Source: Hirschia sp.
GTDB taxonomy: Bacteria; Pseudomonadota; Alphaproteobacteria; Caulobacterales; Hyphomonadaceae
DNA: 64,000 nt
NCBI GenBank assembly: GCA_002709235.1
Contig: PAQI01000008.1
Location: forward strand, 38,593 to 102,592
Direction: 5' to 3'
This document shows, in pieces, positions 1 through 64,000 of this stretch. Made by a program: the position numbers and the translations under genes. Below the pieces are notes generated by a model. The model saw only the letters and a program-made list of their open reading frames with translations, searched no databases and had not been told where the DNA came from. Numbering within the stretch: the stretch's first letter is position 1; each line of letters opens with the position of its first letter.

Positions 1-1
1 T

Positions 2-298
2 GTGTGTGATGTGCGGCTGACATTGATGAGTGCGGCGCGGCGTAATGTGATTGCTACAGAGCGTATTCGCATGACCGTGCAGAGCGACAAGAAATCTGAT
101 GAAGCGCGGGCTAATGCCGTAGCAATGGCCCTGACGCGGGCAGCCGAGCGCACGGCTGAATTCGTGCTGACCCATGCAACCCTCGACAATCGTCCTGAAC
201 GCACCAAACCACGTCCAGAAAGTGAAAGACGGGGCGATGTCGTTCCCGAGCCGATGCCGGAGGAAGATGCATTGATTGGGTCTGAAGATCAGGCCTGA
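2..298 (+). CDS. ABC-type transport auxiliary lipoprotein, C-terminal part (5' end outside window)
   Basis: The frame is open from the window edge to a TGA at 296-298, so this is the tail of a longer gene. The visible 98 residues hold a beta-strand segment, then a helix rich in Ala and Arg (about residues 32-60), then a charged Pro-rich tail. This layout resembles the end of the PqiC/YmbA-like auxiliary lipoproteins (PF03886) that work with MlaE/MlaD-type lipid transporters in the envelope. It ends 12 bases before the convergent stop of the next gene. The family call rests only on the C-terminus and on its general pattern, so it is tentative; the partner transporter genes would lie upstream of the window. 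Confidence 0.5.
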   Translation: MCDVRLTLMSAARRNVIATERIRMTVQSDKKSDEARANAVAMALTRAAERTAEFVLTHATLDNRPERTKPRPESERRGDVVPEPMPEEDALIGSEDQA

Positions 299-310
299 GC
301 AATATGCTGA

Positions 311-2491
311 TCAGCCGATAGCGGCATCCAGCAACAGATAGGCCGCCAGCCGCGGACCGGCATCCTCACGCGCACGTTCGGCATTTGCCAACACCTTCAA
401 GGCGTCGGGTTCCTCAATGGCCAGATAGCTGACAGCTGCAATGCGCAGATCTTCATCCTGACGCAATAGCCGTTCGATCTGTTGCAATTCGCCGGGGGCG
501 GCTTGCTGGATGGCGCGGCGACGCTGGCGTTCACCGCGAGTGGAAGCGGTCGCGATCCGGCGTAGGTCAGCCGAGCGGATCGCGCGCTTCAGACGGATAC
601 CCGCACGACCCAACTGGTCCACAAATGCCAGTGCGGTTTCATGACGCGATTCAGGCTCATCAATGCCGGACAACAGGTCACGCCATGTCATGGAAGCGGT
701 CGGCGCGGTGCCGATATCGGTGACTGGAGGCTCTGTGGTCTCTGTTTCGATCTGCAGCATTTCAGGCTCTGCGTGTTCGGAACCGTTGGACATACGGGGG
801 GCCACGCTGCTGGCGACAGGCTTGCCAGGTGCATTGTTACGGACCGCTTCAATCGAGCTGCGTTCGGCTTCAAGCTCCTCTTCCATGTCATCAAGCGGAT
901 CAAACGGCATCAGGCTTTGAATGGCGATGCGGTTTGATGCCTGTTTCATGGCAGTGGGTGCGGGCTCAAGAATGTCCTCATCCAGTCCCTGAGTTCCCAT
1001 GCCGGGGCCTGCCGAATGTTGTGGTCCAGACGGGGCGTAGGGCTTGTCAGGTGATCGGGCGGACGCGGCCAGCGGAGGCACCTGTGTTGAAGCGTCACCA
1101 GAAGGACCATGAGACACGGATGGCGAAACGGTTTCTGGAGCCGGGTATGAGGGGCGCTGTGGTGTGACGACGCGTGGTGGTGGTGTGACGGGCGGTGTCA
1201 CAGTGGGGCCGACACTCGCAGTTGATGTGCTGGGTGCAGGGGCTTTTGCGGGGGTGCCGATTTGGGCACCCGGCAGTACAGCATCGTCATCCATGCCAGC
1301 GAGCATTGTGGTCGCGCGTTCGATGCGGCTGCGAGCGCGTTCAAGCCCGGCTTCTGCAGCGCTGGTGGCGCGGCTGGCGGATTCAAACATGTGTGCGCTG
1401 AGTTGATCCATCCGGCGTTCGGTTTCGTCCGCATGCTTGTTTGCGGCGAGCATGGCACTGTTGACGGAGGCTTCAGCAGCGCGCGATGCGTCATTCATGC
1501 GGTCGATTGCGCGTTCGGCTGCCAGTTTGGCGCTTTCTGCCTGATTGGTCAGACGTTCAACAGTATCGCGACCACCATCCAGGGCATCATCCATGGCGGC
1601 CTTGATCGCCGCGGCTGTTGTTCGGGAGGCCTCTAGGGCAAGGTCCCCGGCTTTCACCGCATTGTCGACCGTACGCGAGGAGCCCAGCAATTGTTCATTG
1701 ATGGAGACAAGGGCTGATACCAGATTTTGTGCACGTTTGCGGGTATCTGCGGTCATCTGATCAAGCTGTGCGACGCGATTGGCAAGCGCTTTGCCGGTTT
1801 CCTCAATGTGATTGAGGCGACCATCAAGCTGCGCGCCGGCCTGTGACATCTCTTCGCGCGCCATCGCGGCAGAGCGTGAGATTTTTTCGGCATGCTTGGG
1901 CAGGGAATCAGAAATCGTGTCGAGCTGGCGGCGCAGATCGTCGGACAGGTTTGTCAGCCCGTCACGTTCGGCGGCCAGCTTGGAGCGCAGGGCTTCGCTA
2001 TCCGCACGCACAATTTCGGCGGCCTTCATGGCAGCATTGGCGCTGTCTTCCATATCGGTCTTGAGGGTCTGGATGCGCGCTTCGGCTTCGCTAAGTCGGT
2101 CATTCACATCGCTTGTGGCTTCGCGGATGGCGTCACTCAGCGAACGAATGCCCTCAGCATGGCCGCGGGCAGGGGAAAGCAGATTGCCAACGGCCTGCAT
2201 GACCAGCTGATTGGCTTCAGAGGAACGTGCAGATTCTCGCCCCATGAATCCGGCCATGATCAGCGCCATGCCGGGGGCGAAAGCTATTCCGAAGGCTCCG
2301 CCAAGTTCGGCCCAGGGCGTTTGAACGATGGTGTCGAAGCCGAATTTTCCGATAACATAGGCTGCAGCACCTGCCCACCATGCAAGAGCCAGCACGGCGC
2401 AAGCCCAGGGGATCCATCCGCCAGCGCGTCGGGCTTCCTGCAATTGCGCCTCTAGGCGCGGCTGAGTGTCTTGGCGGTCTACATCGTTCAT
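311..2491 (-). CDS. TipN-like membrane-anchored coiled-coil protein
   Basis: The 726-residue protein has two predicted membrane helices near the N-terminus (about residues 25-48 and 62-84). A long Ala/Glu/Arg-rich coiled-coil region follows (about 90-405), then a low-complexity Pro/Ser/Thr linker (about 420-510), and an Arg-rich helical C-terminal domain (about 600-726). Two N-terminal membrane spans followed by a long coiled coil is the architecture of TipN, the new-pole marker of Caulobacter that guides flagellum placement and chromosome segregation. The sequence shows only the architecture, so identity is inferred. Methyl-accepting chemotaxis-like or generic apolipoprotein-type coiled-coil proteins are alternatives; no HAMP or signalling hairpin is evident. 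It is transcribed toward the preceding lipoprotein gene. Confidence 0.5.
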   Translation of the reverse strand: MNDVDRQDTQPRLEAQLQEARRAGGWIPWACAVLALAWWAGAAAYVIGKFGFDTIVQTPWAELGGAFGIAFAPGMALIMAGFMGRESARSSEANQLVMQAVGNLLSPARGHAEGIRSLSDAIREATSDVNDRLSEAEARIQTLKTDMEDSANAAMKAAEIVRADSEALRSKLAAERDGLTNLSDDLRRQLDTISDSLPKHAEKISRSAAMAREEMSQAGAQLDGRLNHIEETGKALANRVAQLDQMTADTRKRAQNLVSALVSINEQLLGSSRTVDNAVKAGDLALEASRTTAAAIKAAMDDALDGGRDTVERLTNQAESAKLAAERAIDRMNDASRAAEASVNSAMLAANKHADETERRMDQLSAHMFESASRATSAAEAGLERARSRIERATTMLAGMDDDAVLPGAQIGTPAKAPAPSTSTASVGPTVTPPVTPPPRVVTPQRPSYPAPETVSPSVSHGPSGDASTQVPPLAASARSPDKPYAPSGPQHSAGPGMGTQGLDEDILEPAPTAMKQASNRIAIQSLMPFDPLDDMEEELEAERSSIEAVRNNAPGKPVASSVAPRMSNGSEHAEPEMLQIETETTEPPVTDIGTAPTASMTWRDLLSGIDEPESRHETALAFVDQLGRAGIRLKRAIRSADLRRIATASTRGERQRRRAIQQAAPGELQQIERLLRQDEDLRIAAVSYLAIEEPDALKVLANAERAREDAGPRLAAYLLLDAAIG

Positions 2492-2707
2492 GATGACAGC
2501 TTATATACCAATTCTGTTCCGGTGCAGACCGAACATGGGCGATAGGGTGTCATTTAGACGCCGGTTGGGGAATCCCATCACAAAACAGTTCGCGCAGTAC
2601 TAGAAAAACAGAAATCCGCTGAATATCACTTGAACAAACAACACAAATTTACACCTGTCCATTCATGTGATGGTCAGATGTTGAAGCTTGCTGATTGAAC
2701 TATTGGA

Positions 2708-2860
2708 CTAGCGGCTGAAGCCTACAGCAGGCGCGCTGATCGTTGGCTGCGATCTGGTCTCATCACTGTGATCACGTGCGGCATCGCCTTCGCTGATGCC
2801 AGCCCAGCTCATCAATACTGCAAAAATGATGTCTCTAACGGCGACAAGGATCTCGAGCAT
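2708..2860 (-). CDS. Small single-span membrane protein, unknown
   Basis: A 50-residue frame with a hydrophobic N-terminal stretch (residues 2-21) that could span the membrane, followed by a polar, acidic tail. The ATG at 2860 is preceded at about six bases by a GGGGAG ribosome site on the minus strand, which favours it over the in-frame ATG at 2890. No family is recognised. It stands alone between the TipN-like gene and the Hpt gene. The gene call depends on the ribosome site and the hydrophobic segment only, and a chance frame is possible. Confidence 0.35.
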   Translation of the reverse strand: MLEILVAVRDIIFAVLMSWAGISEGDAARDHSDETRSQPTISAPAVGFSR

Positions 2861-3097
2861 GACAGTCTCCCCACTCTCGGGCGAGAACATGCATCAGATA
2901 GCACAAAAATTCAAGCTGAAAGCTATGTAAGAAAGTTCACAATTTGGTTTGGAGTACGCGCTGACCAGTGATCGCAGGCAGGCAATTGCCGAATGCGTTA
3001 ACGAATATTTTCGAACATGGCCCGCAGAGTTCGTTCAGTTTCGAACAATGGTGCGGATGTATCAATCCTGCGCTGCATGCAAAGCGGAAATGATGTC

Positions 3098-3466
3098 ATG
3101 ACTCAGATCGACCTTGACCAGCTGAACCTGATGACAGGCGGAGATGTCGGCCTTGCGCTTGAGGTTCTGACGATCTTTCGTAGCCAGACAGACCTGTGGG
3201 GCCCTTTGCTGGACCCACAGGCTGATAATCAACAATGGGCAGATGCCTGCCATACCATAAAGGGCGCAGCACGCTCCATTGGTGCGCAAGAATTGGGCAT
3301 GGCCTGTGAAAAGGCAGAGAAACGTGGTCGTGAAGGCGGTGTCAGTCCAGTGGAAGCATCCGTACTCCTGAGTGCGGTCAAGGACGAGCTGGGCAATGCG
3401 ATGGAAGCTCTCGCAAGTGTCGAGCACCAGCTATCGGGACAGAACACGTTTCGCGCCAAGGCCTGA
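3098..3466 (+). CDS. Single-domain histidine phosphotransferase (Hpt)
   Basis: This 122-residue protein is a stand-alone Hpt domain. The phosphorylatable histidine is His52 within the motif HTIKGAARSIGA, flanked by the helices typical of the four-helix bundle. Hpt proteins carry phosphate between receiver domains of hybrid kinases and response regulators. The ATG at 3098 follows a GGAAA ribosome site; an in-frame start at 3017 would add 27 residues unlike the family. No kinase or regulator gene is adjacent, so its partners cannot be named from context. A strong terminator follows. Confidence 0.85.
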   Translation: MTQIDLDQLNLMTGGDVGLALEVLTIFRSQTDLWGPLLDPQADNQQWADACHTIKGAARSIGAQELGMACEKAEKRGREGGVSPVEASVLLSAVKDELGNAMEALASVEHQLSGQNTFRAKA

Positions 3467-3517
3467 GCTTTGATGCCCATTTGAATGGCATCGGTTCTCC
3501 TTTTTTGAAAGCCAATG

Positions 3518-3552
3518 AAAAACCCGCCCATCTGTGTGATGAGCGGGTTTTT
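3518..3552. terminator. Shared bidirectional terminator
   Basis: Perfect inverted repeat of AAAACCCGC and GCGGGTTTT around a 15-base loop, with an A run on one side and a T run on the other. It lies between the convergent Hpt and Bax-inhibitor genes and can end both transcripts. Confidence 0.85.
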
Positions 3553-3583
3553 GTATGTCCTGAACTTTCAGGTGCTTTGGAGA

Positions 3584-4318
3584 TCAGTCATCCCCGCCAC
3601 TCATCAGCGCCAGAATGAACTGGAACATGTTGACGAAGTCCAGATAGAGGCTCAGCGCGCCAAAATTCGTGGCGACTGCCATTGAGCGCTGATCACCACC
3701 AAGTTGGTAATATGTGTGCTTCAAGCGCTGGGTGTCAAAGGCTGTGAGGCCAGCAAATACCAGAACACCACCGACCGAGATGATGAAGTGCATCATTGGC
3801 GACTGCATGAACATGTTCACGACCGAAGCCAGAATGATACCGATCAGACCCATGATCAGGAAGGTCCCGAAACCAGACAGGTCCTTCTTGGTGGTGTAAC
3901 CCCAAAGGGCCAGTCCACCAAAGGCGGCTGATGTAATGGCAAATGCCTTGGCCACGATCAGCATACCGTCCGGACGACCGCCATAGACCATCAGAAGAGC
4001 ACCCATGCCGGCCCCGATCAGGGATACGACCGACCAGTAGATGATACCGGATGCGGCGGGCGAGGGGTTCTTCATCACGAAAGACGAGATCAGAAGGATC
4101 GCAATCGGTCCGAAGGCAACAACATAGTATAGAGGTGTGCCGAAAATCAGCGCGTTGATCGGCTCTACTGTCGCTGTTACAAAAGCCAATACCGCTGACA
4201 ACAGAAGTCCCAGCGCCATCTTGTTGAAGACGCCGAGCATGAAGCTGCGCAGACCTGCATCCACCGACATGTCTGTGGAGACGCCAGTCCCGCCTTGGGC
4301 ATATTGGTAGTCAGACAT
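3584..4318 (-). CDS. Bax inhibitor-1 / YccA family membrane protein
   Basis: The 244-residue protein has about seven hydrophobic helices and the conserved C-terminal FDTQRL motif followed by LYLDFVNMF. These identify the BI-1/YccA (PF01027) family. Bacterial relatives sit in the inner membrane; YccA of E. coli modulates the FtsH protease, and BsYetJ is a pH-dependent calcium leak channel. Which role applies here is not visible. The length is normal for the family. The gene stands alone, transcribed away from DUF2853 and toward the shared terminator. Confidence 0.9.
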   Translation of the reverse strand: MSDYQYAQGGTGVSTDMSVDAGLRSFMLGVFNKMALGLLLSAVLAFVTATVEPINALIFGTPLYYVVAFGPIAILLISSFVMKNPSPAASGIIYWSVVSLIGAGMGALLMVYGGRPDGMLIVAKAFAITSAAFGGLALWGYTTKKDLSGFGTFLIMGLIGIILASVVNMFMQSPMMHFIISVGGVLVFAGLTAFDTQRLKHTYYQLGGDQRSMAVATNFGALSLYLDFVNMFQFILALMSGGDD

Positions 4319-4528
4319 TTCTCATCCTTGTTCAAACCAGTGTCGCAACTACAGATGTAAGCGACCAGACGTGAATATATGCACAAACCCGGCTTTTTTC
4401 CAGCTATTCACGCGGAGTTTAGGTCCTGCACCCATTCACATGAGGATTGATCTTTTCCTACCTATGGTAAATCCTTCGCCAACGGCGCATTGATTGCCCA
4501 TGTAAAAACAATAAAAGGAGGAAAAAAC

Positions 4529-4852
4529 ATGCCGACCGGTGCTGATTATATCGAAAGCGTCCGTAAATATGCTCCGAACGCCTCCGAAGCCTGTGTTGGA
4601 AAGATTGTGCGGCATCTGGGAATAGCCTTGCAATCGCGTGATGCTTCACTGGTGTCGGCAACTGACAAGATCGAACTGGAGCGTGTGCGCGAAAAATGGC
4701 TGAAGCGCAAACTGGCTCTTGAAGGTGATGACGCTTCGCTGGATGTGGCCATTGACGAAATCTGCGAGACCATGAAGGGCGATCGCAACAAGTGCCGTGT
4801 GGTCTTTTATTATCTCCTGGCGGAGAAGTTCGGCAAACTGGACACGCTTTAG
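4529..4852 (+). CDS. DUF2853 family protein
   Basis: This 107-residue soluble protein matches DUF2853 (PF11015). It has an N-terminal helix, a central block around TDKIELERVREKWLKRKL, and the family signature near the C-terminus (RNKCRVVFYYLLAEKFGKL). The function of the family is unknown. The ATG at 4529 has an excellent AAAGGAGG ribosome site eight bases upstream, which rules out the in-frame start at 4490. It is followed 41 bases later by thpR on the same strand. Confidence 0.88.
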   Translation: MPTGADYIESVRKYAPNASEACVGKIVRHLGIALQSRDASLVSATDKIELERVREKWLKRKLALEGDDASLDVAIDEICETMKGDRNKCRVVFYYLLAEKFGKLDTL

Positions 4853-4893
4853 ACGCGTTGAATCTCTGACATGCGCCCAGAAGAGGGCTATTC

Positions 4894-5436
4894 ATGAATT
4901 ATCGTCTGTTCGCAGCACTCGACATTCCTGAAGACATCATCAACAGCCTGACGGGCATGCAAAAGGGACTGGATGGTGCCGGTTGGCGGCCGCGTGAGAA
5001 TTTTCATCTCACCTTACGTTTTTTTGGCGATTGCGATGGTGCCGATGCACGTGATCTTGATGCTGAATTGAGCCAGATCCTGAAAGCGCCGTTCAGCCTG
5101 AAACTATCAGGTGTCGGCAGTTTCGGCGGGGATGATCCGCATGCGATATGGGCGGGTGTGCAAGCCAGTGAGCCATTGACTGATCTGGCAAAGGCTTGCG
5201 ACAGGGCAGCCAAACGGTGTGGCTTCGGCAAGGACAAACACCCGTTCCGCCCGCATGTAACTCTGGCCTATCTCAGGAATTTTTCACCTTTTGCGGTTGC
5301 GGAATGGTGTCAGCGCTTCAGCGTATTCGAGACACCCCAGTTTGAGGTCGGGCATTTCACGCTGTATTCGTCCTGGCCGGGGCGGCATGCCAGTCGCTAC
5401 AAGGATGAAGCGATCTATCCACTGCTGGGCATTTAG
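4894..5436 (+). CDS. thpR: RNA 2',3'-cyclic phosphodiesterase ThpR (2'-5' RNA ligase family)
   Basis: This 180-residue protein carries the two HxTx motifs of the 2H phosphoesterases: HLTL at residues 40-43 and HVTL about 80 residues later. The two histidines act on 2',3'-cyclic phosphate RNA ends, and the enzyme also ligates tRNA halves in vitro. The start ATG at 4894 lies 41 bases after DUF2853, so co-transcription is possible. The C-terminus is the usual YxxIxxYPL type ending. The physiological substrate is not known from sequence. Confidence 0.92.
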   Translation: MNYRLFAALDIPEDIINSLTGMQKGLDGAGWRPRENFHLTLRFFGDCDGADARDLDAELSQILKAPFSLKLSGVGSFGGDDPHAIWAGVQASEPLTDLAKACDRAAKRCGFGKDKHPFRPHVTLAYLRNFSPFAVAEWCQRFSVFETPQFEVGHFTLYSSWPGRHASRYKDEAIYPLLGI

Positions 5437-5457
5437 GGCTGTGGACTTAGGAGCGGC

Positions 5458-6186
5458 TCAGGCGTCAGCGTCCTGTTTGTGGTCGGCCACACCCAAAACT
5501 TCGCCAAGGTCTGGTTTCTGGACGATTGCCACGCAAGAGGTTGGGCAGTGGGCCGCAAACCGAGCATTGTCTGCCAATGGCTGGGCTTCCTTGATGTCGA
5601 TCACCCGATTGAAATAAACCATATCACGATTCTTGTTTGCCCCGCCCTGGGGCCGCGTGAAGGTCTCGCCGGGTATATATTCCACGACCCAGACCTGAAC
5701 TTCTTCAGCTGGGGTCTGTGACAGGCGAACCGTCTCACCATCATATTCGATCGGTATGGAATAGGGCGCAGCTCTTCGAGCGACCTTGACGGCCTTGCGC
5801 TCCATGCTCTTTTCCTTGGTCGCCGAACAATGGTCTTCGCCGTGAAAGATAACCTGGGGCGTGTAGGGACCGCGACGGCCCATCGCTTTGTTATAGGCTT
5901 TCTGGCGATCACTGAATTCGGGCTTGGCGAATGTGTCGGTCCAGCCAAGATAATCCCAGTAGCCAACAGGGAAGGTCAACGCGATCACGTCATTTGATTG
6001 CGCGAAATCGGAAAACTGCTGATTGGCCTTGGGGCAGATAGAACAGGCCTGGCTGGTGTAAAGCTCAAGCAATGGCGATTGCTTGGCTTTCTGGCTGGTG
6101 CCACTTTGCGAAGGCGACTGCGCCAACGCTGCTGTACAGAGCGTTGTAAGGGCCAGACTGAGTGAAAAGAGCTTGGGTGCGTTCAT
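5458..6186 (-). CDS. Exported DUF1223 thioredoxin-fold protein
   Basis: The protein has an N-terminal signal peptide (cleavage expected after AALA, about residue 22). A DUF1223 domain (PF06764) follows, with the thioredoxin-like motif LYTSQACSICPKAN. That gives a CxxC pair (Cys-Ser-Ile-Cys), which suggests a periplasmic redox or disulfide role. Later conserved pieces include GYWDYLGWTD and GRRGPYTPQ. I chose the ATG at 6186 because it directly precedes the signal peptide; an upstream ATG at 6222 adds twelve non-signal residues. It shares strand with aconitase upstream, but a hairpin separates them. Confidence 0.88.
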   Translation of the reverse strand: MNAPKLFSLSLALTTLCTAALAQSPSQSGTSQKAKQSPLLELYTSQACSICPKANQQFSDFAQSNDVIALTFPVGYWDYLGWTDTFAKPEFSDRQKAYNKAMGRRGPYTPQVIFHGEDHCSATKEKSMERKAVKVARRAAPYSIPIEYDGETVRLSQTPAEEVQVWVVEYIPGETFTRPQGGANKNRDMVYFNRVIDIKEAQPLADNARFAAHCPTSCVAIVQKPDLGEVLGVADHKQDADA

Positions 6187-6242
6187 GACAGGAATATGCG
6201 CCTTGGCCCGGTAAATCGCCAATCAACTGGCTGTGAGCATTC

Positions 6243-6278
6243 AAAACGCCCCGCAATCGACGATATGCGGGGCGTTCT
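6243..6278. terminator. Hairpin terminator after acnA
   Basis: Perfect ten-base inverted repeat AACGCCCCGC / GCGGGGCGTT with a 12-base loop, just after the acnA stop. On the minus strand it is followed by a short T run, so it is most likely the aconitase terminator. Confidence 0.75.
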
Positions 6279-6295
6279 GAAATCATGCGGCCTGA

Positions 6296-8983
6296 TCAGC
6301 CCTTCGCGTCACGCGCGAGGTTGCGCAGAACATAGTGGAGAATGCCGCCATTGCGGTAATATTCCAGTTCGTTCTCGGTATCGATGCGCAAGGTGGCTGT
6401 GACTGTTTTGGTGTCGCCATTCTCGAACTCGATCTGAACGTCGACTTTCTGACGCGGCTGAAGATCGGCAACACCTGAGATGGAAACGAACTCATTGCCG
6501 GTCATGCCCAGATCCTTCCAGCCGGAGCCTTCAGGAAGTTGCAGTGGCAGCACACCCATACCGATCAGGTTGGAGCGGTGAATACGCTCGAAGCTGTCGG
6601 TCAGAACGGCGCGAACACCCAGCAACACGGTTCCCTTGGCGGCCCAGTCACGCGAGGAGCCGTTTCCGTAAAGGCTGCCGGCAAAGATCACCAGTTCGCG
6701 ATCTTCTGCCTGGTATTTCATGGCTGCGTCATAGATCGACATTTCTTCGCCACCGGGGAAATATTTGGTGACGCCGCCTTCAGTACCGGGAACCATCTGG
6801 TTCTTGATGCGGATATTGGCGAATGTGCCGCGCATCATGACTTCGTGGTTACCACGACGCGACCCATAGGAGTTGAACTCCAGAACAGGCACGCCTTTTT
6901 CCTGCAGATAGCGGCCAGCAGGGCTGTCGGTCTTGATGTTACCAGCCGGAGAGATGTGGTCTGTGGTGATGGAATCGCCAAACAGGCCAAGCACGCGGGC
7001 CTTGTTGATGTCATTGACACCATCAGGGTCCATAGACATGCCGGTGAAATAGGGCGGGTTGGCGATATAGGTGGATTCCGGCCAGCCATAGGTCTCGCCG
7101 CCCTTCACCTCGATAGCCTGCCAGTGTTCGTCACCCTTGAAGACGTCGCCATAACGCGCTTCGAACATTTCCGGCGTCACGCATTTGCGCATGATTTCGG
7201 TGACTTCTTCATTGCTTGGCCAGATCTCGTTGAGGAAGACGGGTTCGTTTTCCTCGTCATAGCCGACAGGGTCTGTGGTCAGGTTGATGTTCATCGATCC
7301 TGCCAGGGCGTAGGCAACGACCAGTGGTGGGGAAGCCAGATAGTTGGCGCGCACATCAGGGTTCACACGGCCCTCGAAGTTGCGGTTACCGGAAAGCACT
7401 GACGTTGCCACCAGGTCACCTTCATTGATGGCCTTGGAAATCTTGGCAGGAAGCGGACCGGAGTTACCGATACAGGTGGTGCAGCCATAACCAACCAGGT
7501 TGAAGCCCAGCGTGTCCAGATGCTCTTGAAGGCCGGCCTTTTTCAGATAGTCCGTCACAACCTGCGATCCGGGTGCCAGTGATGTCTTCACCCATGGCTG
7601 GACGGTCAGATTGCGTTCGGCAGCCTTCTTGGCGACCAGACCGGCGGCAATCAACACGGATGGGTTGGAGGTGTTGGTACAGGAAGTAATCGCCGCAATC
7701 ACGACATCGCCGTGACCGATGGAATATTCCTCACCCTCGACTTTCACGCGCTTGTGGGCAACGTCGAGTTTCTTGAACTCCTTGTCCAGCGATTGCACGA
7801 AGGCATCGGCCGCGTCGTCCAGAATGATGCGGTCCTGTGGGCGCTTGGGCCCGGCGATGGATGGGCGAACCGTGGAAATGTCCAGTTCCAGCGTGTCGGA
7901 ATAGACCGGGTCGGTCATCTCTGCGCGCCACATTCCTTGTGCCTTGGCGTAGGCTTCGACCAGTGCGACCTGATCGGCGCTGCGGCCAGATGTCGTCAGA
8001 TAGGTGAGGGTCTCGTCATCAACCGGGAAGAAGCCACAAGTGGCACCATATTCCGGGGCCATGTTGGAGATCGTGGCTTCATCTTCCAGCGACAGGTTCG
8101 CGAGGCCGGGGCCATAAAATTCAACGAACTTGCCGACAACGCCCTTCTGGCGAAGCATGTCCACGACGGTCAGAACGAGGTCGGTCGCGGTAATGCCTTC
8201 GCTCATCTTGCCGGTCAGCTTGAAGCCGATGACTTCGGGGATCAGCATGGAGACCGGCTGGCCGAGCATGGCGGCTTCAGCTTCGATACCACCAACACCC
8301 CAACCCAGAACCGACAGGCCGTTGACCATTGTGGTGTGAGAATCGGTTCCCACACAGGTGTCAGGGTAAGCGACGGTCACACCGTCTTCTTCCTTGGTCC
8401 ATACGGTGCGGGCCAGATATTCCAGGTTCACCTGGTGACAGATACCTGTACCGGGAGGCACGGCACGGAAGTTTTCAAAAGCCGTTTGACCCCATTTGAG
8501 GAACTCGTAACGCTCCTTGTTGCGTTCATATTCGCGCTCGACATTCTGCTCGAATGCGGCAGCGGTCCCGAAATTGTCGACCATCACCGAGTGGTCGATG
8601 ACGAGGTCTACAGGCACAAGCGGGTTGATGGCCTTGGGGTCGGCTCCAAGTGCCTTGGCGGCGTCACGCATGGCAGCGAGGTCAACCACAGCAGGCACAC
8701 CGGTGAAATCCTGCATCAATACGCGCGCAGGGCGGTAGGCAATCTCATGCTGGGCTTCGCCCTTGTCCTTCAGCCAGTTGGCAAAAGCCTGAATGTCCGC
8801 TTTGGTGACGGTAACGCCGTCTTCATTGCGAAGCAGGTTTTCCAAAAGGACCTTGAGAGAGGCGGGGAGCGCCGAGACGTCGCCGAGGCCATTCTTTGAT
8901 GCGGCCTCAAGACTGTAATAAACGTAGGATTTTCCGTTTACGGTGAGTTCGCTGCGTGATTTGAAACTGTCCAGGGACGGCAT
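6296..8983 (-). CDS. acnA: Aconitate hydratase AcnA
   Basis: The 895-residue enzyme interconverts citrate and isocitrate in the TCA cycle and possibly methylisocitrate. The iron-sulfur ligands are visible as SCTNTSNPS and [14 protein letters not shown], and the swivelling C-terminal domain contains [14 protein letters not shown]. Length and motifs fit the AcnA/IRP-like class rather than AcnB. I chose the ATG at 8983; two upstream ATGs at 8995 and 9037 are in frame but would give an atypical N-terminus. A GGAAGG site lies about 12 bases before 8983. It is divergent from the ccm operon, an arrangement common in Alphaproteobacteria. Confidence 0.97.
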
Positions 8984-9119
8984 GAGCAAAAGCATCCTTC
9001 CGGTATGTGGTGAAAGGGTCGCGGGTGTCAAAAACACTCGCTTCTGTATAGTTGTGCGGCTCTGTTAGCCGGAAAGCTCGCTAAACTCAATTCCGCCCAA
9101 GGTCATACGGGACGACAAA

Positions 9120-9770
9120 GTGGCAAATTCTTTCACAATCGCCTTGAAACTGGACGATCTGGCTGCTGTTCGCGGTTACAGGACGCTATTTGAAGGCATG
9201 TCGCTGGCGCTTGATCCGGGCAGCCTTCTTGAACTTCGCGGGCTCAATGGTGCTGGAAAGTCGACATTTCTACGGATTCTGGCAGGTCTTACGCGTCCTG
9301 CTGCGGGTAAAATTGACTGGCTTTGTGCTAGCGAGGATCATGCATTTCGTCATTTTCTGGGTCATCTTGATGCGATCAAGCCTCAGGAGACGGTCCGTCA
9401 GCAGGCCATGTTCTGGGCATCCTTCCTGGGCGTTGCCGATTCGCGGCATTCGGCACGAGAGGCATTGAAGGTGGTGGGGCTGGCAAACCGGGCGGATGTG
9501 CCGGGTCGGGGATTATCAGCCGGCCAAAGACGTCGCTTGGCGCTGACACGGCTGGTCATGGCACCGCGTGCGGTCTGGCTTCTGGATGAACCGCTGGCGG
9601 CACTTGATGCAGATGGCCAGACCATGGTGCGCGATTTGATCAAAGATCATCGCAAGCAGGGCGGGCTGGTCATTGCGGCCATGCATGGCGAAGGTTTCGA
9701 AAATGCGCAAATACTGGATATGGGTGAATTCACGCCGCGCCAGTCTGCTGTAACGGATGAGGTCGCTTGA
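9120..9770 (+). CDS. ccmA: Heme exporter ATP-binding protein CcmA
   Basis: This 216-residue ABC ATPase has Walker A GLNGAGKST, signature LSAGQRRR and Walker B VWLLDEP. It belongs to the CcmABCD complex; ATP hydrolysis by CcmAB releases holo-CcmE from CcmC during cytochrome c maturation. The start is GTG at 9120; no in-frame ATG precedes the Walker A region at a suitable place. It opens an operon with ccmB, whose ATG overlaps this stop by one base, and is read away from acnA. Confidence 0.96.
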   Translation: MANSFTIALKLDDLAAVRGYRTLFEGMSLALDPGSLLELRGLNGAGKSTFLRILAGLTRPAAGKIDWLCASEDHAFRHFLGHLDAIKPQETVRQQAMFWASFLGVADSRHSAREALKVVGLANRADVPGRGLSAGQRRRLALTRLVMAPRAVWLLDEPLAALDADGQTMVRDLIKDHRKQGGLVIAAMHGEGFENAQILDMGEFTPRQSAVTDEVA

Positions 9771-10438
9771 TGGCCAATCCGGTTGTGACCTTGTTTTTCA
9801 GGGAGTTGCGGCTCGCTTGGTCAGGTGGCGGTGGCGCGGCGCTGCCGGTCGGGTTTTATGCCGGGGCAGCGACATTGACCCCCCTTGCGCTTGGCCCTGC
9901 ACCAGACCTGCTGCGCGCTGCTGGCCCGGGCATCCTTTTTATTACACTTGCACTGGCGAGCCTTTTGCCGATGGAGCGGTTGTTTCAGGCCGATCTTGAG
10001 GATGGCACTCTGGATGCGCTGGGCGCGTCCGGGGCAAATTACACAGGCATGGCTTTGGCCAAGACGAGTGCGCATTGGCTGGCGTCAGGTTTGCCCCTGT
10101 CATTGATTGCACCTGTTTTGTGGGTGATGTTGCAGGGACCGGGAGCGGCGGTAGGCGTGGTGCTGGCCTGCGCATTGTCCGGATCTTTGGCCTTTTTCTT
10201 TATCGGTGCCATAGGTGCCGCATTGGCAGCGGGGGTGCGCCGTGGTGGCCTTCTGATTGCGCTGACAGCCTTGCCGCTATATGCCCCTGCAACCATATTT
10301 GGCGCGTCAGCACTTTATGCAGTTTCAGAGGGCCGTGACTTTGGCCAGGCGCTCAATCTGTGTATGGCTTGCGCAATGGCCGCAGTGGCGCTAGGGCCAT
10401 TTGCAGCGGGCGCAGCGCTGAAGACCGCGTTGGATTGA
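9770..10438 (+). CDS. ccmB: Heme exporter membrane protein CcmB
   Basis: This 222-residue integral membrane protein has about six hydrophobic helices and begins NPVVTLFFREL, a CcmB (PF03379) hallmark. It forms the membrane half of the CcmAB transporter. Its ATG overlaps the ccmA TGA by one base (TGATG), indicating translational coupling. Length is normal for the family. Confidence 0.95.
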   Translation: MANPVVTLFFRELRLAWSGGGGAALPVGFYAGAATLTPLALGPAPDLLRAAGPGILFITLALASLLPMERLFQADLEDGTLDALGASGANYTGMALAKTSAHWLASGLPLSLIAPVLWVMLQGPGAAVGVVLACALSGSLAFFFIGAIGAALAAGVRRGGLLIALTALPLYAPATIFGASALYAVSEGRDFGQALNLCMACAMAAVALGPFAAGAALKTALD

Positions 10439-10463
10439 AGGAAATGACAGGCCAGACAGACCG

Positions 10464-11189
10464 ATGATTTCCACCTTCGCAAATCCACACCGCTTCATGA
10501 AGTTCACCCAATGGATGGGCCCGGCCTTGCTGGGGCTGGGTATCGTGATCCTTGTCTGGGGGCTCTATCAGGGGCTGGTTCTGGCACCGGCCGATTATCG
10601 TCAGGGCGATGCGGCGCGGATCATGTTCGTGCATGTGCCTGCCGCCATGATGTGCATGGGTGTTTATGCCTTCATGGTGCTGGCCAGCCTGTCATCCCTG
10701 ATCTGGAAACATGCACTCGCGGATATCGCGGCCAAGTCTGCGGCCCCTGTCGGAGCAGTCTTTACCCTGATCTGCCTGATCACAGGCAGTTTATGGGGCA
10801 AGCCCATCTGGAATACATGGTGGGAATGGGATGCGCGGCTGACATCCGTGCTGGTGCTGTTCTTCATCTATCTGGGTTACATGGCAATCTGGTCAGCGCT
10901 GGAAACGCCGCAAAAGGCCGGACGTGCTGCGGCGATCCTGTGTCTTGTGGGCGCGGTGAATATTCCGATCATCAAATGGTCCGTGGACTGGTGGTCGACC
11001 CTGCATCAGCAGGCCTCGATCACGCTGACAAAGATTTCCCTGCCAGCTGACTATATCGTTCCATTGTTCACGATGCTGGCGGCCTATGGCGTATTGTTCG
11101 GCGCGCTGGTCATCATGAACATGCGGGCGGAGATCTTTTCGCGCCGCGCCGAGATGCTGGTTCAGCGCCAATATGCGAGCATGGACTGA
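10464..11189 (+). CDS. ccmC: Heme-handling membrane protein CcmC
   Basis: This 241-residue protein has six membrane helices and the tryptophan-rich WWEWD motif of the heme-handling protein family. Two conserved histidines (HVPAAMM and STLHQQASI) ligate heme. CcmC loads heme onto the chaperone CcmE. It begins 25 bases after ccmB and ends two bases before ccmD. The ccmE and ccmF genes are not in the window, as is common when the ccm genes are split between loci. Confidence 0.96.
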   Translation: MISTFANPHRFMKFTQWMGPALLGLGIVILVWGLYQGLVLAPADYRQGDAARIMFVHVPAAMMCMGVYAFMVLASLSSLIWKHALADIAAKSAAPVGAVFTLICLITGSLWGKPIWNTWWEWDARLTSVLVLFFIYLGYMAIWSALETPQKAGRAAAILCLVGAVNIPIIKWSVDWWSTLHQQASITLTKISLPADYIVPLFTMLAAYGVLFGALVIMNMRAEIFSRRAEMLVQRQYASMD

Positions 11190-11191
11190 GC

Positions 11192-11332
11192 ATGGATAAA
11201 TACGCACCTTACGTCTTCAGCGCCTATGGCGTCGCAATCGGCCTGCTGGCGGCAACCGCGATCGGTGTGGTGGTCCGCCTGATACTCGCGCAGCGTCTTT
11301 TGAAAGCCATCGAAAAGGATCAAAAGGCGTGA
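11192..11332 (+). CDS. ccmD: Heme exporter protein CcmD (46 residues)
   Basis: A 46-residue frame begins MDKYAPYVFSAYG, then has one membrane helix and a basic tail ending KAIEKDQKA. This is the classic CcmD pattern: a small single-span protein that stabilises the CcmC-CcmE complex and aids CcmE release. It starts two bases after ccmC and its TGA overlaps the GTG of ccmG by four bases, so the position in the operon confirms it. Confidence 0.93.
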   Translation: MDKYAPYVFSAYGVAIGLLAATAIGVVVRLILAQRLLKAIEKDQKA

Positions 11333-11856
11333 AGCGTTTTCTGGCCTTCCTGCCTGTCGTTCTGTTGCTTGCCCTGGCGGTTGTCGTGATATTTCGACTG
11401 GGGCAGGGCGGATCGGATCGTGCGGAATTGTTCCTCGGCAAGCCACGTCCGGCTCCGGATCTGGCGCTGGAGACACTCGATGGTGCGCCATTCTCCTTGT
11501 CAGATCTGCACGGTGAACCGGTCTTCGTGAATCTGTGGGCGACATGGTGCCTGCCCTGCAAGGCGGAGCATCCCCTCCTGATGGACATGGCCGAACAGGG
11601 CGTGACGATTGTGGGCGTGCTCTACAAGGACAAGGCCGAGGCTGGACAACTGGAGCTGGAAGCCAAGGGCAATCCCTATGTCGCTGTCCTGCTTGATCCC
11701 GATGGCCTGGCCGGGCTGGATCTTGGCGTGGCAGGCGTGCCCGAAACCTTTCTTGTCGATGCCCAAGGGCAGATCATCTTCGAACACCGCCGCGATATGC
11801 GCCGTGACGATTTGCCGAAGATCATGGCTGCATGGACTGAAGCAATGGCTGACTAA
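11329..11856 (+). CDS. ccmG: Thiol:disulfide interchange protein CcmG/DsbE
   Basis: This 175-residue protein is membrane-anchored by one N-terminal helix, followed by a periplasmic thioredoxin fold with active site WCLPC. It keeps the apocytochrome c CxxCH cysteines reduced for heme attachment. The GTG start at 11329 overlaps the ccmD stop (GTGA), showing tight coupling. The conserved cis-proline segment GVPETF is present. It ends convergently with the next gene, overlapping it by four bases. Confidence 0.95.
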   Translation: MKRFLAFLPVVLLLALAVVVIFRLGQGGSDRAELFLGKPRPAPDLALETLDGAPFSLSDLHGEPVFVNLWATWCLPCKAEHPLLMDMAEQGVTIVGVLYKDKAEAGQLELEAKGNPYVAVLLDPDGLAGLDLGVAGVPETFLVDAQGQIIFEHRRDMRRDDLPKIMAAWTEAMAD

Positions 11857-12605
11857 CCGCCAACGGCATGCAGGGCGCGGCCATTATCGTTCAGCCATTT
11901 TCGGGCACCTTTGTGCTCCCCATAGCATTTTTCCACCTGTGCCCAGAAACGCGGTGAATGGTTCATCTCCACCAGATGCGCAACTTCATGCGCGGCTACA
12001 TAATCCAGCACATGCGGGGGTGCGCAGATCAGTCGCCAGGAAAAATTGAGATTACCGGCCGATGAGCATGACCCCCAGCGAGACCGTGTATCCTTGATGG
12101 TGATGCCAGCAGGTTTGACGCCAAGCGTTGCAGCATGCACGGCCACCCGCGCTGTCAGTTCGCTGCGAGCTTCGGCGCGCAGGAAGCCTTTCAGCTTGGA
12201 TGCAAGCAGGTCGTCGCGTCCGGGAATGAGGATGGCCGGGCTGTCCTCGCGCATCTCCACACGCACGCTCCGCCCGGAGGTCGCCTTCTCGATTCGATGT
12301 TCGATGCCGCGAAACAGTGTGTATTCTCCCGGTGCCATACCGGCAGGATCGGGTAGGGCGGCGAGACATTTGACGATCCAGTCTACGCGTTCCTCGGCAA
12401 AGGCAAGCGCGCGCTTCCGGTGGCGTTTGGATGGAACCACAGCCACGGCTTCGCGCTTCTTGGAATCAATGCGCAGCAGAATGCGCCGTGCGCGCTCATT
12501 GATCGTTACACGAAGAGGGGCAGATTGCCCGCAACTCGCCACGAGAATGACACGGTGGTCTGATGACTGGTTCATGGTAAAAGCAGATACCGCTCCGGGA
12601 ATCAC
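11853..12605 (-). CDS. YgjP-type (DUF45) zinc metallopeptidase
   Basis: The protein has the DUF45/YgjP (PF01863) signature: TRSRWGSC near residues 173-180, NLNFSWRL, and the zinc motif HEVAH at 206-210 followed by a distant conserved H and W (NHSPRFW). The family is SprT-like; its substrates are unknown. Two starts are possible, 12605 or the ATG at 12575; the latter removes ten residues with no family likeness. It is convergent with ccmG with a four-base overlap, and divergent from the large lipoprotein gene downstream. Confidence 0.88.
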   Translation of the reverse strand: MIPGAVSAFTMNQSSDHRVILVASCGQSAPLRVTINERARRILLRIDSKKREAVAVVPSKRHRKRALAFAEERVDWIVKCLAALPDPAGMAPGEYTLFRGIEHRIEKATSGRSVRVEMREDSPAILIPGRDDLLASKLKGFLRAEARSELTARVAVHAATLGVKPAGITIKDTRSRWGSCSSAGNLNFSWRLICAPPHVLDYVAAHEVAHLVEMNHSPRFWAQVEKCYGEHKGARKWLNDNGRALHAVGG

Positions 12606-12644
12606 GGAGCAAGTGAGGATTTATGCGAGGAAGGGGATAGGTTG

Positions 12645-14303
12645 ATGAGGTTTTTGATTGCAGGGGTCAGTGCGCTCGCGCTCATGACAGCGGCTGGTTG
12701 CAAAGAGAAGGCGGCTGAAGATACCACGTCTGTCGCTGGTGCTGCAGGAAAGTCCGAGGAAATTGTATCCTCTGACATGATGGCCAAATTCAAGGCCAAG
12801 GATTACGGCGAGACAGACACTGTGCTGGGTGCCATGTCGCTGACTGGATCAGGTAATGACCGAGTCAGCTTCGACAGCGCGGCCACCAAGGGCGGCATCA
12901 CCACGCTGACCAATGTGAATTTCGAGATCGAAAGCGATGAAGGCGACGATCTGGAATTCGTCGCATCCACATTGGTGCTTGAAGGCCTGCACATGACAGA
13001 GGCAGGGTCTGCCTTTGACCGGATGACACTGAAAGATGTCAAGCCAGCTGACATTCCAGAAGGTGCCAGCTTCAATATTGGCGAGATCGTTGTGTTCGAG
13101 CCGAATGATGCAACGGCTGCCTTTATCTCGCGCCTGATTTCCGGCGAAGAGATGGAGACATATCCTTCCTTCAAGACGATGGCATTTGGCCGTATGGCGT
13201 TGAATGATCTGTCGGTCACCATGGATGCCGCGAAAATGGATGAGGCCGATGAAGGCTCCTTCACCTTCACGCTGGATGAATTGTCCATCAATGATCTGGT
13301 CGACACGATTGCAGGTGGAACCCTGTTGGAAGGCTTCAACATGGCCTTCGACATTCCCCAATCGGAAACCGACACGCCATTCCCGATGAAAGGCCATTTC
13401 AAGATCGACAAGATGGCATTCTCGAACCTGCAGGCAGCCTTTATCGATGATGTCGCTGAAACAGTGGCAAGTGGCGAAGAGCCCGACGAAGCCGCGATGC
13501 AGACTCTGATGGCTTCCATCAATTCGCGCTATTATGACCAGAGCCCGATCGAGCAGGGTTTTGACAATGCAATTGTTTCCGGATTTGACATTGATGTATC
13601 TGGTCTGACCATGAAAATGGACAAGGCCGAAACCATTGTGAAGCGCAACTCGGAAGGGGCCGCGACAAAAATCATCAGCCCGAAATCCACAATTGTCATC
13701 GGTGCGGGCACCGAGGAAAACAGTTTAGGTGCAATGGTTGGCGAACAGCTCGGCAAGCTGGGTTATGACAGCCTGACAATGACCATGGGCGGCGATGCGA
13801 CCTATGATCCAAAGTCCGATGTCACGCGCTATGAAGATTTCGAACTGAGCGTCAAGGACGCGATTTCGATCAAGTTCGAAGGTGGGTTCACCAATCTCAC
13901 CGATTTCATGAAAGCGATGAACCAGGCATCCGCGACCGAAAGCGAGCCGGACATGTCGACCTTGCAAAACCTTGGCATCAAGGATTTCAGCCTGACACTT
14001 GATGACAATTCGCTCCTGGATCGTGGTTTCAAGATGGCGGCTGAAATGCAGGGCATGGAGCCTGCACAGCTTCGCGCCATGGCGACCGGAATGCTCGGCA
14101 TGGCAACCATGCAGGCCGGACAGACAGGTGTGGATCCCGAACTGATCTCAGACACTGTCAGCGCGCTGTCATCTTTCCTGGAATCGGGCGGTAGCCTGAC
14201 CCTGTCGATGGACCCGGCGGAGACCGTTACGCTGGGACAGTTTGAAGACCCTTCCCAGATCACCAAGGGTGCGCTGGGCTGGAGTGCGAAGCACACGAAA
14301 TAG
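12645..14303 (+). CDS. Large lipoprotein of unknown function
   Basis: The 552-residue protein has a lipoprotein signal ending TAAGC (Cys19). The mature part is acidic and beta-rich, with repeated patterns such as a hydrophobic strand, a Gly or Asp turn and another strand (for example around FKTMAFGRMALNDLSV and FKIDKMAFSNLQAAF). This suggests an internally repeated envelope domain. No catalytic motif or known family is recognised. The ATG at 12645 follows a GGGGATAGG ribosome site. It sits alone, ahead of a strong terminator. Confidence 0.75.
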   Translation: MRFLIAGVSALALMTAAGCKEKAAEDTTSVAGAAGKSEEIVSSDMMAKFKAKDYGETDTVLGAMSLTGSGNDRVSFDSAATKGGITTLTNVNFEIESDEGDDLEFVASTLVLEGLHMTEAGSAFDRMTLKDVKPADIPEGASFNIGEIVVFEPNDATAAFISRLISGEEMETYPSFKTMAFGRMALNDLSVTMDAAKMDEADEGSFTFTLDELSINDLVDTIAGGTLLEGFNMAFDIPQSETDTPFPMKGHFKIDKMAFSNLQAAFIDDVAETVASGEEPDEAAMQTLMASINSRYYDQSPIEQGFDNAIVSGFDIDVSGLTMKMDKAETIVKRNSEGAATKIISPKSTIVIGAGTEENSLGAMVGEQLGKLGYDSLTMTMGGDATYDPKSDVTRYEDFELSVKDAISIKFEGGFTNLTDFMKAMNQASATESEPDMSTLQNLGIKDFSLTLDDNSLLDRGFKMAAEMQGMEPAQLRAMATGMLGMATMQAGQTGVDPELISDTVSALSSFLESGGSLTLSMDPAETVTLGQFEDPSQITKGALGWSAKHTK

Positions 14304-14324
14304 GCGTCCTGCGCGTATAAAATG

Positions 14325-14357
14325 AAAAGGCCGGCCCTTGTTGGGTCGGCCTTTTTT
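14325..14357. terminator. Terminator after the large lipoprotein gene
   Basis: Inverted repeat AAAAGGCCGGCCC / GGGTCGGCCTTTT, 13 pairs with one G-U, loop of about three bases and flanking A and T runs. It can serve both the lipoprotein gene and the convergent sco gene. Confidence 0.88.
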
Positions 14358-14371
14358 ATGTCTGGCAGATG

Positions 14372-14998
14372 TCAGTCAGACAATTGCGTAATGCATTCCG
14401 CAATCTGGGCAGGGGTGGTTGAGCCGGGAAAGAAGGTCTTCAGCTTCCAGTCCTTGTCCATCAGATAGAGAATGGATAGGTGATCCATCGTGTAGCCGGC
14501 CGCACTGTCGGGCATATCAACGCGTTTGTAATAAGTTCGAAAGCTCGTGGCGGCGGCTTCGATATCGGCGTTGGAGCCGGTCAGGCCGGTCATGTCTTCG
14601 GGAAATCCATTGCTTTCGACATAAGAGGCCAGCAATTCGGGCGTATCGCGTTCCGGGTCGACACTGATCAATATGGTCCGGGGCTTTTCAACATCATCCG
14701 GCAGCATGTCCAGCGCGGCACCCGCAACGGTGAGGGCAGTCGGGCAGACATCAGGACAATGTGTAAAGCCGAAATAGACCAGCGATTCCCGTCCCTTGAA
14801 ATCCTTCTGGGTCACGCGTTCGCCATCCTGATTGATCAGGGATATCGGCCCGCCAATATTGCCATAGGCCCGTGTCGCGCAGCCAGCGATATCGCCGCCT
14901 GCAATCGCCTCGGAATCGCTTGATGAACCGCCCGAAGAATCGCATGCGGTCATCACGAGTGCGGCGAGAAGGCCGCCAAACAGGGTTCGCTTTTTCAT
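14372..14998 (-). CDS. SCO1/SenC/PrrC family copper chaperone
   Basis: This 208-residue lipoprotein (signal ending MTAC, Cys19) has an SCO domain. Copper ligands are Cys81 and Cys85 in CPDVCP and the distant His173 in MDHLS. SCO proteins deliver copper to the CuA site of cytochrome c oxidase; in Rhodobacter the homologue SenC/PrrC is encoded beside regA and regB. Here it is divergent from regB, with 97 bases between them, which matches that linkage. I chose the ATG at 14998 because the signal peptide begins there; the longer frame upstream is not protein-like. Confidence 0.92.
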   Translation of the reverse strand: MKKRTLFGGLLAALVMTACDSSGGSSSDSEAIAGGDIAGCATRAYGNIGGPISLINQDGERVTQKDFKGRESLVYFGFTHCPDVCPTALTVAGAALDMLPDDVEKPRTILISVDPERDTPELLASYVESNGFPEDMTGLTGSNADIEAAATSFRTYYKRVDMPDSAAGYTMDHLSILYLMDKDWKLKTFFPGSTTPAQIAECITQLSD

Positions 14999-15065
14999 AA
15001 GCGAGATATGCGACAAAGGGCAGATCAGGCAAGGCGCTTCAGAGTCGCAGGGGAAAATACTTGTT

Positions 15066-15080
15066 GCGTCACGGGGTCGC
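15066..15080. promoter_or_regulatory. Possible RegA/ActR-type binding site
   Basis: On the minus strand this reads GCGAC-N5-TGACGC, close to the published RegA pattern GNGRC-N6-NCGC, but the central RTT part does not match. It lies between the divergent sco and regB genes, a sensible place for autoregulation. Weak evidence from one short motif. Confidence 0.3.
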
Positions 15081-15095
15081 TGTAAGCTCTGCGCC

Positions 15096-16508
15096 ATGAC
15101 GCATGTTTCCGAACCAGATTTCATTGCTGCCGAAAAAGTCGCGACAAAGGAAAAGCGTGACGCTTCCTTTTTCGCGTTGGTACCCGAAGGCCTGCTGGGC
15201 GTCGGCTCGGTCTTTGGGCGCACCCGACTGAGAACATTGGTCATGCTGCGCTGGGTGGCTGTGATCGGGCAGGCAGCGGCATTGCTGTTTGTCCATTTCG
15301 GGCTGAATTTCCAGTTACCACTGGCCGCCTGTCTGGCAACCGTGGCGGTATCGGCGTGGCTCAACATCTTCCTGACGGCGGCATTGCCTGAACAAAGGCT
15401 CGCCAGCCAGTTTGAAACCACGGCACAATCGGCCTTTGACATACTGCAACTGGCAACTCTGATCGCCTTGACGGGAGGGTTGGATAACCCGTTTCTCCTG
15501 ATGATCCTGGCTCCAGTGACGGTCGCGGCGTCGCGACTTCGGCCCGGCTATGCATTCTTGTTGGTTCTACTCGCATTATTGTGCATCGGCGTGATGGCGC
15601 TGATTGCGCGGCCCTTGCCCTGGTTTGATGGCAGGGCGCTGCAATTGCCGCACACATATCGGCTGGGGCAGCTGGCAGCAGTCTCCATCGGGCTGGTGTT
15701 CTTTGCGGTCTCTGCCTGGCGAACAGGACGCGATGAGGCGCGGTTGGTGCGAGCGCTTGAGGCGGCCGAAGAAGTATTGTCAAAGGAACAGCGATTGTCT
15801 GCGCTCGGCGCTTTGTCGGCAGCTACAGCGCATGAACTGGGCACGCCCCTGGCCACGATCCACCTTGTTGCCAAGGAAATGGCGCGTGCCACACCAAAGG
15901 ACAGCGAGACCTATGAGGATGTTGCCCTGATCGCTGAGCAGGCAGAGCGTTGCCGCAAGATTCTCAATCAGATCTCCGTGCGTGGCGAGGCGATGGATGC
16001 CGCGCACGCAAAAATGCCTGTGCAGGCGCTGTTGGACGAAACCACTGGTCCGCATCGCGGTCTTGGCATCAAGATCAATGTGTCCTCCGAACCGGCTGAG
16101 GATGTCAGGACCGAAGACCTGCGCCCGCCGGATCTCAGACGCAAACCGGAGATGGTCCACGCCATTGGTGCATTCGTCGAAAATGCGGTGAGTTTTGCCG
16201 AACGTGAGGTGAATGTCGCGGCGCGCTGGAACGAGACCGAATTGCGACTTTACATTTCCGATGACGGGCCCGGATTTTCGCCAAGTGTCATCAGCAAGCT
16301 GGGTGAGCCTTTCCTGTCGCAACGTGGTCCCAATCAGCGCGGGGGCGGGATGGGGCTGGGATTTTTTATCGCAAAGACCCTTCTGGAACGCACCGGCGCG
16401 CGCCTGACGCCGTTCAACCGTGTGCCACCGCAGCGAGGTGCGGTGGTCAAGGTCGTTTGGCCGCTGGCCGAGATTCGCGCCCCGGACGGCTGGAATGAAG
16501 AGGGGTAG
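15096..16508 (+). CDS. regB: Redox-sensing histidine kinase RegB/PrrB/ActS
   Basis: The 470-residue sensor kinase has six predicted membrane helices (about 45-210), the quinone-binding heptapeptide GGLDNPF at 127-133, and the H-box AHELGTPLATI with phospho-His246. The redox-active cysteine corresponding to RegB Cys265 is Cys286 in AERCRKIL. The ATPase part has an N-box (AFVENAVSFA) and a G-box (DDGPGF and GGGMGLGFF). RegB lowers kinase activity when quinones are oxidised. The N-terminus is somewhat longer than in Rhodobacter. regA follows in the same direction, with regB-regA together forming the two-component system. Confidence 0.95.
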   Translation: MTHVSEPDFIAAEKVATKEKRDASFFALVPEGLLGVGSVFGRTRLRTLVMLRWVAVIGQAAALLFVHFGLNFQLPLAACLATVAVSAWLNIFLTAALPEQRLASQFETTAQSAFDILQLATLIALTGGLDNPFLLMILAPVTVAASRLRPGYAFLLVLLALLCIGVMALIARPLPWFDGRALQLPHTYRLGQLAAVSIGLVFFAVSAWRTGRDEARLVRALEAAEEVLSKEQRLSALGALSAATAHELGTPLATIHLVAKEMARATPKDSETYEDVALIAEQAERCRKILNQISVRGEAMDAAHAKMPVQALLDETTGPHRGLGIKINVSSEPAEDVRTEDLRPPDLRRKPEMVHAIGAFVENAVSFAEREVNVAARWNETELRLYISDDGPGFSPSVISKLGEPFLSQRGPNQRGGGMGLGFFIAKTLLERTGARLTPFNRVPPQRGAVVKVVWPLAEIRAPDGWNEEG

Positions 16509-16564
16509 GCCCTTCTTTGCGTTGCGACGTTTTGCAACCCAAGGCGCTTTTCAGGTGGTCTTTT

Positions 16565-16578
16565 TCAACTATAGTTGA
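16565..16578. promoter_or_regulatory. 14-bp perfect palindrome before regA
   Basis: The sequence TCAACTATAGTTGA is a perfect palindrome located 26 bases before the regA ATG and just before its AAGGAG ribosome site. It may be an operator in the regB-regA spacer; the binder is unknown. Confidence 0.4.
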
Positions 16579-16604
16579 GGCAGAATCAAATAAGGAGCTT
16601 CGTG

Positions 16605-17171
16605 ATGGAGCCGCAAATAGAGATGGACGCTCAGGTTCAGGCGCTTGAGGACAAGACGCTGATGGTGCTCGATGATGATGCACCCTTCCGGGGGCGACTG
16701 GCACGCGCACTGACACAGCGTGGCTTCACTGTTTCCGCCGTGGCCACAGTTGAAGAAGCCAAGCAGGTCTCAAAACTCAACCCACCAGCCTTTGCTGTTC
16801 TGGATCTACGCCTTGAAGACGGTTCGGGTCTGGAAGTGGTGGAGGAACTGCACAAGTTTCGTGATGATGCCCATTGTGTGATCCTCACCGGATATGGCTC
16901 TGTTGCAACCGCCGTTGCTGCGGTGAAGGCCGGAGCGGTGGATTATCTCTCCAAGCCGGTTGATGTGGATGATGTGGTGAAAGCCCTGCTGGCGAGCCCG
17001 GCAGATCTTCCCGAGCCACCGGAAAACCCGATGTCGGCAGACCGCGTGCGCTGGGAACACATCCAGCGCGTTTACGAGCTGTGCAATCACAATGTTTCGG
17101 AAACGGCGCGTCGCCTGAACATGCACCGGCGAACACTTCAACGCATTCTGGCCAAACGCGCGCCCCGCTGA
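16605..17171 (+). CDS. regA: Response regulator RegA/PrrA/ActR
   Basis: This 188-residue regulator has a receiver domain with acidic pocket DDD and phospho-Asp67 (AVLDLRL), the switch Thr in ILTGYGS and Lys in LSKPV. A linker rich in proline follows, then the near-invariant C-terminal helix-turn-helix NVSETARRLNMHRRTLQRIL. RegA controls respiration, carbon and nitrogen genes in response to redox state in Alphaproteobacteria. The ATG at 16605 has an AAGGAG site seven bases upstream. It lies 97 bases after regB and ends at a terminator. Confidence 0.97.
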   Translation: MEPQIEMDAQVQALEDKTLMVLDDDAPFRGRLARALTQRGFTVSAVATVEEAKQVSKLNPPAFAVLDLRLEDGSGLEVVEELHKFRDDAHCVILTGYGSVATAVAAVKAGAVDYLSKPVDVDDVVKALLASPADLPEPPENPMSADRVRWEHIQRVYELCNHNVSETARRLNMHRRTLQRILAKRAPR

Positions 17172-17189
17172 CAAGCATGTTCCACAAGA

Positions 17190-17225
17190 AACCCCGCCTT
17201 CGGAGCTGAATTCGAAGACGGGGTT
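17190..17225. terminator. Terminator after regA
   Basis: Inverted repeat of AACCCCGCCTTCG and CGAAGACGGGGTT (13 positions, one mismatch), loop of ten bases. It follows regA by 18 bases and faces the convergent VWA gene. Confidence 0.8.
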
Positions 17226-17283
17226 CTGGTGAAACCTCGTGAAGGGGAATTCACAAGGATATTCTAGCCTGCGGGCAAAAGGT

Positions 17284-18054
17284 TTACTGTCCCTTGCGCT
17301 CTTTCACGTCGTCTTCCTGAGCGGCGGCGCGGTCCTCGTCATCAAAGATGATCTCGGCTTCCTCGCCCTTGGCATAGCTGCGGGATTTCTTGGCAAGGCG
17401 ATCCATGGTGACACCAAGCGATCCGGCGGAGACCGCCATGTTCTTCTGCTGGGCGTTGCCGACGCCTTCAGCATCGGAGAAATTGGCAAATTCCGCTCCC
17501 AGAAACACAACCTCCCAGCCACGCTCACGGGCACGATCCAGTGCTGCTTTGGCACCTTCCTTAGTCAGTTCACGGCTGGAATTCTCATGGCCATCCGTCA
17601 TGACAACGATCACGGCCTTTTCCGGCTTGTCGGACTCAGCAGTCGACACGATCCGGCCAATAGCATCGAAAAGCGGGGTCATGCCGCGCGGTGAGGCTTC
17701 GTCATTGGTGACCTTCTTCCAGTCCTTGGCCGATGCACGTTCACGCAGAACGTCATATTTCAGGCCATCCTGGGCATCGAACACGGCGAGAGTGACAGAA
17801 GCGTCGACATCTCCGATCTCGTCTTCTTCCTGGGTTCCCAGACTGGCAGCGTAGACATTGACGGAGTTCAAGGCTTCATCCCAGATCGAGCTCATCGATC
17901 CGGTGCGGTCAAGTAAGATATAAGCGTTCATTTCGGCGTCCCTCGAAATTGGCGCTGGTGCATTCACCAGCTCGGGTTTCATGGCGCAGGCTGGGCCTGC
18001 AAAGGCGGTCATTGCGGCAATTGCACCGACGATCTGTGTAAACATGCGTCTCAT
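17284..18054 (-). CDS. Exported von Willebrand factor A domain protein
   Basis: The 256-residue protein has a signal peptide (cleavage expected after ACA, residue 24) and a single VWA domain. The metal-ion site is visible as D49-R-T-G-S53, Thr126 (GMTPLFDA) and Asp154 (VMTDGHEN). The C-terminal end (about 225-256) is short, very acidic and then basic. VWA domains bind partners through a coordinated Mg2+. Its ATG overlaps the stop of the exported rhodanese gene by four bases, so they are translated together and likely act together in the periplasm. No known bacterial system with this pair is recognised. Confidence 0.85.
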   Translation of the reverse strand: MRRMFTQIVGAIAAMTAFAGPACAMKPELVNAPAPISRDAEMNAYILLDRTGSMSSIWDEALNSVNVYAASLGTQEEDEIGDVDASVTLAVFDAQDGLKYDVLRERASAKDWKKVTNDEASPRGMTPLFDAIGRIVSTAESDKPEKAVIVVMTDGHENSSRELTKEGAKAALDRARERGWEVVFLGAEFANFSDAEGVGNAQQKNMAVSAGSLGVTMDRLAKKSRSYAKGEEAEIIFDDEDRAAAQEDDVKERKGQ

Positions 18055-18650
18055 CTGGTCTGTCCCTCCACTTGATTGATGTCAGTCTTCAATTCGTTCG
18101 GTTTAACGGCGATCCATGTCAGCCTGTCATCGTCAAGCGAGATGCTTTCGCCCAGCTCATAGACATTCTCGTAGCCATAGCCGACGAGGTTGATGAAGGT
18201 GGGGATGTTCAGGGCAAGCGGGGCGCGCTTGATCATCACCGGTGCGATATTGTCTTCGAAATTATTGTTGCAATAGATCAGGATACGGCGACCTTTGTCG
18301 CCCAGCACGCTAGCCAGCTTCTCGTCGGTGAACTCCGAGAAGGGCAGGTTGACTGCACCTTCAATATGTCCTGCTGCAAAATCAGCGGCGGACCGGGTGT
18401 CGAGGATGATGGCGCTCTCTGCCTTGGCCAGATCGAGAAAATCATCCAGCGGAACAAGCCGGGTCACACGATAGCTGGAGACGTCCTGAGTGAGCTTTTC
18501 AAAGCCATCGTAATCCACTTGCGCGCTGACCGGTTCATTGGGTGCGGATTGCTGTATGGGGTTCTGGGCCAGGGCATTGACGCCCGCAAACATGACGGCG
18601 CAAAGCGCGGTAAAAGCGATGGCGGGCATGGATCGACGGATGGGTGACAT
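18051..18650 (-). CDS. Exported rhodanese-like protein
   Basis: This 199-residue protein has a signal peptide (cleavage expected after ALA, about residue 28) and one rhodanese domain. Landmarks are ILDTRSAADFAAGHIEGAVNLPF and the active-site cysteine Cys127 in IYCNNNFEDN. The loop after the cysteine is Asn-rich and acidic, unlike the CxxGxR loop of thiosulfate sulfurtransferases, so the substrate may differ. It is followed directly by the VWA gene (four-base overlap) and preceded at 90 bases by a channel gene on the same strand. Function is unknown; periplasmic sulfur transfer or phosphate-like anion binding are possibilities. Confidence 0.82.
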   Translation of the reverse strand: MSPIRRSMPAIAFTALCAVMFAGVNALAQNPIQQSAPNEPVSAQVDYDGFEKLTQDVSSYRVTRLVPLDDFLDLAKAESAIILDTRSAADFAAGHIEGAVNLPFSEFTDEKLASVLGDKGRRILIYCNNNFEDNIAPVMIKRAPLALNIPTFINLVGYGYENVYELGESISLDDDRLTWIAVKPNELKTDINQVEGQTR

Positions 18651-18740
18651 GGCGTCTTCTCTTCAGTCCTGGCAGCGTTCCAGAACATGAATGACCCATG
18701 AATGCGGCGCGGATAGGCGCGCGAATGTGGTGATTTTGCC

Positions 18741-19769
18741 CTAAATAAGGTTGCCGATCAGGATCGCTGCCACAATGAAGATGTAGATCAGGGTCGAGAT
18801 CAGTGCGGACCTCGGACCGCCCTCGATGAAGCGGGTGGAGGTCTTCTGGTCCGCGACAACGAGGCCGATACTGTCCCGTCTTGTGCCGCGCACGACCATT
18901 CCGATCACTGTCAGGATATAAAGATAAGACAGGATGTAGATCTGATCGAGAAGTGTCAGATAGGACACTTCCGGCAAGCTGCCTGCGGCGGTGAACTGTG
19001 TGGCAACGAGGGTGAGCAGGGCGGTAATGGCCAGTCCGACACGTGCTTCAACATGGCTTGGATCAAGCACCAGGGCCAGCGCGGCGCACAGAATGATCAA
19101 CAAGACGGGCATAAAGCTCTTCACGATGCCGGAGGTGGCGGGCCGTGAGATGGGGATCGTGAATTCAGCTCGTGAATAAGGCGTCGTTTCCGGCTCACTC
19201 AGATCGCCGAAATTGGTGTCATACGGCTTGTCACGAATGATCAGCCGGGGGCGTCCGATATCATAACCGGGCAGGCGGATCTCCTGATTGATCACCAGTG
19301 CGTTCTTGTCAGCGACATATACCAGTTCCTGTGTCGGCAGGTCATTATCCTCGACCGATACGATCAGGTTCTGGCGATCAAAGGGATAATCAGACACATC
19401 GAACTTGTTCGAGAACGCGCCCTGATGGCGGATAATGGCATAATAGGAGCCATCGGGCTGTTCTTGGGGCCTCTCATAGACTTCGGTTTCGACATGGGCC
19501 TCCGGGTCGAAAGTGTTCATGAACTCAAAGGATTTGCTGGGATCGAAATCCGGGTCGGTCCAGCGAAACCAGAGATATAGATCGACGACATAGGAATGCG
19601 TGCGCAGATCTATGGCCTGGATGTCATTGACGAATGCACCGATCACCACACGCTTGGATGAATGGGTGTCCGGGGTGCTCTGTGTTTGGGAGTGCGCGGT
19701 ACCGGGCGCAATGAACAGGCTCGCCAACAGGCCAAGGATTGCGACCAATCCAATCTGGAATTTCGACAA
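18741..19769 (-). CDS. Prokaryotic pentameric ligand-gated ion channel (GLIC/ELIC-like)
   Basis: The 342-residue protein has a signal peptide (cleavage expected after AHS, about residue 27), an extracellular beta-sandwich of about 180 residues and four membrane helices. The family hallmark YPFD is at 128-131, and the M1 proline is Pro221. Helix M2 runs from about 242 to 262. The pore alignment gives Glu241 at -2', Thr at 6' and Leu at 9', the pattern of cation-selective channels such as GLIC. As in other bacterial members, the loop carries no Cys pair. The ligand is not predictable. A 90-base gap separates it from the rhodanese gene in the same direction, and argG is divergent. Confidence 0.92.
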   Translation of the reverse strand: MSKFQIGLVAILGLLASLFIAPGTAHSQTQSTPDTHSSKRVVIGAFVNDIQAIDLRTHSYVVDLYLWFRWTDPDFDPSKSFEFMNTFDPEAHVETEVYERPQEQPDGSYYAIIRHQGAFSNKFDVSDYPFDRQNLIVSVEDNDLPTQELVYVADKNALVINQEIRLPGYDIGRPRLIIRDKPYDTNFGDLSEPETTPYSRAEFTIPISRPATSGIVKSFMPVLLIILCAALALVLDPSHVEARVGLAITALLTLVATQFTAAGSLPEVSYLTLLDQIYILSYLYILTVIGMVVRGTRRDSIGLVVADQKTSTRFIEGGPRSALISTLIYIFIVAAILIGNLI

Positions 19770-19946
19770 GACTGTTCCCCTGCAGGCTGGTATCAGGCGC
19801 GCGCGATGCTCTTGCCCCCCTGATTGACATTAAAAAGGCACGTGTTGCGACAGGTTTGTCAAGGAAGCGCTTGCGAAGGTGTGGCTTGAATGTATCTTGC
19901 GCAAAAATCCCCGTAACTGCCCGTTTGCTGAAAGACTTTTGCGCCG

Positions 19947-21191
19947 ATGAGCCTAGCTGCCAATCCTCCGAAGAAAGTTGTCCTTGCCTATTCCGGTGGT
20001 CTGGACACCTCCATCATCCTCAAATGGCTGCAGACCGAATTTGGCTGCGAAGTCGTAACCTTCACAGCCGATCTGGGGCAGGGCGAAGAACTTGGCCCCG
20101 CGCGCGAGAAGGCGCTGAAGATGGGCGTGAAGCCGGAAAACATCTTCATCGAGGATCTGCGCGAAGATTTCGTGCGCGATTATGTCTTCCCCATGTTCCG
20201 GGCCAACACTGTCTATGAAGGTGTCTATCTTCTGGGTACGTCCATAGCGCGTCCCCTGATTGCCAAGCGCCAGATCGAGATTGCTGAAATGGTGGGCGCG
20301 GATGCGGTCTGTCATGGCGCGACGGGAAAGGGCAATGACCAGGTGCGTTTTGAACTTGGCTATTATGGCCTGAATCCGGACATTCGCGTGATTGCACCCT
20401 GGCGCGACTGGGCATTCAAATCGCGCACGGACCTTCTGAAATTTGCCGAGGAAAACGGTATCCCCGTGCCATCCGACAAGCGCGGCGAGGCTCCGTTCTC
20501 GGTCGATGCGAACCTTCTGCACACATCATCAGAAGGCAAGGCGCTGGAAGACCCTGCCGAAGAAGCGCCGGAATTTGTCTATCAACGCACGGTCAGCCCT
20601 GAAGAAGCACCTGATACGCCCGAATATATCGAGATCGGTTTTGAAAAGGGTGATGCGGTCTCCATCAACGGCAAGGCGATGAGCCCGGCGACGGTCCTGA
20701 CCGAGCTGAACGAATATGGCCGCAAGCATGGCATTGGTCGTCTGGATCTTCTTGAAAACCGCTTTGTCGGCATGAAGTCCCGCGGCATCTATGAAACGCC
20801 GGGCGGGACCATCCTGCTGACGGCCCATCGCGGTATCGAGCAGGTCACGCTGGATCGCGGCGCGGCTCATCTCAAGGATGAGCTGATGCCAAAATATGCC
20901 ACCATCATCTATAATGGTTTCTGGTGGAGCCCGGAGCGTGAAATGCTTCAGGCAGCGATTGATGCCTCACAGGGCTTTGTCACCGGAAATGTGCGCCTGA
21001 AACTCTACAAGGGCAGCGTCAATCTTGTCGGCCGCTCAAGCCCTTACAGCCTGTACCGCGAAGACATCGTGACCTTTGAGGATGATGCAGGTGCATATGA
21101 CCAGAAAGACGCCGAAGGCTTCATCAAGCTGAACGCCCTGCGTCTTCGTGTTCAGGCAGCCCGTGACCGCAAGATGGGTCGTAACGACTGA
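19947..21191 (+). CDS. argG: Argininosuccinate synthase
   Basis: The 414-residue enzyme condenses citrulline and aspartate with ATP in arginine synthesis. The N-terminal pyrophosphatase P-loop AYSGGLDTS and the downstream [10 protein letters not shown] motif are present, and the length is typical of the family. The ATG at 19947 is the only sensible start. It stands alone; the pLGIC gene is divergent and ppa follows after 128 bases, with its own likely promoter. Confidence 0.97.
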
Positions 21192-21319
21192 TTTCGAGAG
21201 ATATTGAGGCAGTTGCTCAATGCGGCGTTAGTGCATTCATGGTGTGTATGGCCTAGCCCGCAGCCTGCTGCTATAGGGCGGCGTGTCAAACAGGTTTAGT
21301 AACAAGGAATCAGGGGACA

Positions 21320-21856
21320 ATGGACCTTAGCAAGATTGAGATCGGCAAGAATGCACCGGGCGATTTGAACGTTGTGATTGAAGTGCCACTGGGTGGCGAA
21401 CCGATCAAATACGAAATCGACAAGGCTTCCGGTGCCATGTTTGTCGACCGATACCTCTATACCTCCATGCGTTACCCGGTGAATTACGGCTTTGTACCGC
21501 ACACATTGTCGCTGGATGGCGACCCGATTGATGTGATGTGCATCGGTCAGCGCGCCCTGGTGCCTGGTTCGGTCATTCGTGTGCGTCCGATCGGTGTCCT
21601 GCTGATGGAAGATGATGGTGGTCAGGATGAGAAGATCATTGCTGTTCCTCATCAGAAGCTCACCCGCTTTTATGACAAGGTGAAGGACTATAAAGACCTT
21701 CCCGACATCACCATTGAACGGATCGAGCATTTCTTTGCCCATTACAAGGATCTGGAGCCCAATAAATGGGTGAAGATCGAAGGTTGGGAAGGCCGCGAGA
21801 AGGCTGAAGAACTGATCAATGAAGCGATTGAACGCGCCAAGGCCACAAAGGCCTGA
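21320..21856 (+). CDS. ppa: Inorganic pyrophosphatase (family I)
   Basis: This 178-residue family I enzyme hydrolyses pyrophosphate from biosynthetic reactions. The signature DGDPIDV with metal-binding aspartates is present. The ATG at 21320 follows an AGGGG ribosome site, and the spacer upstream has a GCTATAGGG-like element. A Rho-independent terminator follows 30 bases after the stop. Confidence 0.96.
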
Positions 21857-21886
21857 GTTCAGCATCCGCATGATGCAAATGTTTTG

Positions 21887-21925
21887 AAAAGGGCGCTTTC
21901 ATCCTGATGGGTGGAAGCGCTTTTT
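21887..21925 (+). terminator. Terminator after ppa
   Basis: Stem of GCGCTTTC with GGAAGCGC (eight pairs, one G-U) and a 12-base loop, followed by TTTTT. It includes the GTG at 21911, which argues against that codon being the start of the next gene. Confidence 0.8.
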
Positions 21926-21952
21926 CATTTGGACCTCACGGATTATCCCGAC

Positions 21953-22573
21953 ATGGAATTATCGGTCTGGCTGGCCCTGATCCTGTTGTTTCTTTCCGGC
22001 GGGCTGACGCCCGGTCCGGCGGTGATGCTTGTTGCATCGTCCTCGGTGAAATACGGGTTCGCACCGGCCATGGTGGCGGGTCTGGGTGTGTCCGTCGCCA
22101 ATCTCGCCTGGGTCGGGCTGGCCGCATCAGGGGCAGCAGCTTTGGCCTCGCAATTTCCAATGGTCTTCACCGGTCTGAAACTGGCGGGCGCGTGCTTCAT
22201 TCTCTATCTGGCCTTCACCATGGCACGACAGGCCGAACCCGTGACCGTGACCAGCCGAACGCCACCGCGCAGGGGAGCCCTGTTTGCGCGGGGCATCGGT
22301 CTGCAATTGTCCAATCCGAATGCGCTGGTGTTCTTCGGGGGATTGTTGCCAGCCTATTTTGACCCCGACAGACCCCTCATGATGCAGCTGACCATCGTGA
22401 TCGCAACCATCACCGCAACCGAACTGTTTGGCCTGGCGATCTATGCCGGGGCAGCAGATGCCTTGTCCCGGCGCTTTGCCGACCCAAGCTTTGTGCGTGT
22501 CTTCAATATCAGTGCGGCGATCCTGATGGCCGGTTCAGCTCTGTTTGCGCTCTATGCGACGTCGCAGGGCTGA
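21953..22573 (+). CDS. LysE/RhtB family amino-acid exporter
   Basis: The 206-residue protein has about six membrane helices and the LysE landmark GLTPGPAVMLV near the N-terminus, followed later by LSNPNALVFFGGLLP. Members export amino acids or other small metabolites; the substrate cannot be read from the sequence. I chose the ATG at 21953 since an in-frame GTG at 21911 lies inside the ppa terminator. The length then matches the family. It is convergent with the carbonic anhydrase gene. Confidence 0.9.
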   Translation: MELSVWLALILLFLSGGLTPGPAVMLVASSSVKYGFAPAMVAGLGVSVANLAWVGLAASGAAALASQFPMVFTGLKLAGACFILYLAFTMARQAEPVTVTSRTPPRRGALFARGIGLQLSNPNALVFFGGLLPAYFDPDRPLMMQLTIVIATITATELFGLAIYAGAADALSRRFADPSFVRVFNISAAILMAGSALFALYATSQG

Positions 22574-22596
22574 TAGCGGGACCAAGCAATCAGGGA

Positions 22597-23259
22597 TCAA
22601 ACGCCGGGGTCGACCAGCCAGAAGTCATCATTGACCTTGTCCAGCCAGTGCAGCTGTCCGGGACCGATCGCAAACCAGGCTCCATCGATATCCAGATCGC
22701 CTCGCTCGACGGCTTCCTTGACGAAGGGGAAGGTCATCAGATTGGTCATGGACTGGCGCACGACACCGCGCTCAAGCGCGAGCTGACGGTCATCTGCATT
22801 TTTGAGATTTGGGTCGGCCAACACTTCATCGCGTGCCTCCGATGCCATCTCCACCCAGGGTGCGATGAACTGACCGATAGGTTTGTCATTGGCGGCTGAC
22901 AGTGAGGCTTTCACACCACCACACCCGCCATGACCCATGACAAGGATCATCTTGACCTTGAGATGGGTGACGGCAAATTCCACAGCTGCCGATACACCAT
23001 GATACCCGCCACTGGTTTCATAAGGGGGCACAAGAGCGGCTACATTGCGGACCACGAAAATCTCACCGGGTGCCGTGTCGAAGATCAGCGCAGGATCGGC
23101 GCGACTGTCAGCGCAGCCAATGATCATGATGTCCGGGTCCTGCTGGTCGCCCAGCTGATTGTACAGCTCCTTGGCTTCCTGATAGCGCCCTTTGCGGAAG
23201 CGCTTATATCCCTTGTACAGGCGGTGTTGTTCCGGGGTTGCGGAAGAAGATTTTGTCAT
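22597..23259 (-). CDS. Beta-class carbonic anhydrase
   Basis: The 220-residue enzyme carries the zinc ligands Cys49, His110 and Cys113 with the Asp51-Arg53 dyad (CADSRADP and GHGGCGG). It hydrates CO2 to bicarbonate, supplying carboxylases in the cytoplasm. The ATG at 23259 has a GAGGG site at six bases; a GTG two codons upstream is also in frame. Its start faces the divergent TetR gene, with a clear operator between them, so the regulator might also act on this gene. Confidence 0.95.
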   Translation of the reverse strand: MTKSSSATPEQHRLYKGYKRFRKGRYQEAKELYNQLGDQQDPDIMIIGCADSRADPALIFDTAPGEIFVVRNVAALVPPYETSGGYHGVSAAVEFAVTHLKVKMILVMGHGGCGGVKASLSAANDKPIGQFIAPWVEMASEARDEVLADPNLKNADDRQLALERGVVRQSMTNLMTFPFVKEAVERGDLDIDGAWFAIGPGQLHWLDKVNDDFWLVDPGV

Positions 23260-23413
23260 GCTCACCCTCTAGTGACTACGTTCGCGCCAGAATGCCCTTT
23301 CACAATCCAGATGTGAAGTCAGCCAATGTGCTGAACTGTGAATTCGGGGGTGATTGTCTTGCGGTTAACTTGGCGTTTGCGCAAGGTATTTAAAGCTAAT
23401 ACTGAAATTGGGC

Positions 23414-23430
23414 GGCGTCACATTGACGCC
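23414..23430. promoter_or_regulatory. TetR operator candidate
   Basis: Perfect inverted repeat GGCGTCA-CAT-TGACGCC, 17 bases long, 19 bases before the tetR ATG. The position and symmetry fit an autoregulatory TetR-family operator. Confidence 0.65.
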
Positions 23431-23449
23431 AGCATGAGAAAGACTGGCG

Positions 23450-24064
23450 ATGAGCAAATCTTCCCAGACAGGCGACGAGGATCGTCGAACGGGCCCCAAG
23501 CGGAGCGAAGCCTCGCGGATTGCCGTTCAGCAGGCTGCCATTGTGGAGCTGAACGAACATGGCTGGCGCGGATTTTCAGTTGACCGGGTCGCCAAGCGCG
23601 CAAAGGCATCCAAACAGACAATCTATAAATGGTGGCAGGGTCCGGCATTGCTGGCCGTCGAGGCCGTGCTCGACACGTTACCTGAAATAGTCGAGGAAGA
23701 TGGCAATCCCGAATTCAAGGTTGCCGCCCTGATCAGTCCGCTGATCGCTGCGATGAGAAATGGCGATGGCGCACATATCTGGCGTGGCGTCCTGTTGGCG
23801 GCGGCGGATGATCCTGATGCCAGCGAAGTGTTTCGTGAATGGATGCATCGCGATATTCGCCAGCCCCTTCGGCATGTGCTCGCACGTGAAGCCAATCTTG
23901 GGCATATCCGGCGAGATTGGGAGATTGATTTCGCACTAGAATTGCTGGTGGGGCCGATCTGGCAACGCCTTTTGGGCATGCGTGGTCCAATCCCCGAGCG
24001 TTATGCCGAGCGATTGGCCGAATCGGTCATGGCCTATCACTACAAGGATGCGCCCAAAGGCTGA
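23450..24064 (+). CDS. TetR/AcrR family transcriptional regulator
   Basis: This 204-residue repressor has the N-terminal helix-turn-helix with DNA-recognition helix around SKQTIYKWW (residues 50-58), then an all-helical ligand-binding domain. The ligand and targets are unknown. The C-terminal domain resembles the TetR_C-type found in many uncharacterised members (WxxxLxxMRGPIPERYA). A 17-base palindrome ahead of the gene suggests autorepression. It ends nine bases before the convergent zincin gene. Confidence 0.92.
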   Translation: MSKSSQTGDEDRRTGPKRSEASRIAVQQAAIVELNEHGWRGFSVDRVAKRAKASKQTIYKWWQGPALLAVEAVLDTLPEIVEEDGNPEFKVAALISPLIAAMRNGDGAHIWRGVLLAAADDPDASEVFREWMHRDIRQPLRHVLAREANLGHIRRDWEIDFALELLVGPIWQRLLGMRGPIPERYAERLAESVMAYHYKDAPKG

Positions 24065-24073
24065 GTGCGCCTT

Positions 24074-24478
24074 CTAGTCGTCGCGTTCGAGCACACTGTC
24101 CAGTTCATCGTCGGACCAGCCAAAATGGTGGCCAAGTTCATGAACCAGTACATGAAAGACCAGATGATCCAGCGTCACATCTCCACGCTGCGCCCATTCA
24201 TTCAATATGGGGCGTCGATAGAGCCAGATCACAGCTGGATAGGTTGATGGGGCGGAGACCAGGTCGAGGGTCATTGCGACGCCGGAATAAAGCCCGGTCA
24301 GCTCATAAGGGTCTTGGATGCTGAGCGCTTCAAGCGTTTCTTCATCGGCGAAATCGGACACGCGTATGGAAACGCGTTGCGCCAGTTGGCGGAACGGCTC
24401 GGGGAAAGTCGAAAGTGCTTCCTGCGCAATGCTGGAGAATTCCTCCAGCGAGGGCGCATTGCCCCATTTTGGTTCCAT
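24074..24478 (-). CDS. Zincin-like metallopeptidase (PF06262 family)
   Basis: This 134-residue protein has the zinc motif HELGHH at 113-118, with the downstream acidic WSDDEL that supplies the third ligand. These are hallmarks of the small PF06262 metallopeptidases. Their substrates are unknown. The start is the ATG at 24478, giving the usual family length; the upstream frame to 24817 is not conserved-looking. Convergent with tetR. Confidence 0.88.
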   Translation of the reverse strand: MEPKWGNAPSLEEFSSIAQEALSTFPEPFRQLAQRVSIRVSDFADEETLEALSIQDPYELTGLYSGVAMTLDLVSAPSTYPAVIWLYRRPILNEWAQRGDVTLDHLVFHVLVHELGHHFGWSDDELDSVLERDD

Positions 24479-24610
24479 TGCAGTTCTCAGCGTTGATTGC
24501 TGACCTAAATCCGCCAAAGCGCTTGCGTTCATGCGCCTGCACGAACATGGTAAACAGCAAAGACGCTTGCAAGCTGTCATGAGCAGCGTCGCAGGATTTG
24601 GAGAAGAGTT

Positions 24611-25441
24611 ATGACGATCATGATGGAAGGCTTGCGCAATCTGGCGACCAGCGTGCGGATCTATCAGCGCAACAAGCAGGGCCGCAAATTCGAGCCCGAA
24701 GCGCCTTACATGAAAGAGGTCGTCAAGCCGGGCGATATCTGCCTTCACTTTGGTGGCTCTGATGGTCGCCATTCCTATCTCATGGCGGATCATGTCGGAC
24801 CGAGCGGCCATGTGCATGTCTATGAGCCTTCCAACTATTCCTATGCGATCCTGGAGCGGCTATTGCGCTGGCACAAGCTGACCAATGTCACGCCGCATAA
24901 TCTGGCTGTGGGTGCTGAACGTGGCGAGATGATCTTGTCTGTTCCCAAGAAGCTGTCCGGGCATCTGGGCAGGGCCTATGGCGTGGTCACGGCCAGCGGG
25001 CAGACAGCATCCGAAGAACATCTCGCGACCAGCAATTCATCGGAATTCGTTGATCAGGAAACCAGCGTTGTCTCACTGGACAACGTGATGGAGGACGAAA
25101 AGCTTGATCGTGTGGATTTCATTCGCTGTGATGTCGAAGGCTCCGAAATCAATTTCATCAAGGGCGGCGCAAAGACCATTGAAAAATACCTGCCAAGCCT
25201 TCTGATCGAGATTCATCCTTTCTCGCTGGAGCGTAACTTCAATTCTTCAGGTGAGGTCGTGCGCGATTATTTCATCGATCTGGGCTATCGCATGTGGCAG
25301 CTTAATGATGATGACACAGAGATGTATGAGTCGACCGAGATCGACCCGAAGCGGCGCTGGAAGGATTATTTCCTGATCCATCCTTCGCGCGCTGAAAGCC
25401 TGCCGCCTGGCATGTTCCGCGAGGCCTTCGCCAAGGGCTGA
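24611..25441 (+). CDS. FkbM family methyltransferase
   Basis: The 276-residue protein has a class I SAM-dependent fold: nucleotide-binding HFGGSDGRHSYLMA (about 46-60) and the family signature FIRCDVEGSE (about 174-183). FkbM proteins methylate hydroxyl groups of sugars or small molecules. The ATG at 24611 has a GGAGAAG site. The neighbours do not indicate a substrate; a cell-surface glycan is one possibility. The N-terminal 30 residues are basic and may be an unstructured tail. Confidence 0.88.
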   Translation: MTIMMEGLRNLATSVRIYQRNKQGRKFEPEAPYMKEVVKPGDICLHFGGSDGRHSYLMADHVGPSGHVHVYEPSNYSYAILERLLRWHKLTNVTPHNLAVGAERGEMILSVPKKLSGHLGRAYGVVTASGQTASEEHLATSNSSEFVDQETSVVSLDNVMEDEKLDRVDFIRCDVEGSEINFIKGGAKTIEKYLPSLLIEIHPFSLERNFNSSGEVVRDYFIDLGYRMWQLNDDDTEMYESTEIDPKRRWKDYFLIHPSRAESLPPGMFREAFAKG

Positions 25442-25506
25442 CACTCGGTTTCAATCACGGATTCGTCGGTCGCAACTTGTTCGGCTGGCGAATCCATGTT
25501 TCATTT

Positions 25507-25521
25507 GTTCACGTAACGTCC
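25507..25521. promoter_or_regulatory. Possible SOS (LexA) box before mmcB
   Basis: GTTC-N7-GTCC, one base off the alphaproteobacterial LexA direct-repeat GTTC-N7-GTTC, located 23 bases before the mmcB ATG. In Caulobacter mmcB belongs to the SOS regulon, which supports the reading. Confidence 0.45.
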
Positions 25522-25544
25522 TGGCAACATCATCCGGTGGACTC

Positions 25545-26048
25545 ATGGTTAACAAAACCTTAAATCCGGAACCTGAAGTGAACAAAGACGGGAAATATGG
25601 TGTTAATATTCCCCGATCGCGCGATACTTCACGTGCCGATTCAGTGTTCTCCGGCACGCTTCGCATGCTCGATGATCTGGGCTGGGTCTGCCTGACAGAA
25701 GTGTCGCTTTCCAATAATCGCCGAGCGGATATCCTGGCGCTGTCCCGGTCAGGAGACTTCCTGATCGTCGAGGTGAAATCAAGCCTTGCGGATTTTGCAT
25801 CTGACGGGAAATGGCCGGAATATCTGGACTGGTGCGATCATTTTGCATTCGCGGTGGATGGTGACTTTCCGCAGGAGAAGATACCGGAAGATGCGGGCCT
25901 GATCATTGCCGACGGGTTTGGCGGAGCCTTCCTGCGAGAGACTGCGCCGGTCAAGCTGGCGGCCGCGCGTCGCAAGGCAATGACATTGAAATTTGCCAGA
26001 CTCGCTGCATATCGTCTTTATCGGAATGCTAACGCGCCTGTGGCATAA
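25545..26048 (+). CDS. mmcB: DNA repair protein MmcB (PD-(D/E)xK-like nuclease)
   Basis: The 167-residue protein matches MmcB (PF06319), a protein required for mitomycin C resistance in Caulobacter. Catalytic residues of a PD-(D/E)xK nuclease fold are visible: Asp62 (RADILAL) and Glu76-x-Lys78 (LIVEVKSS), with Glu52 as a possible extra ligand. The first 30 residues are a polar tail. The ATG at 25545 is used. A partial LexA box sits upstream. The next gene, 64 bases downstream, ends in a clamp-binding motif, which suggests a shared repair role. Confidence 0.88.
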   Translation: MVNKTLNPEPEVNKDGKYGVNIPRSRDTSRADSVFSGTLRMLDDLGWVCLTEVSLSNNRRADILALSRSGDFLIVEVKSSLADFASDGKWPEYLDWCDHFAFAVDGDFPQEKIPEDAGLIIADGFGGAFLRETAPVKLAAARRKAMTLKFARLAAYRLYRNANAPVA

Positions 26049-26112
26049 GCCTCGCTAGTGCGATGTCTGCTTCGCCTTATGTCTCCAGCCGTGAAAGAAG
26101 ATCGCCACATCC

Positions 26113-26565
26113 ATGGGTCTGTCTTATCCAATTGCCGCCAATGCCCGCGCTGCACTCCTGTTGCAGGATGAAGAGGTCTTTGCTGCCAATATTACTGATG
26201 CAAAAGCAAAGGCCAAAGGGCCGGTTGCTCTGGTCACCGAATGGCTCAAGCCGACCCCGGATGAAACAGATATTCTGGTCAAGGCGGCTGATGGCCATAT
26301 CGCGCGCGGGTTTGTGCAGACCTATGCCGATGATCAGGACGAGCCGGTATTTGCGGTGTCCTTCTGGAAGCATCAAAGTGCGGAAGATCTGAAAAAGACC
26401 GAGGAAGACGAAGCCCGGCTGCGTGCCCAGCATGCGCGTGAACACACAAATGATATCTATTTTACGAGACCGGAGTTGCGCCGCAAGCGCTTCCCCGGAC
26501 GCTCTCAGCGCATGCGCGATGTGCATCCTGATCAGATAGATCTGTTTTCAGAAGAACAGGAATAA
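26113..26565 (+). CDS. Unknown protein with C-terminal sliding-clamp-binding motif
   Basis: The 150-residue protein has a small mixed domain (residues 1-100) and an Arg-rich, charged helical region (about 95-130). The C-terminus contains QIDLF at 141-145, which fits the beta-clamp-binding consensus QL[SD]LF and is followed only by an acidic tail. Such motifs occur at the ends of polymerases, mismatch-repair and other replication-linked proteins. No family is recognised. It lies 64 bases after mmcB in the same direction, so an SOS or repair role is a fair inference. A weak ribosome site precedes the ATG. Confidence 0.7.
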   Translation: MGLSYPIAANARAALLLQDEEVFAANITDAKAKAKGPVALVTEWLKPTPDETDILVKAADGHIARGFVQTYADDQDEPVFAVSFWKHQSAEDLKKTEEDEARLRAQHAREHTNDIYFTRPELRRKRFPGRSQRMRDVHPDQIDLFSEEQE

Positions 26566-26586
26566 AGGCGCAGGGGCAAAGCCCGG

Positions 26587-27282
26587 TCAGTCGTCCTGTT
26601 CAGCCACGCGATTGTCTCGGGCGGCTTTTGCAAAGCGATTACATTCGCCATAGGCGGTTGCATAGCTTTCCTTGAAACAGTCCATAAAGCCCTCGACTAC
26701 GCCAATATTGCTCGGCCAACGCGGGCGCACACCGTATTTTTCCTCAAATGTTATCGCACTTTGGTCAAACCAGTCCGGCTTGGGCAGGGCGGCAAGTGAC
26801 TGATATGCCGATTGCAGGGCGTCATGGTCTTTTTCAAGAAAGGCGATGGTCGCCCCGACATAATAATTCCAGGCATCATCAGGTGGGTCGAGCTTGTAGG
26901 TGTCACCGAACAGGGCAATGGCTGCCTGGGTCTGTCCCTCGCCAGCGCGGAGCTGACCTTCATGCCAGATCAATATGTTCTGATAGGCGTCAGGATGGGC
27001 CTTGCGATAGTCGCGCAACAGGTCGGCAGCCTCCAGCTCGCATCCCTGTTTCTGGGCAATCATCCGCCAGCCGCCGTTCAGGTTCTGGTCGAATTCGTTT
27101 TCCTGTAAGGCCAACAGGGCAGCGCGATCCTCGATACAGTTGGATATCTCGGCCTGCTCGACACTGGTTTGCGCGGTGGAGGGTATTTCGTGCGTCGCAC
27201 AGGCGGCCAGCATCATGAAGGGTGCAGCCAACAGGCTGCAAAGGCCGGATCTTGATCGCACGTTACGCCTCACTGTGTACAT
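26587..27282 (-). CDS. Lipoprotein with TPR-like helices, unknown
   Basis: Beginning at the ATG at 27282, the protein has a basic N-terminus, a hydrophobic core and a lipobox ending LAAC (about residue 29). The mature part is helical and TPR-like (ALFGDTYKLDPPDDAWNYYVGA) with four conserved-looking cysteines. No family is named. An upstream ATG at 27327 would add 15 polar residues to the signal. Convergent with the clamp-motif gene; purH lies upstream on the same strand. Confidence 0.65.
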   Translation of the reverse strand: MYTVRRNVRSRSGLCSLLAAPFMMLAACATHEIPSTAQTSVEQAEISNCIEDRAALLALQENEFDQNLNGGWRMIAQKQGCELEAADLLRDYRKAHPDAYQNILIWHEGQLRAGEGQTQAAIALFGDTYKLDPPDDAWNYYVGATIAFLEKDHDALQSAYQSLAALPKPDWFDQSAITFEEKYGVRPRWPSNIGVVEGFMDCFKESYATAYGECNRFAKAARDNRVAEQDD

Positions 27283-27406
27283 GATGACGCAAGTGGAGCG
27301 CCGATCGTCCGCCTGCCAATCAGTCAACTGGAAGACCGGCCTTGCTGTATTGGTTTTTCAGGTCCGGGTAAACGCGTGTCACAAAAACTTCACGAAACCG
27401 AGGGGC

Positions 27407-29023
27407 TCAGTGCCTGAAGTGGCGCATTCCGGTGAAGACCATGGCAAGACCTGCCTCATCGGCGGCATCAATCACCATCTGGTCATTCATCGACCCGCCG
27501 GGTTGAATGACGCAGCTTGCACCAGCTTCTGCAGCAGCCAACAACCCGTCAGGGAAGGGGAAGAAGGCTTCGGAGGCGACAGCACTGTTCTTCGTGCGCG
27601 TGATATCCCAGCCAGCGGCTATGCGGGCTTTTTCGGCCTTGTGCGCAGCCACGAAGGTGGATTCAACCCGGCTTGTCTGGCCCGGGCCGATAGCAGCGGT
27701 CACACCATTCTTCGCGAAGACGATGGCGTTGGATTTGACATGCTTGGCGACGGTCATGGCAAACAGCATGTCGCGGATTTCGGCGTCGCTTGGGTGGCGC
27801 TTGGTGACCACTTTGAGGTCATCTGCCGAGACCCGGCCGCAGTCGCGATCCTGTACCAATATTCCGCCCGCAATCGAACGCAGGGTCAGGCCGGGGGCCA
27901 GTGGATCTGGCAGGCCATTGGTGATCAGCAGGCGCAAATTCTTCTTGCGGGCAAAGATCTCACGCGCGGCTTCATCCGCACCGGGTGCGATGACGACTTC
28001 AGTAAAGATCTCGGTGATCGCTTCGGCGGTGTCTGCATCCAGATCGGTGTTCAGCGCGACAATGCCGCCAAAGGCTGATTCCTTGTCGCAGGCCAATGCC
28101 TCGCGATAGGCTTCCAGCGCTGTTGCACCCAGCGCGACACCACATGGATTTGCGTGTTTGATGATGGCAACGGCGGGTCCATTGGTGGGGTCGAACTCGG
28201 CGACCAGCTCATAGGCTGCATCTGTGTCATTCAGATTGTTGTAGGACAGTTCCTTGCCCTGGATCTGGGTGGCGGTCAGCACGCCTGGGCGGGCCTCCGG
28301 GCCAGCATAGACAGATGCGTTCTGGTGCGGGTTTTCACCATAGCGCAGGGATTGCTTGAGATGACCGCCAAAGGCACGCCAGTCTGGTGCGGTTGGCTTT
28401 TCATAGGCGGCAAGCTCGGCATCGAGCTGTTTGACATACCAGTTGGAAATGGCGGCGTCATAGGCAGCTGTGCGCGCATAGGTCTTGGCGGCCAGACGCC
28501 TGCGGGTCGCCAACGTTGTGGCACCCTGATGGGCCTGCATGTCCGCAATGGCCTTGTCGACATCCTCGCCATCCGTGCATACAGCCACGAAATCGGCATT
28601 CTTGGCAGCGGCGCGCAACATGGCGGGGCCACCAATATCGATGTTCTCGATACAATCCTCAAAGCCCTTGCCCGCAGCAACCGTGGCTTCAAACGGGTAG
28701 AGATTCACATATAAGAGGTCGATGCCGCCAATATTGTGCGTCTTGGCCGCTTCGACATGGCTTTCAAGGTCGCGGCGATAGAGCAGGCCACCATGAACAA
28801 CCGGGTGCAGCGTCTTCACGCGGCCATCCATCATTTCCGGAAAACCCGTCAGTTCGGAGACATCCTTTACCGGCAGGCCAGCATCGGCGATGGCTTTCGA
28901 TGTGCCGCCCGTGGAGACCAGCTCGACGCCCATTTCCGCCAGTTTCTTCGCACGTTCAATCAGGCCGGTCTTGTCGGAAACTGAAATCAGGGCGCGGCGA
29001 ACAGGGGCGAGATCGGCGGTCAT
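27407..29023 (-). CDS. purH: Bifunctional AICAR formyltransferase / IMP cyclohydrolase PurH
   Basis: The 538-residue enzyme catalyses the last two steps of IMP synthesis. The N-terminal MGS-like cyclohydrolase domain starts [10 protein letters not shown], and the C-terminal formyltransferase domain has KHANPCGVA. The ATG at 29023 begins the family-like N-terminus; the frame opens at 29086. It closes the minus-strand housekeeping run, following the CapD-like gene after 167 bases. Confidence 0.97.
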
Positions 29024-29190
29024 GTGCTGGAGGCTCCGGGCAAAAATGTCTGGATGGAGATTCAATGGATGATGAAACGATTGCACGCGCCGATACCACG
29101 TTGCGCGTTTCAGTCAATCGCCGCCGCCGCGACGGATGGGCTCACCTTGTTGGTTCCGTTTCAATCTCGAGCAGGATTTGACGAACGGAC

Positions 29191-31182
29191 TCAGACGATC
29201 TGACCATCGCGTCGTCTTGCGATCACGGACCGCAAATCGGTGACATTGGCTGCCTTGTTATCGGCTGCAAGCGGTTCGGTTTCATCTGCGCGCTTGTCAT
29301 GCCCCGTGCAATTGGAAAGCTCAGGTGCCAATTGCGATAACAGGCGTAGCGTGATGTCGCGCTCACTCGACTGGGCGGCGCTTACGAGCCGGTCGATATC
29401 CTTGTGCAGGACTTCAAGGTCCAGGGCGCGTGTATTGGCGCGTAAAATGCCATCGATCTCGGTCTGTTCAACATCCTCGTTCTTGTAGAACACGCGTTCA
29501 TTCAGTTTTTCGCCCGGACGCAGACCGGTATAGATGATGCGAATGTCCTCATCGGGACGCAGACCATTCAGGCGGATCATGCGGCGAGCCAGTTCGAGGA
29601 TCGAGACCGGGTCGCCCATGTCGAGCACGAACAGGCTGGCTTCCCGGTGGTCCTCGCGGGATGTCAGTGCTGCTGCCTGGATCACCAGAGATGCAGCTTC
29701 TTCGACACTCATGAAATAGCGGGTCATGTCCTTGTGCGTGACGGTGACAGGTCCACCGGCTGCGATCTGGCGCTCGAACAGAGGGGCAACCGAACCAGCC
29801 GAGCCGAGCACATTGCCAAACCGCACCATAGCAAACCGCGTCTTGGGATATTTCGGCGCCAGAGCCTGAAGATACAGCTCTGCCGCGCGTTTCGTGGCAC
29901 CCATCACATTGGCGGGGTTTACGGCCTTGTCGGTTGATATGAACACGAATGCGTCAACACGTGCTTCAGCTGCCGCCAGTGCAACATTTCGGGCTCCATC
30001 CACATTGGTCAGGATGGCTTCATTGGGGTTCATCTCCATGAGCGGCACATGTTTCAGTGCTGCGGCATGGATCACGACATCGGGTTTGGCGATTTCCATG
30101 GCTTCATCAAGCCGGGACCGATCGCGGATATTTCCCAGGAAAGTACGCCGTCCCATATTCGGATAGGCACCGCGCAGATACATGTCGATTTCGTAGAGAT
30201 TATACTCACCGGCATCGAACAGGGTGATTTCCGACGGGCCAAGAGCCGCGCATTGGCGTACGAGTTCCGAGCCGATCGTGCCGCCAGCACCCGTCACGAA
30301 TATCCGTGCACCCGATACCATTTCCGAAACCAGGCGCTCATCCAGCTTGCGCTCTGTCCGCGAAAGCAGGTCATTCGGCCGGGCAGGCGCGACCCCGGCT
30401 TCCGCATTGCGTCGTAAGCGCTGGATTGTCGCCCCATGGCGAGAGGATACATCAAGCACCATGTCCATATCTGCACGCCGCGACAACCGGCCAGCAAGTG
30501 CGATCCATGGTGTGCTGCCATATCGCAGCGACATGACCGATATGAAATGGTCGAGCATGTTCAGACTGCCAAGAACCTGCACGCCGCCGATTGCACGTCC
30601 GGTAAAGGCTCCACCCGTTTCAATGATGCCGAGTGGACGAACGGGAAGCCCATCAGGTGTCTGGGAAAGCGTGGCGATTGTGTCCGCCACCTTTGCGCCT
30701 TCGCCAACAATGATCGCAAATGGCCGGTCACTGCGGGCTTTCCTGAATGCAGACAGCCATTGCCCGGTCGCACGTGACCGCGAGACCAGCCGTCCCCCCA
30801 CCATGAGGGTGACCAGGACCGGGATCTCCAACAGGAAAACACCAATGGGGATGTCTTCGATATCATGGGCGAAATAGGCCATTGGCAGGATGATGAGATT
30901 GGCAAGCAAGGCAGCCTGGACAATGCGTCTCAAATCGCTGGCATTGGTGTGGCGCCAGACCTGACGATAAACGCCGGTCAGCAATAAAGCGCTGGCAAGC
31001 GCCAGCATCAGCTCAAAGGATAGAAGATTGGTAGGAGAGGATGTCTGGGTTTGTCTTGTGAGGGCATCATATCCAGCGAAGCCTATTCGCATGGAGATCA
31101 TTGCGACGATAAGGTCATAGCAAATGCATAGTGTGATGGCGCGCCAGGCATCTGGCAGACCCTTTTGTGGTTCATTTAACAT
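29191..31182 (-). CDS. CapD/WbpM-type nucleotide-sugar epimerase-dehydratase
   Basis: The 663-residue protein has four N-terminal membrane helices (residues 10-135), a CoA-binding-like middle domain, and a long SDR domain with GAGGTIGSEL. In this class the catalytic Tyr is replaced by Met in the SMK triad, visible here as STDKAVNPANVMGATK. The family (WbpM, FlaA1 relatives) makes UDP-4-keto-6-deoxy sugars for capsule, LPS or holdfast-like polysaccharide. The ATG at 31182 has a GAGG site; longer starts would overlap the upstream gene's stop. It is inserted between the heparinase-like gene and purH, a run usually contiguous in Alphaproteobacteria. Confidence 0.92.
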   Translation of the reverse strand: MLNEPQKGLPDAWRAITLCICYDLIVAMISMRIGFAGYDALTRQTQTSSPTNLLSFELMLALASALLLTGVYRQVWRHTNASDLRRIVQAALLANLIILPMAYFAHDIEDIPIGVFLLEIPVLVTLMVGGRLVSRSRATGQWLSAFRKARSDRPFAIIVGEGAKVADTIATLSQTPDGLPVRPLGIIETGGAFTGRAIGGVQVLGSLNMLDHFISVMSLRYGSTPWIALAGRLSRRADMDMVLDVSSRHGATIQRLRRNAEAGVAPARPNDLLSRTERKLDERLVSEMVSGARIFVTGAGGTIGSELVRQCAALGPSEITLFDAGEYNLYEIDMYLRGAYPNMGRRTFLGNIRDRSRLDEAMEIAKPDVVIHAAALKHVPLMEMNPNEAILTNVDGARNVALAAAEARVDAFVFISTDKAVNPANVMGATKRAAELYLQALAPKYPKTRFAMVRFGNVLGSAGSVAPLFERQIAAGGPVTVTHKDMTRYFMSVEEAASLVIQAAALTSREDHREASLFVLDMGDPVSILELARRMIRLNGLRPDEDIRIIYTGLRPGEKLNERVFYKNEDVEQTEIDGILRANTRALDLEVLHKDIDRLVSAAQSSERDITLRLLSQLAPELSNCTGHDKRADETEPLAADNKAANVTDLRSVIARRRDGQIV

Positions 31183-31259
31183 GCATGTCCTCGCCCCAAA
31201 CTCTACACCCCCAACCAAACTAACGCCGTACTGTACAGAATTCCACGCCCTGGGGAATC

Positions 31260-33017
31260 CTACTCGCCTGTATGCACGAGCGACAAGGCCCAACGGATGC
31301 GATTTGGTGCAGAGCCGCCATCACCCATGGGATCCGCCTTACCTTTGATCACCAATTGCTGTGCATTGCGTCCAGGAATGGAAGCGCAATAAACGGAATT
31401 GATCACCGAAACAGGAGCTTCGGACCTCAGGCGCCAGACTCGTCCGCTCTTTTGCAATCCAAGGAACAATGTTCGCTCATCCGGGCCTGGCGCTATTTTT
31501 ACATCAGGATGAAGCTGGAACCGAATGAAAAAGGGGACATGCTCGGGCGCAGTGGTCCGGTTTTCACTGAGCGGGCGTGACAGGCTGTCCTCACCCGTCA
31601 TGCGTTTGCCGTCCTTGTTGATATAGAGGCGTCGCCTGTGGATCAGGCCATATTTGGCCCGCCATCCACCATGTTGGGCTTCCAGCAGGAACTGGCTGCT
31701 TTCTTCGAGGCGACGTGCAGAAACATTGTCCGGCCCGATGGGTGTCATCAGCCCGGTATCGGCAGCAGGTTTGAAAACCGCGCTGTCTTCACGGCCGATC
31801 TGAAGCGTGGATTGAGCGGCGGTCCGACGAACGGCAAATTGCCATTCCGCATCAAGTTCGGCATTTCCACCAATCTGGGTGATCAGACGGTCAGGCCCAT
31901 CAAACAGGCTGACTGACAGGCAGCTGGCAGCACACAGCTGACCATGACTGGCGGCAGGTGCCTCACCTGTATCAATGTACACTGTCAGCTTGTCAGCCTG
32001 AATACGGTGATAGCCGGTGAGTTGCGCAAAGGCGAAACGGCCACCTCCCTCACCAAAGGGCGAGAGCGCGGCCTTCACCAGCCCATCAAGACCATCAGAA
32101 CCACCATGACCGACCAGACAACCACCATCGGGCGTCGCCAGGAATTTCAACATGTTCTGCATGCGGCTTTGCGCGCGTGTCAGAAAGCCTGGTGCAGACT
32201 GCCCCATACGCAGCAGCAGGTCTTCGGCAACATGCATGTCGATCAGCATTTCCGCCAGTCGGGATGGGCGGCGGCTGACATGCCCGCCATCGGCAAGCAA
32301 CTGACTGGCGAGCTCTGCTTCCAGCGCTTTGAGCCCATCTTCCAGATAACGCTCTCCATCCGGCAGGCAGGCACCGGCAAGTACCAGCGCAATTGCGCGC
32401 CGGAACGCGCCATGCAGCGTTGTGGGTTCATCCTGCGCCAGATGCAGGTGACGCAATTGTCGGGCGAGGCTGTCCAGAACAGCGGCGCGGGCGGATTGCT
32501 CCAGCGGGGTAATCGCAAAGGGGGCTGCGGCCATCCAGTTGATGACCCGGTCTGCTGTGACATCCAGACGCCATGCAAAGGCATCCCAGCGTCCGAAATG
32601 GTCAACCCATGATACGATCAGCGCGCGTGACAGCGCCTCACCTGATGAGCCGGCGGCGGCAAGATCCCGCATCCAGTGGAAGCGGTGAATACGATCGGCG
32701 AAATGCAGGCTTGGAAAGGGGGGACCCCATGGCGCATGCCGCTCAGGTGTTTCCAGAGTTGCGCCACCGAAATTCCATTTGCCCTTGAGGATTGTCGCGC
32801 CGCGCTGCGCATTTGCAGGGTGCCCGCTTTTGGGGCTGGACATTAGCAGGTCCGGGGCGGGACCATTCAGGCGCATGCGGTACATCTTGGAGGCGCGACT
32901 GGGTTCACCCACGCGGCCCATGAGCTCGACCCAACTATCCGTGTCGGGGTAGCCCTCCAGAAGCGCCTTGCTGTCGCCGTCACCCATCATCGCCATAATG
33001 GCGTGTTTCCCTGTCAT
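31260..33017 (-). CDS. Heparinase II/III-like family protein
   Basis: The 585-residue protein has an N-terminal alpha/alpha toroid and a C-terminal beta-sandwich as in heparinase II/III (PF07940). Segments such as HHRRRLYI and FFIRFQLHPD are typical of alphaproteobacterial members located between rpe and purH. The activity of these conserved members is not established; polysaccharide lyase action on an exported glycan is likely. No signal peptide is visible. The next gene downstream, CapD-like, is also a glycan enzyme. Confidence 0.88.
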   Translation of the reverse strand: MTGKHAIMAMMGDGDSKALLEGYPDTDSWVELMGRVGEPSRASKMYRMRLNGPAPDLLMSSPKSGHPANAQRGATILKGKWNFGGATLETPERHAPWGPPFPSLHFADRIHRFHWMRDLAAAGSSGEALSRALIVSWVDHFGRWDAFAWRLDVTADRVINWMAAAPFAITPLEQSARAAVLDSLARQLRHLHLAQDEPTTLHGAFRRAIALVLAGACLPDGERYLEDGLKALEAELASQLLADGGHVSRRPSRLAEMLIDMHVAEDLLLRMGQSAPGFLTRAQSRMQNMLKFLATPDGGCLVGHGGSDGLDGLVKAALSPFGEGGGRFAFAQLTGYHRIQADKLTVYIDTGEAPAASHGQLCAASCLSVSLFDGPDRLITQIGGNAELDAEWQFAVRRTAAQSTLQIGREDSAVFKPAADTGLMTPIGPDNVSARRLEESSQFLLEAQHGGWRAKYGLIHRRRLYINKDGKRMTGEDSLSRPLSENRTTAPEHVPFFIRFQLHPDVKIAPGPDERTLFLGLQKSGRVWRLRSEAPVSVINSVYCASIPGRNAQQLVIKGKADPMGDGGSAPNRIRWALSLVHTGE

Positions 33018-33065
33018 GCAGCGCGCCGTGTTCGACGTCGCCAGATCGTCAATCGTAAGAGTACC

Positions 33066-33725
33066 CTATCGTCCGCGAAGTGCTGAAATCACCTCAGCAT
33101 AGCCTTGTGGTCCTGCCTTGAAGATTGCGGAGCCTGAGACAAGCGCATTGGCACCTGCATCGATGACTGTCTGCGCATTGGCAGGTGTCACGCCGCCATC
33201 GACTTCGATGATCGTGTTTGTGCCCAGCTGATCCACCCGCTTGCGCAGGGCTTCGATCTTGTGCAGCTGGTTCTCGATGAAGGACTGGCCACCAAAACCG
33301 GGGTTCACACTCATCACCAGGATCAGGTCCAGTTCCTCGATCACATAATCCAGCACATCGGGGGGTGTATGCGGGTTGAGGGCGGCACCGGCTTTCTTGC
33401 CGAGCGCCTTGATCGCCTGAATGGTGCGGTGAAAATGCGGTCCGGCTTCCGGATGTGCCGTGATGATATCAGCACCGGCATCCGCAAACTGTTCCAGCCA
33501 CTGATCCACGGGTGAAATCATCAGATGCACATCGAACGGCTTGTTCGAATGTGGCTTGAGTTTCGCCAGGATCGGCGGGCCCAATGTCAGATTGGGCACG
33601 AAATGGCCATCCATGACATCGACATGGATCATGTCGGCACCGGCAGCGTCGATAGCCCGGATTTCTTCGCCGAGACAGGCAAAGTCAGCCGAGAGAATGG
33701 AAGGTGAAATAAGGATTTCAGACAT
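33066..33725 (-). CDS. rpe: Ribulose-phosphate 3-epimerase
   Basis: The 219-residue TIM-barrel enzyme interconverts ribulose-5-phosphate and xylulose-5-phosphate. Motifs include [28 protein letters not shown] and EVDGGV. I use the ATG at 33725; one at 33737 adds four residues. It lies 48 bases before the heparinase-like gene and is preceded by two palindromes that may hold a control site. Confidence 0.96.
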
Positions 33726-33743
33726 GAAATCAGCCATATCAGC

Positions 33744-33780
33744 GTGTGATCACAGGCGCAAGGCGCGCGTGTGATCACAC
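33744..33780. promoter_or_regulatory. Tandem TGTGATCACA palindromes before rpe
   Basis: Two perfect ten-base palindromes at 33745-33754 and 33770-33779, centres 25 bases apart; the second extends to GTGTGATCACAC. They lie just ahead of the rpe starts and behind the stop of the lipoprotein gene. The arrangement suggests a cooperative dimer binding site; the binder is unknown. Confidence 0.5.
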
Positions 33781-33814
33781 AGCTGAAGAAGGCGGTCAGT
33801 GCCGAATTGCTGGT

Positions 33815-34324
33815 CTAGTAGCCCAGGCCGACATCACGTGGTACAACGCGGGCGCGCTCACCATATTGGATGTAGACAGGCGTTCCATTGGCCATGGCGA
33901 CATCGCCGCCCTGAACAATCGTGATCAGCTCACCGGATTTTGCCAGTCGAATCGTGTAGCGGTAACCGGGCTTCTTGGTGGCGCTCTTTTCGACCTGACG
34001 ACCGGCAATACCACCGCCAACGGCACCGATGACGCCTGCAATGGCCTTTTCATCATCACCGCCACCGATCTGAGAGCCCGCGATGCCACCGATGACAGCA
34101 CCTGTGGCCGCCCCCAGATAACCTTCGCGGCCCTCGATCATGATCGGCTCGGCCGATACGATCGTGCCTTCGTCAATACGGGTCACTTGCCCGACTTCGG
34201 ACGACTTGTAATCGCGTGCGCCCTGATTTGAGGCACATCCGCTGATCGCAAGGAGGGCACCCATTGCCACAGCTGTGAAAAGGGCGGGTTTCTTTCTGGT
34301 GATGACTGTCTGGGCGCTCATCAT
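33815..34324 (-). CDS. SlyB-like glycine-zipper outer-membrane lipoprotein
   Basis: This 169-residue lipoprotein has a lipobox ending AISGC (Cys30), then a glycine-zipper membrane segment (GAATGAVIGGIAGSQIGGG and GAVGGGIAGRQV). A C-terminal beta domain (YTIRLAKSGELITIVQGGD) resembles SlyB/Pcp. These sit in the outer membrane and SlyB relatives protect it under stress. It has a GGAG ribosome site. It lies between rsmB and rpe but has a 90-base gap to rpe, so it may have its own promoter. Confidence 0.85.
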   Translation of the reverse strand: MMSAQTVITRKKPALFTAVAMGALLAISGCASNQGARDYKSSEVGQVTRIDEGTIVSAEPIMIEGREGYLGAATGAVIGGIAGSQIGGGDDEKAIAGVIGAVGGGIAGRQVEKSATKKPGYRYTIRLAKSGELITIVQGGDVAMANGTPVYIQYGERARVVPRDVGLGY

Positions 34325-34422
34325 TACTGCTCCGGTCAGGTTATGGCGTCGAAATGGGAAGAAGACGCTTTTATTTCAACTTACATCCTGCCGGACTTCG
34401 TCTGAACCGAAGCTGAACCAAT

Positions 34423-35811
34423 TCAGTTCCTTTTCAGGCGGGCAATGAAGAAGAGGTCACTGACAATATGAGGTGATTGTCGGTCTGCGGGTGGGGCGGT
34501 CAACAACCAGCCTTCCGGCGTCAGGGCATGTTCAAACCCCGGCACTTCATCCGCATTGATCGGCAATGCGCTCCAATCATCCGTTTCAAGCGCGGCTGTG
34601 ATCACGTCCACACCCTCTTCGGGCAGGGGCGTACACACACAATAGACGACCACGCCGCCGGGATTGACCATATCGGCAGCCGCTTCCAGCAATTTCGTCT
34701 GAATGGCGGGATAGCGCGACAGACCTTTTGCCGTGCGTCGCCATGCACCTTCCGGGTGACGCCTCAGCGTACCAAGCGCAGAGCAGGGCGCATCCAGCAG
34801 GATCGCATCGAAAGGTGTCTCCGGTCGCCATTCTATCGCATCAGCGCTGATCAGCTTGGCTGACATCTGCGTGCGCCCCAGATTTTCCTCCACGATAGCA
34901 AGACGCCCGGGCGAGGTATCAAGCGCAGTCACATCTGCACCAATTGCGCAAAGCTGCATGGTCTTGCCACCGGGTGCGGCACACAGATCGGCAACACGTT
35001 TGCCTTTCAGGCCGCCAGAGGCCTTGTCCAGAAGGCGCGCGGGCAGGGCAGCTCCTGCATCCTGCACCCACCATTCGCCTTCGACATAACCTTCCAGATC
35101 CGTGATGGACGTACCGGTCGGCAGCCTGATGGACTCATTGGCCAATAGCTCTGCAGACATCTTCTCTGCCCAGTCAGCAGCATTGGATTTGACGGTGATG
35201 TCGGTGTTGGGATCTTCCGATTGCAGCTGGGCAAGGCTTTCGACGCCCTCCGGGCCGAGGACGGCGCTCAGACGATCTGCCAGCCAGTCCGGCCAGATCC
35301 GGGATGTGGGCAGGGCAGTAAAGGCATCGCGTTCACGGTCAGCGCGGCGCAGGATCGCATTTACCAGCCCGCCACCACGAGAGGCGGGTTTCCACTGGCG
35401 CGCTGCGTCAACGGTTGCGGAGACAACTGCATAGGCTGGGGCGTCCATCACCCAAAGCTGGCCCGCACCAATGCGCAACAAAGCCAGCACGGGTGGGTCG
35501 ATCTTTGAAATGGGGCGGTCGAGAAAACCGGCCAGTGCACCATCGATCCGGCCAATTGTGCGCAGCGTGGAAGATGCAATCGCGCGAGCAAATCCGCGGT
35601 CAGCCCCTTCAAGTGCGTCAAAGGCTTCAGAATCAGCAAGGGCCTCGTCCATGTCGAGGCCCTCTTGCATGATCTTGAGGACAATCTGTGCTGCGGCGAG
35701 TCGACTGGACCAACCCGGAGAAAGCCTGTGTTTCGGCTTGCCGGAATTGCGTCTCTTCGGTCCGTTTCGACGGTTCTGTCGATTGCGGTTGTCGGATCGT
35801 CCTTCGTTCAC
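34423..35811 (-). CDS. 16S rRNA cytosine-C5 methyltransferase RsmB/NOP family
   Basis: The 462-residue protein has an N-terminal NusB-like helical domain (about 35-160) and a C-terminal SAM-dependent methyltransferase domain. Motifs are DLCAAPGGKT (SAM), LLDAPCSALG (Cys of motif IV) and the catalytic VYCVCT (motif VI). RsmB methylates C967 of 16S rRNA, though the family includes related enzymes. The start overlaps the htpX stop by four bases. The first 30 residues are rich in Arg, Asn and Lys. Confidence 0.92.
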   Translation of the reverse strand: MNEGRSDNRNRQNRRNGPKRRNSGKPKHRLSPGWSSRLAAAQIVLKIMQEGLDMDEALADSEAFDALEGADRGFARAIASSTLRTIGRIDGALAGFLDRPISKIDPPVLALLRIGAGQLWVMDAPAYAVVSATVDAARQWKPASRGGGLVNAILRRADRERDAFTALPTSRIWPDWLADRLSAVLGPEGVESLAQLQSEDPNTDITVKSNAADWAEKMSAELLANESIRLPTGTSITDLEGYVEGEWWVQDAGAALPARLLDKASGGLKGKRVADLCAAPGGKTMQLCAIGADVTALDTSPGRLAIVEENLGRTQMSAKLISADAIEWRPETPFDAILLDAPCSALGTLRRHPEGAWRRTAKGLSRYPAIQTKLLEAAADMVNPGGVVVYCVCTPLPEEGVDVITAALETDDWSALPINADEVPGFEHALTPEGWLLTAPPADRQSPHIVSDLFFIARLKRN

Positions 35812-36644
35812 GCGTTCTGTTCCTCGCTGCGCAGGGTTTCTGCCATGTTGCGCAGGCGTGATACACGTTTTTCAGTGGTAGGGTGAGAAGAATGACGACC
35901 ACGATTGCGCGCATGCAGTGGATCGATCACGTAAAGATGCGCCGTTGCAGGGTTCTTTTCGGCCGTCGGGTTGAGCAGCGACATGGCGTGACGCTCGATT
36001 TTTTCCAGCGCATTGGCCAGATCAAGCGGGCGACCCACAATGCGTGCGGCTTCCTTGTCGGCAGCATATTCACGGGATTTCGAGGCCGACAGCTGGGCAA
36101 TCGTGCGGGAGATGAACCGTGCGACAGGACGAGCCAGTCCGATTGGTCCAAAAACCACCCATGTAACGCGGTTGAGCGCGGCCGATACAGCCGCAGCAAC
36201 ACCCATGGCCAGGCTGTCACCACGTTTCACATGCGCCAGTTCATGGGCGATCACGGCGCGTGCTTCATGACGGCTCAGTGTCATCAGCAACCCAGTCGTC
36301 ACTGCGATCGAGGCGTGCAGGGCATCACGGCCCGTGACAAAGGCGTTGGGCTGGTGTGTGTCGACAATGAAGGTGCGCGGACGTGTCAGGCCGATCTGGT
36401 CTGCCAGGGCTCGACATTCCTGCACATAGACGCGGACCATCGGATTGGTGTCCTCCATGTCCACTTCACGGGCATTGTGCAGGCGTAGAACAACCCGGTC
36501 AGCTTTCCAGAGCACCAATACATGAAACAGCAGGGCAATCAGGGTTGCGATGATCGCACCGAGCTGGCCGTAGGCGTACCAGCCGATCCCGGCGAATACA
36601 GCTTGAATGGCGAAGATCAGCAGCGCGGCGCGAAGGTAACTCAC
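35808..36644 (-). CDS. HtpX-like membrane zinc protease
   Basis: The 278-residue M48 protease has two N-terminal membrane helices and two more near 145-180. The zinc site is HELAH at 134-138, with a third ligand in the SREYAADKEA segment. HtpX degrades misfolded membrane proteins. It is the first gene of the minus-strand run and overlaps rsmB by four bases (ATGA). The N-terminus starts at the ATG at 36644. Confidence 0.9.
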   Translation of the reverse strand: MSYLRAALLIFAIQAVFAGIGWYAYGQLGAIIATLIALLFHVLVLWKADRVVLRLHNAREVDMEDTNPMVRVYVQECRALADQIGLTRPRTFIVDTHQPNAFVTGRDALHASIAVTTGLLMTLSRHEARAVIAHELAHVKRGDSLAMGVAAAVSAALNRVTWVVFGPIGLARPVARFISRTIAQLSASKSREYAADKEAARIVGRPLDLANALEKIERHAMSLLNPTAEKNPATAHLYVIDPLHARNRGRHSSHPTTEKRVSRLRNMAETLRSEEQNA

Positions 36645-36808
36645 AGCCCAGACTCCTTATGTCGAACGGCTTGGTCAATCGGTCAGCACGTTCTATGTAA
36701 ACGGGAAGGGTAATGTGCAGAAACTGCCGAATGTTGGTTAACGAAATACAACCGCAGGGCTAAGATTTGGCTCATTCTGTTAATTTTTTCAAAGAGGAGC
36801 ATTCAGAG

Positions 36809-37060
36809 ATGAGTGATGATCTGCCGGAATTTACAGTCTCGACTCCTGAACCCGCCGCTCAGAACCTGCCGCCAGGTGCCGCACCCGGCAAGGTCCTGTC
36901 GCAGGCCGCCAGGGACGCGCTGGAAGAAGCAGCCGAACGCCGCAAACGTGAGGACGAGGCCAAGAACAGCGACACACCAAAAGAATATAACGGTCCTTCC
37001 GGTGAAGAGCCCACGCGGTTCGGGGATTGGGAGCGCAAGGGAATAACCTATGATTTCTAG
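36809..37060 (+). CDS. DUF1674 protein, SDHAF4-like succinate dehydrogenase assembly factor
   Basis: This 83-residue protein ends with the DUF1674 signature RFGDWERKGITYDF. The eukaryotic counterpart Sdh8/SDHAF4 helps assemble succinate dehydrogenase, and bacterial members are presumed to act likewise. The N-terminal half is a Pro/Ala linker. The ATG at 36809 has an AGAGGAG site; the upstream TTG is not needed. It is divergent from htpX. Confidence 0.88.
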   Translation: MSDDLPEFTVSTPEPAAQNLPPGAAPGKVLSQAARDALEEAAERRKREDEAKNSDTPKEYNGPSGEEPTRFGDWERKGITYDF

Positions 37061-37275
37061 GGTCTGTGGCCATTTCCCGAGTATGTTTGGTTAAATTTCC
37101 CGTTATCGGTGATGCTCGGTTGGATCGATATCGCGCCTGCCGGGAAACTTCAGGCGGTACGCTGGTGGCGGTGTGCGATTGGCGTCATTCTTGCGTCTGG
37201 TCAGGCAAAGATCTGCCCGGATACCGTCCAATGCCCGGCACCGGGTGAAGCCAGTTGGCGAAAAGGAAGACTATA
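37061..37275. other. Intergenic stretch, no gene supported
   Basis: The 215-base gap between DUF1674 and the secreted Cys/His protein holds a weak 60-residue frame with no ribosome site or family likeness. It probably carries only the downstream gene's promoter. Confidence 0.5.
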
Positions 37276-37869
37276 ATGCGCAAGGCAATTCTCGCAGCCA
37301 TGCTCCTGGTGATCCCGGCGGGTGCTGCATTCGCGGACGGCGTTAACAAACCCGCAGCGACCACGCCTCCACCGCCACCATTGCAGGTTCCCCAGCAAGG
37401 CGCTGTGCATCATGGCTCCAACATGTATGCAGGCGAAACCTATGAAGGCATGCCTGTCGCGACACAGGAATGTGGAGCTCTCAACGGTCACGGGACGGTT
37501 TCATGCAATGGCAGCTATGTCGTGACCGGCCATGTGATCCGTAGCGAGACAATGCCTGCTTATGTCGAGACCGTGCACCCTGTCATTCTGGAACACGGCA
37601 CCTGGACAGGCGCAACAGCCCCCGTGGCTCCCGTCGCACCACATGCACCGCGTCCTCAGGAACACAGCTGTTCAGCTGGCTATTGCGACCATCGCCATGA
37701 GACGTCCGGCGTCACGCTGAATGGCGATTTCAATGGCGGCGTCGGTCACAATGTGCCGACATATTGGTATGGTGGTGGCCGCACAGTGATCGCCAGCTCC
37801 GGTGGCAGACGCTCGACTAGTGTCACGTCTCACCGCTCTTTCAGCGCCGGAAGTCGTTGCGGCGGCTGA
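37276..37869 (+). CDS. Secreted Cys/His-containing protein, unknown
   Basis: The 197-residue protein has a signal peptide (cleavage expected after AFA, about residue 20), a Pro-rich stretch, and a C-terminal half with Cys and His clusters (CSAGYCDHRHE) and a final Gly/Ser/Arg-rich tail. The ATG at 37276 has an AAGGAAG ribosome site seven bases upstream. No family is recognised. The CxxxxCxHxH cluster might bind metal, which is inference only. Confidence 0.7.
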   Translation: MRKAILAAMLLVIPAGAAFADGVNKPAATTPPPPPLQVPQQGAVHHGSNMYAGETYEGMPVATQECGALNGHGTVSCNGSYVVTGHVIRSETMPAYVETVHPVILEHGTWTGATAPVAPVAPHAPRPQEHSCSAGYCDHRHETSGVTLNGDFNGGVGHNVPTYWYGGGRTVIASSGGRRSTSVTSHRSFSAGSRCGG

Positions 37870-37897
37870 TCTGCTTCGCATCTAAACTGATTAAGGT

Positions 37898-38722
37898 TCA
37901 GCGGCCGTCCTTACCCAGGGCGGCCGATCTTTTTTTCATGATCCCAAATGCCATGTTCTCCGGCAGCAGACGTGCGGCTGACCACATCAGACGATTGTAA
38001 CGCCCGGTGACATGCATGGCCTTGTTGGCTTCACTGGCTGTCCAGCTTTCAAGGGCGACAGCTTCTGCGCTTTGCCACATCCATCCCGGCAGCTTGCTGA
38101 CCTTGGGACGCTGGCCGTTCACATCGTGAAATTCCGAATAGGTCATGCCGGGGCAAACCGCCGTGACATGCACGCCCGATCCATCATTTTCTGCGTTCAG
38201 CGATTGGGAAAACCGCACCAGCCCGGCTTTCACCGCTGCATAGAGCGTGTGGCCAGATGCAGGTGGTGCAAGACCGGCAATCGAGGCGATATTGACGATT
38301 CGGCCAAATCCGCGAGCGCGCATCCCGGGCAATACGCGATGGGTCATCTCGCAGGGTGTGGTGAGCATGAGTTGCAGGAAAGCGGCCTGATCGGTCCAAT
38401 CGGTCTCGTGATAGCGTTTGGCAATTCCATATCCGGCATTGTTGACCAGTATATCCACCGGCCCGCAGGCATTCTCGACCATATCCATGATCTCGCCAGG
38501 CGCGTCGGGCACTGAAAGGTCACAGGCAAAGGCGTAGGCAGACATGCCAAATTGCGCCGAAAGCTCCGCAGCCAGCTTGGTGATACGATCCTCGCGTCTC
38601 GCCACAAGCGCCAGATTAAAGCCCTTTGACGCGTATAGCCGGGCGATGGAGGTACCAATGCCAGCGGACGCGCCGGTAATCAGCGCCAGACGGGGGGAGG
38701 GTGAGATGTCTGTCATATCCAT
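37898..38722 (-). CDS. Short-chain dehydrogenase/reductase
   Basis: This 274-residue SDR has the cofactor motif TGASAGIG, the NNAGYG motif, the catalytic Ser of NIASIAG and the YAAVK catalytic Tyr-Lys pair. Substrate is not predictable. Either the ATG at 38722 or the one at 38716 could start translation. It is divergent from a small membrane protein gene. Confidence 0.93.
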   Translation of the reverse strand: MDMTDISPSPRLALITGASAGIGTSIARLYASKGFNLALVARREDRITKLAAELSAQFGMSAYAFACDLSVPDAPGEIMDMVENACGPVDILVNNAGYGIAKRYHETDWTDQAAFLQLMLTTPCEMTHRVLPGMRARGFGRIVNIASIAGLAPPASGHTLYAAVKAGLVRFSQSLNAENDGSGVHVTAVCPGMTYSEFHDVNGQRPKVSKLPGWMWQSAEAVALESWTASEANKAMHVTGRYNRLMWSAARLLPENMAFGIMKKRSAALGKDGR

Positions 38723-38805
38723 CCGAATCGGTAAGACGAAGCGTGATTTGTCACAAGGCCATGATATGCGCTAGATTCCCCAATCAGTAGAATTGGAGGC
38801 GATAG

Positions 38806-38967
38806 ATGCGCCTGTTTGTTTTTGTCGGATTGTTTGCGGTTCTTGTGGGTGGATTATGGGGTGTCTCCCTGCTGCTCGAGCCAGAAGGCACAACGCCGCC
38901 ATCGGCAGACACGGGAACGCAGAGCGTCGAGCTTGGGCGCGGACCGCCGGGCAAGCACCCTTTCTGA
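38806..38967 (+). CDS. Small membrane protein (53 residues), unknown
   Basis: A 53-residue frame with an N-terminal hydrophobic helix (residues 3-24) and a polar Pro/Thr-rich tail ending GPPGKHPF. The ATG at 38806 is preceded by a strong TTGGAGG ribosome site seven bases upstream, which supports it being real. No family is recognised. It sits between divergent SDR and convergent formyltransferase genes. Confidence 0.6.
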   Translation: MRLFVFVGLFAVLVGGLWGVSLLLEPEGTTPPSADTGTQSVELGRGPPGKHPF

Positions 38968-38973
38968 TACCCA

Positions 38974-39831
38974 TCACCAGACGCCGCGCGTGATGCCTGT
39001 CCAGAGATAACCACCCAGCGTGGGCGCGAAATATTGTTTCGATGGCAGGTCCACCTTGTGCGGCTTGAGATCCCCGCTGAGGGCATCCTTCATCGCCTGC
39101 ACCACGATCTGCCGGCTGCCTGATGCCATGCGCCAGAGATAGGTGTGGAAATTGTCCTCCGGCCGGATTTCCACACGAGACTGGTAAAGCACATCACCTG
39201 TGTCCACGCCCTGATCAACAAGATGCACGGTTGCGCCGAAATGTTCAGGCTCGCCATTCGCCAGTGCGAAATAGCCGCCATACATGCCGCGATAGGCGGG
39301 GTTGATGCCAGAGTGGTAATTGATGATCGGCGCTTGCACACTCGCCAGCGTGGCCTTGGAAATCATCCGCGTGGACACAACGAACACGGCTTTCGGCGCG
39401 AGACGTTCCAGTTCAGAGCGACAGACATCTGAATTGACCGACGGCACAGTGATGATGTCGGCAGTATTTTGGGGCTCGGCTTCCAGCCTGTCATCGGCAA
39501 TCATGCGGTCGATGATCTCGTCCGTACCGCGCTTGGTCAGCTTCAGCGGAATGCGCGCCGCCTGCATGCTGGCTACCTTGAGCGGACCGAGCAGGCGCAA
39601 GCGCCGTTTCCAGAAAACCGATGAGGGCTCTGGATCTTCCTGAATGATGGGAAAGTCACCGAATTCCTGCCGCAAGGCATTGATCATGATCCAGGCATGC
39701 GGCCCGCCGGAAGTCAGTGCCACCAGACCATTGCCGGAACCATCAGCGCTGGAAGGCGAGGTTTCGATCACCATAATTTCAATCCCAAAATCTACAGACC
39801 GCACGAAATGGAGTGTTTCGGGCGACTGCAT
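38974..39831 (-). CDS. Formyltransferase-fold protein (PF00551-like)
   Basis: The 285-residue protein has the formyltransferase active-site arrangement: NYHSGINPAYRG (His) and the later Asp in DQGVDTGDVL, as in GART and methionyl-tRNA formyltransferase. The N-terminal 55 residues are less similar and an in-frame ATG at 39774 would shorten it by 19 residues. The substrate is unknown; related proteins act on sugar nucleotides such as UDP-4-amino-4-deoxyarabinose. It is not the housekeeping fmt because the C-terminal tRNA-binding domain is absent. Confidence 0.8.
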   Translation of the reverse strand: MQSPETLHFVRSVDFGIEIMVIETSPSSADGSGNGLVALTSGGPHAWIMINALRQEFGDFPIIQEDPEPSSVFWKRRLRLLGPLKVASMQAARIPLKLTKRGTDEIIDRMIADDRLEAEPQNTADIITVPSVNSDVCRSELERLAPKAVFVVSTRMISKATLASVQAPIINYHSGINPAYRGMYGGYFALANGEPEHFGATVHLVDQGVDTGDVLYQSRVEIRPEDNFHTYLWRMASGSRQIVVQAMKDALSGDLKPHKVDLPSKQYFAPTLGGYLWTGITRGVW

Positions 39832-39948
39832 TGACTCGTCCCCAAACCAGGCAATGCACTTTATCGGAGATTACATTAAATGAATGTTTGCAAGCTTAAA
39901 CACGCCATGCGCGAAGCTGATCGCTGGTTTGATGTTCGATCAGGCGAG

Positions 39949-41007
39949 CTAGATGCCGCCTTGAGTGATGGAAAAGCGGCGACGTGATCCCAGCATCTTC
40001 TGGCAATCGGAAATCGCCTGGGCGGCACTCTCGGCCAGTTTGAAACGGGGCTCAGTGCGTAAGGCTTCAAGCGCATCCGTCAGATGGCCGATGGATTCCT
40101 GCAACAGGATCGGATCGAAACTGCGTTCACAGCGCAGTTTCAGCGCGCGGCCGAGATTGATCTTTGCCGTGACCCAGCGATCTGGCGTCTTGGAACGATC
40201 AAGTCGCTCCAGCGATGTACGCATGATGTCGACCGAGCGTTCCTTCCATCCATCCACATCAGACAGCGCAAGCTGTAGCGCGCCGGCCGTATAGTCATCC
40301 AGCACATCAGCGGCCAGCACCGGGTCCATGTCCGGTTGCTGTGTGAGGATCTTCTCAAGCGTTTCAACAACCGGCATCAGCCGATCTGCACGAAAGTCAG
40401 ACGGGCGTCCGAGGGCGGGGCGAAGCGCGCGCGCAGAGCCATAGGCAAGCGCCATGGAAAGGGTGGAGTTCCAGTCAGCCTTGCGTTTGGGCAGGGTAAA
40501 GACCTTGTGTTCTGCAATATGGCGGTCAGAGGCTTCCATGCGGCGAACAATATGCGCTTCGATTGGTTTCCCGCGTCGTCCTTCGCCCCACATGACAAGA
40601 TCCGCGCCGGTCATTTTCAGCAGTGAACGCGCTTCAGTGAGATTTGAAACCTTGGCAGGAAACTCGATCACATCAAACGGGCCACCAAACATGAACCGTT
40701 TCACATGAGTACGGGCCGTCTGGCTGAGAAATTCGCTTGCCGAATTGCCACGGGATCCACGTCCGCGCGCAATCAACAGGCGCGCACCGACATCCGATCC
40801 GCGACGGACTTCCGATGCCGTGCCTGCAAGATGTGCCGCGCTCGCGATTTTCCACATTCCGATCAAAAGGAAGATCAGGCCGGTAAACAGCGCAGCCGCC
40901 GTCACGACAAGGCCAAAGCCTGCCAGTTCGGGATGGCTATGCAGCTGGGTTTCAATGAAACGCCAGACGTCTTCCATGTTCAGGGGGTCGCCGATATTCG
41001 TGTCCAT
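39949..41007 (-). CDS. Membrane-anchored protein with helical-repeat region, unknown
   Basis: The 352-residue protein has one membrane span (about 29-54), a basic segment, then a cytoplasmic-like domain with GADLVMWGEGRRG and a C-terminal region of TPR-like helices (about 225-340). No known family or catalytic motif is seen. It faces away from the alpha/beta hydrolase gene across a 334-base gap. Confidence 0.65.
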   Translation of the reverse strand: MDTNIGDPLNMEDVWRFIETQLHSHPELAGFGLVVTAAALFTGLIFLLIGMWKIASAAHLAGTASEVRRGSDVGARLLIARGRGSRGNSASEFLSQTARTHVKRFMFGGPFDVIEFPAKVSNLTEARSLLKMTGADLVMWGEGRRGKPIEAHIVRRMEASDRHIAEHKVFTLPKRKADWNSTLSMALAYGSARALRPALGRPSDFRADRLMPVVETLEKILTQQPDMDPVLAADVLDDYTAGALQLALSDVDGWKERSVDIMRTSLERLDRSKTPDRWVTAKINLGRALKLRCERSFDPILLQESIGHLTDALEALRTEPRFKLAESAAQAISDCQKMLGSRRRFSITQGGI

Positions 41008-41341
41008 GCTCGTAATCTGGAGACGCTGTTACTAGAGGAGCGTCAGACTTATCCCTGTTCTGGGTGACGATGCAACGCGGATCGGCACCTGTGGAGTGTG
41101 AAGCCTGGTTCGCCCAGTCGATTGAATCTTCACCATAGAGTATGTCGTTTCTGGCGAACTGGCGATGTTTATTTTGCGTCCGCAATGTTTTGTCGAGCCT
41201 GAATCATCAGTTAAAAACATTGCAAATATTTAAAATAGAGCAGGATTTATCCACCTGTGCTCCGCTTTGGCCTATAAATGGGCCTGACCGTCAGAATTCT
41301 TTGGGACGCATCGGCGAGTTTTCGCCATTGGGGAGGAAGGC
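41008..41341. other. 334-base divergent intergenic region
   Basis: Region between the membrane-anchored unknown and the hydrolase, probably holding both promoters. It has an AT-rich stretch (about 41210-41240) and a DnaA-box-like TTATCCACC at 41247-41255. No tRNA, small RNA or coding frame with a ribosome site is evident. Confidence 0.5.
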
Positions 41342-42241
41342 ATGTCGCGCAAGAAGATTGCGATTGCTGTGGTTCATGGCATCGGAACCTATGATTACGA
41401 TCTGGAAGGCGATTCATCCGCATTGGCGTTTTCGTCAAAGCTGAGACAACGCATCGAGCGCTCTTTCCCGGTGAGGGGACGCTATCCACGACAGTCCCAT
41501 TTTCGTGATGAGATCGCCTGGCGCGAAGTGCGCTATGCCCACATCTTTCAGGATGTTCAGTCTGACTTCCTGACAGCTGTTGAGCCTGCCGTGAAAAAAA
41601 GCACGGCGCGGGCTCTGGTGGTGCAGAATATCGGAGATGCAGCCGCCTATCGCCCGGACCGGGGGGATGATCCGGGAGAGCCGCGCACTTATGAACGCGT
41701 GCACAAATGCATGGCCGCAACGCTGAAATCACTCGAGGAAGAGGTTGAGCCCGGTGCGCCGTTGATCATATTGGCGCATTCACTCGGTGGACATGTCACT
41801 TCCAACTATCTGTGGGATATGCAGCGGGCAGGAGCTACGCTTGCGGGTGAGCCCGTCAGCGATTTCCAGCGTGGCAAGACATTGTGTTCGCTGATCACCT
41901 TTGGCTGCAATATTCCACTATTCCTGTTCGGCCTTCCGCGGGAAAAAGTACGGTCACTGAAATTTCCCGGTGAACATTGTCCGGCTCGCTATCTGGACAA
42001 GGCGTGGTGGCTCAATTTCTATGATCGCGATGATCCGCTGGGTTACCCACTGGGCGATTGGGGCCATGATTATGAACAGATGCGCCGGGAGGGGGCGCTG
42101 GAGGATCATCGGGTCAATGTCGGCAATCTGTTCCAGCGCTGGAACCTGCTCTCACATAATGGCTACTGGACCGGCCGCGATTTCTATCGTGCCGCCACTT
42201 CCCGCATCCGCCGCGTCATGGAGGCGGCGGACGGGGCGTGA
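41342..42241 (+). CDS. Alpha/beta-hydrolase-like protein
   Basis: The 299-residue protein begins with the oxyanion-type HGIG motif (residues 14-17) and has the nucleophile elbow AHSLGG. A large internal insertion and the YxxDxDPLGYPLGDWG and SHNGYW segments are unlike standard esterases, so the fold is likely and the substrate unknown. The ATG at 41342 has a GGGGAGGAAGG ribosome site. It is convergent with the LamG-like gene. Confidence 0.75.
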   Translation: MSRKKIAIAVVHGIGTYDYDLEGDSSALAFSSKLRQRIERSFPVRGRYPRQSHFRDEIAWREVRYAHIFQDVQSDFLTAVEPAVKKSTARALVVQNIGDAAAYRPDRGDDPGEPRTYERVHKCMAATLKSLEEEVEPGAPLIILAHSLGGHVTSNYLWDMQRAGATLAGEPVSDFQRGKTLCSLITFGCNIPLFLFGLPREKVRSLKFPGEHCPARYLDKAWWLNFYDRDDPLGYPLGDWGHDYEQMRREGALEDHRVNVGNLFQRWNLLSHNGYWTGRDFYRAATSRIRRVMEAADGA

Positions 42242-42250
42242 CGGGCATGA

Positions 42251-42916
42251 TCATCGTTTGATCGAAAAATCGGTGAATTCGAACTGGCCGGTGCCCCAGG
42301 CGGCAATGCCGACGGCACCCTTGCCGGTGAAGTCATTTTCGATGCCACCCGTGCTGCTACCATTCAGTGCGATATCGATATAGCTGCCTTTTTCGGTGAT
42401 GGTCAGCGTATTGAACTCACCAGAGCGAACACTGCCAGACGTTGACATCATCATGTTCATACCGGTCTCGTCACGTCGATAGAGCGAGAGGGTGTCCTGA
42501 TTGATGCATAGCAGGAAATAGTTCCCGGTCGCTGCATCATAGCCATAGAGAAGCCCTGCCTCGCCACCGATCTTACCTTCGGGCACAGCCCGGATCTGTA
42601 CTGAAATCTTGCGTTTGCCAGCATCGGCAGGATCATTGCTCGCGTAGAAATAACGAAGCGCGTCTGAATCGGTTCTGTTGCGCATGCCAAAGCCTTCGGG
42701 GCCATTATAGCTTTCCCAGACGCCATCCTGTCCGGTGGCGGGCAGGAATTCAGACACGGGCCCCATCGGGCCTTGTTGTGCAGCGGTCTGCGCGACCGGC
42801 ATTTCCAGATTGCGCGGAGCCTGCATCTGCGCGCTGGCTGTTCCGATGGCGAGCATGGCGACTGCGCCAGCGATCATGCTGGTGCCAAGTCTTCGTAGGT
42901 TAAACGTCTTCAACAT
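42251..42916 (-). CDS. Exported LamG/jelly-roll-like protein, unknown
   Basis: This 221-residue protein has a signal peptide (cleavage expected after ASA, about residue 29), a Gln/Pro-rich stretch, and a C-terminal beta-sandwich with GYDAATGNYFLL, FNTLTITEKGSYIDIALNG and GIAAWGTGQFEFTDF, typical of concanavalin-like LamG or DUF1080 domains. A sugar-binding role is plausible but not shown. The ATG at 42916 follows an AGGAG site; the frame opens further upstream. It is convergent with the hydrolase gene. Confidence 0.7.
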   Translation of the reverse strand: MLKTFNLRRLGTSMIAGAVAMLAIGTASAQMQAPRNLEMPVAQTAAQQGPMGPVSEFLPATGQDGVWESYNGPEGFGMRNRTDSDALRYFYASNDPADAGKRKISVQIRAVPEGKIGGEAGLLYGYDAATGNYFLLCINQDTLSLYRRDETGMNMMMSTSGSVRSGEFNTLTITEKGSYIDIALNGSSTGGIENDFTGKGAVGIAAWGTGQFEFTDFSIKR

Positions 42917-43104
42917 GGGATATCTCCTGTCATCCATATGCGGCCAGCTGCGGCCCTGATGACAGGAATAGCGCCAGGATGGGTGCAGGACTGTGAGGGG
43001 GCTCACAGGCTGATTTCTTTAAGGGCTAACCAGTTGCGTGAATTGTGTTGCACCAGCAATCAGCCTCGGCCACCATCACCCCTCATGCATTCGGGAGGAC
43101 GGAC

Positions 43105-43968
43105 ATGACAAGACACGGTTTGCTGGCATTGGTGGTTCTGGCGTTCGCGGCCCCCATGGCGATTGCGCAGGAAAGCGGGCTGGTCTTTACCCAGCCCTAC
43201 TGGACGCAAAAACCCGTCATCGAGGCGCAAGGCCGGTCGCAGGTGGAACTGGCCCCCAATCGTGCAACGTTCAGCGTAAGCTTTGTCGAGACCGACAAGC
43301 AGGCAGACGATGCCATGTCGCTGGCGGTGGAAAAGGCCCGTATCGCCTATGACGCCATCAAGGCGGTCGCCGGTGACAAGGCGCTGGTGTCGACCTCCGT
43401 CAATGTCGAGGCCTATTACGAACAATATCGCGACAAGGATGGCGACTATTACGAGAATGAGCGTCCGGACAAGGTGAAGGGCTATGAAGCCACCGCCTTG
43501 CTCAATGTGCAGGTCAAGGATGTTGCCGTGGCCGGAACAGCGCGCGCCGCCGCATTGGCGCTCGGTCCGCAAAGCAGCGACACGCTCAATGTCTATCTGG
43601 AACCCACCGCCGAGGTGATGCGCCTGGCCTTTGAATCTGCCGTCGAGGATGGCGCGGCACGGGCAAAAGCCAGCGCCAAGGCAGCCGGCATGACGCTTGG
43701 CAGCCTGCTTGTCCTGCAGGAAGGGTCCGGGCCCTGCCTTGGATCATGGTCGACATCCGCAGGCATGGATAATCGCTATTATTCCGCTGCAGCGCCTGCA
43801 CCGATGGCAGAAATGATGCGTGATTCAGTCGTGGTGACGGGCAGCAAGCGCGACGGGAGCACGGTCACGATCACCCAGGCCGATATCGACGCGCTCAACC
43901 TGCCGTCAGACCTGCCGCCCCAGACCATGAGCGCATCGGTGTGCATGGTCTATGCAGTGGGGGAGTGA
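43105..43968 (+). CDS. SIMPL (DUF541) periplasmic protein
   Basis: The 287-residue protein has a signal peptide (cleavage expected after AIA, about residue 18) and a SIMPL domain (PF04402) with QAPVIEAQGRSQVELAPNRATFS-type start and repeated alpha-beta units. The family is linked to oxidative stress and outer membrane interaction, with function unclear. Residues 255-280 include a PLSD-type loop. The ATG at 43105 has a CGGGAGG site. It overlaps the convergent thioesterase gene by 19 bases. Confidence 0.85.
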   Translation: MTRHGLLALVVLAFAAPMAIAQESGLVFTQPYWTQKPVIEAQGRSQVELAPNRATFSVSFVETDKQADDAMSLAVEKARIAYDAIKAVAGDKALVSTSVNVEAYYEQYRDKDGDYYENERPDKVKGYEATALLNVQVKDVAVAGTARAAALALGPQSSDTLNVYLEPTAEVMRLAFESAVEDGAARAKASAKAAGMTLGSLLVLQEGSGPCLGSWSTSAGMDNRYYSAAAPAPMAEMMRDSVVVTGSKRDGSTVTITQADIDALNLPSDLPPQTMSASVCMVYAVGE

Positions 43969-44405
43969 GGGGTCACTGACGAAGGCTGCGGCACAACAAA
44001 TGTCACGGTTGCCTGGCTTGAGGGCTTGTCGGCACCCAGCGGGGTGAGCGTCACATCCGCAACGCTGGACATGCGGCCGCTTTTGAGCAACCGCCCCTCG
44101 GCGACGAGGATATCCGCCTGACAGGCGCGCAGGAAATGGATGTTGAGATTGCTGGTCACGATGTCGGGAACATAACCGATCCGGGTCCAGACAGCGAAAA
44201 GTCCACCCACATCCGCCATCGCCATCTGCACCGGGCCAGACACGCGGGCACCTTCTCCGACGCGCGTATCCCGGTCGCTGACCATCAGATGCAGCACGGC
44301 ACGGTCAGTCTCCAGCTCGACGACCCGGACATCCAGGTGCCGCAGGCTATGGTCATCCCGCGCAAAATGCGCAGCACCCTCTTCAAGCGTGATCCTTGAA
44401 CCCAC
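43950..44405 (-). CDS. PaaI-type hotdog-fold thioesterase
   Basis: This 151-residue protein has a hotdog fold with the PaaI/YbgC-style motif GPVQMAMADVGG around the active-site Asp. It hydrolyses acyl-CoA or a related thioester; the substrate is unknown. The start is GTG, overlapping the lepA stop by one base (TAGTG), so it is probably co-translated with lepA. Its 3' end overlaps the SIMPL gene. Confidence 0.85.
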   Translation of the reverse strand: MGSRITLEEGAAHFARDDHSLRHLDVRVVELETDRAVLHLMVSDRDTRVGEGARVSGPVQMAMADVGGLFAVWTRIGYVPDIVTSNLNIHFLRACQADILVAEGRLLKSGRMSSVADVTLTPLGADKPSSQATVTFVVPQPSSVTPHSPTA

Positions 44406-46234
44406 TAATCCCCATCCATCTTCAGTGCGGCAACGAAGGCCTCCTGCGGGATTTCGACCTTGCCGAACTGGCGCATGCGTTTCTTACCGGCCTTTTGCTT
44501 GTCCAGTAGCTTGCGTTTCCGGCTGGCGTCGCCGCCATAACATTTGGCGGTCACATCCTTGCGCATGGCAGAAATCGTTTCGCGGGCGATGACCTTGCCG
44601 CCAATCGCCGCCTGGATCGGGATCTTGAACTGGTGGCGCGGGATCAGCTCCTTGAGTTTCTCACACATGGCACGGCCCCGGCCCTCGGCGCGGGCGCGGT
44701 GAACCAGCATGGACAAGGCATCGACGGGCTCGTCATTGACGAGGATCGACATCTTCACCAGATCCTCGGCACGGTGGCCGACCAGGTGATAGTCGAAACT
44801 TGCATAGCCCTTGGAGATGGATTTCAGGCGGTCATAGAAATCGAACACCACTTCGTTGAGCGGCAGATCATATTTCACCATCGCCCGGCTGCCGACATAG
44901 GACAGCTCCTTTTGCAGGCCGCGACGTTCCTGGCAGAGCTTGAGGATACCGCCCAGATATTCATCCGGGGTCAGGATCGTGGCTTCGATCCACGGCTCGC
45001 GGATTTCCATGATCTGCATCACATCCGGCATGTCGGCGGGATTGTGCAGCTCGATGGATGTGCCATCGCGCATTTCCAGCTCATAAACCACGCTTGGTGC
45101 GGTGGCGATGAGGTCCAGATCGAACTCGCGGCTCAGGCGTTCCTGGATGATCTCCAGATGCAACAGGCCCAGAAATCCGCAGCGGAAACCAAAGCCCAAA
45201 GCGGCCGAGCTTTCCATCTCCCAGGTGAAGCTGGCATCGTTCAGGCGCAGGCGACCCATCGCAGCGCGCAGATCGTCAAAATCGGCGGCATCCACAGGGA
45301 ACAGGCCACAGAACACAACCGGCTGGACTTCCTTGAAACCGGGCAGGGCTTCTTCGCAGGGTTTCTTCTCATCGGTGATCGTGTCACCCACGGCGCAGTC
45401 AGCCACCTCCTTGATCGAGGCGATCATATAGCCAACCTCGCCCGGATAGAGCGCGTCCGCATCGACCAGTCTGCCGGGGCGGAAATAGCCCACACGGTCC
45501 AGTTCATAATGCGCGCCAGTCTTGAGCATCTGCACCTTCTGGCGCTTCTTCATGATGCCGTCGACAATCCGCACGATCACGACCACGCCCATATAGGGGT
45601 CGTAATAGGCATCCACGAGAGAGGCCTTGAGCGGCTTGTCAGGATCGCCGGTTGCGGGGGCGGGCAGGCGGGTGACGATGGCTTCGAGCACGTCTTCAAT
45701 GCCGATGCCGGTCTTGGCGGAAATCAGCACGGCGTCATGCGCCTCGATGCCGATCACATCCTCGATCTGTTCCTTGATCCGGTCTGGCTCAGCGGCGGGT
45801 AGGTCGATCTTGTTCAGCACCGGCACGATCTCGTGATCAGCATCAATGGCCTGGTAGACATTGGCCAGCGTCTGCGCTTCCACACCTTGCGCGGCGTCAA
45901 CCACAAGCAGGGATCCCTCACAGGCATTCAGGCACCGGCTGACTTCATATGTGAAGTCGACATGGCCGGGCGTGTCCATCAGGTTGAGGACATATTGCTC
46001 GCCATCCTTGGCGGTATAGTCCAGCCGCACGGTCTGGGCCTTGATGGTGATGCCGCGTTCGCGCTCGATATCCATCGAGTCGAGAACCTGTTCCTTCATC
46101 TCACGGTCGGTCAGCCCGCCGGTCACCTGGATCAGGCGGTCAGCCAGCGTCGATTTGCCGTGGTCGATATGCGCGACAATGGAAAAATTGCGGATCTTGT
46201 CACGAGGGGTCGGGGGAGTCGGTGTGTTTGCCAT
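44405..46234 (-). CDS. lepA: Elongation factor 4 (LepA)
   Basis: The 609-residue GTPase has G1 [10 protein letters not shown]3 DTPGHVDF and G4 NKIDLP, with the LepA-specific C-terminal domain rich in Lys. It binds stalled ribosomes and helps translation under stress. The ATG at 46234 gives a normal length. A thioesterase gene follows with one-base overlap. Confidence 0.97.
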
Positions 46235-46366
46235 CGAAGCGATTTAGCACCGGTGTGACAGTGCGCCAACAAGGAATGATATGAGTCTCTGTGATATTGG
46301 CGGGTGCCGGAAGAGCTCGTGACCCGGCCTTTACTGCCATTGCCGATGTGAAATCGAATCAATTTC

Positions 46367-46391
46367 GGAACCTGAGAAGCCCTGTCCTGTT
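46367..46391 (+). promoter_or_regulatory. Candidate EcfG-type promoter for the DUF892 gene
   Basis: GGAAC at 46367-46371, 16-base spacer, then TGTT at 46388-46391 (one base off CGTT). It lies 65 bases before the ferritin-like gene, a class of gene known to be under general-stress control in this group. Confidence 0.5.
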
Positions 46392-46455
46392 GGTTAAAGA
46401 GAATCACGAGGGTGCCTCGTTGATCGTCATCAACTCAAAAAAAGGGAGAATTCAT

Positions 46456-46950
46456 ATGACATTTCAATCACTCAAGGATGTCTATATCGATCAGATGCAG
46501 GACCTCTACAGTGCTGACCTTCAGGCATTGCCGGCTACTAGAAAGCTAGGCGAAAAAGCGTCCAACTCGGAATTGAAAGATGCGCTTGAACGGTCCTGCA
46601 ATGGTATTGAAAAGGGCATGGAAATCCTCTCTTCGATCATCAAGGGCCACGAGGCGGATCCGCGCGGTGAGTGCTGCAAGGGCATGGAAGGCATCGTCAA
46701 GGAAGTTCACGATCACGCACTGGATGCCGATTTTGGCAATGACGACGTTCGTGATGCGGTCATCATCACACAGGTTCAGCGCATGACACATTATGCGCTT
46801 GCAGGTTATGGATGTGCAGTTTCATTTGCACGACGTCTGGAACTGAACGACGAAGCCGATCAGATTCAGAAGCAGCTGGATAACATCTATGAAGGTGATC
46901 GCGTGATGACACGCATTGCAGAAGGTGCGGTCAACGCTGCAGCTGCCTGA
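46456..46950 (+). CDS. Ferritin-like DUF892 (YciE/YciF) stress protein
   Basis: The 164-residue four-helix bundle matches DUF892 (PF05974), with the family start MTFQSLKDVYIDQMQDLYSAD. Members are induced in stationary phase or by osmotic stress; the metal-site residues Glu and His are partly visible (EKASNS, DHALDADF). The ATG at 46456 has a GGGAG site. A GGAAC-N16-TGTT element lies upstream and a terminator downstream. Confidence 0.9.
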   Translation: MTFQSLKDVYIDQMQDLYSADLQALPATRKLGEKASNSELKDALERSCNGIEKGMEILSSIIKGHEADPRGECCKGMEGIVKEVHDHALDADFGNDDVRDAVIITQVQRMTHYALAGYGCAVSFARRLELNDEADQIQKQLDNIYEGDRVMTRIAEGAVNAAAA

Positions 46951-46984
46951 ACAGGTTGGACAGGCGTGGAATAACGCAATGGAA

Positions 46985-47021
46985 ATAAGCGCCGGGTCCT
47001 GTCATGGGAGCTGGCGCTTTT
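46985..47021. terminator. Terminator between DUF892 and DUF697 genes
   Basis: Stem AAGCGCC / GGCGCTT, seven pairs, loop of 19 bases, followed by a T run on the plus strand and an A-rich flank. Serves the DUF892 gene and possibly the convergent DUF697 gene. Confidence 0.65.
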
Positions 47022-47045
47022 ACCGTTCTGGGCTGACGAATCTGG

Positions 47046-48194
47046 TTACGCCCCCTGTGGTTTTGTGCCGAACCAGCTCTGGATCGTTGACCAGGTGTTT
47101 TTTGATCCCGTCATCACGCTTTCAGTGGCGCGTGCGGCGGCACCTGTCAGCCCGCCGCATGCCTTGACCAGCTCATTCAGAACCGAGGTGGATTCCTTCA
47201 TCACGCGCGCCAGCGCTTCAGATGATATCGAGCGGGCCTGTTCCTTTTGCCAGCCGCGATAGGCCCGGCACCGGCGTTTGGTCAGATAGCCCAGCTTCAG
47301 CGCCATCATGGCGTTCACCGCACCATCCATGACCGGGCCCGCCACCAGCCCACCCATTCGCCCCAATACCGAGCCAAGCAGATCGCCGGTAACGTCGGTC
47401 ACGTCCTCCAGAGCGCGGCTGGCAATGACAATTGCTGCGACATCGCGCATCACCAGCAGGCTGCCACGCAGATTGGGACGCCCGAAATAGATACGGGATA
47501 TCCGCGCGATCAAATTGGCGCTGCGCCACAACACGATGAACGCGTCTATGGTGCCGTTCATCGACACAGCCGTCGCAACACCGATCCCGACAGCCTCACC
47601 ATGGATCAGCCGGTCGACCTTTTCATCCAGCGGCTTGAGATGGGCCTCGATATGTTCACCTTCGAATGCGATGATCTTGCTGACAAACGACACATCGGCA
47701 ATGGCGTCCGCCTTGCGGATATCGGCCAGCAATCCCTTGCCGGTTTCGATACTGTCGGCGAGCCTTGGACGCTCGGCTGTCAGGTCAGGGTGGCGCTGAA
47801 GCGATTTCAGGAAGCGCAGATTATAGTCCATGCGCTCGATCAGCGTGGCACGGGCAGGTTGTGCCGGGTCCAGCACGGTGTCGGGCGGCATGGCGGCCAG
47901 GGGTGTGTTGAACCACGCCATGAGCGGCCTGCCGACCAGCAATATCAATAATGTGGTGAGGATCGCGACAAAGGCAGCGCCCAGCCATGGGTTCACTGCA
48001 GACACCATCTGATAATACCAGAAGCCCTGGCCTATCACTGACAGGAACGCAATCGCGATCAGCGCGGTGATCGACCATTTCACATAGCGCCATGTACGCG
48101 ACCACAGGCTCGCCAGCTCCCAGTCTGCCGGGGGATCACCTGGCCTGGCAGTCGCTGTCTTGTTTGGTGCCGGGGTCTTGGCTTTGTCGTTCAT
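47046..48194 (-). CDS. DUF697 (YcjF-like) membrane protein
   Basis: The 382-residue protein has two N-terminal membrane helices (about 40-62 and 72-92) and a DUF697 domain (PF05128) with hydrophobic helices around GVATAVSMNGTIDAFIVLW and the Gly-rich GRMGGLVAGPVMDG. DUF697 proteins occur with GTPases or as stress-linked membrane proteins of unclear role. The start is the ATG at 48194; the TTG two codons upstream is less likely. Confidence 0.75.
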   Translation of the reverse strand: MNDKAKTPAPNKTATARPGDPPADWELASLWSRTWRYVKWSITALIAIAFLSVIGQGFWYYQMVSAVNPWLGAAFVAILTTLLILLVGRPLMAWFNTPLAAMPPDTVLDPAQPARATLIERMDYNLRFLKSLQRHPDLTAERPRLADSIETGKGLLADIRKADAIADVSFVSKIIAFEGEHIEAHLKPLDEKVDRLIHGEAVGIGVATAVSMNGTIDAFIVLWRSANLIARISRIYFGRPNLRGSLLVMRDVAAIVIASRALEDVTDVTGDLLGSVLGRMGGLVAGPVMDGAVNAMMALKLGYLTKRRCRAYRGWQKEQARSISSEALARVMKESTSVLNELVKACGGLTGAAARATESVMTGSKNTWSTIQSWFGTKPQGA

Positions 48195-48381
48195 CTGCAA
48201 GGCTCTCCAGAATAGCGCCTCATATGTGGCGACAAACGCGGGCGGGATTGGGGCAAACTCTGAAATTTGCCGCTTTTTATTGTGGTGTGACCTGCCTCAC
48301 ATCCGTCGGGACATGAAGGGTCTATTGCTGTCTTCAACGCCGCAAAGCACGGCGACGCAACCAGGAAAACAGGAGTTCACA

Positions 48382-48906
48382 ATGATCAATCTTCGCAAGG
48401 CCATCGCCTCCTTCATCGCCAGTGCAGCAGCCCTTTGCAGCCTCGGCGTCGCACAAGCCCAATATGCAGCTCCGCAATATGGCGGCGGTTATGCGCCACA
48501 GGGTGGCGGATATTACCAGCAGGCCCCCAACTATAATGGTGGTGGCTACGCATCTCGCGCTCAATACGCCCCGCAACAAGCTCCCCAGCAAGGGCCTATG
48601 CAGGGCGGACAACAGATGAGCCCGGAGCAGTATTTTGTGGGGACATGGAGATTTGAAACATCCATGGGCCTGATGATCACCCAGTTTGCGCCCAACGGCC
48701 AATATGTCTCCCAGTTCCAGTTTCCGAACGGGCAGGGCGGTCAGGGTGGCGGAAGCTGGAGAGTGATCGGCATGGACAATGGTGTGTTCACACTGGAAAT
48801 CGTCAACATGCAGGCACGCAAGCCCGCAAGGATGAAGGAAAACTACATGCCGGTAGATGCCAATACAATGCGCTATGGCGATGGCATGGGTTACCGGATC
48901 GGCTGA
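48382..48906 (+). CDS. Secreted Gln/Gly/Tyr-rich protein, unknown
   Basis: The 174-residue protein has a signal peptide (cleavage expected after AQA, about residue 26), a low-complexity Gln/Pro/Gly/Tyr stretch (about 30-80) and a compact C-terminal domain (about 85-170) with GTWRFETSMGL. The ATG at 48382 has an AACAGGAG site. No family is recognised. A similar Gln/Pro-rich mature N-terminus occurs in the LamG-like protein at 42251-42916. Confidence 0.7.
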   Translation: MINLRKAIASFIASAAALCSLGVAQAQYAAPQYGGGYAPQGGGYYQQAPNYNGGGYASRAQYAPQQAPQQGPMQGGQQMSPEQYFVGTWRFETSMGLMITQFAPNGQYVSQFQFPNGQGGQGGGSWRVIGMDNGVFTLEIVNMQARKPARMKENYMPVDANTMRYGDGMGYRIG

Positions 48907-48927
48907 TTCAGCCTGTGATGCATATGG

Positions 48928-48964
48928 AAGCGGCCTGCACCGATGATCGGGGCAGGCCGCTTTT
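48928..48964. terminator. Bidirectional terminator
   Basis: Stem AAGCGGCCTGC / GCAGGCCGCTT, 11 pairs, loop of 13 bases with T run. It lies between the Q-rich gene and the convergent DUF2383 lipoprotein gene. Confidence 0.85.
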
Positions 48965-48981
48965 ATTCTGTCAGCGCAATA

Positions 48982-49536
48982 TCAGACTTCGGCATCTAGT
49001 TTCTTGAGCGAAGCCAGATCGGCGTTCAACTGACCCAGCAGCGAGTTCAGGATTGTGCGTGTCTGCGCACTCGGGTTCTCATCAAGCTGTTTCTTGACCT
49101 GCTTGATGATGTATTTCTCACCACGAATGGTTTCTTCAACAGCGGTTTCGGTGTCGTCATCCACCACTGTACGCGCTTCCATGAAGGCGCGGTGGGCTGT
49201 GCCGATGGCTTCGCCGCTTGTGTCAGGCTCTCCGCCCAGGGCAATAACGCGCTCCTGGAGTTGTTCGCGGTAATTCGCACGGGAAGCAGCCAGTGCCTTG
49301 AGCGATTCCGGCACGCGGGCATCTTCATCCGGGACCATTGCGGCTTCCTTGTAGAGTGCTTCTGCATCAATCAGGATAGAGACCAGCGTATTGAGATGGT
49401 TCACCTCGGACTTGGTTTCCGCACTCATCGATTTTGCGTCGGCCATTGGGGCGTTGTCTGGTGAACTGGCAGTTGCGCAACCGCCGATAAGAACTGCGGT
49501 GGCGAGTGCCGTGGATGTCAGGATTTGACGGATCAT
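48982..49536 (-). CDS. DUF2383 (PA2169-type) ferritin-like lipoprotein
   Basis: This 184-residue protein has a lipobox ending LIGGC (Cys20) and a four-helix bundle typical of DUF2383 (PF09537). Signature pieces include LVSILIDAEALYKEAAM, REQLQERVIALGGEPDTSGEAIGTAHRAFM and RGEKYIIKQV. The family is stress-related with unknown activity. A perfect GGAAC-N16-CGTT promoter lies upstream, consistent with EcfG general-stress control. The lipid anchor is an unusual addition to this usually soluble family. Confidence 0.85.
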   Translation of the reverse strand: MIRQILTSTALATAVLIGGCATASSPDNAPMADAKSMSAETKSEVNHLNTLVSILIDAEALYKEAAMVPDEDARVPESLKALAASRANYREQLQERVIALGGEPDTSGEAIGTAHRAFMEARTVVDDDTETAVEETIRGEKYIIKQVKKQLDENPSAQTRTILNSLLGQLNADLASLKKLDAEV

Positions 49537-49571
49537 GTGTGGAGCCTCCCATAAGAATATGATGGGAGGTT

Positions 49572-49596
49572 AACGGGTCAGCCTGTCAGAGGTTCC
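49572..49596 (-). promoter_or_regulatory. EcfG-type promoter for the DUF2383 gene
   Basis: On the minus strand GGAAC (49596-49592), 16-base spacer, CGTT (49575-49572), matching the alphaproteobacterial general-stress sigma EcfG consensus at every defined base. It lies 36 bases before the lipoprotein ATG. Confidence 0.7.
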
Positions 49597-49612
49597 CCTT
49601 TGAGGATCACGA

Positions 49613-50389
49613 TCAGTCCCCGGAGGAGTCCTTGCCGGTCTTGTCCTTGTTCATTTCTTCGGAGACAGCAGAGGCGAAGATACCGGCCGGAAGCGCGACC
49701 ACGCCGATTCCAGCCAGCGCGATGAAAGCGGCGACGAATTTGCCCAATGCCGTGACCGGGTAGCTATCGCCATAACCCACGGTCGTCAGCGTCGCGACGG
49801 CCCACCAGGTCGCGCGGGGAATGGACCCGAACGCATCGGGCTGTTTGTCACCCTCGATGAAATAAAGCGCGATTGCCGAGATATAGATCAGCGCCAAAGC
49901 GAGCCCGAGGGCCACTGCCAACTGGCTGGCGCATCGGGCGAAGGCGTTCGACAGCATGCTAAAAGCGGGCACGAACCGCGCCAGTTTCAACAGGCGCAAT
50001 ATCCGCAAAGCCTTGAGAGCGGCAATCGCGCCGCCATCCGCATCAGCGAATGCCACCATCACGATCAGCTCAGGCAGGAATGCCGCCAGATCGGCGAGTG
50101 CAAACGGGCTGAACATGTATTTCAGCCGGCCACGCCACCCCCGATATTCCGGGTTCTCCCCGGCGATCCAGACACGTATGACATATTCGATGGCGAAAAC
50201 GGACACGATCAGGATGTTGAACCCGGACAGGGTCAGTCGCAGATCTCTGGAAATGGCGGGCTCGGTTTCCAGCGAAAATGTCAGGAAGCTGGCCAGTACA
50301 AGCAGGACAATCGCGAAATTGATCGCCGAAATGCCATGCTCCCGGGCGCTGGGTTCCAGGTTTCGGTAGAATACGGATCGCATCCCCAT
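49613..50389 (-). CDS. Voltage-gated-type potassium channel
   Basis: The 258-residue protein has six membrane helices with an S4-like voltage sensor (Arg or Lys at every third position in LKALRILRLLKLARF) and the selectivity filter TVGYGD. It belongs to the bacterial Kv-like ion-channel family and passes K+ down its gradient. Its gating ligand or voltage range is not predictable. The ATG at 50389 follows an AGGGAAA site. Confidence 0.93.
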   Translation of the reverse strand: MGMRSVFYRNLEPSAREHGISAINFAIVLLVLASFLTFSLETEPAISRDLRLTLSGFNILIVSVFAIEYVIRVWIAGENPEYRGWRGRLKYMFSPFALADLAAFLPELIVMVAFADADGGAIAALKALRILRLLKLARFVPAFSMLSNAFARCASQLAVALGLALALIYISAIALYFIEGDKQPDAFGSIPRATWWAVATLTTVGYGDSYPVTALGKFVAAFIALAGIGVVALPAGIFASAVSEEMNKDKTGKDSSGD

Positions 50390-50480
50390 GGCGGTTTCCC
50401 TTGGCTGATCCGGCTAGCATAGACCCAAGCGGCAGGTTTTGGGGAGGGGGAGATTGCAGCCGGGCGCAGGCAGGCCGGGA

Positions 50481-51005
50481 TCAGAAATCCAGCCGCATGA
50501 TGATTTCATCATCAATCGCGGTGCCGACCTTGAACTTGTAGTCTCCCACCGCTTCGAAACCGCGCGAAGCATACACCGCGATCGCCTTGTGATTGCTCTC
50601 CCAGACACCGAGATAGAGTTTCGTTGCGCCGCGGGAACGCGCCTGTTCGATGGCCCATGTCAGCAGGATCCGGCCCACGCCCACTCCCTGCGTGCTCCCC
50701 CGGATGTAAAGGCGATGCAGTTCCAGGCTTGTGTCGGGGTCATGCTCGAAAGGCAGCTTCACCGGGCCGATCTTGCAGAAGCCCAGCAATTTACCGCCCG
50801 CAGACGCCAGTCGAATATCGACGGTGTCATCGAGAATTTCGGCCAGCTGCTTTTCTTCACTGAATGACTGATCCAGAAAGGATTTCAGGTCCGAGGGTTT
50901 GTAGAGCGATCCGAAGGTTTCGGTAAAGGTATCCCGACCGATCGCGCTCAGGCGTGCGGCGTCATCAGGAACGGCATCCCTGAAAGTGACAGCTCTGTCC
51001 AGCAT
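50481..51005 (-). CDS. GNAT family N-acetyltransferase
   Basis: This 174-residue protein has the GNAT acetyl-CoA motif, seen as RLYIRGSTQGVGVGRILL (the Q/RxxGxG/A loop) and a final beta-rich tail with YKFKVGTAIDDEIIM. It transfers an acetyl group to an unknown amine. The N-terminus begins LDRAVTFRDAVPDDA. It lies 37 bases before the glutamate dehydrogenase stop, on the same strand. Confidence 0.9.
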   Translation of the reverse strand: MLDRAVTFRDAVPDDAARLSAIGRDTFTETFGSLYKPSDLKSFLDQSFSEEKQLAEILDDTVDIRLASAGGKLLGFCKIGPVKLPFEHDPDTSLELHRLYIRGSTQGVGVGRILLTWAIEQARSRGATKLYLGVWESNHKAIAVYASRGFEAVGDYKFKVGTAIDDEIIMRLDF

Positions 51006-51042
51006 CTTACGATACCCAAATCATTATTGGCGAGAGTCTACC

Positions 51043-54000
51043 TTACACTGATTTGCCGTGATTTTGAACAAATTCTCTCAAACCATCACTAACGAGCACG
51101 AGCTTGGCGAGTGTCCATGTACCGGATGCTTCGAAATTTGCAGCTGATTGCGCCACGCGGTCGACATCCCCGCCGCATGCATTCAACCAGTCATCAACGA
51201 CCTCTCGCGCCGCCTCACGGTCTATGGCGTCAGGAGATACACCGTTCTGGGTTGCATGGGCCATCGCCGCCGCTGTGAGGCTGGCGAGTTGGCCGGGAAT
51301 GGCATCCATTACGCGTTGCTGTGCAAGGCGCTCCCAATGGCCATCCAGACCCAGATCACGCGCTGCGGCGCGCAAGGGGTCCACACCCAGACGTTCGGCC
51401 AGCGCATGTTTCACACAGGCTGCAGGCCGTACAGGCCAGCCCTCGGCGATGGCGCAGTCTGCAGTTTCCTTCAGGGTTGCAAGAATACGCAGACGAGCGA
51501 CATCACCGGCAAGCGTTTCAGGTGCGCCTGCCTCGATATAGGCCTGCGCGCGGGTTTCGATCCGTTCCAGCACGAAAGGTGAGAGGGTCGTGTCCAGCTG
51601 TCCGCTCAGCTCCTTGCCCGCGCTGGTATAGGTGTCGAAGATCTTCTGGAGATCCTTGCCCGCGCGTACGGGGCCGATAAACGCACCGGTCAATTGCCGC
51701 ATGGTCCCGGCAATCTCACGCATCATCAATAACTGGCTGATCGCAGGAACCTGGTTATCCAGTGCCTCGATACGCTCCATCAGGGCATCGATCTGGAACA
51801 CGGCGCGGGCGGTTTCAGATGCCTTGGCCAGCGTCGAGATGTCCACTGCAGCTGCATCGCGCATCTGATAGGGAAAGAACGGACCGGACAGGTTTACCAG
51901 ACGGTTGACGATCCGCGTCGCGATGATCTCACGTTTCAGCCTGTGAGAATTGCGCACCTTGTCATATTTGCGCAATTGGCTCGGGAAATAATCTTCCAGC
52001 AGGAATTGCAGGGCGGGCTGGTCGGGCGCATCGCCTTCCACCACACCGTTGAACAGATCATTCTTGGCATAGGCGAACAAGACGGAAATCTCCGGGCGGG
52101 TCAGCCCTGCGCCTTGTTCCCTCAACGCCGTCATGGTCTCGACACTGGGCAGGTCCTCGACATCGCGTGCCAGCTTGCCTTCGCTTTCCAGCGTCGTCAT
52201 CAGTTCGCCATAGGCGTCCAGATCATCCGCCGCCGACATTTCCAGCATGGAGAGCGCGCCGGTCTGTTTGTAGTTATTCCGCAGGACATGTTCGGCCACT
52301 TCATCGGTCATGTCTGCCAGAAGCGCATTTCGGTCCGCAACAGGCAGCTCACCCTGGCGGATGGCTTCTGTCAGAAGGATCTTGATGTTCACTTCATGGT
52401 CGGAGCTGTCCACGCCGGCGGAATTGTCGATGGCATCGGTATTGATGCGGCCACCCTTGCGGGCAAACTCGATCCGCCCCTTCTGGGTCACGCCCAGATT
52501 GGCCCCTTCGCCGATAATCGACACCTTCAGTTCGCCACCATTCACACGCAAGGCATTATTGGCCTTGTCGCCGACATCCGCATTGGTTTCCTCGCCTGCT
52601 TTGACATAGGTGCCAATACCGCCAAACCAGAGCAGTTCGAACTCTGACAGAAGCAGCGCTCGGATCAGTTCATCCGGTGTGACGCTATCGACTTCAAGGC
52701 CGGTGATTGCCTTGATTTCGTCTGTCAGGGTGATGGATTTGGCGCTGCGTTCAAAGATGCCGCCGCCCTTGGAGATGAGTTTCGTGTTGTAGTCGCCCCA
52801 GCCGGTTCGCGGCGTCTCGAACAGGCGTATGCGTTCGACATATGATTTTTCGGCGTCCGGGCTAGGGTCGATGAAGATGTGCATGTGGTTGAAGGCTGCA
52901 ATCAGATGCGTGTGCCGGGACAACAGCATGCCATTTCCAAACACATCGCCAGACATGTCGCCCACGCCGATACAGGTGAAAGGCTCGTTCTGGATGTCCT
53001 TGCCGATCTCGCGGAAATGGCGCTTGACCGCCTCCCATGCGCCGCGTGCGGTGATGCCCATCTTCTTGTGGTCATAACCGGCTGATCCGCCAGAGGCGAA
53101 TGCATCGCCCAGCCACCAGCCATGATCTTGCGACAATCCATTGGCGATGTCGGAGAAGGTTGCGGTGCCCTTGTCTGCGGCGACCACCAGATAGGGGTCA
53201 TCGCCATCCCAGGCGATAACGCGATCGGGGTGTGTCGCGTCGCCGTCGATGAGGTTGTCGGAGATTTCCAGCAAGGCGGAAATGAATGTCTTGTATGCCG
53301 CAATCCCGGCATCGCGGATCTCTTCGCGAGAGCCGTTCTCCGGCAGGTTCTTGGGGTAGAAACCACCCTTGGCACCCACAGGCACGATCACCGCGTTCTT
53401 GACGTTCTGGGCCTTGACCAGTCCCAGCACTTCGGTGCGGAAGTCATCGCGCCGGTCAGACCAGCGTAGACCACCACGCGCGACCGGGCCAAAACGCAGA
53501 TGCACGCCTTCCACCATGGGCGACCAGACAAAGATCTCACGAAATGGCTTGGGCGAGGGCAGGTCATTGATCTCGCCGCTGGCAATCTTGACCGAGATAT
53601 AGGGATAGGGTTGTCCGGTTGACGGCGCGAGCTGATAGAAATTGGTGCGCTGGATGGCACGGATCAGATGCATCAGACGGCGCAGGACGCGGTCTTCATC
53701 CAGTGAGGCCACATCGTTCAGTGACTTGCGGATGTCGGCGATCAGCTCCTTTTGGGCATTGCGGCGCTCATCCAGCCCACCACCCTCGTCTGGATTGAGG
53801 CGTTGATCGAACAGCTTCAACAGGCTTGAAGCAAGGCCGGAATGATTGGCCAGTGCTGCAATTTGCGTGGCTTCCGATGGATCAAGCCCGGTCTGCTGTC
53901 GATAACGACACAGCGTGCGCATCAGCGCCGCCTGGCGCCAGCTCAGGCCTTGTCGGACAACCAGACTGTTGAACCCGTCGCTTTCCGTATAGCCATTCCA

Positions 54001-55872
54001 GACGGCTTCGAAGCATTCGGAAAACTGCGACCCCAGCGGGCTGGACCCTGCTGGTTGTTCGAGGGTGATGTCATGCACCCAGACGGTCTTGTCATCTTGC
54101 CTGAAGGTGATGGGATAGCTGGTTTCAGCTTTGACGCGCAGCCCCATACATTCCAGCACAGGCACGATATCGGATAGATAGAGCGGCTGATCATGATGAT
54201 AGATCTTGCAGGCCGCATCCACGCTGTCGCCGGGCAGATCGCGTACACGCACGGATATCTCATGGCTTTTCTGCATGGCATCAATTGCCGCCAGATCCTT
54301 CAGGGCCTGATCGGGCGTGAAGGCTTCCTTGAAGGCGGCATTGAACCGGATCTGGCCAAGATCTTCACGCGGGGTACCAGCCAGTCTTGCGGCGCGGGCA
54401 AGGGCATCCTCCCAGCTTTCGGCCATTTGGCGGATCTCGATATCCAGCGCGTCAATGTCTGGTTCCGGATGTCCGGGCGTAAGCCCGACGATATAGTGCA
54501 CACGCGCCAGCGGGCCATCGTTGAAGGAGGGATAGAACGCGCTTTCCCGCCCATCAAAGGCTTCAGCGAGCAGTGTGTGAACACGCTTGCGCAATTCCGG
54601 TGTGTAATTGTCACGCGGGGTGTAGAGCAACATGGACACAAACCGGTCAAACCGGTCACGTCGCACGAATATGCGCGTACGTGGACGTTGCATCAGACCC
54701 AAAACGCCGGAAGCGATCTTTTCCAGTTCGGCAGGTTCGATCTGGAACAATTCGTCGCGCGGATAGGTCTCCAGCACATTGTTGAGCGCCCGCGCGGAAT
54801 AGTCCGCTCCATTGGCCTCCAGCCTGGCCTTGACGATCTCCACCTTGGACCGGATCAACGGCACATCGCGGGCCATGCGGGTATAGGCGTCTGATGTGAA
54901 CAGGCCGACAAAGCGTGTTTCACCTATGACATTGCCTGAATCGTCATATCGCTTCACGCCAATATAATCGGCATAGACGCGGCGATGCACGAGCGAGCGC
55001 ATGTTTGTCTTGGAAACGATGATCGGCGGCGCTTCATCCAGAAACGCCTTGATCTGCGGGGTCAACAGGGCCGGTTCCGACCCGCGCGAGAGCACATGCC
55101 TATGCGGATCACGCAATACGCCAAGCCCGGAGCCTTCAACCACGTCAGGTTCTTCAGCCAGGAAACTGCCATCGGCACCGCGCGCATAGCGATAGTCGCG
55201 TGCACCCAGAAAGATGAAGTGATCGCGCACCAGCCAGTTCAGGAATTCCTCGGCTTCTTCCACATCACTTGCCGTCCGGCCCTTGGCGACAGGCGTGGTG
55301 GAGACGCGAACAGCTGCGTCTTTCATGGCCTGACGCATGGCGAGAAAGTCTGCCGTTGCGAGAGAGACATCGGCAAAGGCAGCTTCCAGCGCTTCCTTCA
55401 GTTTCCTGCGCTGACCGGCATCAAGGTGTTCGGTGTGGATCTGGATGGTGGAAATATCGCCATCATCACGGTGAATGACCGGATGCACAACGGCGCGAAT
55501 TTCCGCACCTGATGCCAATATGGCGGCAATCGCGCTGTCCACCAGGAATGGTGTGTCAGGGCCAACGGCTTCAATCAGGCAGCGCGGGAATTTCCGGTCA
55601 TCTGCGCCGATACAGTCACGCACCCGAACGCGCCGTCGTGGCAGGGGTTCAAGGGCGGCTTCCATGCCGAATGCAAACAGATCCACAGCCAGCCGGGCAG
55701 AGTCAGCCGCATTGAACGCCGCAAAGTCATCCATGTTCGCATCTTCGCAGAACTGGACAAGAAACGCGTCCAGATCCCTGGATGGCTCAAGGTCTTCTCT
55801 TTGAGTGATCAGCTTTGCAGCTTCGGATTCGATTTCCGAAGTGGCGAAGGACAGGCTGGACGTCCCGCTCAT
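51043..55872 (-). CDS. NAD-dependent glutamate dehydrogenase, large (L_180-type)
   Basis: The 1609-residue enzyme deaminates glutamate to 2-oxoglutarate with NAD+. It has an N-terminal ACT-like regulatory region and a central catalytic domain with VHLRFGPVARGGLRWSDRRDDFRTEVLGLVKAQ and the Lys-rich PVGAKGGFYPKN. A C-terminal extended helical domain completes it. The length is typical of the 1600-residue alphaproteobacterial class. The ATG at 55872 has a GAGGAA site; the frame opens nine residues upstream. A GNAT gene follows it. Confidence 0.96.
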   Translation of the reverse strand: MSGTSSLSFATSEIESEAAKLITQREDLEPSRDLDAFLVQFCEDANMDDFAAFNAADSARLAVDLFAFGMEAALEPLPRRRVRVRDCIGADDRKFPRCLIEAVGPDTPFLVDSAIAAILASGAEIRAVVHPVIHRDDGDISTIQIHTEHLDAGQRRKLKEALEAAFADVSLATADFLAMRQAMKDAAVRVSTTPVAKGRTASDVEEAEEFLNWLVRDHFIFLGARDYRYARGADGSFLAEEPDVVEGSGLGVLRDPHRHVLSRGSEPALLTPQIKAFLDEAPPIIVSKTNMRSLVHRRVYADYIGVKRYDDSGNVIGETRFVGLFTSDAYTRMARDVPLIRSKVEIVKARLEANGADYSARALNNVLETYPRDELFQIEPAELEKIASGVLGLMQRPRTRIFVRRDRFDRFVSMLLYTPRDNYTPELRKRVHTLLAEAFDGRESAFYPSFNDGPLARVHYIVGLTPGHPEPDIDALDIEIRQMAESWEDALARAARLAGTPREDLGQIRFNAAFKEAFTPDQALKDLAAIDAMQKSHEISVRVRDLPGDSVDAACKIYHHDQPLYLSDIVPVLECMGLRVKAETSYPITFRQDDKTVWVHDITLEQPAGSSPLGSQFSECFEAVWNGYTESDGFNSLVVRQGLSWRQAALMRTLCRYRQQTGLDPSEATQIAALANHSGLASSLLKLFDQRLNPDEGGGLDERRNAQKELIADIRKSLNDVASLDEDRVLRRLMHLIRAIQRTNFYQLAPSTGQPYPYISVKIASGEINDLPSPKPFREIFVWSPMVEGVHLRFGPVARGGLRWSDRRDDFRTEVLGLVKAQNVKNAVIVPVGAKGGFYPKNLPENGSREEIRDAGIAAYKTFISALLEISDNLIDGDATHPDRVIAWDGDDPYLVVAADKGTATFSDIANGLSQDHGWWLGDAFASGGSAGYDHKKMGITARGAWEAVKRHFREIGKDIQNEPFTCIGVGDMSGDVFGNGMLLSRHTHLIAAFNHMHIFIDPSPDAEKSYVERIRLFETPRTGWGDYNTKLISKGGGIFERSAKSITLTDEIKAITGLEVDSVTPDELIRALLLSEFELLWFGGIGTYVKAGEETNADVGDKANNALRVNGGELKVSIIGEGANLGVTQKGRIEFARKGGRINTDAIDNSAGVDSSDHEVNIKILLTEAIRQGELPVADRNALLADMTDEVAEHVLRNNYKQTGALSMLEMSAADDLDAYGELMTTLESEGKLARDVEDLPSVETMTALREQGAGLTRPEISVLFAYAKNDLFNGVVEGDAPDQPALQFLLEDYFPSQLRKYDKVRNSHRLKREIIATRIVNRLVNLSGPFFPYQMRDAAAVDISTLAKASETARAVFQIDALMERIEALDNQVPAISQLLMMREIAGTMRQLTGAFIGPVRAGKDLQKIFDTYTSAGKELSGQLDTTLSPFVLERIETRAQAYIEAGAPETLAGDVARLRILATLKETADCAIAEGWPVRPAACVKHALAERLGVDPLRAAARDLGLDGHWERLAQQRVMDAIPGQLASLTAAAMAHATQNGVSPDAIDREAAREVVDDWLNACGGDVDRVAQSAANFEASGTWTLAKLVLVSDGLREFVQNHGKSV

Positions 55873-56089
55873 GAAGGCGTTCCTCGATCTGGGGATCAAA
55901 GCGCCATGCTATGCGCGCAACTGTCCCGGGATATAATCTGTTATATTGGCGTATCCCAGAGTGAGCGGCGAGTCCAAGCCGCTTCCTGATATACGGTAAT
56001 AGTTGAACAATTGGGATATATACATTGCGAGCCAAGAGGTTAAGGCATGATTGTTTCGCATATGCGCTGTTTTGCAGTTGGGGAGTTCT

Positions 56090-56779
56090 TCAACTGACCC
56101 AAGGGCGGTGTCTGAACAGTCCGGTTCTCGGCCAGGCATCAAGGCAGGCCTCCAATTGCGGGCCTGCTCCGATATTGTGGACGAACAATCTTCGCCCCTC
56201 ACTATCGCGCGCTGTCGACGCAATACCGATATGGGGAAGGTGACCGCCAACGCGCCAGCTGGCCAGGTCTCCGGGCTCGATCTCGGCGTCTGTCAGATCC
56301 ACTGCCAGCGCATCACCGCAGCGATTGAAATAGGTTTCCAGATTCAAAACGCGCCTGTGGTCAATATTCCGGTCGGGACGTGTCAGGCCCCAGAATGTCG
56401 GATAGGCCTGAAAATTAGCGCGCATGTCCTCGTGAATGGCAACCTGCAGATCTGTGTCGAGGGCGCGATAGGCGCGGATGATCACATCGGCACAGACGCC
56501 TGTATTATCGGGCACATCGCCGCCGGGATAATCCAGCGACACATAGGCCGGGTCATATCTCACCGATATCAGCGTTCGCACCTCGGCGGCACGCGCCAGG
56601 CGGATATGACCAAGCGTTTCGTCAAGCGTTGGCGTTGGTCTGGGCGAAGGAATATCCGGTGATGCGCCGGTCTCCCCCAATGCCAGGGCATAGCCTGCAT
56701 CGGCATCCGATCTGCGGCAGCCTATCAGCGCGAGGCTTGCCAGACCCAGGGCTCCAGTCATGAAATCTCGTCTCTGCAT
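56090..56779 (-). CDS. DUF1287 domain lipoprotein-like protein
   Basis: This 229-residue protein has a Tat/lipoprotein-like N-terminus (RRDF and a later IGC at residue 21). The DUF1287 (PF06940) motifs are clear: PGGDVPDNTGVCADVIIRAYRA, HEDMRANF, PTFWGLTRPDRNIDHRRV. The family is presumed to be periplasmic and possibly NlpC/P60-like; its enzymatic role is not established here. The glutamate dehydrogenase gene follows at 217 bases on the same strand. Confidence 0.87.
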   Translation of the reverse strand: MQRRDFMTGALGLASLALIGCRRSDADAGYALALGETGASPDIPSPRPTPTLDETLGHIRLARAAEVRTLISVRYDPAYVSLDYPGGDVPDNTGVCADVIIRAYRALDTDLQVAIHEDMRANFQAYPTFWGLTRPDRNIDHRRVLNLETYFNRCGDALAVDLTDAEIEPGDLASWRVGGHLPHIGIASTARDSEGRRLFVHNIGAGPQLEACLDAWPRTGLFRHRPWVS

Positions 56780-57119
56780 ATGCCATCATTAACCCGCAAT
56801 CAGGTCAGGTTTGGGCGCAATCATGGCGAAAGCAATTTCACTGCGATCATAATTTCAGATTGTAGGGATGGGGGGGACAAGAGGGCTGTCGAACGGGGAC
56901 GCGTTCAACAGCCCTGACAGACCAAATCCGCTAGCTGGGTGGGGGGACGCTTTGCGGTAATCTGCTTGTCCACGTGAACGAAAACGTTCGCGATTGGCCG
57001 CCTATACAGGGCAAAGCGGGGATAAATCAACAAGAAAATGACGCGCTATGTACTTTATAACTCAATCTTTCAACACCTGTTCATCGTTCTGGTGGAATTA
57101 ACCCCAAAATCTCAATATA
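56780..57119. other. 340-base intergenic region with hairpins
   Basis: It holds a near-perfect stem AGGGCTGT-GAACG with CGTTC-ACAGCCCT (56882-56915), which lacks a T run on either strand, and a shorter repeat GAACG-AAAA-CGTTC (56976-56989). A G-rich run at about 56866-56876 is nearby. It could be an untranslated region, a small RNA or a binding site. No protein-coding frame is supported. Confidence 0.5.
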
Positions 57120-58241
57120 TCAGTGGTTGCTGTCAGACATTTCGGTAGATGCGATATTTTTATCCGCGACGGGCGGTTCGCCCTGGTCAGGATTGCCGTC
57201 GGCAGACAGGAGCACCGCAATCCAGCGTGTGCCGGGAGTCTGGGCGAGAATTATCATGATCATCACGGTCAGCGGTGCCGACAGGAACATGCCGGGAATG
57301 CCCCAGACGGCACCCCACACCGCCAGCGACAACAAAACGACCAGAGATGAGATATTCAGCGTCTCGCCCATCAGGCGTGGTTGCACGAAATTGCCTATGG
57401 TGAATTGCCACGCACTGACCGCCAGGAACACGATGATCGCGCTCAATGTCGGATCGGTGGGCATATAGCTGGGCCAGTCCGGCTGGGCCAGAGCGAAAAA
57501 GCCGGGCAGGAAGGCGGCGATAATCGATCCGACCGTCGGGATATAATTCAGGAAGAAAACCAGAAATGCCCAGAACAGGGCATTGTCCAACCCCAGAACC
57601 AGCAGGGTGATATAGGTGAGGGCGGTGATGATCGCGGATATCGCGGTCTGCACCCAGAGATATTGTTCCATGCTCTCGCGAACGCGATGGCCGACCCTGC
57701 GCGCAGTGTCACGCCCCTCCTGATCAGGAAAGACAGAATCCAGCTTCTTGGGCCATGCGGCTTCGGCCATGAACAGGAAGGCGATATAGATCAGGACCAG
57801 CACGAAGGATGAGGCCAGCTCCTGCGTCGCACCGAGGAATGGTTCAACAAAGCGCACATTCTCGCGTGAAAACAGAAGATGGCTCAGCGTTGGCGGCTCT
57901 ATCACGGACTCATTTATATCAAATCGCGTATAGGCACCGGAGATGATCTCGTTGATCCGCGCTTCATAATCCTTGGAATTCTGAGCAAACTCGTTGAGCC
58001 CGTCGGCAAAGATCACGACCACACCAATGACGCCGCCAAGTGTGCCGAGAATGGCAACACCCTGCGCAATCCAGCGCGGCAGGAATGTCACTTTCTTCTG
58101 CAGCAGGCGCGCAAACCCTTCGATCACCAGCCACAGGAATATGGCCAGCGCGAAAGGCGCGAAAATATCGCGGCCATGATAGAGCCCCAGAGTGATCACA
58201 CCCGTGGCGATCACCCACACACCGGCAGTCAGATGGCGCAA
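57120..58241 (-). CDS. AI-2E family transporter (PerM-like)
   Basis: The 373-residue protein has about eight membrane helices. The AI-2E/PerM (PF01594) landmarks are the FLNYIPTVGSIIAAFLPGFFAL and QPRLMGETLNISSLVVLLSL-type segments, though the substrate of most members is unknown. A large extracytoplasmic loop (about 75-150) separates helices. It is followed on the same strand by a region with hairpins, and a small membrane protein gene lies upstream. Confidence 0.9.
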   Translation of the reverse strand: MRHLTAGVWVIATGVITLGLYHGRDIFAPFALAIFLWLVIEGFARLLQKKVTFLPRWIAQGVAILGTLGGVIGVVVIFADGLNEFAQNSKDYEARINEIISGAYTRFDINESVIEPPTLSHLLFSRENVRFVEPFLGATQELASSFVLVLIYIAFLFMAEAAWPKKLDSVFPDQEGRDTARRVGHRVRESMEQYLWVQTAISAIITALTYITLLVLGLDNALFWAFLVFFLNYIPTVGSIIAAFLPGFFALAQPDWPSYMPTDPTLSAIIVFLAVSAWQFTIGNFVQPRLMGETLNISSLVVLLSLAVWGAVWGIPGMFLSAPLTVMIMIILAQTPGTRWIAVLLSADGNPDQGEPPVADKNIASTEMSDSNH

Positions 58242-58298
58242 TTGATCGCCCTTCCATAAAAGTCGGCGGCTTCATGAGGCCGCCTGCTGGAACTCGGA

Positions 58299-58529
58299 TT
58301 ATTCAAATGTTGAGTCGTTCAGCGCCTTTTTCTGCACGGGCCAATCGGCAAACACGAAATAGAGATAGGCTCCGAGATTGACGATCGGAACAAGCAGCAG
58401 CAGCGACCAGGCACCATTGAATCCTGCCTTGGACCACACACGCCACTGGCAATAGATAAAGAAGGCGATCATCGCCACGTAGAAAATTCCCACACCAGCC
58501 ATCAGGCCTGGATCAATTGAAGAGTTCAT
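58299..58529 (-). CDS. Small two-span membrane protein
   Basis: The 76-residue protein has two hydrophobic helices (about residues 10-30 and 42-63) around a KAGFNGAWSLL turn, a pattern shared by several small bacterial membrane proteins. Function unknown. The ATG at 58529 is preceded by GAGGGAC. It lies 57 bases before the AI-2E gene and may be co-transcribed with it. Confidence 0.7.
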   Translation of the reverse strand: MNSSIDPGLMAGVGIFYVAMIAFFIYCQWRVWSKAGFNGAWSLLLLVPIVNLGAYLYFVFADWPVQKKALNDSTFE

Positions 58530-58690
58530 GCTGTTGGTCCCTCGAATATCCCAGCAGGCAAGCTACCAGTTTGACAGGACATCAACAAGCCGGGCGACCC
58601 TGACATGGCAACGGGCATTCCTTCGACCGGCTAAACCGACTAGGCTGCAAGACGTGATTCTAGAAGTATCTGGTGGCCGGAACAAACTTC

Positions 58691-60184
58691 ATGACAGATT
58701 CGATTTTTCTGGGCGGCGGCGGCGCTGCGCATGATCTCAGACAGGAGCTGCTGCTCAAGCGCGCCAACCGGCATGGCCTGGTGGCCGGGGCAACAGGCAC
58801 CGGCAAGACCGTCACATTGCAGATCCTCGCTGAAGGGTTTTCCAATGCGGGCGTGCCGGTTTTCTGTGCCGATGTGAAGGGCGATCTGTCGGGTCTGGCA
58901 ATGTCAGGCGACCCGGCGCACAAGCTCCATGAAAAGCTGGTCTCACGCGCCGGAAAGATCGGCTTTGATGATTTTGGCTATGATGATGTGCCGACCATTT
59001 TCTGGGATCTTTACGGCAAGAAGGGCCACCCGGTTCGCGCCTCGATCAGCGAGATGGGGCCGACGCTTCTGGCGCGCCTGCTCGATCTGAACGAGACCCA
59101 GGAAGGCGTGCTGGTCATCGCCTTCTGCTGGGCCGATGACAATGACATGCTGCTGGTCGACCTCAAGGATCTGCGCAAGCTGCTGGCTCATATTTCCGAA
59201 ATACGCGAGGAGATCGGACGCGAATATGGCAATGTCTCGCCCGCATCGGTCGGGGCGATCCAGCGACGTTTGCTGATGCTTGAACGCGATGGGGCAGAGC
59301 AGTTCTTTGGCGAACCTGCGTTGGAATTGTCGGATCTGATGCGCACCACGCGCGATGGGCGCGGCTATGTCTCCATCCTTGATGCCACCACCCTGATCAA
59401 TTCAGCCAAGCTCTATTCCACATTCCTGCTTTGGCTGATGTCCGAACTGTTCGAACAGCTTCCGGAGGTCGGTGACCCCGACAAGCCGAAAATGGTGTTC
59501 TTCTTCGATGAGGCGCATCTTCTGTTTGATGACGCGCCCGATGCGTTGATCGACAAGATCGAGCAGGTCGTGCGCCTGATCCGGTCCAAGGGGGTGGGGA
59601 TCTTCTTCGTCACCCAGAACCCGCGCGATTTGCCAGACAGCGTGCTGGCCCAGCTGGGTGCGCGTGTCCAGCATGCCCTTCGTGCCTATACGCCGTCAGA
59701 GCGCAAGGCGATCCGGGCAGCAGCACAATCTTTCCGAGAAAATCCTGACCTGGACACCGAAGAGACCATCACCCAGCTGGGTGTGGGTGAGGCGCTTGTG
59801 TCGACGCTGGACGAGAAGGGCGCGCCGTCCGTGGTGCAGCGCACATTGATCCGTCCGCCCTCATCTCGCCTCGGCCCGATCACACAGGCGGAACGGACCA
59901 CCATCATGAATGACAGCCCTGTGTCTGGCATCTATGACGAAGCGGTAGATCCTGAAAGTGCTTATGAGCTCCTGCTGAAGCGCGAGGAGAAAGCGGCCAG
60001 GGAAGAAGCCGAGCTGAAGGAAAAGGAAGACCGCGAGGCGGCGAAGAAGGCCAGGACCCGCAAGACCAGCACGCGCCGCCGCCAGACAGCATCCGAAGCG
60101 GCTACCAAATCCGCCATGCGCACGGCAGCGCGAGAGCTGACAAAATACATATTGCGCGGCGTGCTGGGTGGGCGTCGTCGATAG
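58691..60184 (+). CDS. HerA-like ATPase, DUF853 family
   Basis: The 497-residue protein has Walker A GATGTGKT and Walker B MVFFFDEAH, with the DUF853 (PF05872) sequences RRHGLVAGATGTG and PRDLPDSVLAQLGARVQHALRAYT. It is related to the HerA/FtsK translocases and may pump DNA. A charged Lys/Glu/Arg-rich tail (about 420-497) likely binds DNA or partners. The ATG at 58691 begins the family-like MTDSIFLGGG; a GTG at 58673 is in frame upstream. Confidence 0.9.
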   Translation: MTDSIFLGGGGAAHDLRQELLLKRANRHGLVAGATGTGKTVTLQILAEGFSNAGVPVFCADVKGDLSGLAMSGDPAHKLHEKLVSRAGKIGFDDFGYDDVPTIFWDLYGKKGHPVRASISEMGPTLLARLLDLNETQEGVLVIAFCWADDNDMLLVDLKDLRKLLAHISEIREEIGREYGNVSPASVGAIQRRLLMLERDGAEQFFGEPALELSDLMRTTRDGRGYVSILDATTLINSAKLYSTFLLWLMSELFEQLPEVGDPDKPKMVFFFDEAHLLFDDAPDALIDKIEQVVRLIRSKGVGIFFVTQNPRDLPDSVLAQLGARVQHALRAYTPSERKAIRAAAQSFRENPDLDTEETITQLGVGEALVSTLDEKGAPSVVQRTLIRPPSSRLGPITQAERTTIMNDSPVSGIYDEAVDPESAYELLLKREEKAAREEAELKEKEDREAAKKARTRKTSTRRRQTASEAATKSAMRTAARELTKYILRGVLGGRRR

Positions 60185-60329
60185 GCGCGCAACCGGCAGG
60201 GCTCACACGCATGTCAGGTGGATACCGGGCGCGTACACGCGGAATTCAACTGATATTCACACCCGGTTCATGTAGACTTTCGCTAATCTGACACCAGATA
60301 GACTAAAGATAAACAAGGGAAAGAGGTTC

Positions 60330-60857
60330 ATGATCCGCACACTCACCATAGCGGCAGCCGGTCTGGCGCTCACCGCTTGCGCCACCCAGGCTCCCTACCA
60401 ACAGGCACAATCCAGCACAGCATCCGGCTATGCAGACCAGGCCATTGAGAAGGACCGCTTCAAGGTCTCCTTCCGTGGCAATTCCTCCACGCCCAAGGAT
60501 CAGGTTGAAACCTATCTGCTATACCGCGCCGCCGAACTGACGCTGGAACAGGGGTTTGACTATTTCCTCGTGGTCGACCGTGACACTGAGAGCAATTCAC
60601 GGCTGCGGGCCACAGGCGGATCGCCGGCCTATTCGCGCTTCGGCTTTCACTACAACTATTACCACCCGGCCTATGGTTGGTATGGCATGTATGATCCGTT
60701 CTGGGGGGATGCGCCCACCTATACCGAGATCACCAAATATGACGCCAGCGCGGAAATCCTGCTGCGCAGCGGCACCAAGCCAGCAGATGAAGCGCGCGCA
60801 TTTGATGCGCGTGATGTCATTGAAAACCTTGGTCCCACTATCAAGCGGCCGGAATAG
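60330..60857 (+). CDS. CC0125/CC1285-type lipoprotein
   Basis: The 175-residue lipoprotein has a signal ending LTAC (Cys17). The domain begins GYADQAIEKDRFKVSFRGNSST and continues LLYRAAELTLEQGFDYF, matching the CC0125/CC1285 family seen across Alphaproteobacteria. Function unknown. A hairpin follows the stop. The ATG at 60330 has a GGGAAAGAGG site. Confidence 0.85.
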   Translation: MIRTLTIAAAGLALTACATQAPYQQAQSSTASGYADQAIEKDRFKVSFRGNSSTPKDQVETYLLYRAAELTLEQGFDYFLVVDRDTESNSRLRATGGSPAYSRFGFHYNYYHPAYGWYGMYDPFWGDAPTYTEITKYDASAEILLRSGTKPADEARAFDARDVIENLGPTIKRPE

Positions 60858-60867
60858 ATTTGCAGCC

Positions 60868-60893
60868 CAGCGAGGGAAGTTTTTCCCTCGCTG
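60868..60893. terminator. Hairpin after the lipoprotein gene
   Basis: Stem CAGCGAGGGAA / TTCCCTCGCTG (11 pairs) with a tiny loop GTTT, but no T run behind it. It may end transcription or stabilise the 3' end. Confidence 0.55.
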
Positions 60894-61027
60894 AACCTGT
60901 GGTTTGCAAACGATACTCATTTACGTCTTTGAATTATAATGAAAATTTCCAAATCACCTCTTCTCTTTTGAGGTGAGACGCTCCATCTTGAGCAGGTTCC
61001 AATCGTCAACCATGAGGACTTGCCCAG

Positions 61028-62005
61028 ATGGCGCATGATGCCATGCCCAGTTCCGCAGGACGGCTCGCACCGCCGGTTGCCGCACGCATCACCCAGCGTA
61101 CGGTCATGCTGTCAGTGGCGACGGCCAGCCTGTTGATCCTCATCAAGGCATGGGCCTGGATGGCGTCTGGCTCGGTGTCGATCCTGGCATCACTAGCGGA
61201 TTCCGGGCTGGACCTCGCCGCATCCCTGTTCACACTGGGGGCCGTATCCTATGCGGCGGCACCACCTGATCAGAAGCACCGTTTCGGACATGGCAAGGCC
61301 GAGGGCTTTGCCGCGCTGATGCAGGCCGTGCTTGTAGGAGCGTCAGCCACATTCATCGCGATTGAGGCAATCGACCGTTTCCGGAATCCCCGGCCGGTGA
61401 TGGAAGGCGGACTGGGCATTGCGGTGATGATCATCTCGATATTGCTCACGCTTGGCCTGATCTACTTTCAGACCCGTGCTCTGCGCCAGACCGGATCGGT
61501 CGCAACGGCGGGCGATCGCGCCCATTATGCTGCGGATCTGGCCGCGAACATGGCGGTGATTGTCGGTGTCATCGCATCCTCCTATCTTGGCCTGCCCATA
61601 GCAGACCCCGTGATTGGTCTGGCCATCGCTCTCTGGCTGGCATGGGGAGCGTTCGGTGTCGCGCGAGAAGCCGCAGACCAGTTGATGGACAAGGAACTGA
61701 GTGAAGCTGATCGTGAACGCATCAAGCGGCTGGCGCGCGGAGATGAACGCATGATCGATGTGCACCAGCTGCGCACACGGGCATCCGGGCCGATCATTCA
61801 CATCCAGTTTCATCTGGACATGCCGCGCGAGCTGTCACTCGTCGAGGCCCATCAATTGATGGTGGCTTGTGAGAACCGCATCCTGGAAGAGTTTCCCGGC
61901 GCAGATATCCTCATCCATCCCGATCCACGTGGATCACAGCCGCATGGCGGAGATTTCTTCGCGGAAAACTACAAGGCTGAGCCGGAAGCCAGTGCAGTGG
62001 GTTAA
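61028..62005 (+). CDS. Cation diffusion facilitator family metal transporter
   Basis: This 325-residue CDF protein has six membrane helices and a cytoplasmic C-terminal domain. Metal-site landmarks include the DSGLD motif of helix 2, the HRFGHGKAE signature and the RAHYAADLAAN segment of helix 5. It exports Zn2+, Fe2+ or similar divalent ions in exchange for protons. The ATG at 61028 is used. The C-terminal domain contains HIQFHLD and EEFPGADILIHPDP typical of the family. Confidence 0.95.
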   Translation: MAHDAMPSSAGRLAPPVAARITQRTVMLSVATASLLILIKAWAWMASGSVSILASLADSGLDLAASLFTLGAVSYAAAPPDQKHRFGHGKAEGFAALMQAVLVGASATFIAIEAIDRFRNPRPVMEGGLGIAVMIISILLTLGLIYFQTRALRQTGSVATAGDRAHYAADLAANMAVIVGVIASSYLGLPIADPVIGLAIALWLAWGAFGVAREAADQLMDKELSEADRERIKRLARGDERMIDVHQLRTRASGPIIHIQFHLDMPRELSLVEAHQLMVACENRILEEFPGADILIHPDPRGSQPHGGDFFAENYKAEPEASAVG

Positions 62006-62090
62006 TGAAACTCTGATTGCCCATTCCGGGCTTTTGACGCATGTTCTGTTTTTCCCTTTTCAGGTGAGCAGGGCAGGGTCGACAGGGTAG

Positions 62091-62768
62091 ATGCGCAAAC
62101 TCCATCATTGGGCGCTGGATCCCTTTTCCCGGTGCATCAGGTTCGCCCTGCATGAAAAGAAGCTGGCCTTCGAGACCAGTTCGGCACCGCCCTGGGCCAG
62201 TGATACCGAAGCACGAAAACTCAATCCCATAGGCGGTGCACCCGTGCTGGAAGAAGATGCCCCCGAAGGCCGTTTCATCCTAGCCGAACCGCGCGCCATC
62301 CTTGAATATCTCGACGAGGCCTATCCCGATCACAAGCTGCTGCCGACCGACCGGATCGAGCGCACCGAAACCCGCTGGGTGATGGGCTGGCTGGAGCGCG
62401 GCTTTGATCAGGATGTGAACCAGACCCTGCTGCATGAGCGCGTGATGCAGCGTTGCCTGCGGGCGGGTACGCCCAATTCCGCCGCCATGCGCAAGGGCGC
62501 AGCAGCGCTGCGCGGATATCTGCGCCACATCGATGCCATGACAGGCGTGCGTCCCTATCTGGCAGGCGAGAATTTCTCCTATGCCGATATCTGCGCAGCG
62601 GCGCATCTGTCCTGCCTGGACTATTTTGGCGATGTGCCCTGGTCACAATTCGTGATGGCGCAGGATTGGTATATCCGCATGAAATCGCGTATTGCATTCC
62701 GTCCCATGCTGCTGGACCGATTGCAGGGTGTTGCACCAGCGCGACACTATGCAGAACTGGACGCATGA
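62091..62768 (+). CDS. FzlA-like glutathione-S-transferase-fold protein
   Basis: The 225-residue protein has a GST-type thioredoxin N-domain and helical C-domain with YADICAAAHLSCLDYFGDV. Its C-terminus ends PARHYAELDA, resembling the conserved FzlA tail that contacts the divisome. FzlA binds FtsZ and shapes constriction in Caulobacter and is essential there. The next gene downstream, mtgA, also acts in peptidoglycan synthesis, which fits. A generic GST function remains possible. Confidence 0.7.
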   Translation: MRKLHHWALDPFSRCIRFALHEKKLAFETSSAPPWASDTEARKLNPIGGAPVLEEDAPEGRFILAEPRAILEYLDEAYPDHKLLPTDRIERTETRWVMGWLERGFDQDVNQTLLHERVMQRCLRAGTPNSAAMRKGAAALRGYLRHIDAMTGVRPYLAGENFSYADICAAAHLSCLDYFGDVPWSQFVMAQDWYIRMKSRIAFRPMLLDRLQGVAPARHYAELDA

Positions 62769-62782
62769 GGCACGGAACCTCC

Positions 62783-62798
62783 AACCTTGTTCAAGGTT
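62783..62798. repeat. Hairpin palindrome between fzlA-like gene and mtgA
   Basis: AACCTTG-TT-CAAGGTT, a perfect 16-base inverted repeat in the short spacer. No T run follows, so a role in termination is doubtful; it may pause the polymerase. Confidence 0.5.
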
Positions 62799-62851
62799 AA
62801 CTTGCTGACCATCACAGGATGACGCACCCAGACCTGATATCAGGGAATGCC

Positions 62852-63583
62852 ATGAGCGTGTACGAGCTGCATCACGATTATCCGGCCACATCCACCCCGT
62901 CACGCTGGCGGCAGGTGTGGTCTGTGCTGTGGCGCATTCCGGTGTTCCTGATCGCGCTGAGCCTGGCGCTGGTCCTGTTCTTCAAATTTGCTGGACCGTT
63001 CGGATCCTTCACAATGCTGGAGCGCCAGATTGATGGCGTGAAAGTGCAGCGTGATTATGTGCCGCTGTCGAAGATTTCCCCCAATCTGGTCCGCGCCGTG
63101 ATTGCCGCAGAGGATTCGCGCTTTTGCAAGCATCAGGGTTTCGACCTTGAAGCGATCCAGAAAGCCATCGACGAAAAAACCCAGCGCGGCTATCTGCGCG
63201 GTGCCTCCACTTTGTCGCAGCAAGCGGCCAAGAATGTCTTTCTGTGGAATGGCGGTGGCTGGATACGCAAGGGCGCGGAAAGCTGGTTCACCCTGCTGGG
63301 CGAGACCATGTGGACCAAGCGCCGGATCATGGAGATCTATCTCAATCAGGCCGAATGGGGCGATGGCCTGTTCGGGGCTGAAGCCGCCGCACAGGCACGC
63401 TTTGGCGTGTCGGCATCCGCGCTCACTCCCTGGCAGGCAGCCATGCTGGCAGCCGTATTGCCCAGCCCGAACAAATGGCGCGTTGACCCGCCGGGGCCCT
63501 ATGTCCAGCAACGTGCACGTCAGATCATGGGACGCATGAACACGGTGGGCGGTGAGGGGTTGGATCGCTGTGTGCTTGGCTGA
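62852..63583 (+). CDS. mtgA: Monofunctional peptidoglycan glycosyltransferase MtgA
   Basis: This 243-residue GT51 enzyme has one membrane helix (about 23-45) and the catalytic motifs AAEDSRFCKHQGFD, RGASTLSQQAAKN and RRIMEIYLNQAEWG. It polymerises lipid II into glycan strands but lacks the transpeptidase domain. The ATG at 62852 follows AGGGA at seven bases; an alternative at 62819 adds eleven residues. It follows the FzlA-like gene, suggesting a division-linked unit. Confidence 0.95.
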   Translation: MSVYELHHDYPATSTPSRWRQVWSVLWRIPVFLIALSLALVLFFKFAGPFGSFTMLERQIDGVKVQRDYVPLSKISPNLVRAVIAAEDSRFCKHQGFDLEAIQKAIDEKTQRGYLRGASTLSQQAAKNVFLWNGGGWIRKGAESWFTLLGETMWTKRRIMEIYLNQAEWGDGLFGAEAAAQARFGVSASALTPWQAAMLAAVLPSPNKWRVDPPGPYVQQRARQIMGRMNTVGGEGLDRCVLG

Positions 63584-63642
63584 ACGCGGTTGTCCTCCAG
63601 TAGTTCCATAACTTCGGCTGATAACGAATCTTTCGATTATAA

Positions 63643-63659
63643 ATTAGAATAATTCTAAA
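63643..63659. promoter_or_regulatory. Irr (ICE) box upstream of catalase
   Basis: ATTAGAA-TAA-TTCTAAA, matching the iron control element TTTAGAA-N3-TTCTAAA at 13 of 14 defined bases. It sits 68 bases before the catalase ATG. Irr couples heme and iron status to heme enzyme expression. Confidence 0.6.
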
Positions 63660-63727
63660 AAAGGGCCCATACTCTCTTTCATCGCCCAATGGACAAGAGA
63701 CAGATCTGGATAGAAGGAAGAGACGTC

Positions 63728-64000
63728 ATGGCCGACAAGTCGAAGCTGACCACCACCTCCGGTGCGCCCGTTCCCAGCAATCAGGATTCCCAGACCGCAG
63801 GTCCACGCGGTCCTGTTCTGTTGCAGGATTATCAATTGCTGGAAAAGCTCGCCCACCAGAACCGTGAGCGCATTCCAGAGCGGACCGTCCACGCCAAGGG
63901 ATGGGGTGCGCATGGCGTGCTGAAGATCACCGGCGACCTGTCAAAATACACCAAGGCCAAGGCGCTGCAACCCGGTGCCGAAACGCCGATGCTGGCGCGC
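63728..64000 (+). CDS. Catalase, N-terminal part (runs off the window)
   Basis: The first 91 residues are visible. They begin [16 protein letters not shown] and include the family segments [17 protein letters not shown] and [19 protein letters not shown], where His55 is the expected active-site histidine of heme catalases. The usual family sequence at that point is HAKGAGAFG, so the KGWGAHG variant is slightly unusual. The ATG at 63728 has a GAAGGAAG site. An Irr-type box upstream suggests iron control. The frame is open to the window end. Confidence 0.92.

Follow-up and report, generated by a model that had tools for sequence, protein, structure and literature searches.

A 64,000-nucleotide stretch of Hirschia DNA (the window, i.e., the whole stretch that was analysed) carries a relative of the animal neurotransmitter-gated ion channels, in a marine bacterium, ahead of genes for a rhodanese and a VWA-domain protein. 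The initial annotation proposed that the three products act as one envelope sensing unit. The locus raises the question of whether such a unit exists or whether the channel and the two genes behind it are separate modules that happen to be adjacent. According to PMC4795631, the biological role of pentameric ligand-gated ion channels (pLGICs) had at that time not been established in any single-celled organism. The following features were distinguished:

18741..19769, minus strand: channel gene (pLGIC), 342 aa, TTG start at 19769
18651..18740, minus strand: channel-rhodanese gap of 90 bases with a conserved cis-element inside
18051..18650, minus strand: rhodanese gene, exported-looking, single-domain, 199 aa
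17284..18054, minus strand: VWA-domain protein gene, exported-looking, VWA1 group of Hyphomonadaceae, 256 aa
19770..19946, no strand assigned: intergenic region between the divergent argG and channel genes, in which the rhodanese/VWA motif was not detected ahead of the channel

The three genes and their products

The minus-strand genes follow each other in the order channel (19769-18741), rhodanese (18650-18051) and VWA (18054-17284), just as initially described, and the reported spacing was found as well, with a 90-base gap at 18651-18740 and a 4-base overlap (ATGA) at 18051-18054. The signal peptides ascribed to all three proteins agree with N-termini that look Sec-like (...GTAHS-Q, ...VNALA-Q and ...GPACA-M), as judged by eye from the N-termini without a predictor. 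The same gene order was present in H. maritima (L002/L025, the L025 locus of Hirschia maritima DSM 19733 being the G034 locus), so it is not an accident of assembly; the channel orthologue of this species starts with ATG, whereas the window channel starts with TTG. Opposite-strand open frames overlapping the three genes were disregarded as chance, and a search for repeats across the region gave matches at chance level only. Just downstream (window 14372-17171), a cluster convergent with the VWA gene encodes SCO1/SenC, a PilS-like/RegB-type histidine kinase and a RegA-type response regulator and resembles the usual reg/prr arrangement.

The channel protein matched Pfam Neur_chan_LBD (5e-6, above the cut-off) and Neur_chan_memb (6e-5), and NCBIfam TIGR00860 LIC at 1e-18 as a partial match under its curated cut-off. 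The phmmer comparisons gave about 1e-12 to 1e-13 with GLIC and ELIC chains and 1e-16 with GLIC chimeras. The AlphaFold model (pLDDT 78) consisted of a beta-rich ectodomain and four transmembrane helices with a short M3-M4 loop. It matched PDB pLGICs at a Foldseek E of 2e-20, and more than 1000 PDB chains matched it at E <=0.001, with glycine, GABA-A, GLIC and ELIC receptors at the top. A ligand-binding domain and a four-helix transmembrane domain, found by Pfam, TIGR00860, phmmer, the model and Foldseek, thus place the protein among the pLGICs. It is of the prokaryotic Pro-loop type, without the Cys-loop cysteines, and has an exported-looking N-terminus. The channel is probably cation-selective because the acidic residue before M2 (E241, position -2') has an acidic counterpart in all 14 aligned channel relatives.

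The rhodanese protein matched Pfam Rhodanese (4e-12) and its Cys127, located in a YCNNNF loop, was kept in all 14 copies covering the site; domain and active-site cysteine together make it a rhodanese, which would handle sulfur or reactive thiols. The VWA protein matched Pfam VWA (3e-5) and has an intact MIDAS (D49, T51, S53, T126 and D154), the residues of which were invariant over 44 distinct copies (39 copies for T126 and D154). When the VWA alignment was run as a profile against the PDB, no sequence matched, and the fold was assigned by the model instead, with Z about 16-17 against VWA/I domains. The protein is thus a VWA protein by its modelled fold, with a complete metal site, and presumably uses a metal ion held in the MIDAS to bind other proteins.

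Distribution and gene order

The sample comprised 105 Hyphomonadaceae genomes. The channel query matched nine of them, seven with members of the window channel's subfamily (G000, G034, G091, G097, G098, G102 and G103) and two with distant pLGICs, whereas VWA was present in 97 and rhodanese in 70. Of the 240 Alphaproteobacteria genomes sampled, the other 238 had no match to the VWA profile (E 1e-20), for which the 97 family genomes serve as positive control, and with the same profile the VWA subfamily was absent from 11 pLGIC-bearing genomes of other families.

The expectation that the order of the three genes is kept in relatives did not hold. The full trio occurred only in G000 and G034, i.e., two of the three Hirschia genomes, while the third, G033, had argG, rhodanese and VWA but no channel. 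In the genus g10, a small exported protein is encoded between channel and VWA, at the position that the rhodanese takes in Hirschia. Elsewhere among the genera examined, VWA was divergent from argG or located in another place and rhodanese did not adjoin it; the rhodanese was found at the argG-VWA spot in Hirschia only. Outside the family, the most similar channels (Robiginitomaculum-like, Verrucomicrobia and other MAGs, up to 61% identity) adjoined neither VWA nor rhodanese. Their neighbours varied, with rplQ- and degP-like genes in Robiginitomaculum-like genomes and unrelated genes in Verrucomicrobia and Planctomycetota MAGs.

Several of these outside loci merit a record of their own. The channels of three Verrucomicrobia MAGs (L023, L024 and L026, one of them filed as Akkermansia muciniphila) were 54-58% identical to that of the window, which suggests transfer between phyla or MAG contamination. 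In an Alphaproteobacteria MAG (L027 4018-5921), the channel gene shares 4 bases with the end of the gene upstream of it, which encodes an exported-looking protein of 298 aa. This protein matched no Pfam family and is a further candidate for a channel partner. The distant pLGIC of G032 (L008 98-2484, about 25% identity) lies beside a gene that by eye resembles one for an ABC substrate-binding protein, an arrangement agreeing with described PBP-pLGIC neighbourhoods.

A tie between channel and VWA was more regular than the trio. The channel gene was directly upstream of the VWA operon, in the same orientation, in all six testable Hyphomonadaceae genomes; G097 was left out of this count as its contig ends inside the channel gene, and the contig of G103 ends inside the VWA gene. 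In the VWA tree, the channel-linked copies belonged to one orthologous group, VWA1 (Hirschia and g5/g8/g10, support 90/88), which accompanies the channel in two chromosomal settings, one beside argG (Hirschia) and one near typA (g10). The latter genus also carries VWA2, still beside argG in at least two genomes (G098 and G092). The two paralogues of the family, VWA1 and VWA2 (L080, L148, L156 and window 17284-18054), were apparently ancestrally divergent from argG and stand in tandem in G086; VWA1 of g10 has its locus near typA, behind the small exported protein.

Repeated linkage of channel and VWA1 by chance is unlikely. According to our own estimate, its chance would be about (8/3300)^2 if the two genera represent independent placements, with about 3300 genes per genome. 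The channel tree neither united nor clearly split the Hyphomonadaceae channels (p-AU 0.076 against a single clade), so that a single ancestral placement followed by movement of the block could explain the linkage.

The channel-rhodanese gap

The gap of H. maritima is 93 bases long, and its first 67 bases, counted from the channel stop codon, aligned at about 82% identity with the sequence ahead of the rhodanese gene in G033 (alignment score of 43, shuffled maximum 20). On the argG side of the channel, too, the sequence matched G033 (score of 55, shuffled maximum 21). Because both sides match, G033 is the empty form of the channel locus. The similarity between H. maritima and G033 reaches about 17 bases back into the last channel codons, which hints that the channel was lost in G033 and not gained in the other Hirschia.

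The gap of the window contains the element GCGCCGCATTCATG at 18697-18710 and the 20-mer CGCCTATCCGCGCCGCATTC at 18700-18719, and the site GCGCCGCATTC is part of this conserved element between channel and rhodanese. A motif matrix was trained only on 44 VWA upstream regions, from genera in which VWA does not adjoin rhodanese, and 187 intergenic regions served as controls. Applied to rhodanese upstream regions (non-redundant representatives), it gave an AUC of 0.82-0.94 (p 3e-5 or better), and an AUC of 0.98-0.99 for the regions upstream of the g10 small genes. In the reverse test, a rhodanese-trained motif scored VWA upstream regions with an AUC of 0.68-0.83. The test errs slightly on the conservative side, since the two best-scoring controls (L088 and L080) are apparently VWA regions whose start was called elsewhere. 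When the regions were pooled, the consensus was gcCcC-N5-cGCCnCAaTt, which comprises two GCC half-sites 11 bases apart.

The window site, located 60-69 bases ahead of the rhodanese start, reached the 98.4-99.5th percentile of the strict controls when scored by VWA-trained matrices. The best site fell between the channel and the following gene in each of the six channel loci; that of H. maritima was weaker but in the same register (shuffle p 0.02-0.04; 76.5-98.9th percentile of controls depending on matrix width). The regions upstream of the channel in the window, H. maritima and g10 did not contain the motif. In a scan of the whole window, several matches elsewhere scored similarly or higher, and a motif of about 14 bits is expected to have hundreds of chance matches genome-wide.

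The element, defined by statistics, is a probable promoter or regulator site of the rhodanese-VWA genes. Since it also marks VWA, rhodanese and g10 small genes and channels lack it, rhodanese and VWA probably form their own transcription unit. The proposal of a single unit implied a gap free of promoters; the conserved element makes a separate promoter likely, and the proposal fared better in that no terminator-like structure was found at 18651-18740, where a sigma-70 and terminator scan stayed at chance level. Rhodanese-VWA may thus still be co-transcribed with the channel. We conclude that rhodanese and VWA are probably members of a single family-wide set of exported proteins, undescribed in Hyphomonadaceae to date and governed by a control element of its own, and that the channel lies outside this set.

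Two probable modules and their relation to known systems

The reading that we consider reasonably probable is that the region consists of two adjacent modules, a stand-alone channel and a rhodanese-VWA operon, and not of one unit. The first module would be a homopentameric, probably cation-selective pLGIC of the inner membrane, with its beta-rich domain facing the periplasm, where binding of a small ligand would open the pore; it is patchily distributed and appears dispensable. The second would supply two periplasmic proteins of the family-wide envelope set, transcribed from the element inside the 90-base gap. In this view, the channel resembles an optional addition ahead of a separately controlled gene pair. 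The empty site of G033, where rhodanese and VWA stand without a channel, the unequal distribution (7 versus 97 versus 70 of 105 genomes) and the element common to VWA, rhodanese and g10 small genes and missing upstream of channels argue for this reading. Independent modules do not, however, predict a VWA neighbour in six of six channel loci, and the weak motif of H. maritima and the lack of a terminator-like structure in the gap also speak against it. Read-through from the channel into rhodanese-VWA may occur, and a looser tie of the channel to VWA1 would be compatible with two modules, whereas an obligate three-protein sensor is not indicated.

In a stricter form of the two-module explanation, the channel would be a pure hitchhiker at a tolerant insertion spot upstream of VWA1, functionally unrelated to both neighbours. 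That channels have different neighbours in every other lineage, and that the rhodanese too entered the argG-VWA spot, in Hirschia only, makes this a serious contender, if somewhat short of an even chance; the position of the channel upstream of VWA1 and not VWA2 in two chromosomal settings is harder to reconcile with it.

The same observation is what a functional pair of channel and VWA1 would explain, in which VWA1 docks on the channel ectodomain through the metal of its MIDAS and adjusts channel gating or stability. The choice of a single VWA group in six of six loci despite the presence of VWA2 in g10, the two settings (argG and typA) and the invariant MIDAS residues are consistent with such a pair. 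VWA1 nevertheless occurs without a channel in G033 and most g10 genomes, so that under this explanation it would also have channel-independent work; near channels (56-61% identity) lack VWA in other families, the channel lacks the VWA regulatory element, and one placement with block movement could suffice. The pair is therefore rather unlikely, and slightly more doubtful still is the specific idea that, in Hirschia and one related genus of the Hyphomonadaceae, VWA1 serves a bacterial pLGIC as its periplasmic accessory. Of the sensing unit initially proposed, a channel-VWA link may thus survive through the adjacency in six of six loci, and the coupled trio is unlikely. A three-protein unit that senses or reports the envelope state, with the rhodanese cysteine as redox or persulfide reporter, is very improbable, as the order common to two Hirschia species, the three exported-looking N-termini and the invariant Cys127 are outweighed by the lack of linkage between rhodanese and VWA in the other genera examined, by the absence of rhodanese beside g10 channels and by the conserved element that divides the unit at the gap.

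The literature searched contained no described channel-rhodanese-VWA trio and no VWA neighbour of a pLGIC; to our knowledge, a VWA neighbour of a bacterial pLGIC is new. The repeated position of the channel beside a VWA protein is worth testing, and a culturable Hirschia with the channel, a channel-less sister genome and the linked VWA gene lend themselves to a natural comparison and to clean testing by gene removal.

Among known channels, GLIC and ELIC, the latter responding to primary amines (PMC3119659), share with the window channel the fold, the length, the short M3-M4 loop, the YPFD Pro-loop and the acidic -2' residue before M2. The ELIC response makes amines the first candidate ligands to consider for the window channel. 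GLIC and ELIC differ from it in sequence (about 20-23% identity in structural alignments), and GLIC-like proton gating found no specific support for the window channel, as the position of the GLIC proton sensor E35 is not conserved and is occupied by H58. Described gene neighbours of bacterial pLGICs encode periplasmic PBP-II or Cache proteins (PMC549065). The window likewise has a pLGIC gene beside a gene for an exported stand-alone protein, but its VWA and rhodanese partners are not small-molecule binders, and PMC549065 mentions neither domain.

For the VWA protein, McaA of Magnetospirillum is another alphaproteobacterial periplasmic VWA protein with a MIDAS, which is required for its function (PMC9512821); unlike the window protein, it also spans the membrane and extends into the cytoplasm, and its role is to position magnetosomes. 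The phage VWA family PHROG 7371 is similar over nearly the whole VWA length (E 1.5e-36; 213 phage records match), and the exported bacterial protein and a phage VWA protein may share ancestry, although identity is below 60% and members of the Hyphomonadaceae subfamily begin with a signal sequence. A functional parallel would be the VWA domain of alpha2-delta of voltage-gated calcium channels, the MIDAS of which is needed to raise calcium currents (PMC5043047). Both have an extracytoplasmic VWA domain with a complete MIDAS and are associated with a channel, the association in the window being gene adjacency. Alpha2-delta serves another channel superfamily, and the window VWA has neither Cache domains nor a membrane anchor and is of a type mostly found without a channel. 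Consistent co-occurrence, as in an accessory subunit, was not observed (VWA in 97 and the channel subfamily in 7 of 105 genomes), which separates VWA1 from alpha2-delta as a class. VWA1 may nevertheless work like alpha2-delta, and would then be a partner of a new type, a stand-alone protein associated with a bacterial pLGIC.
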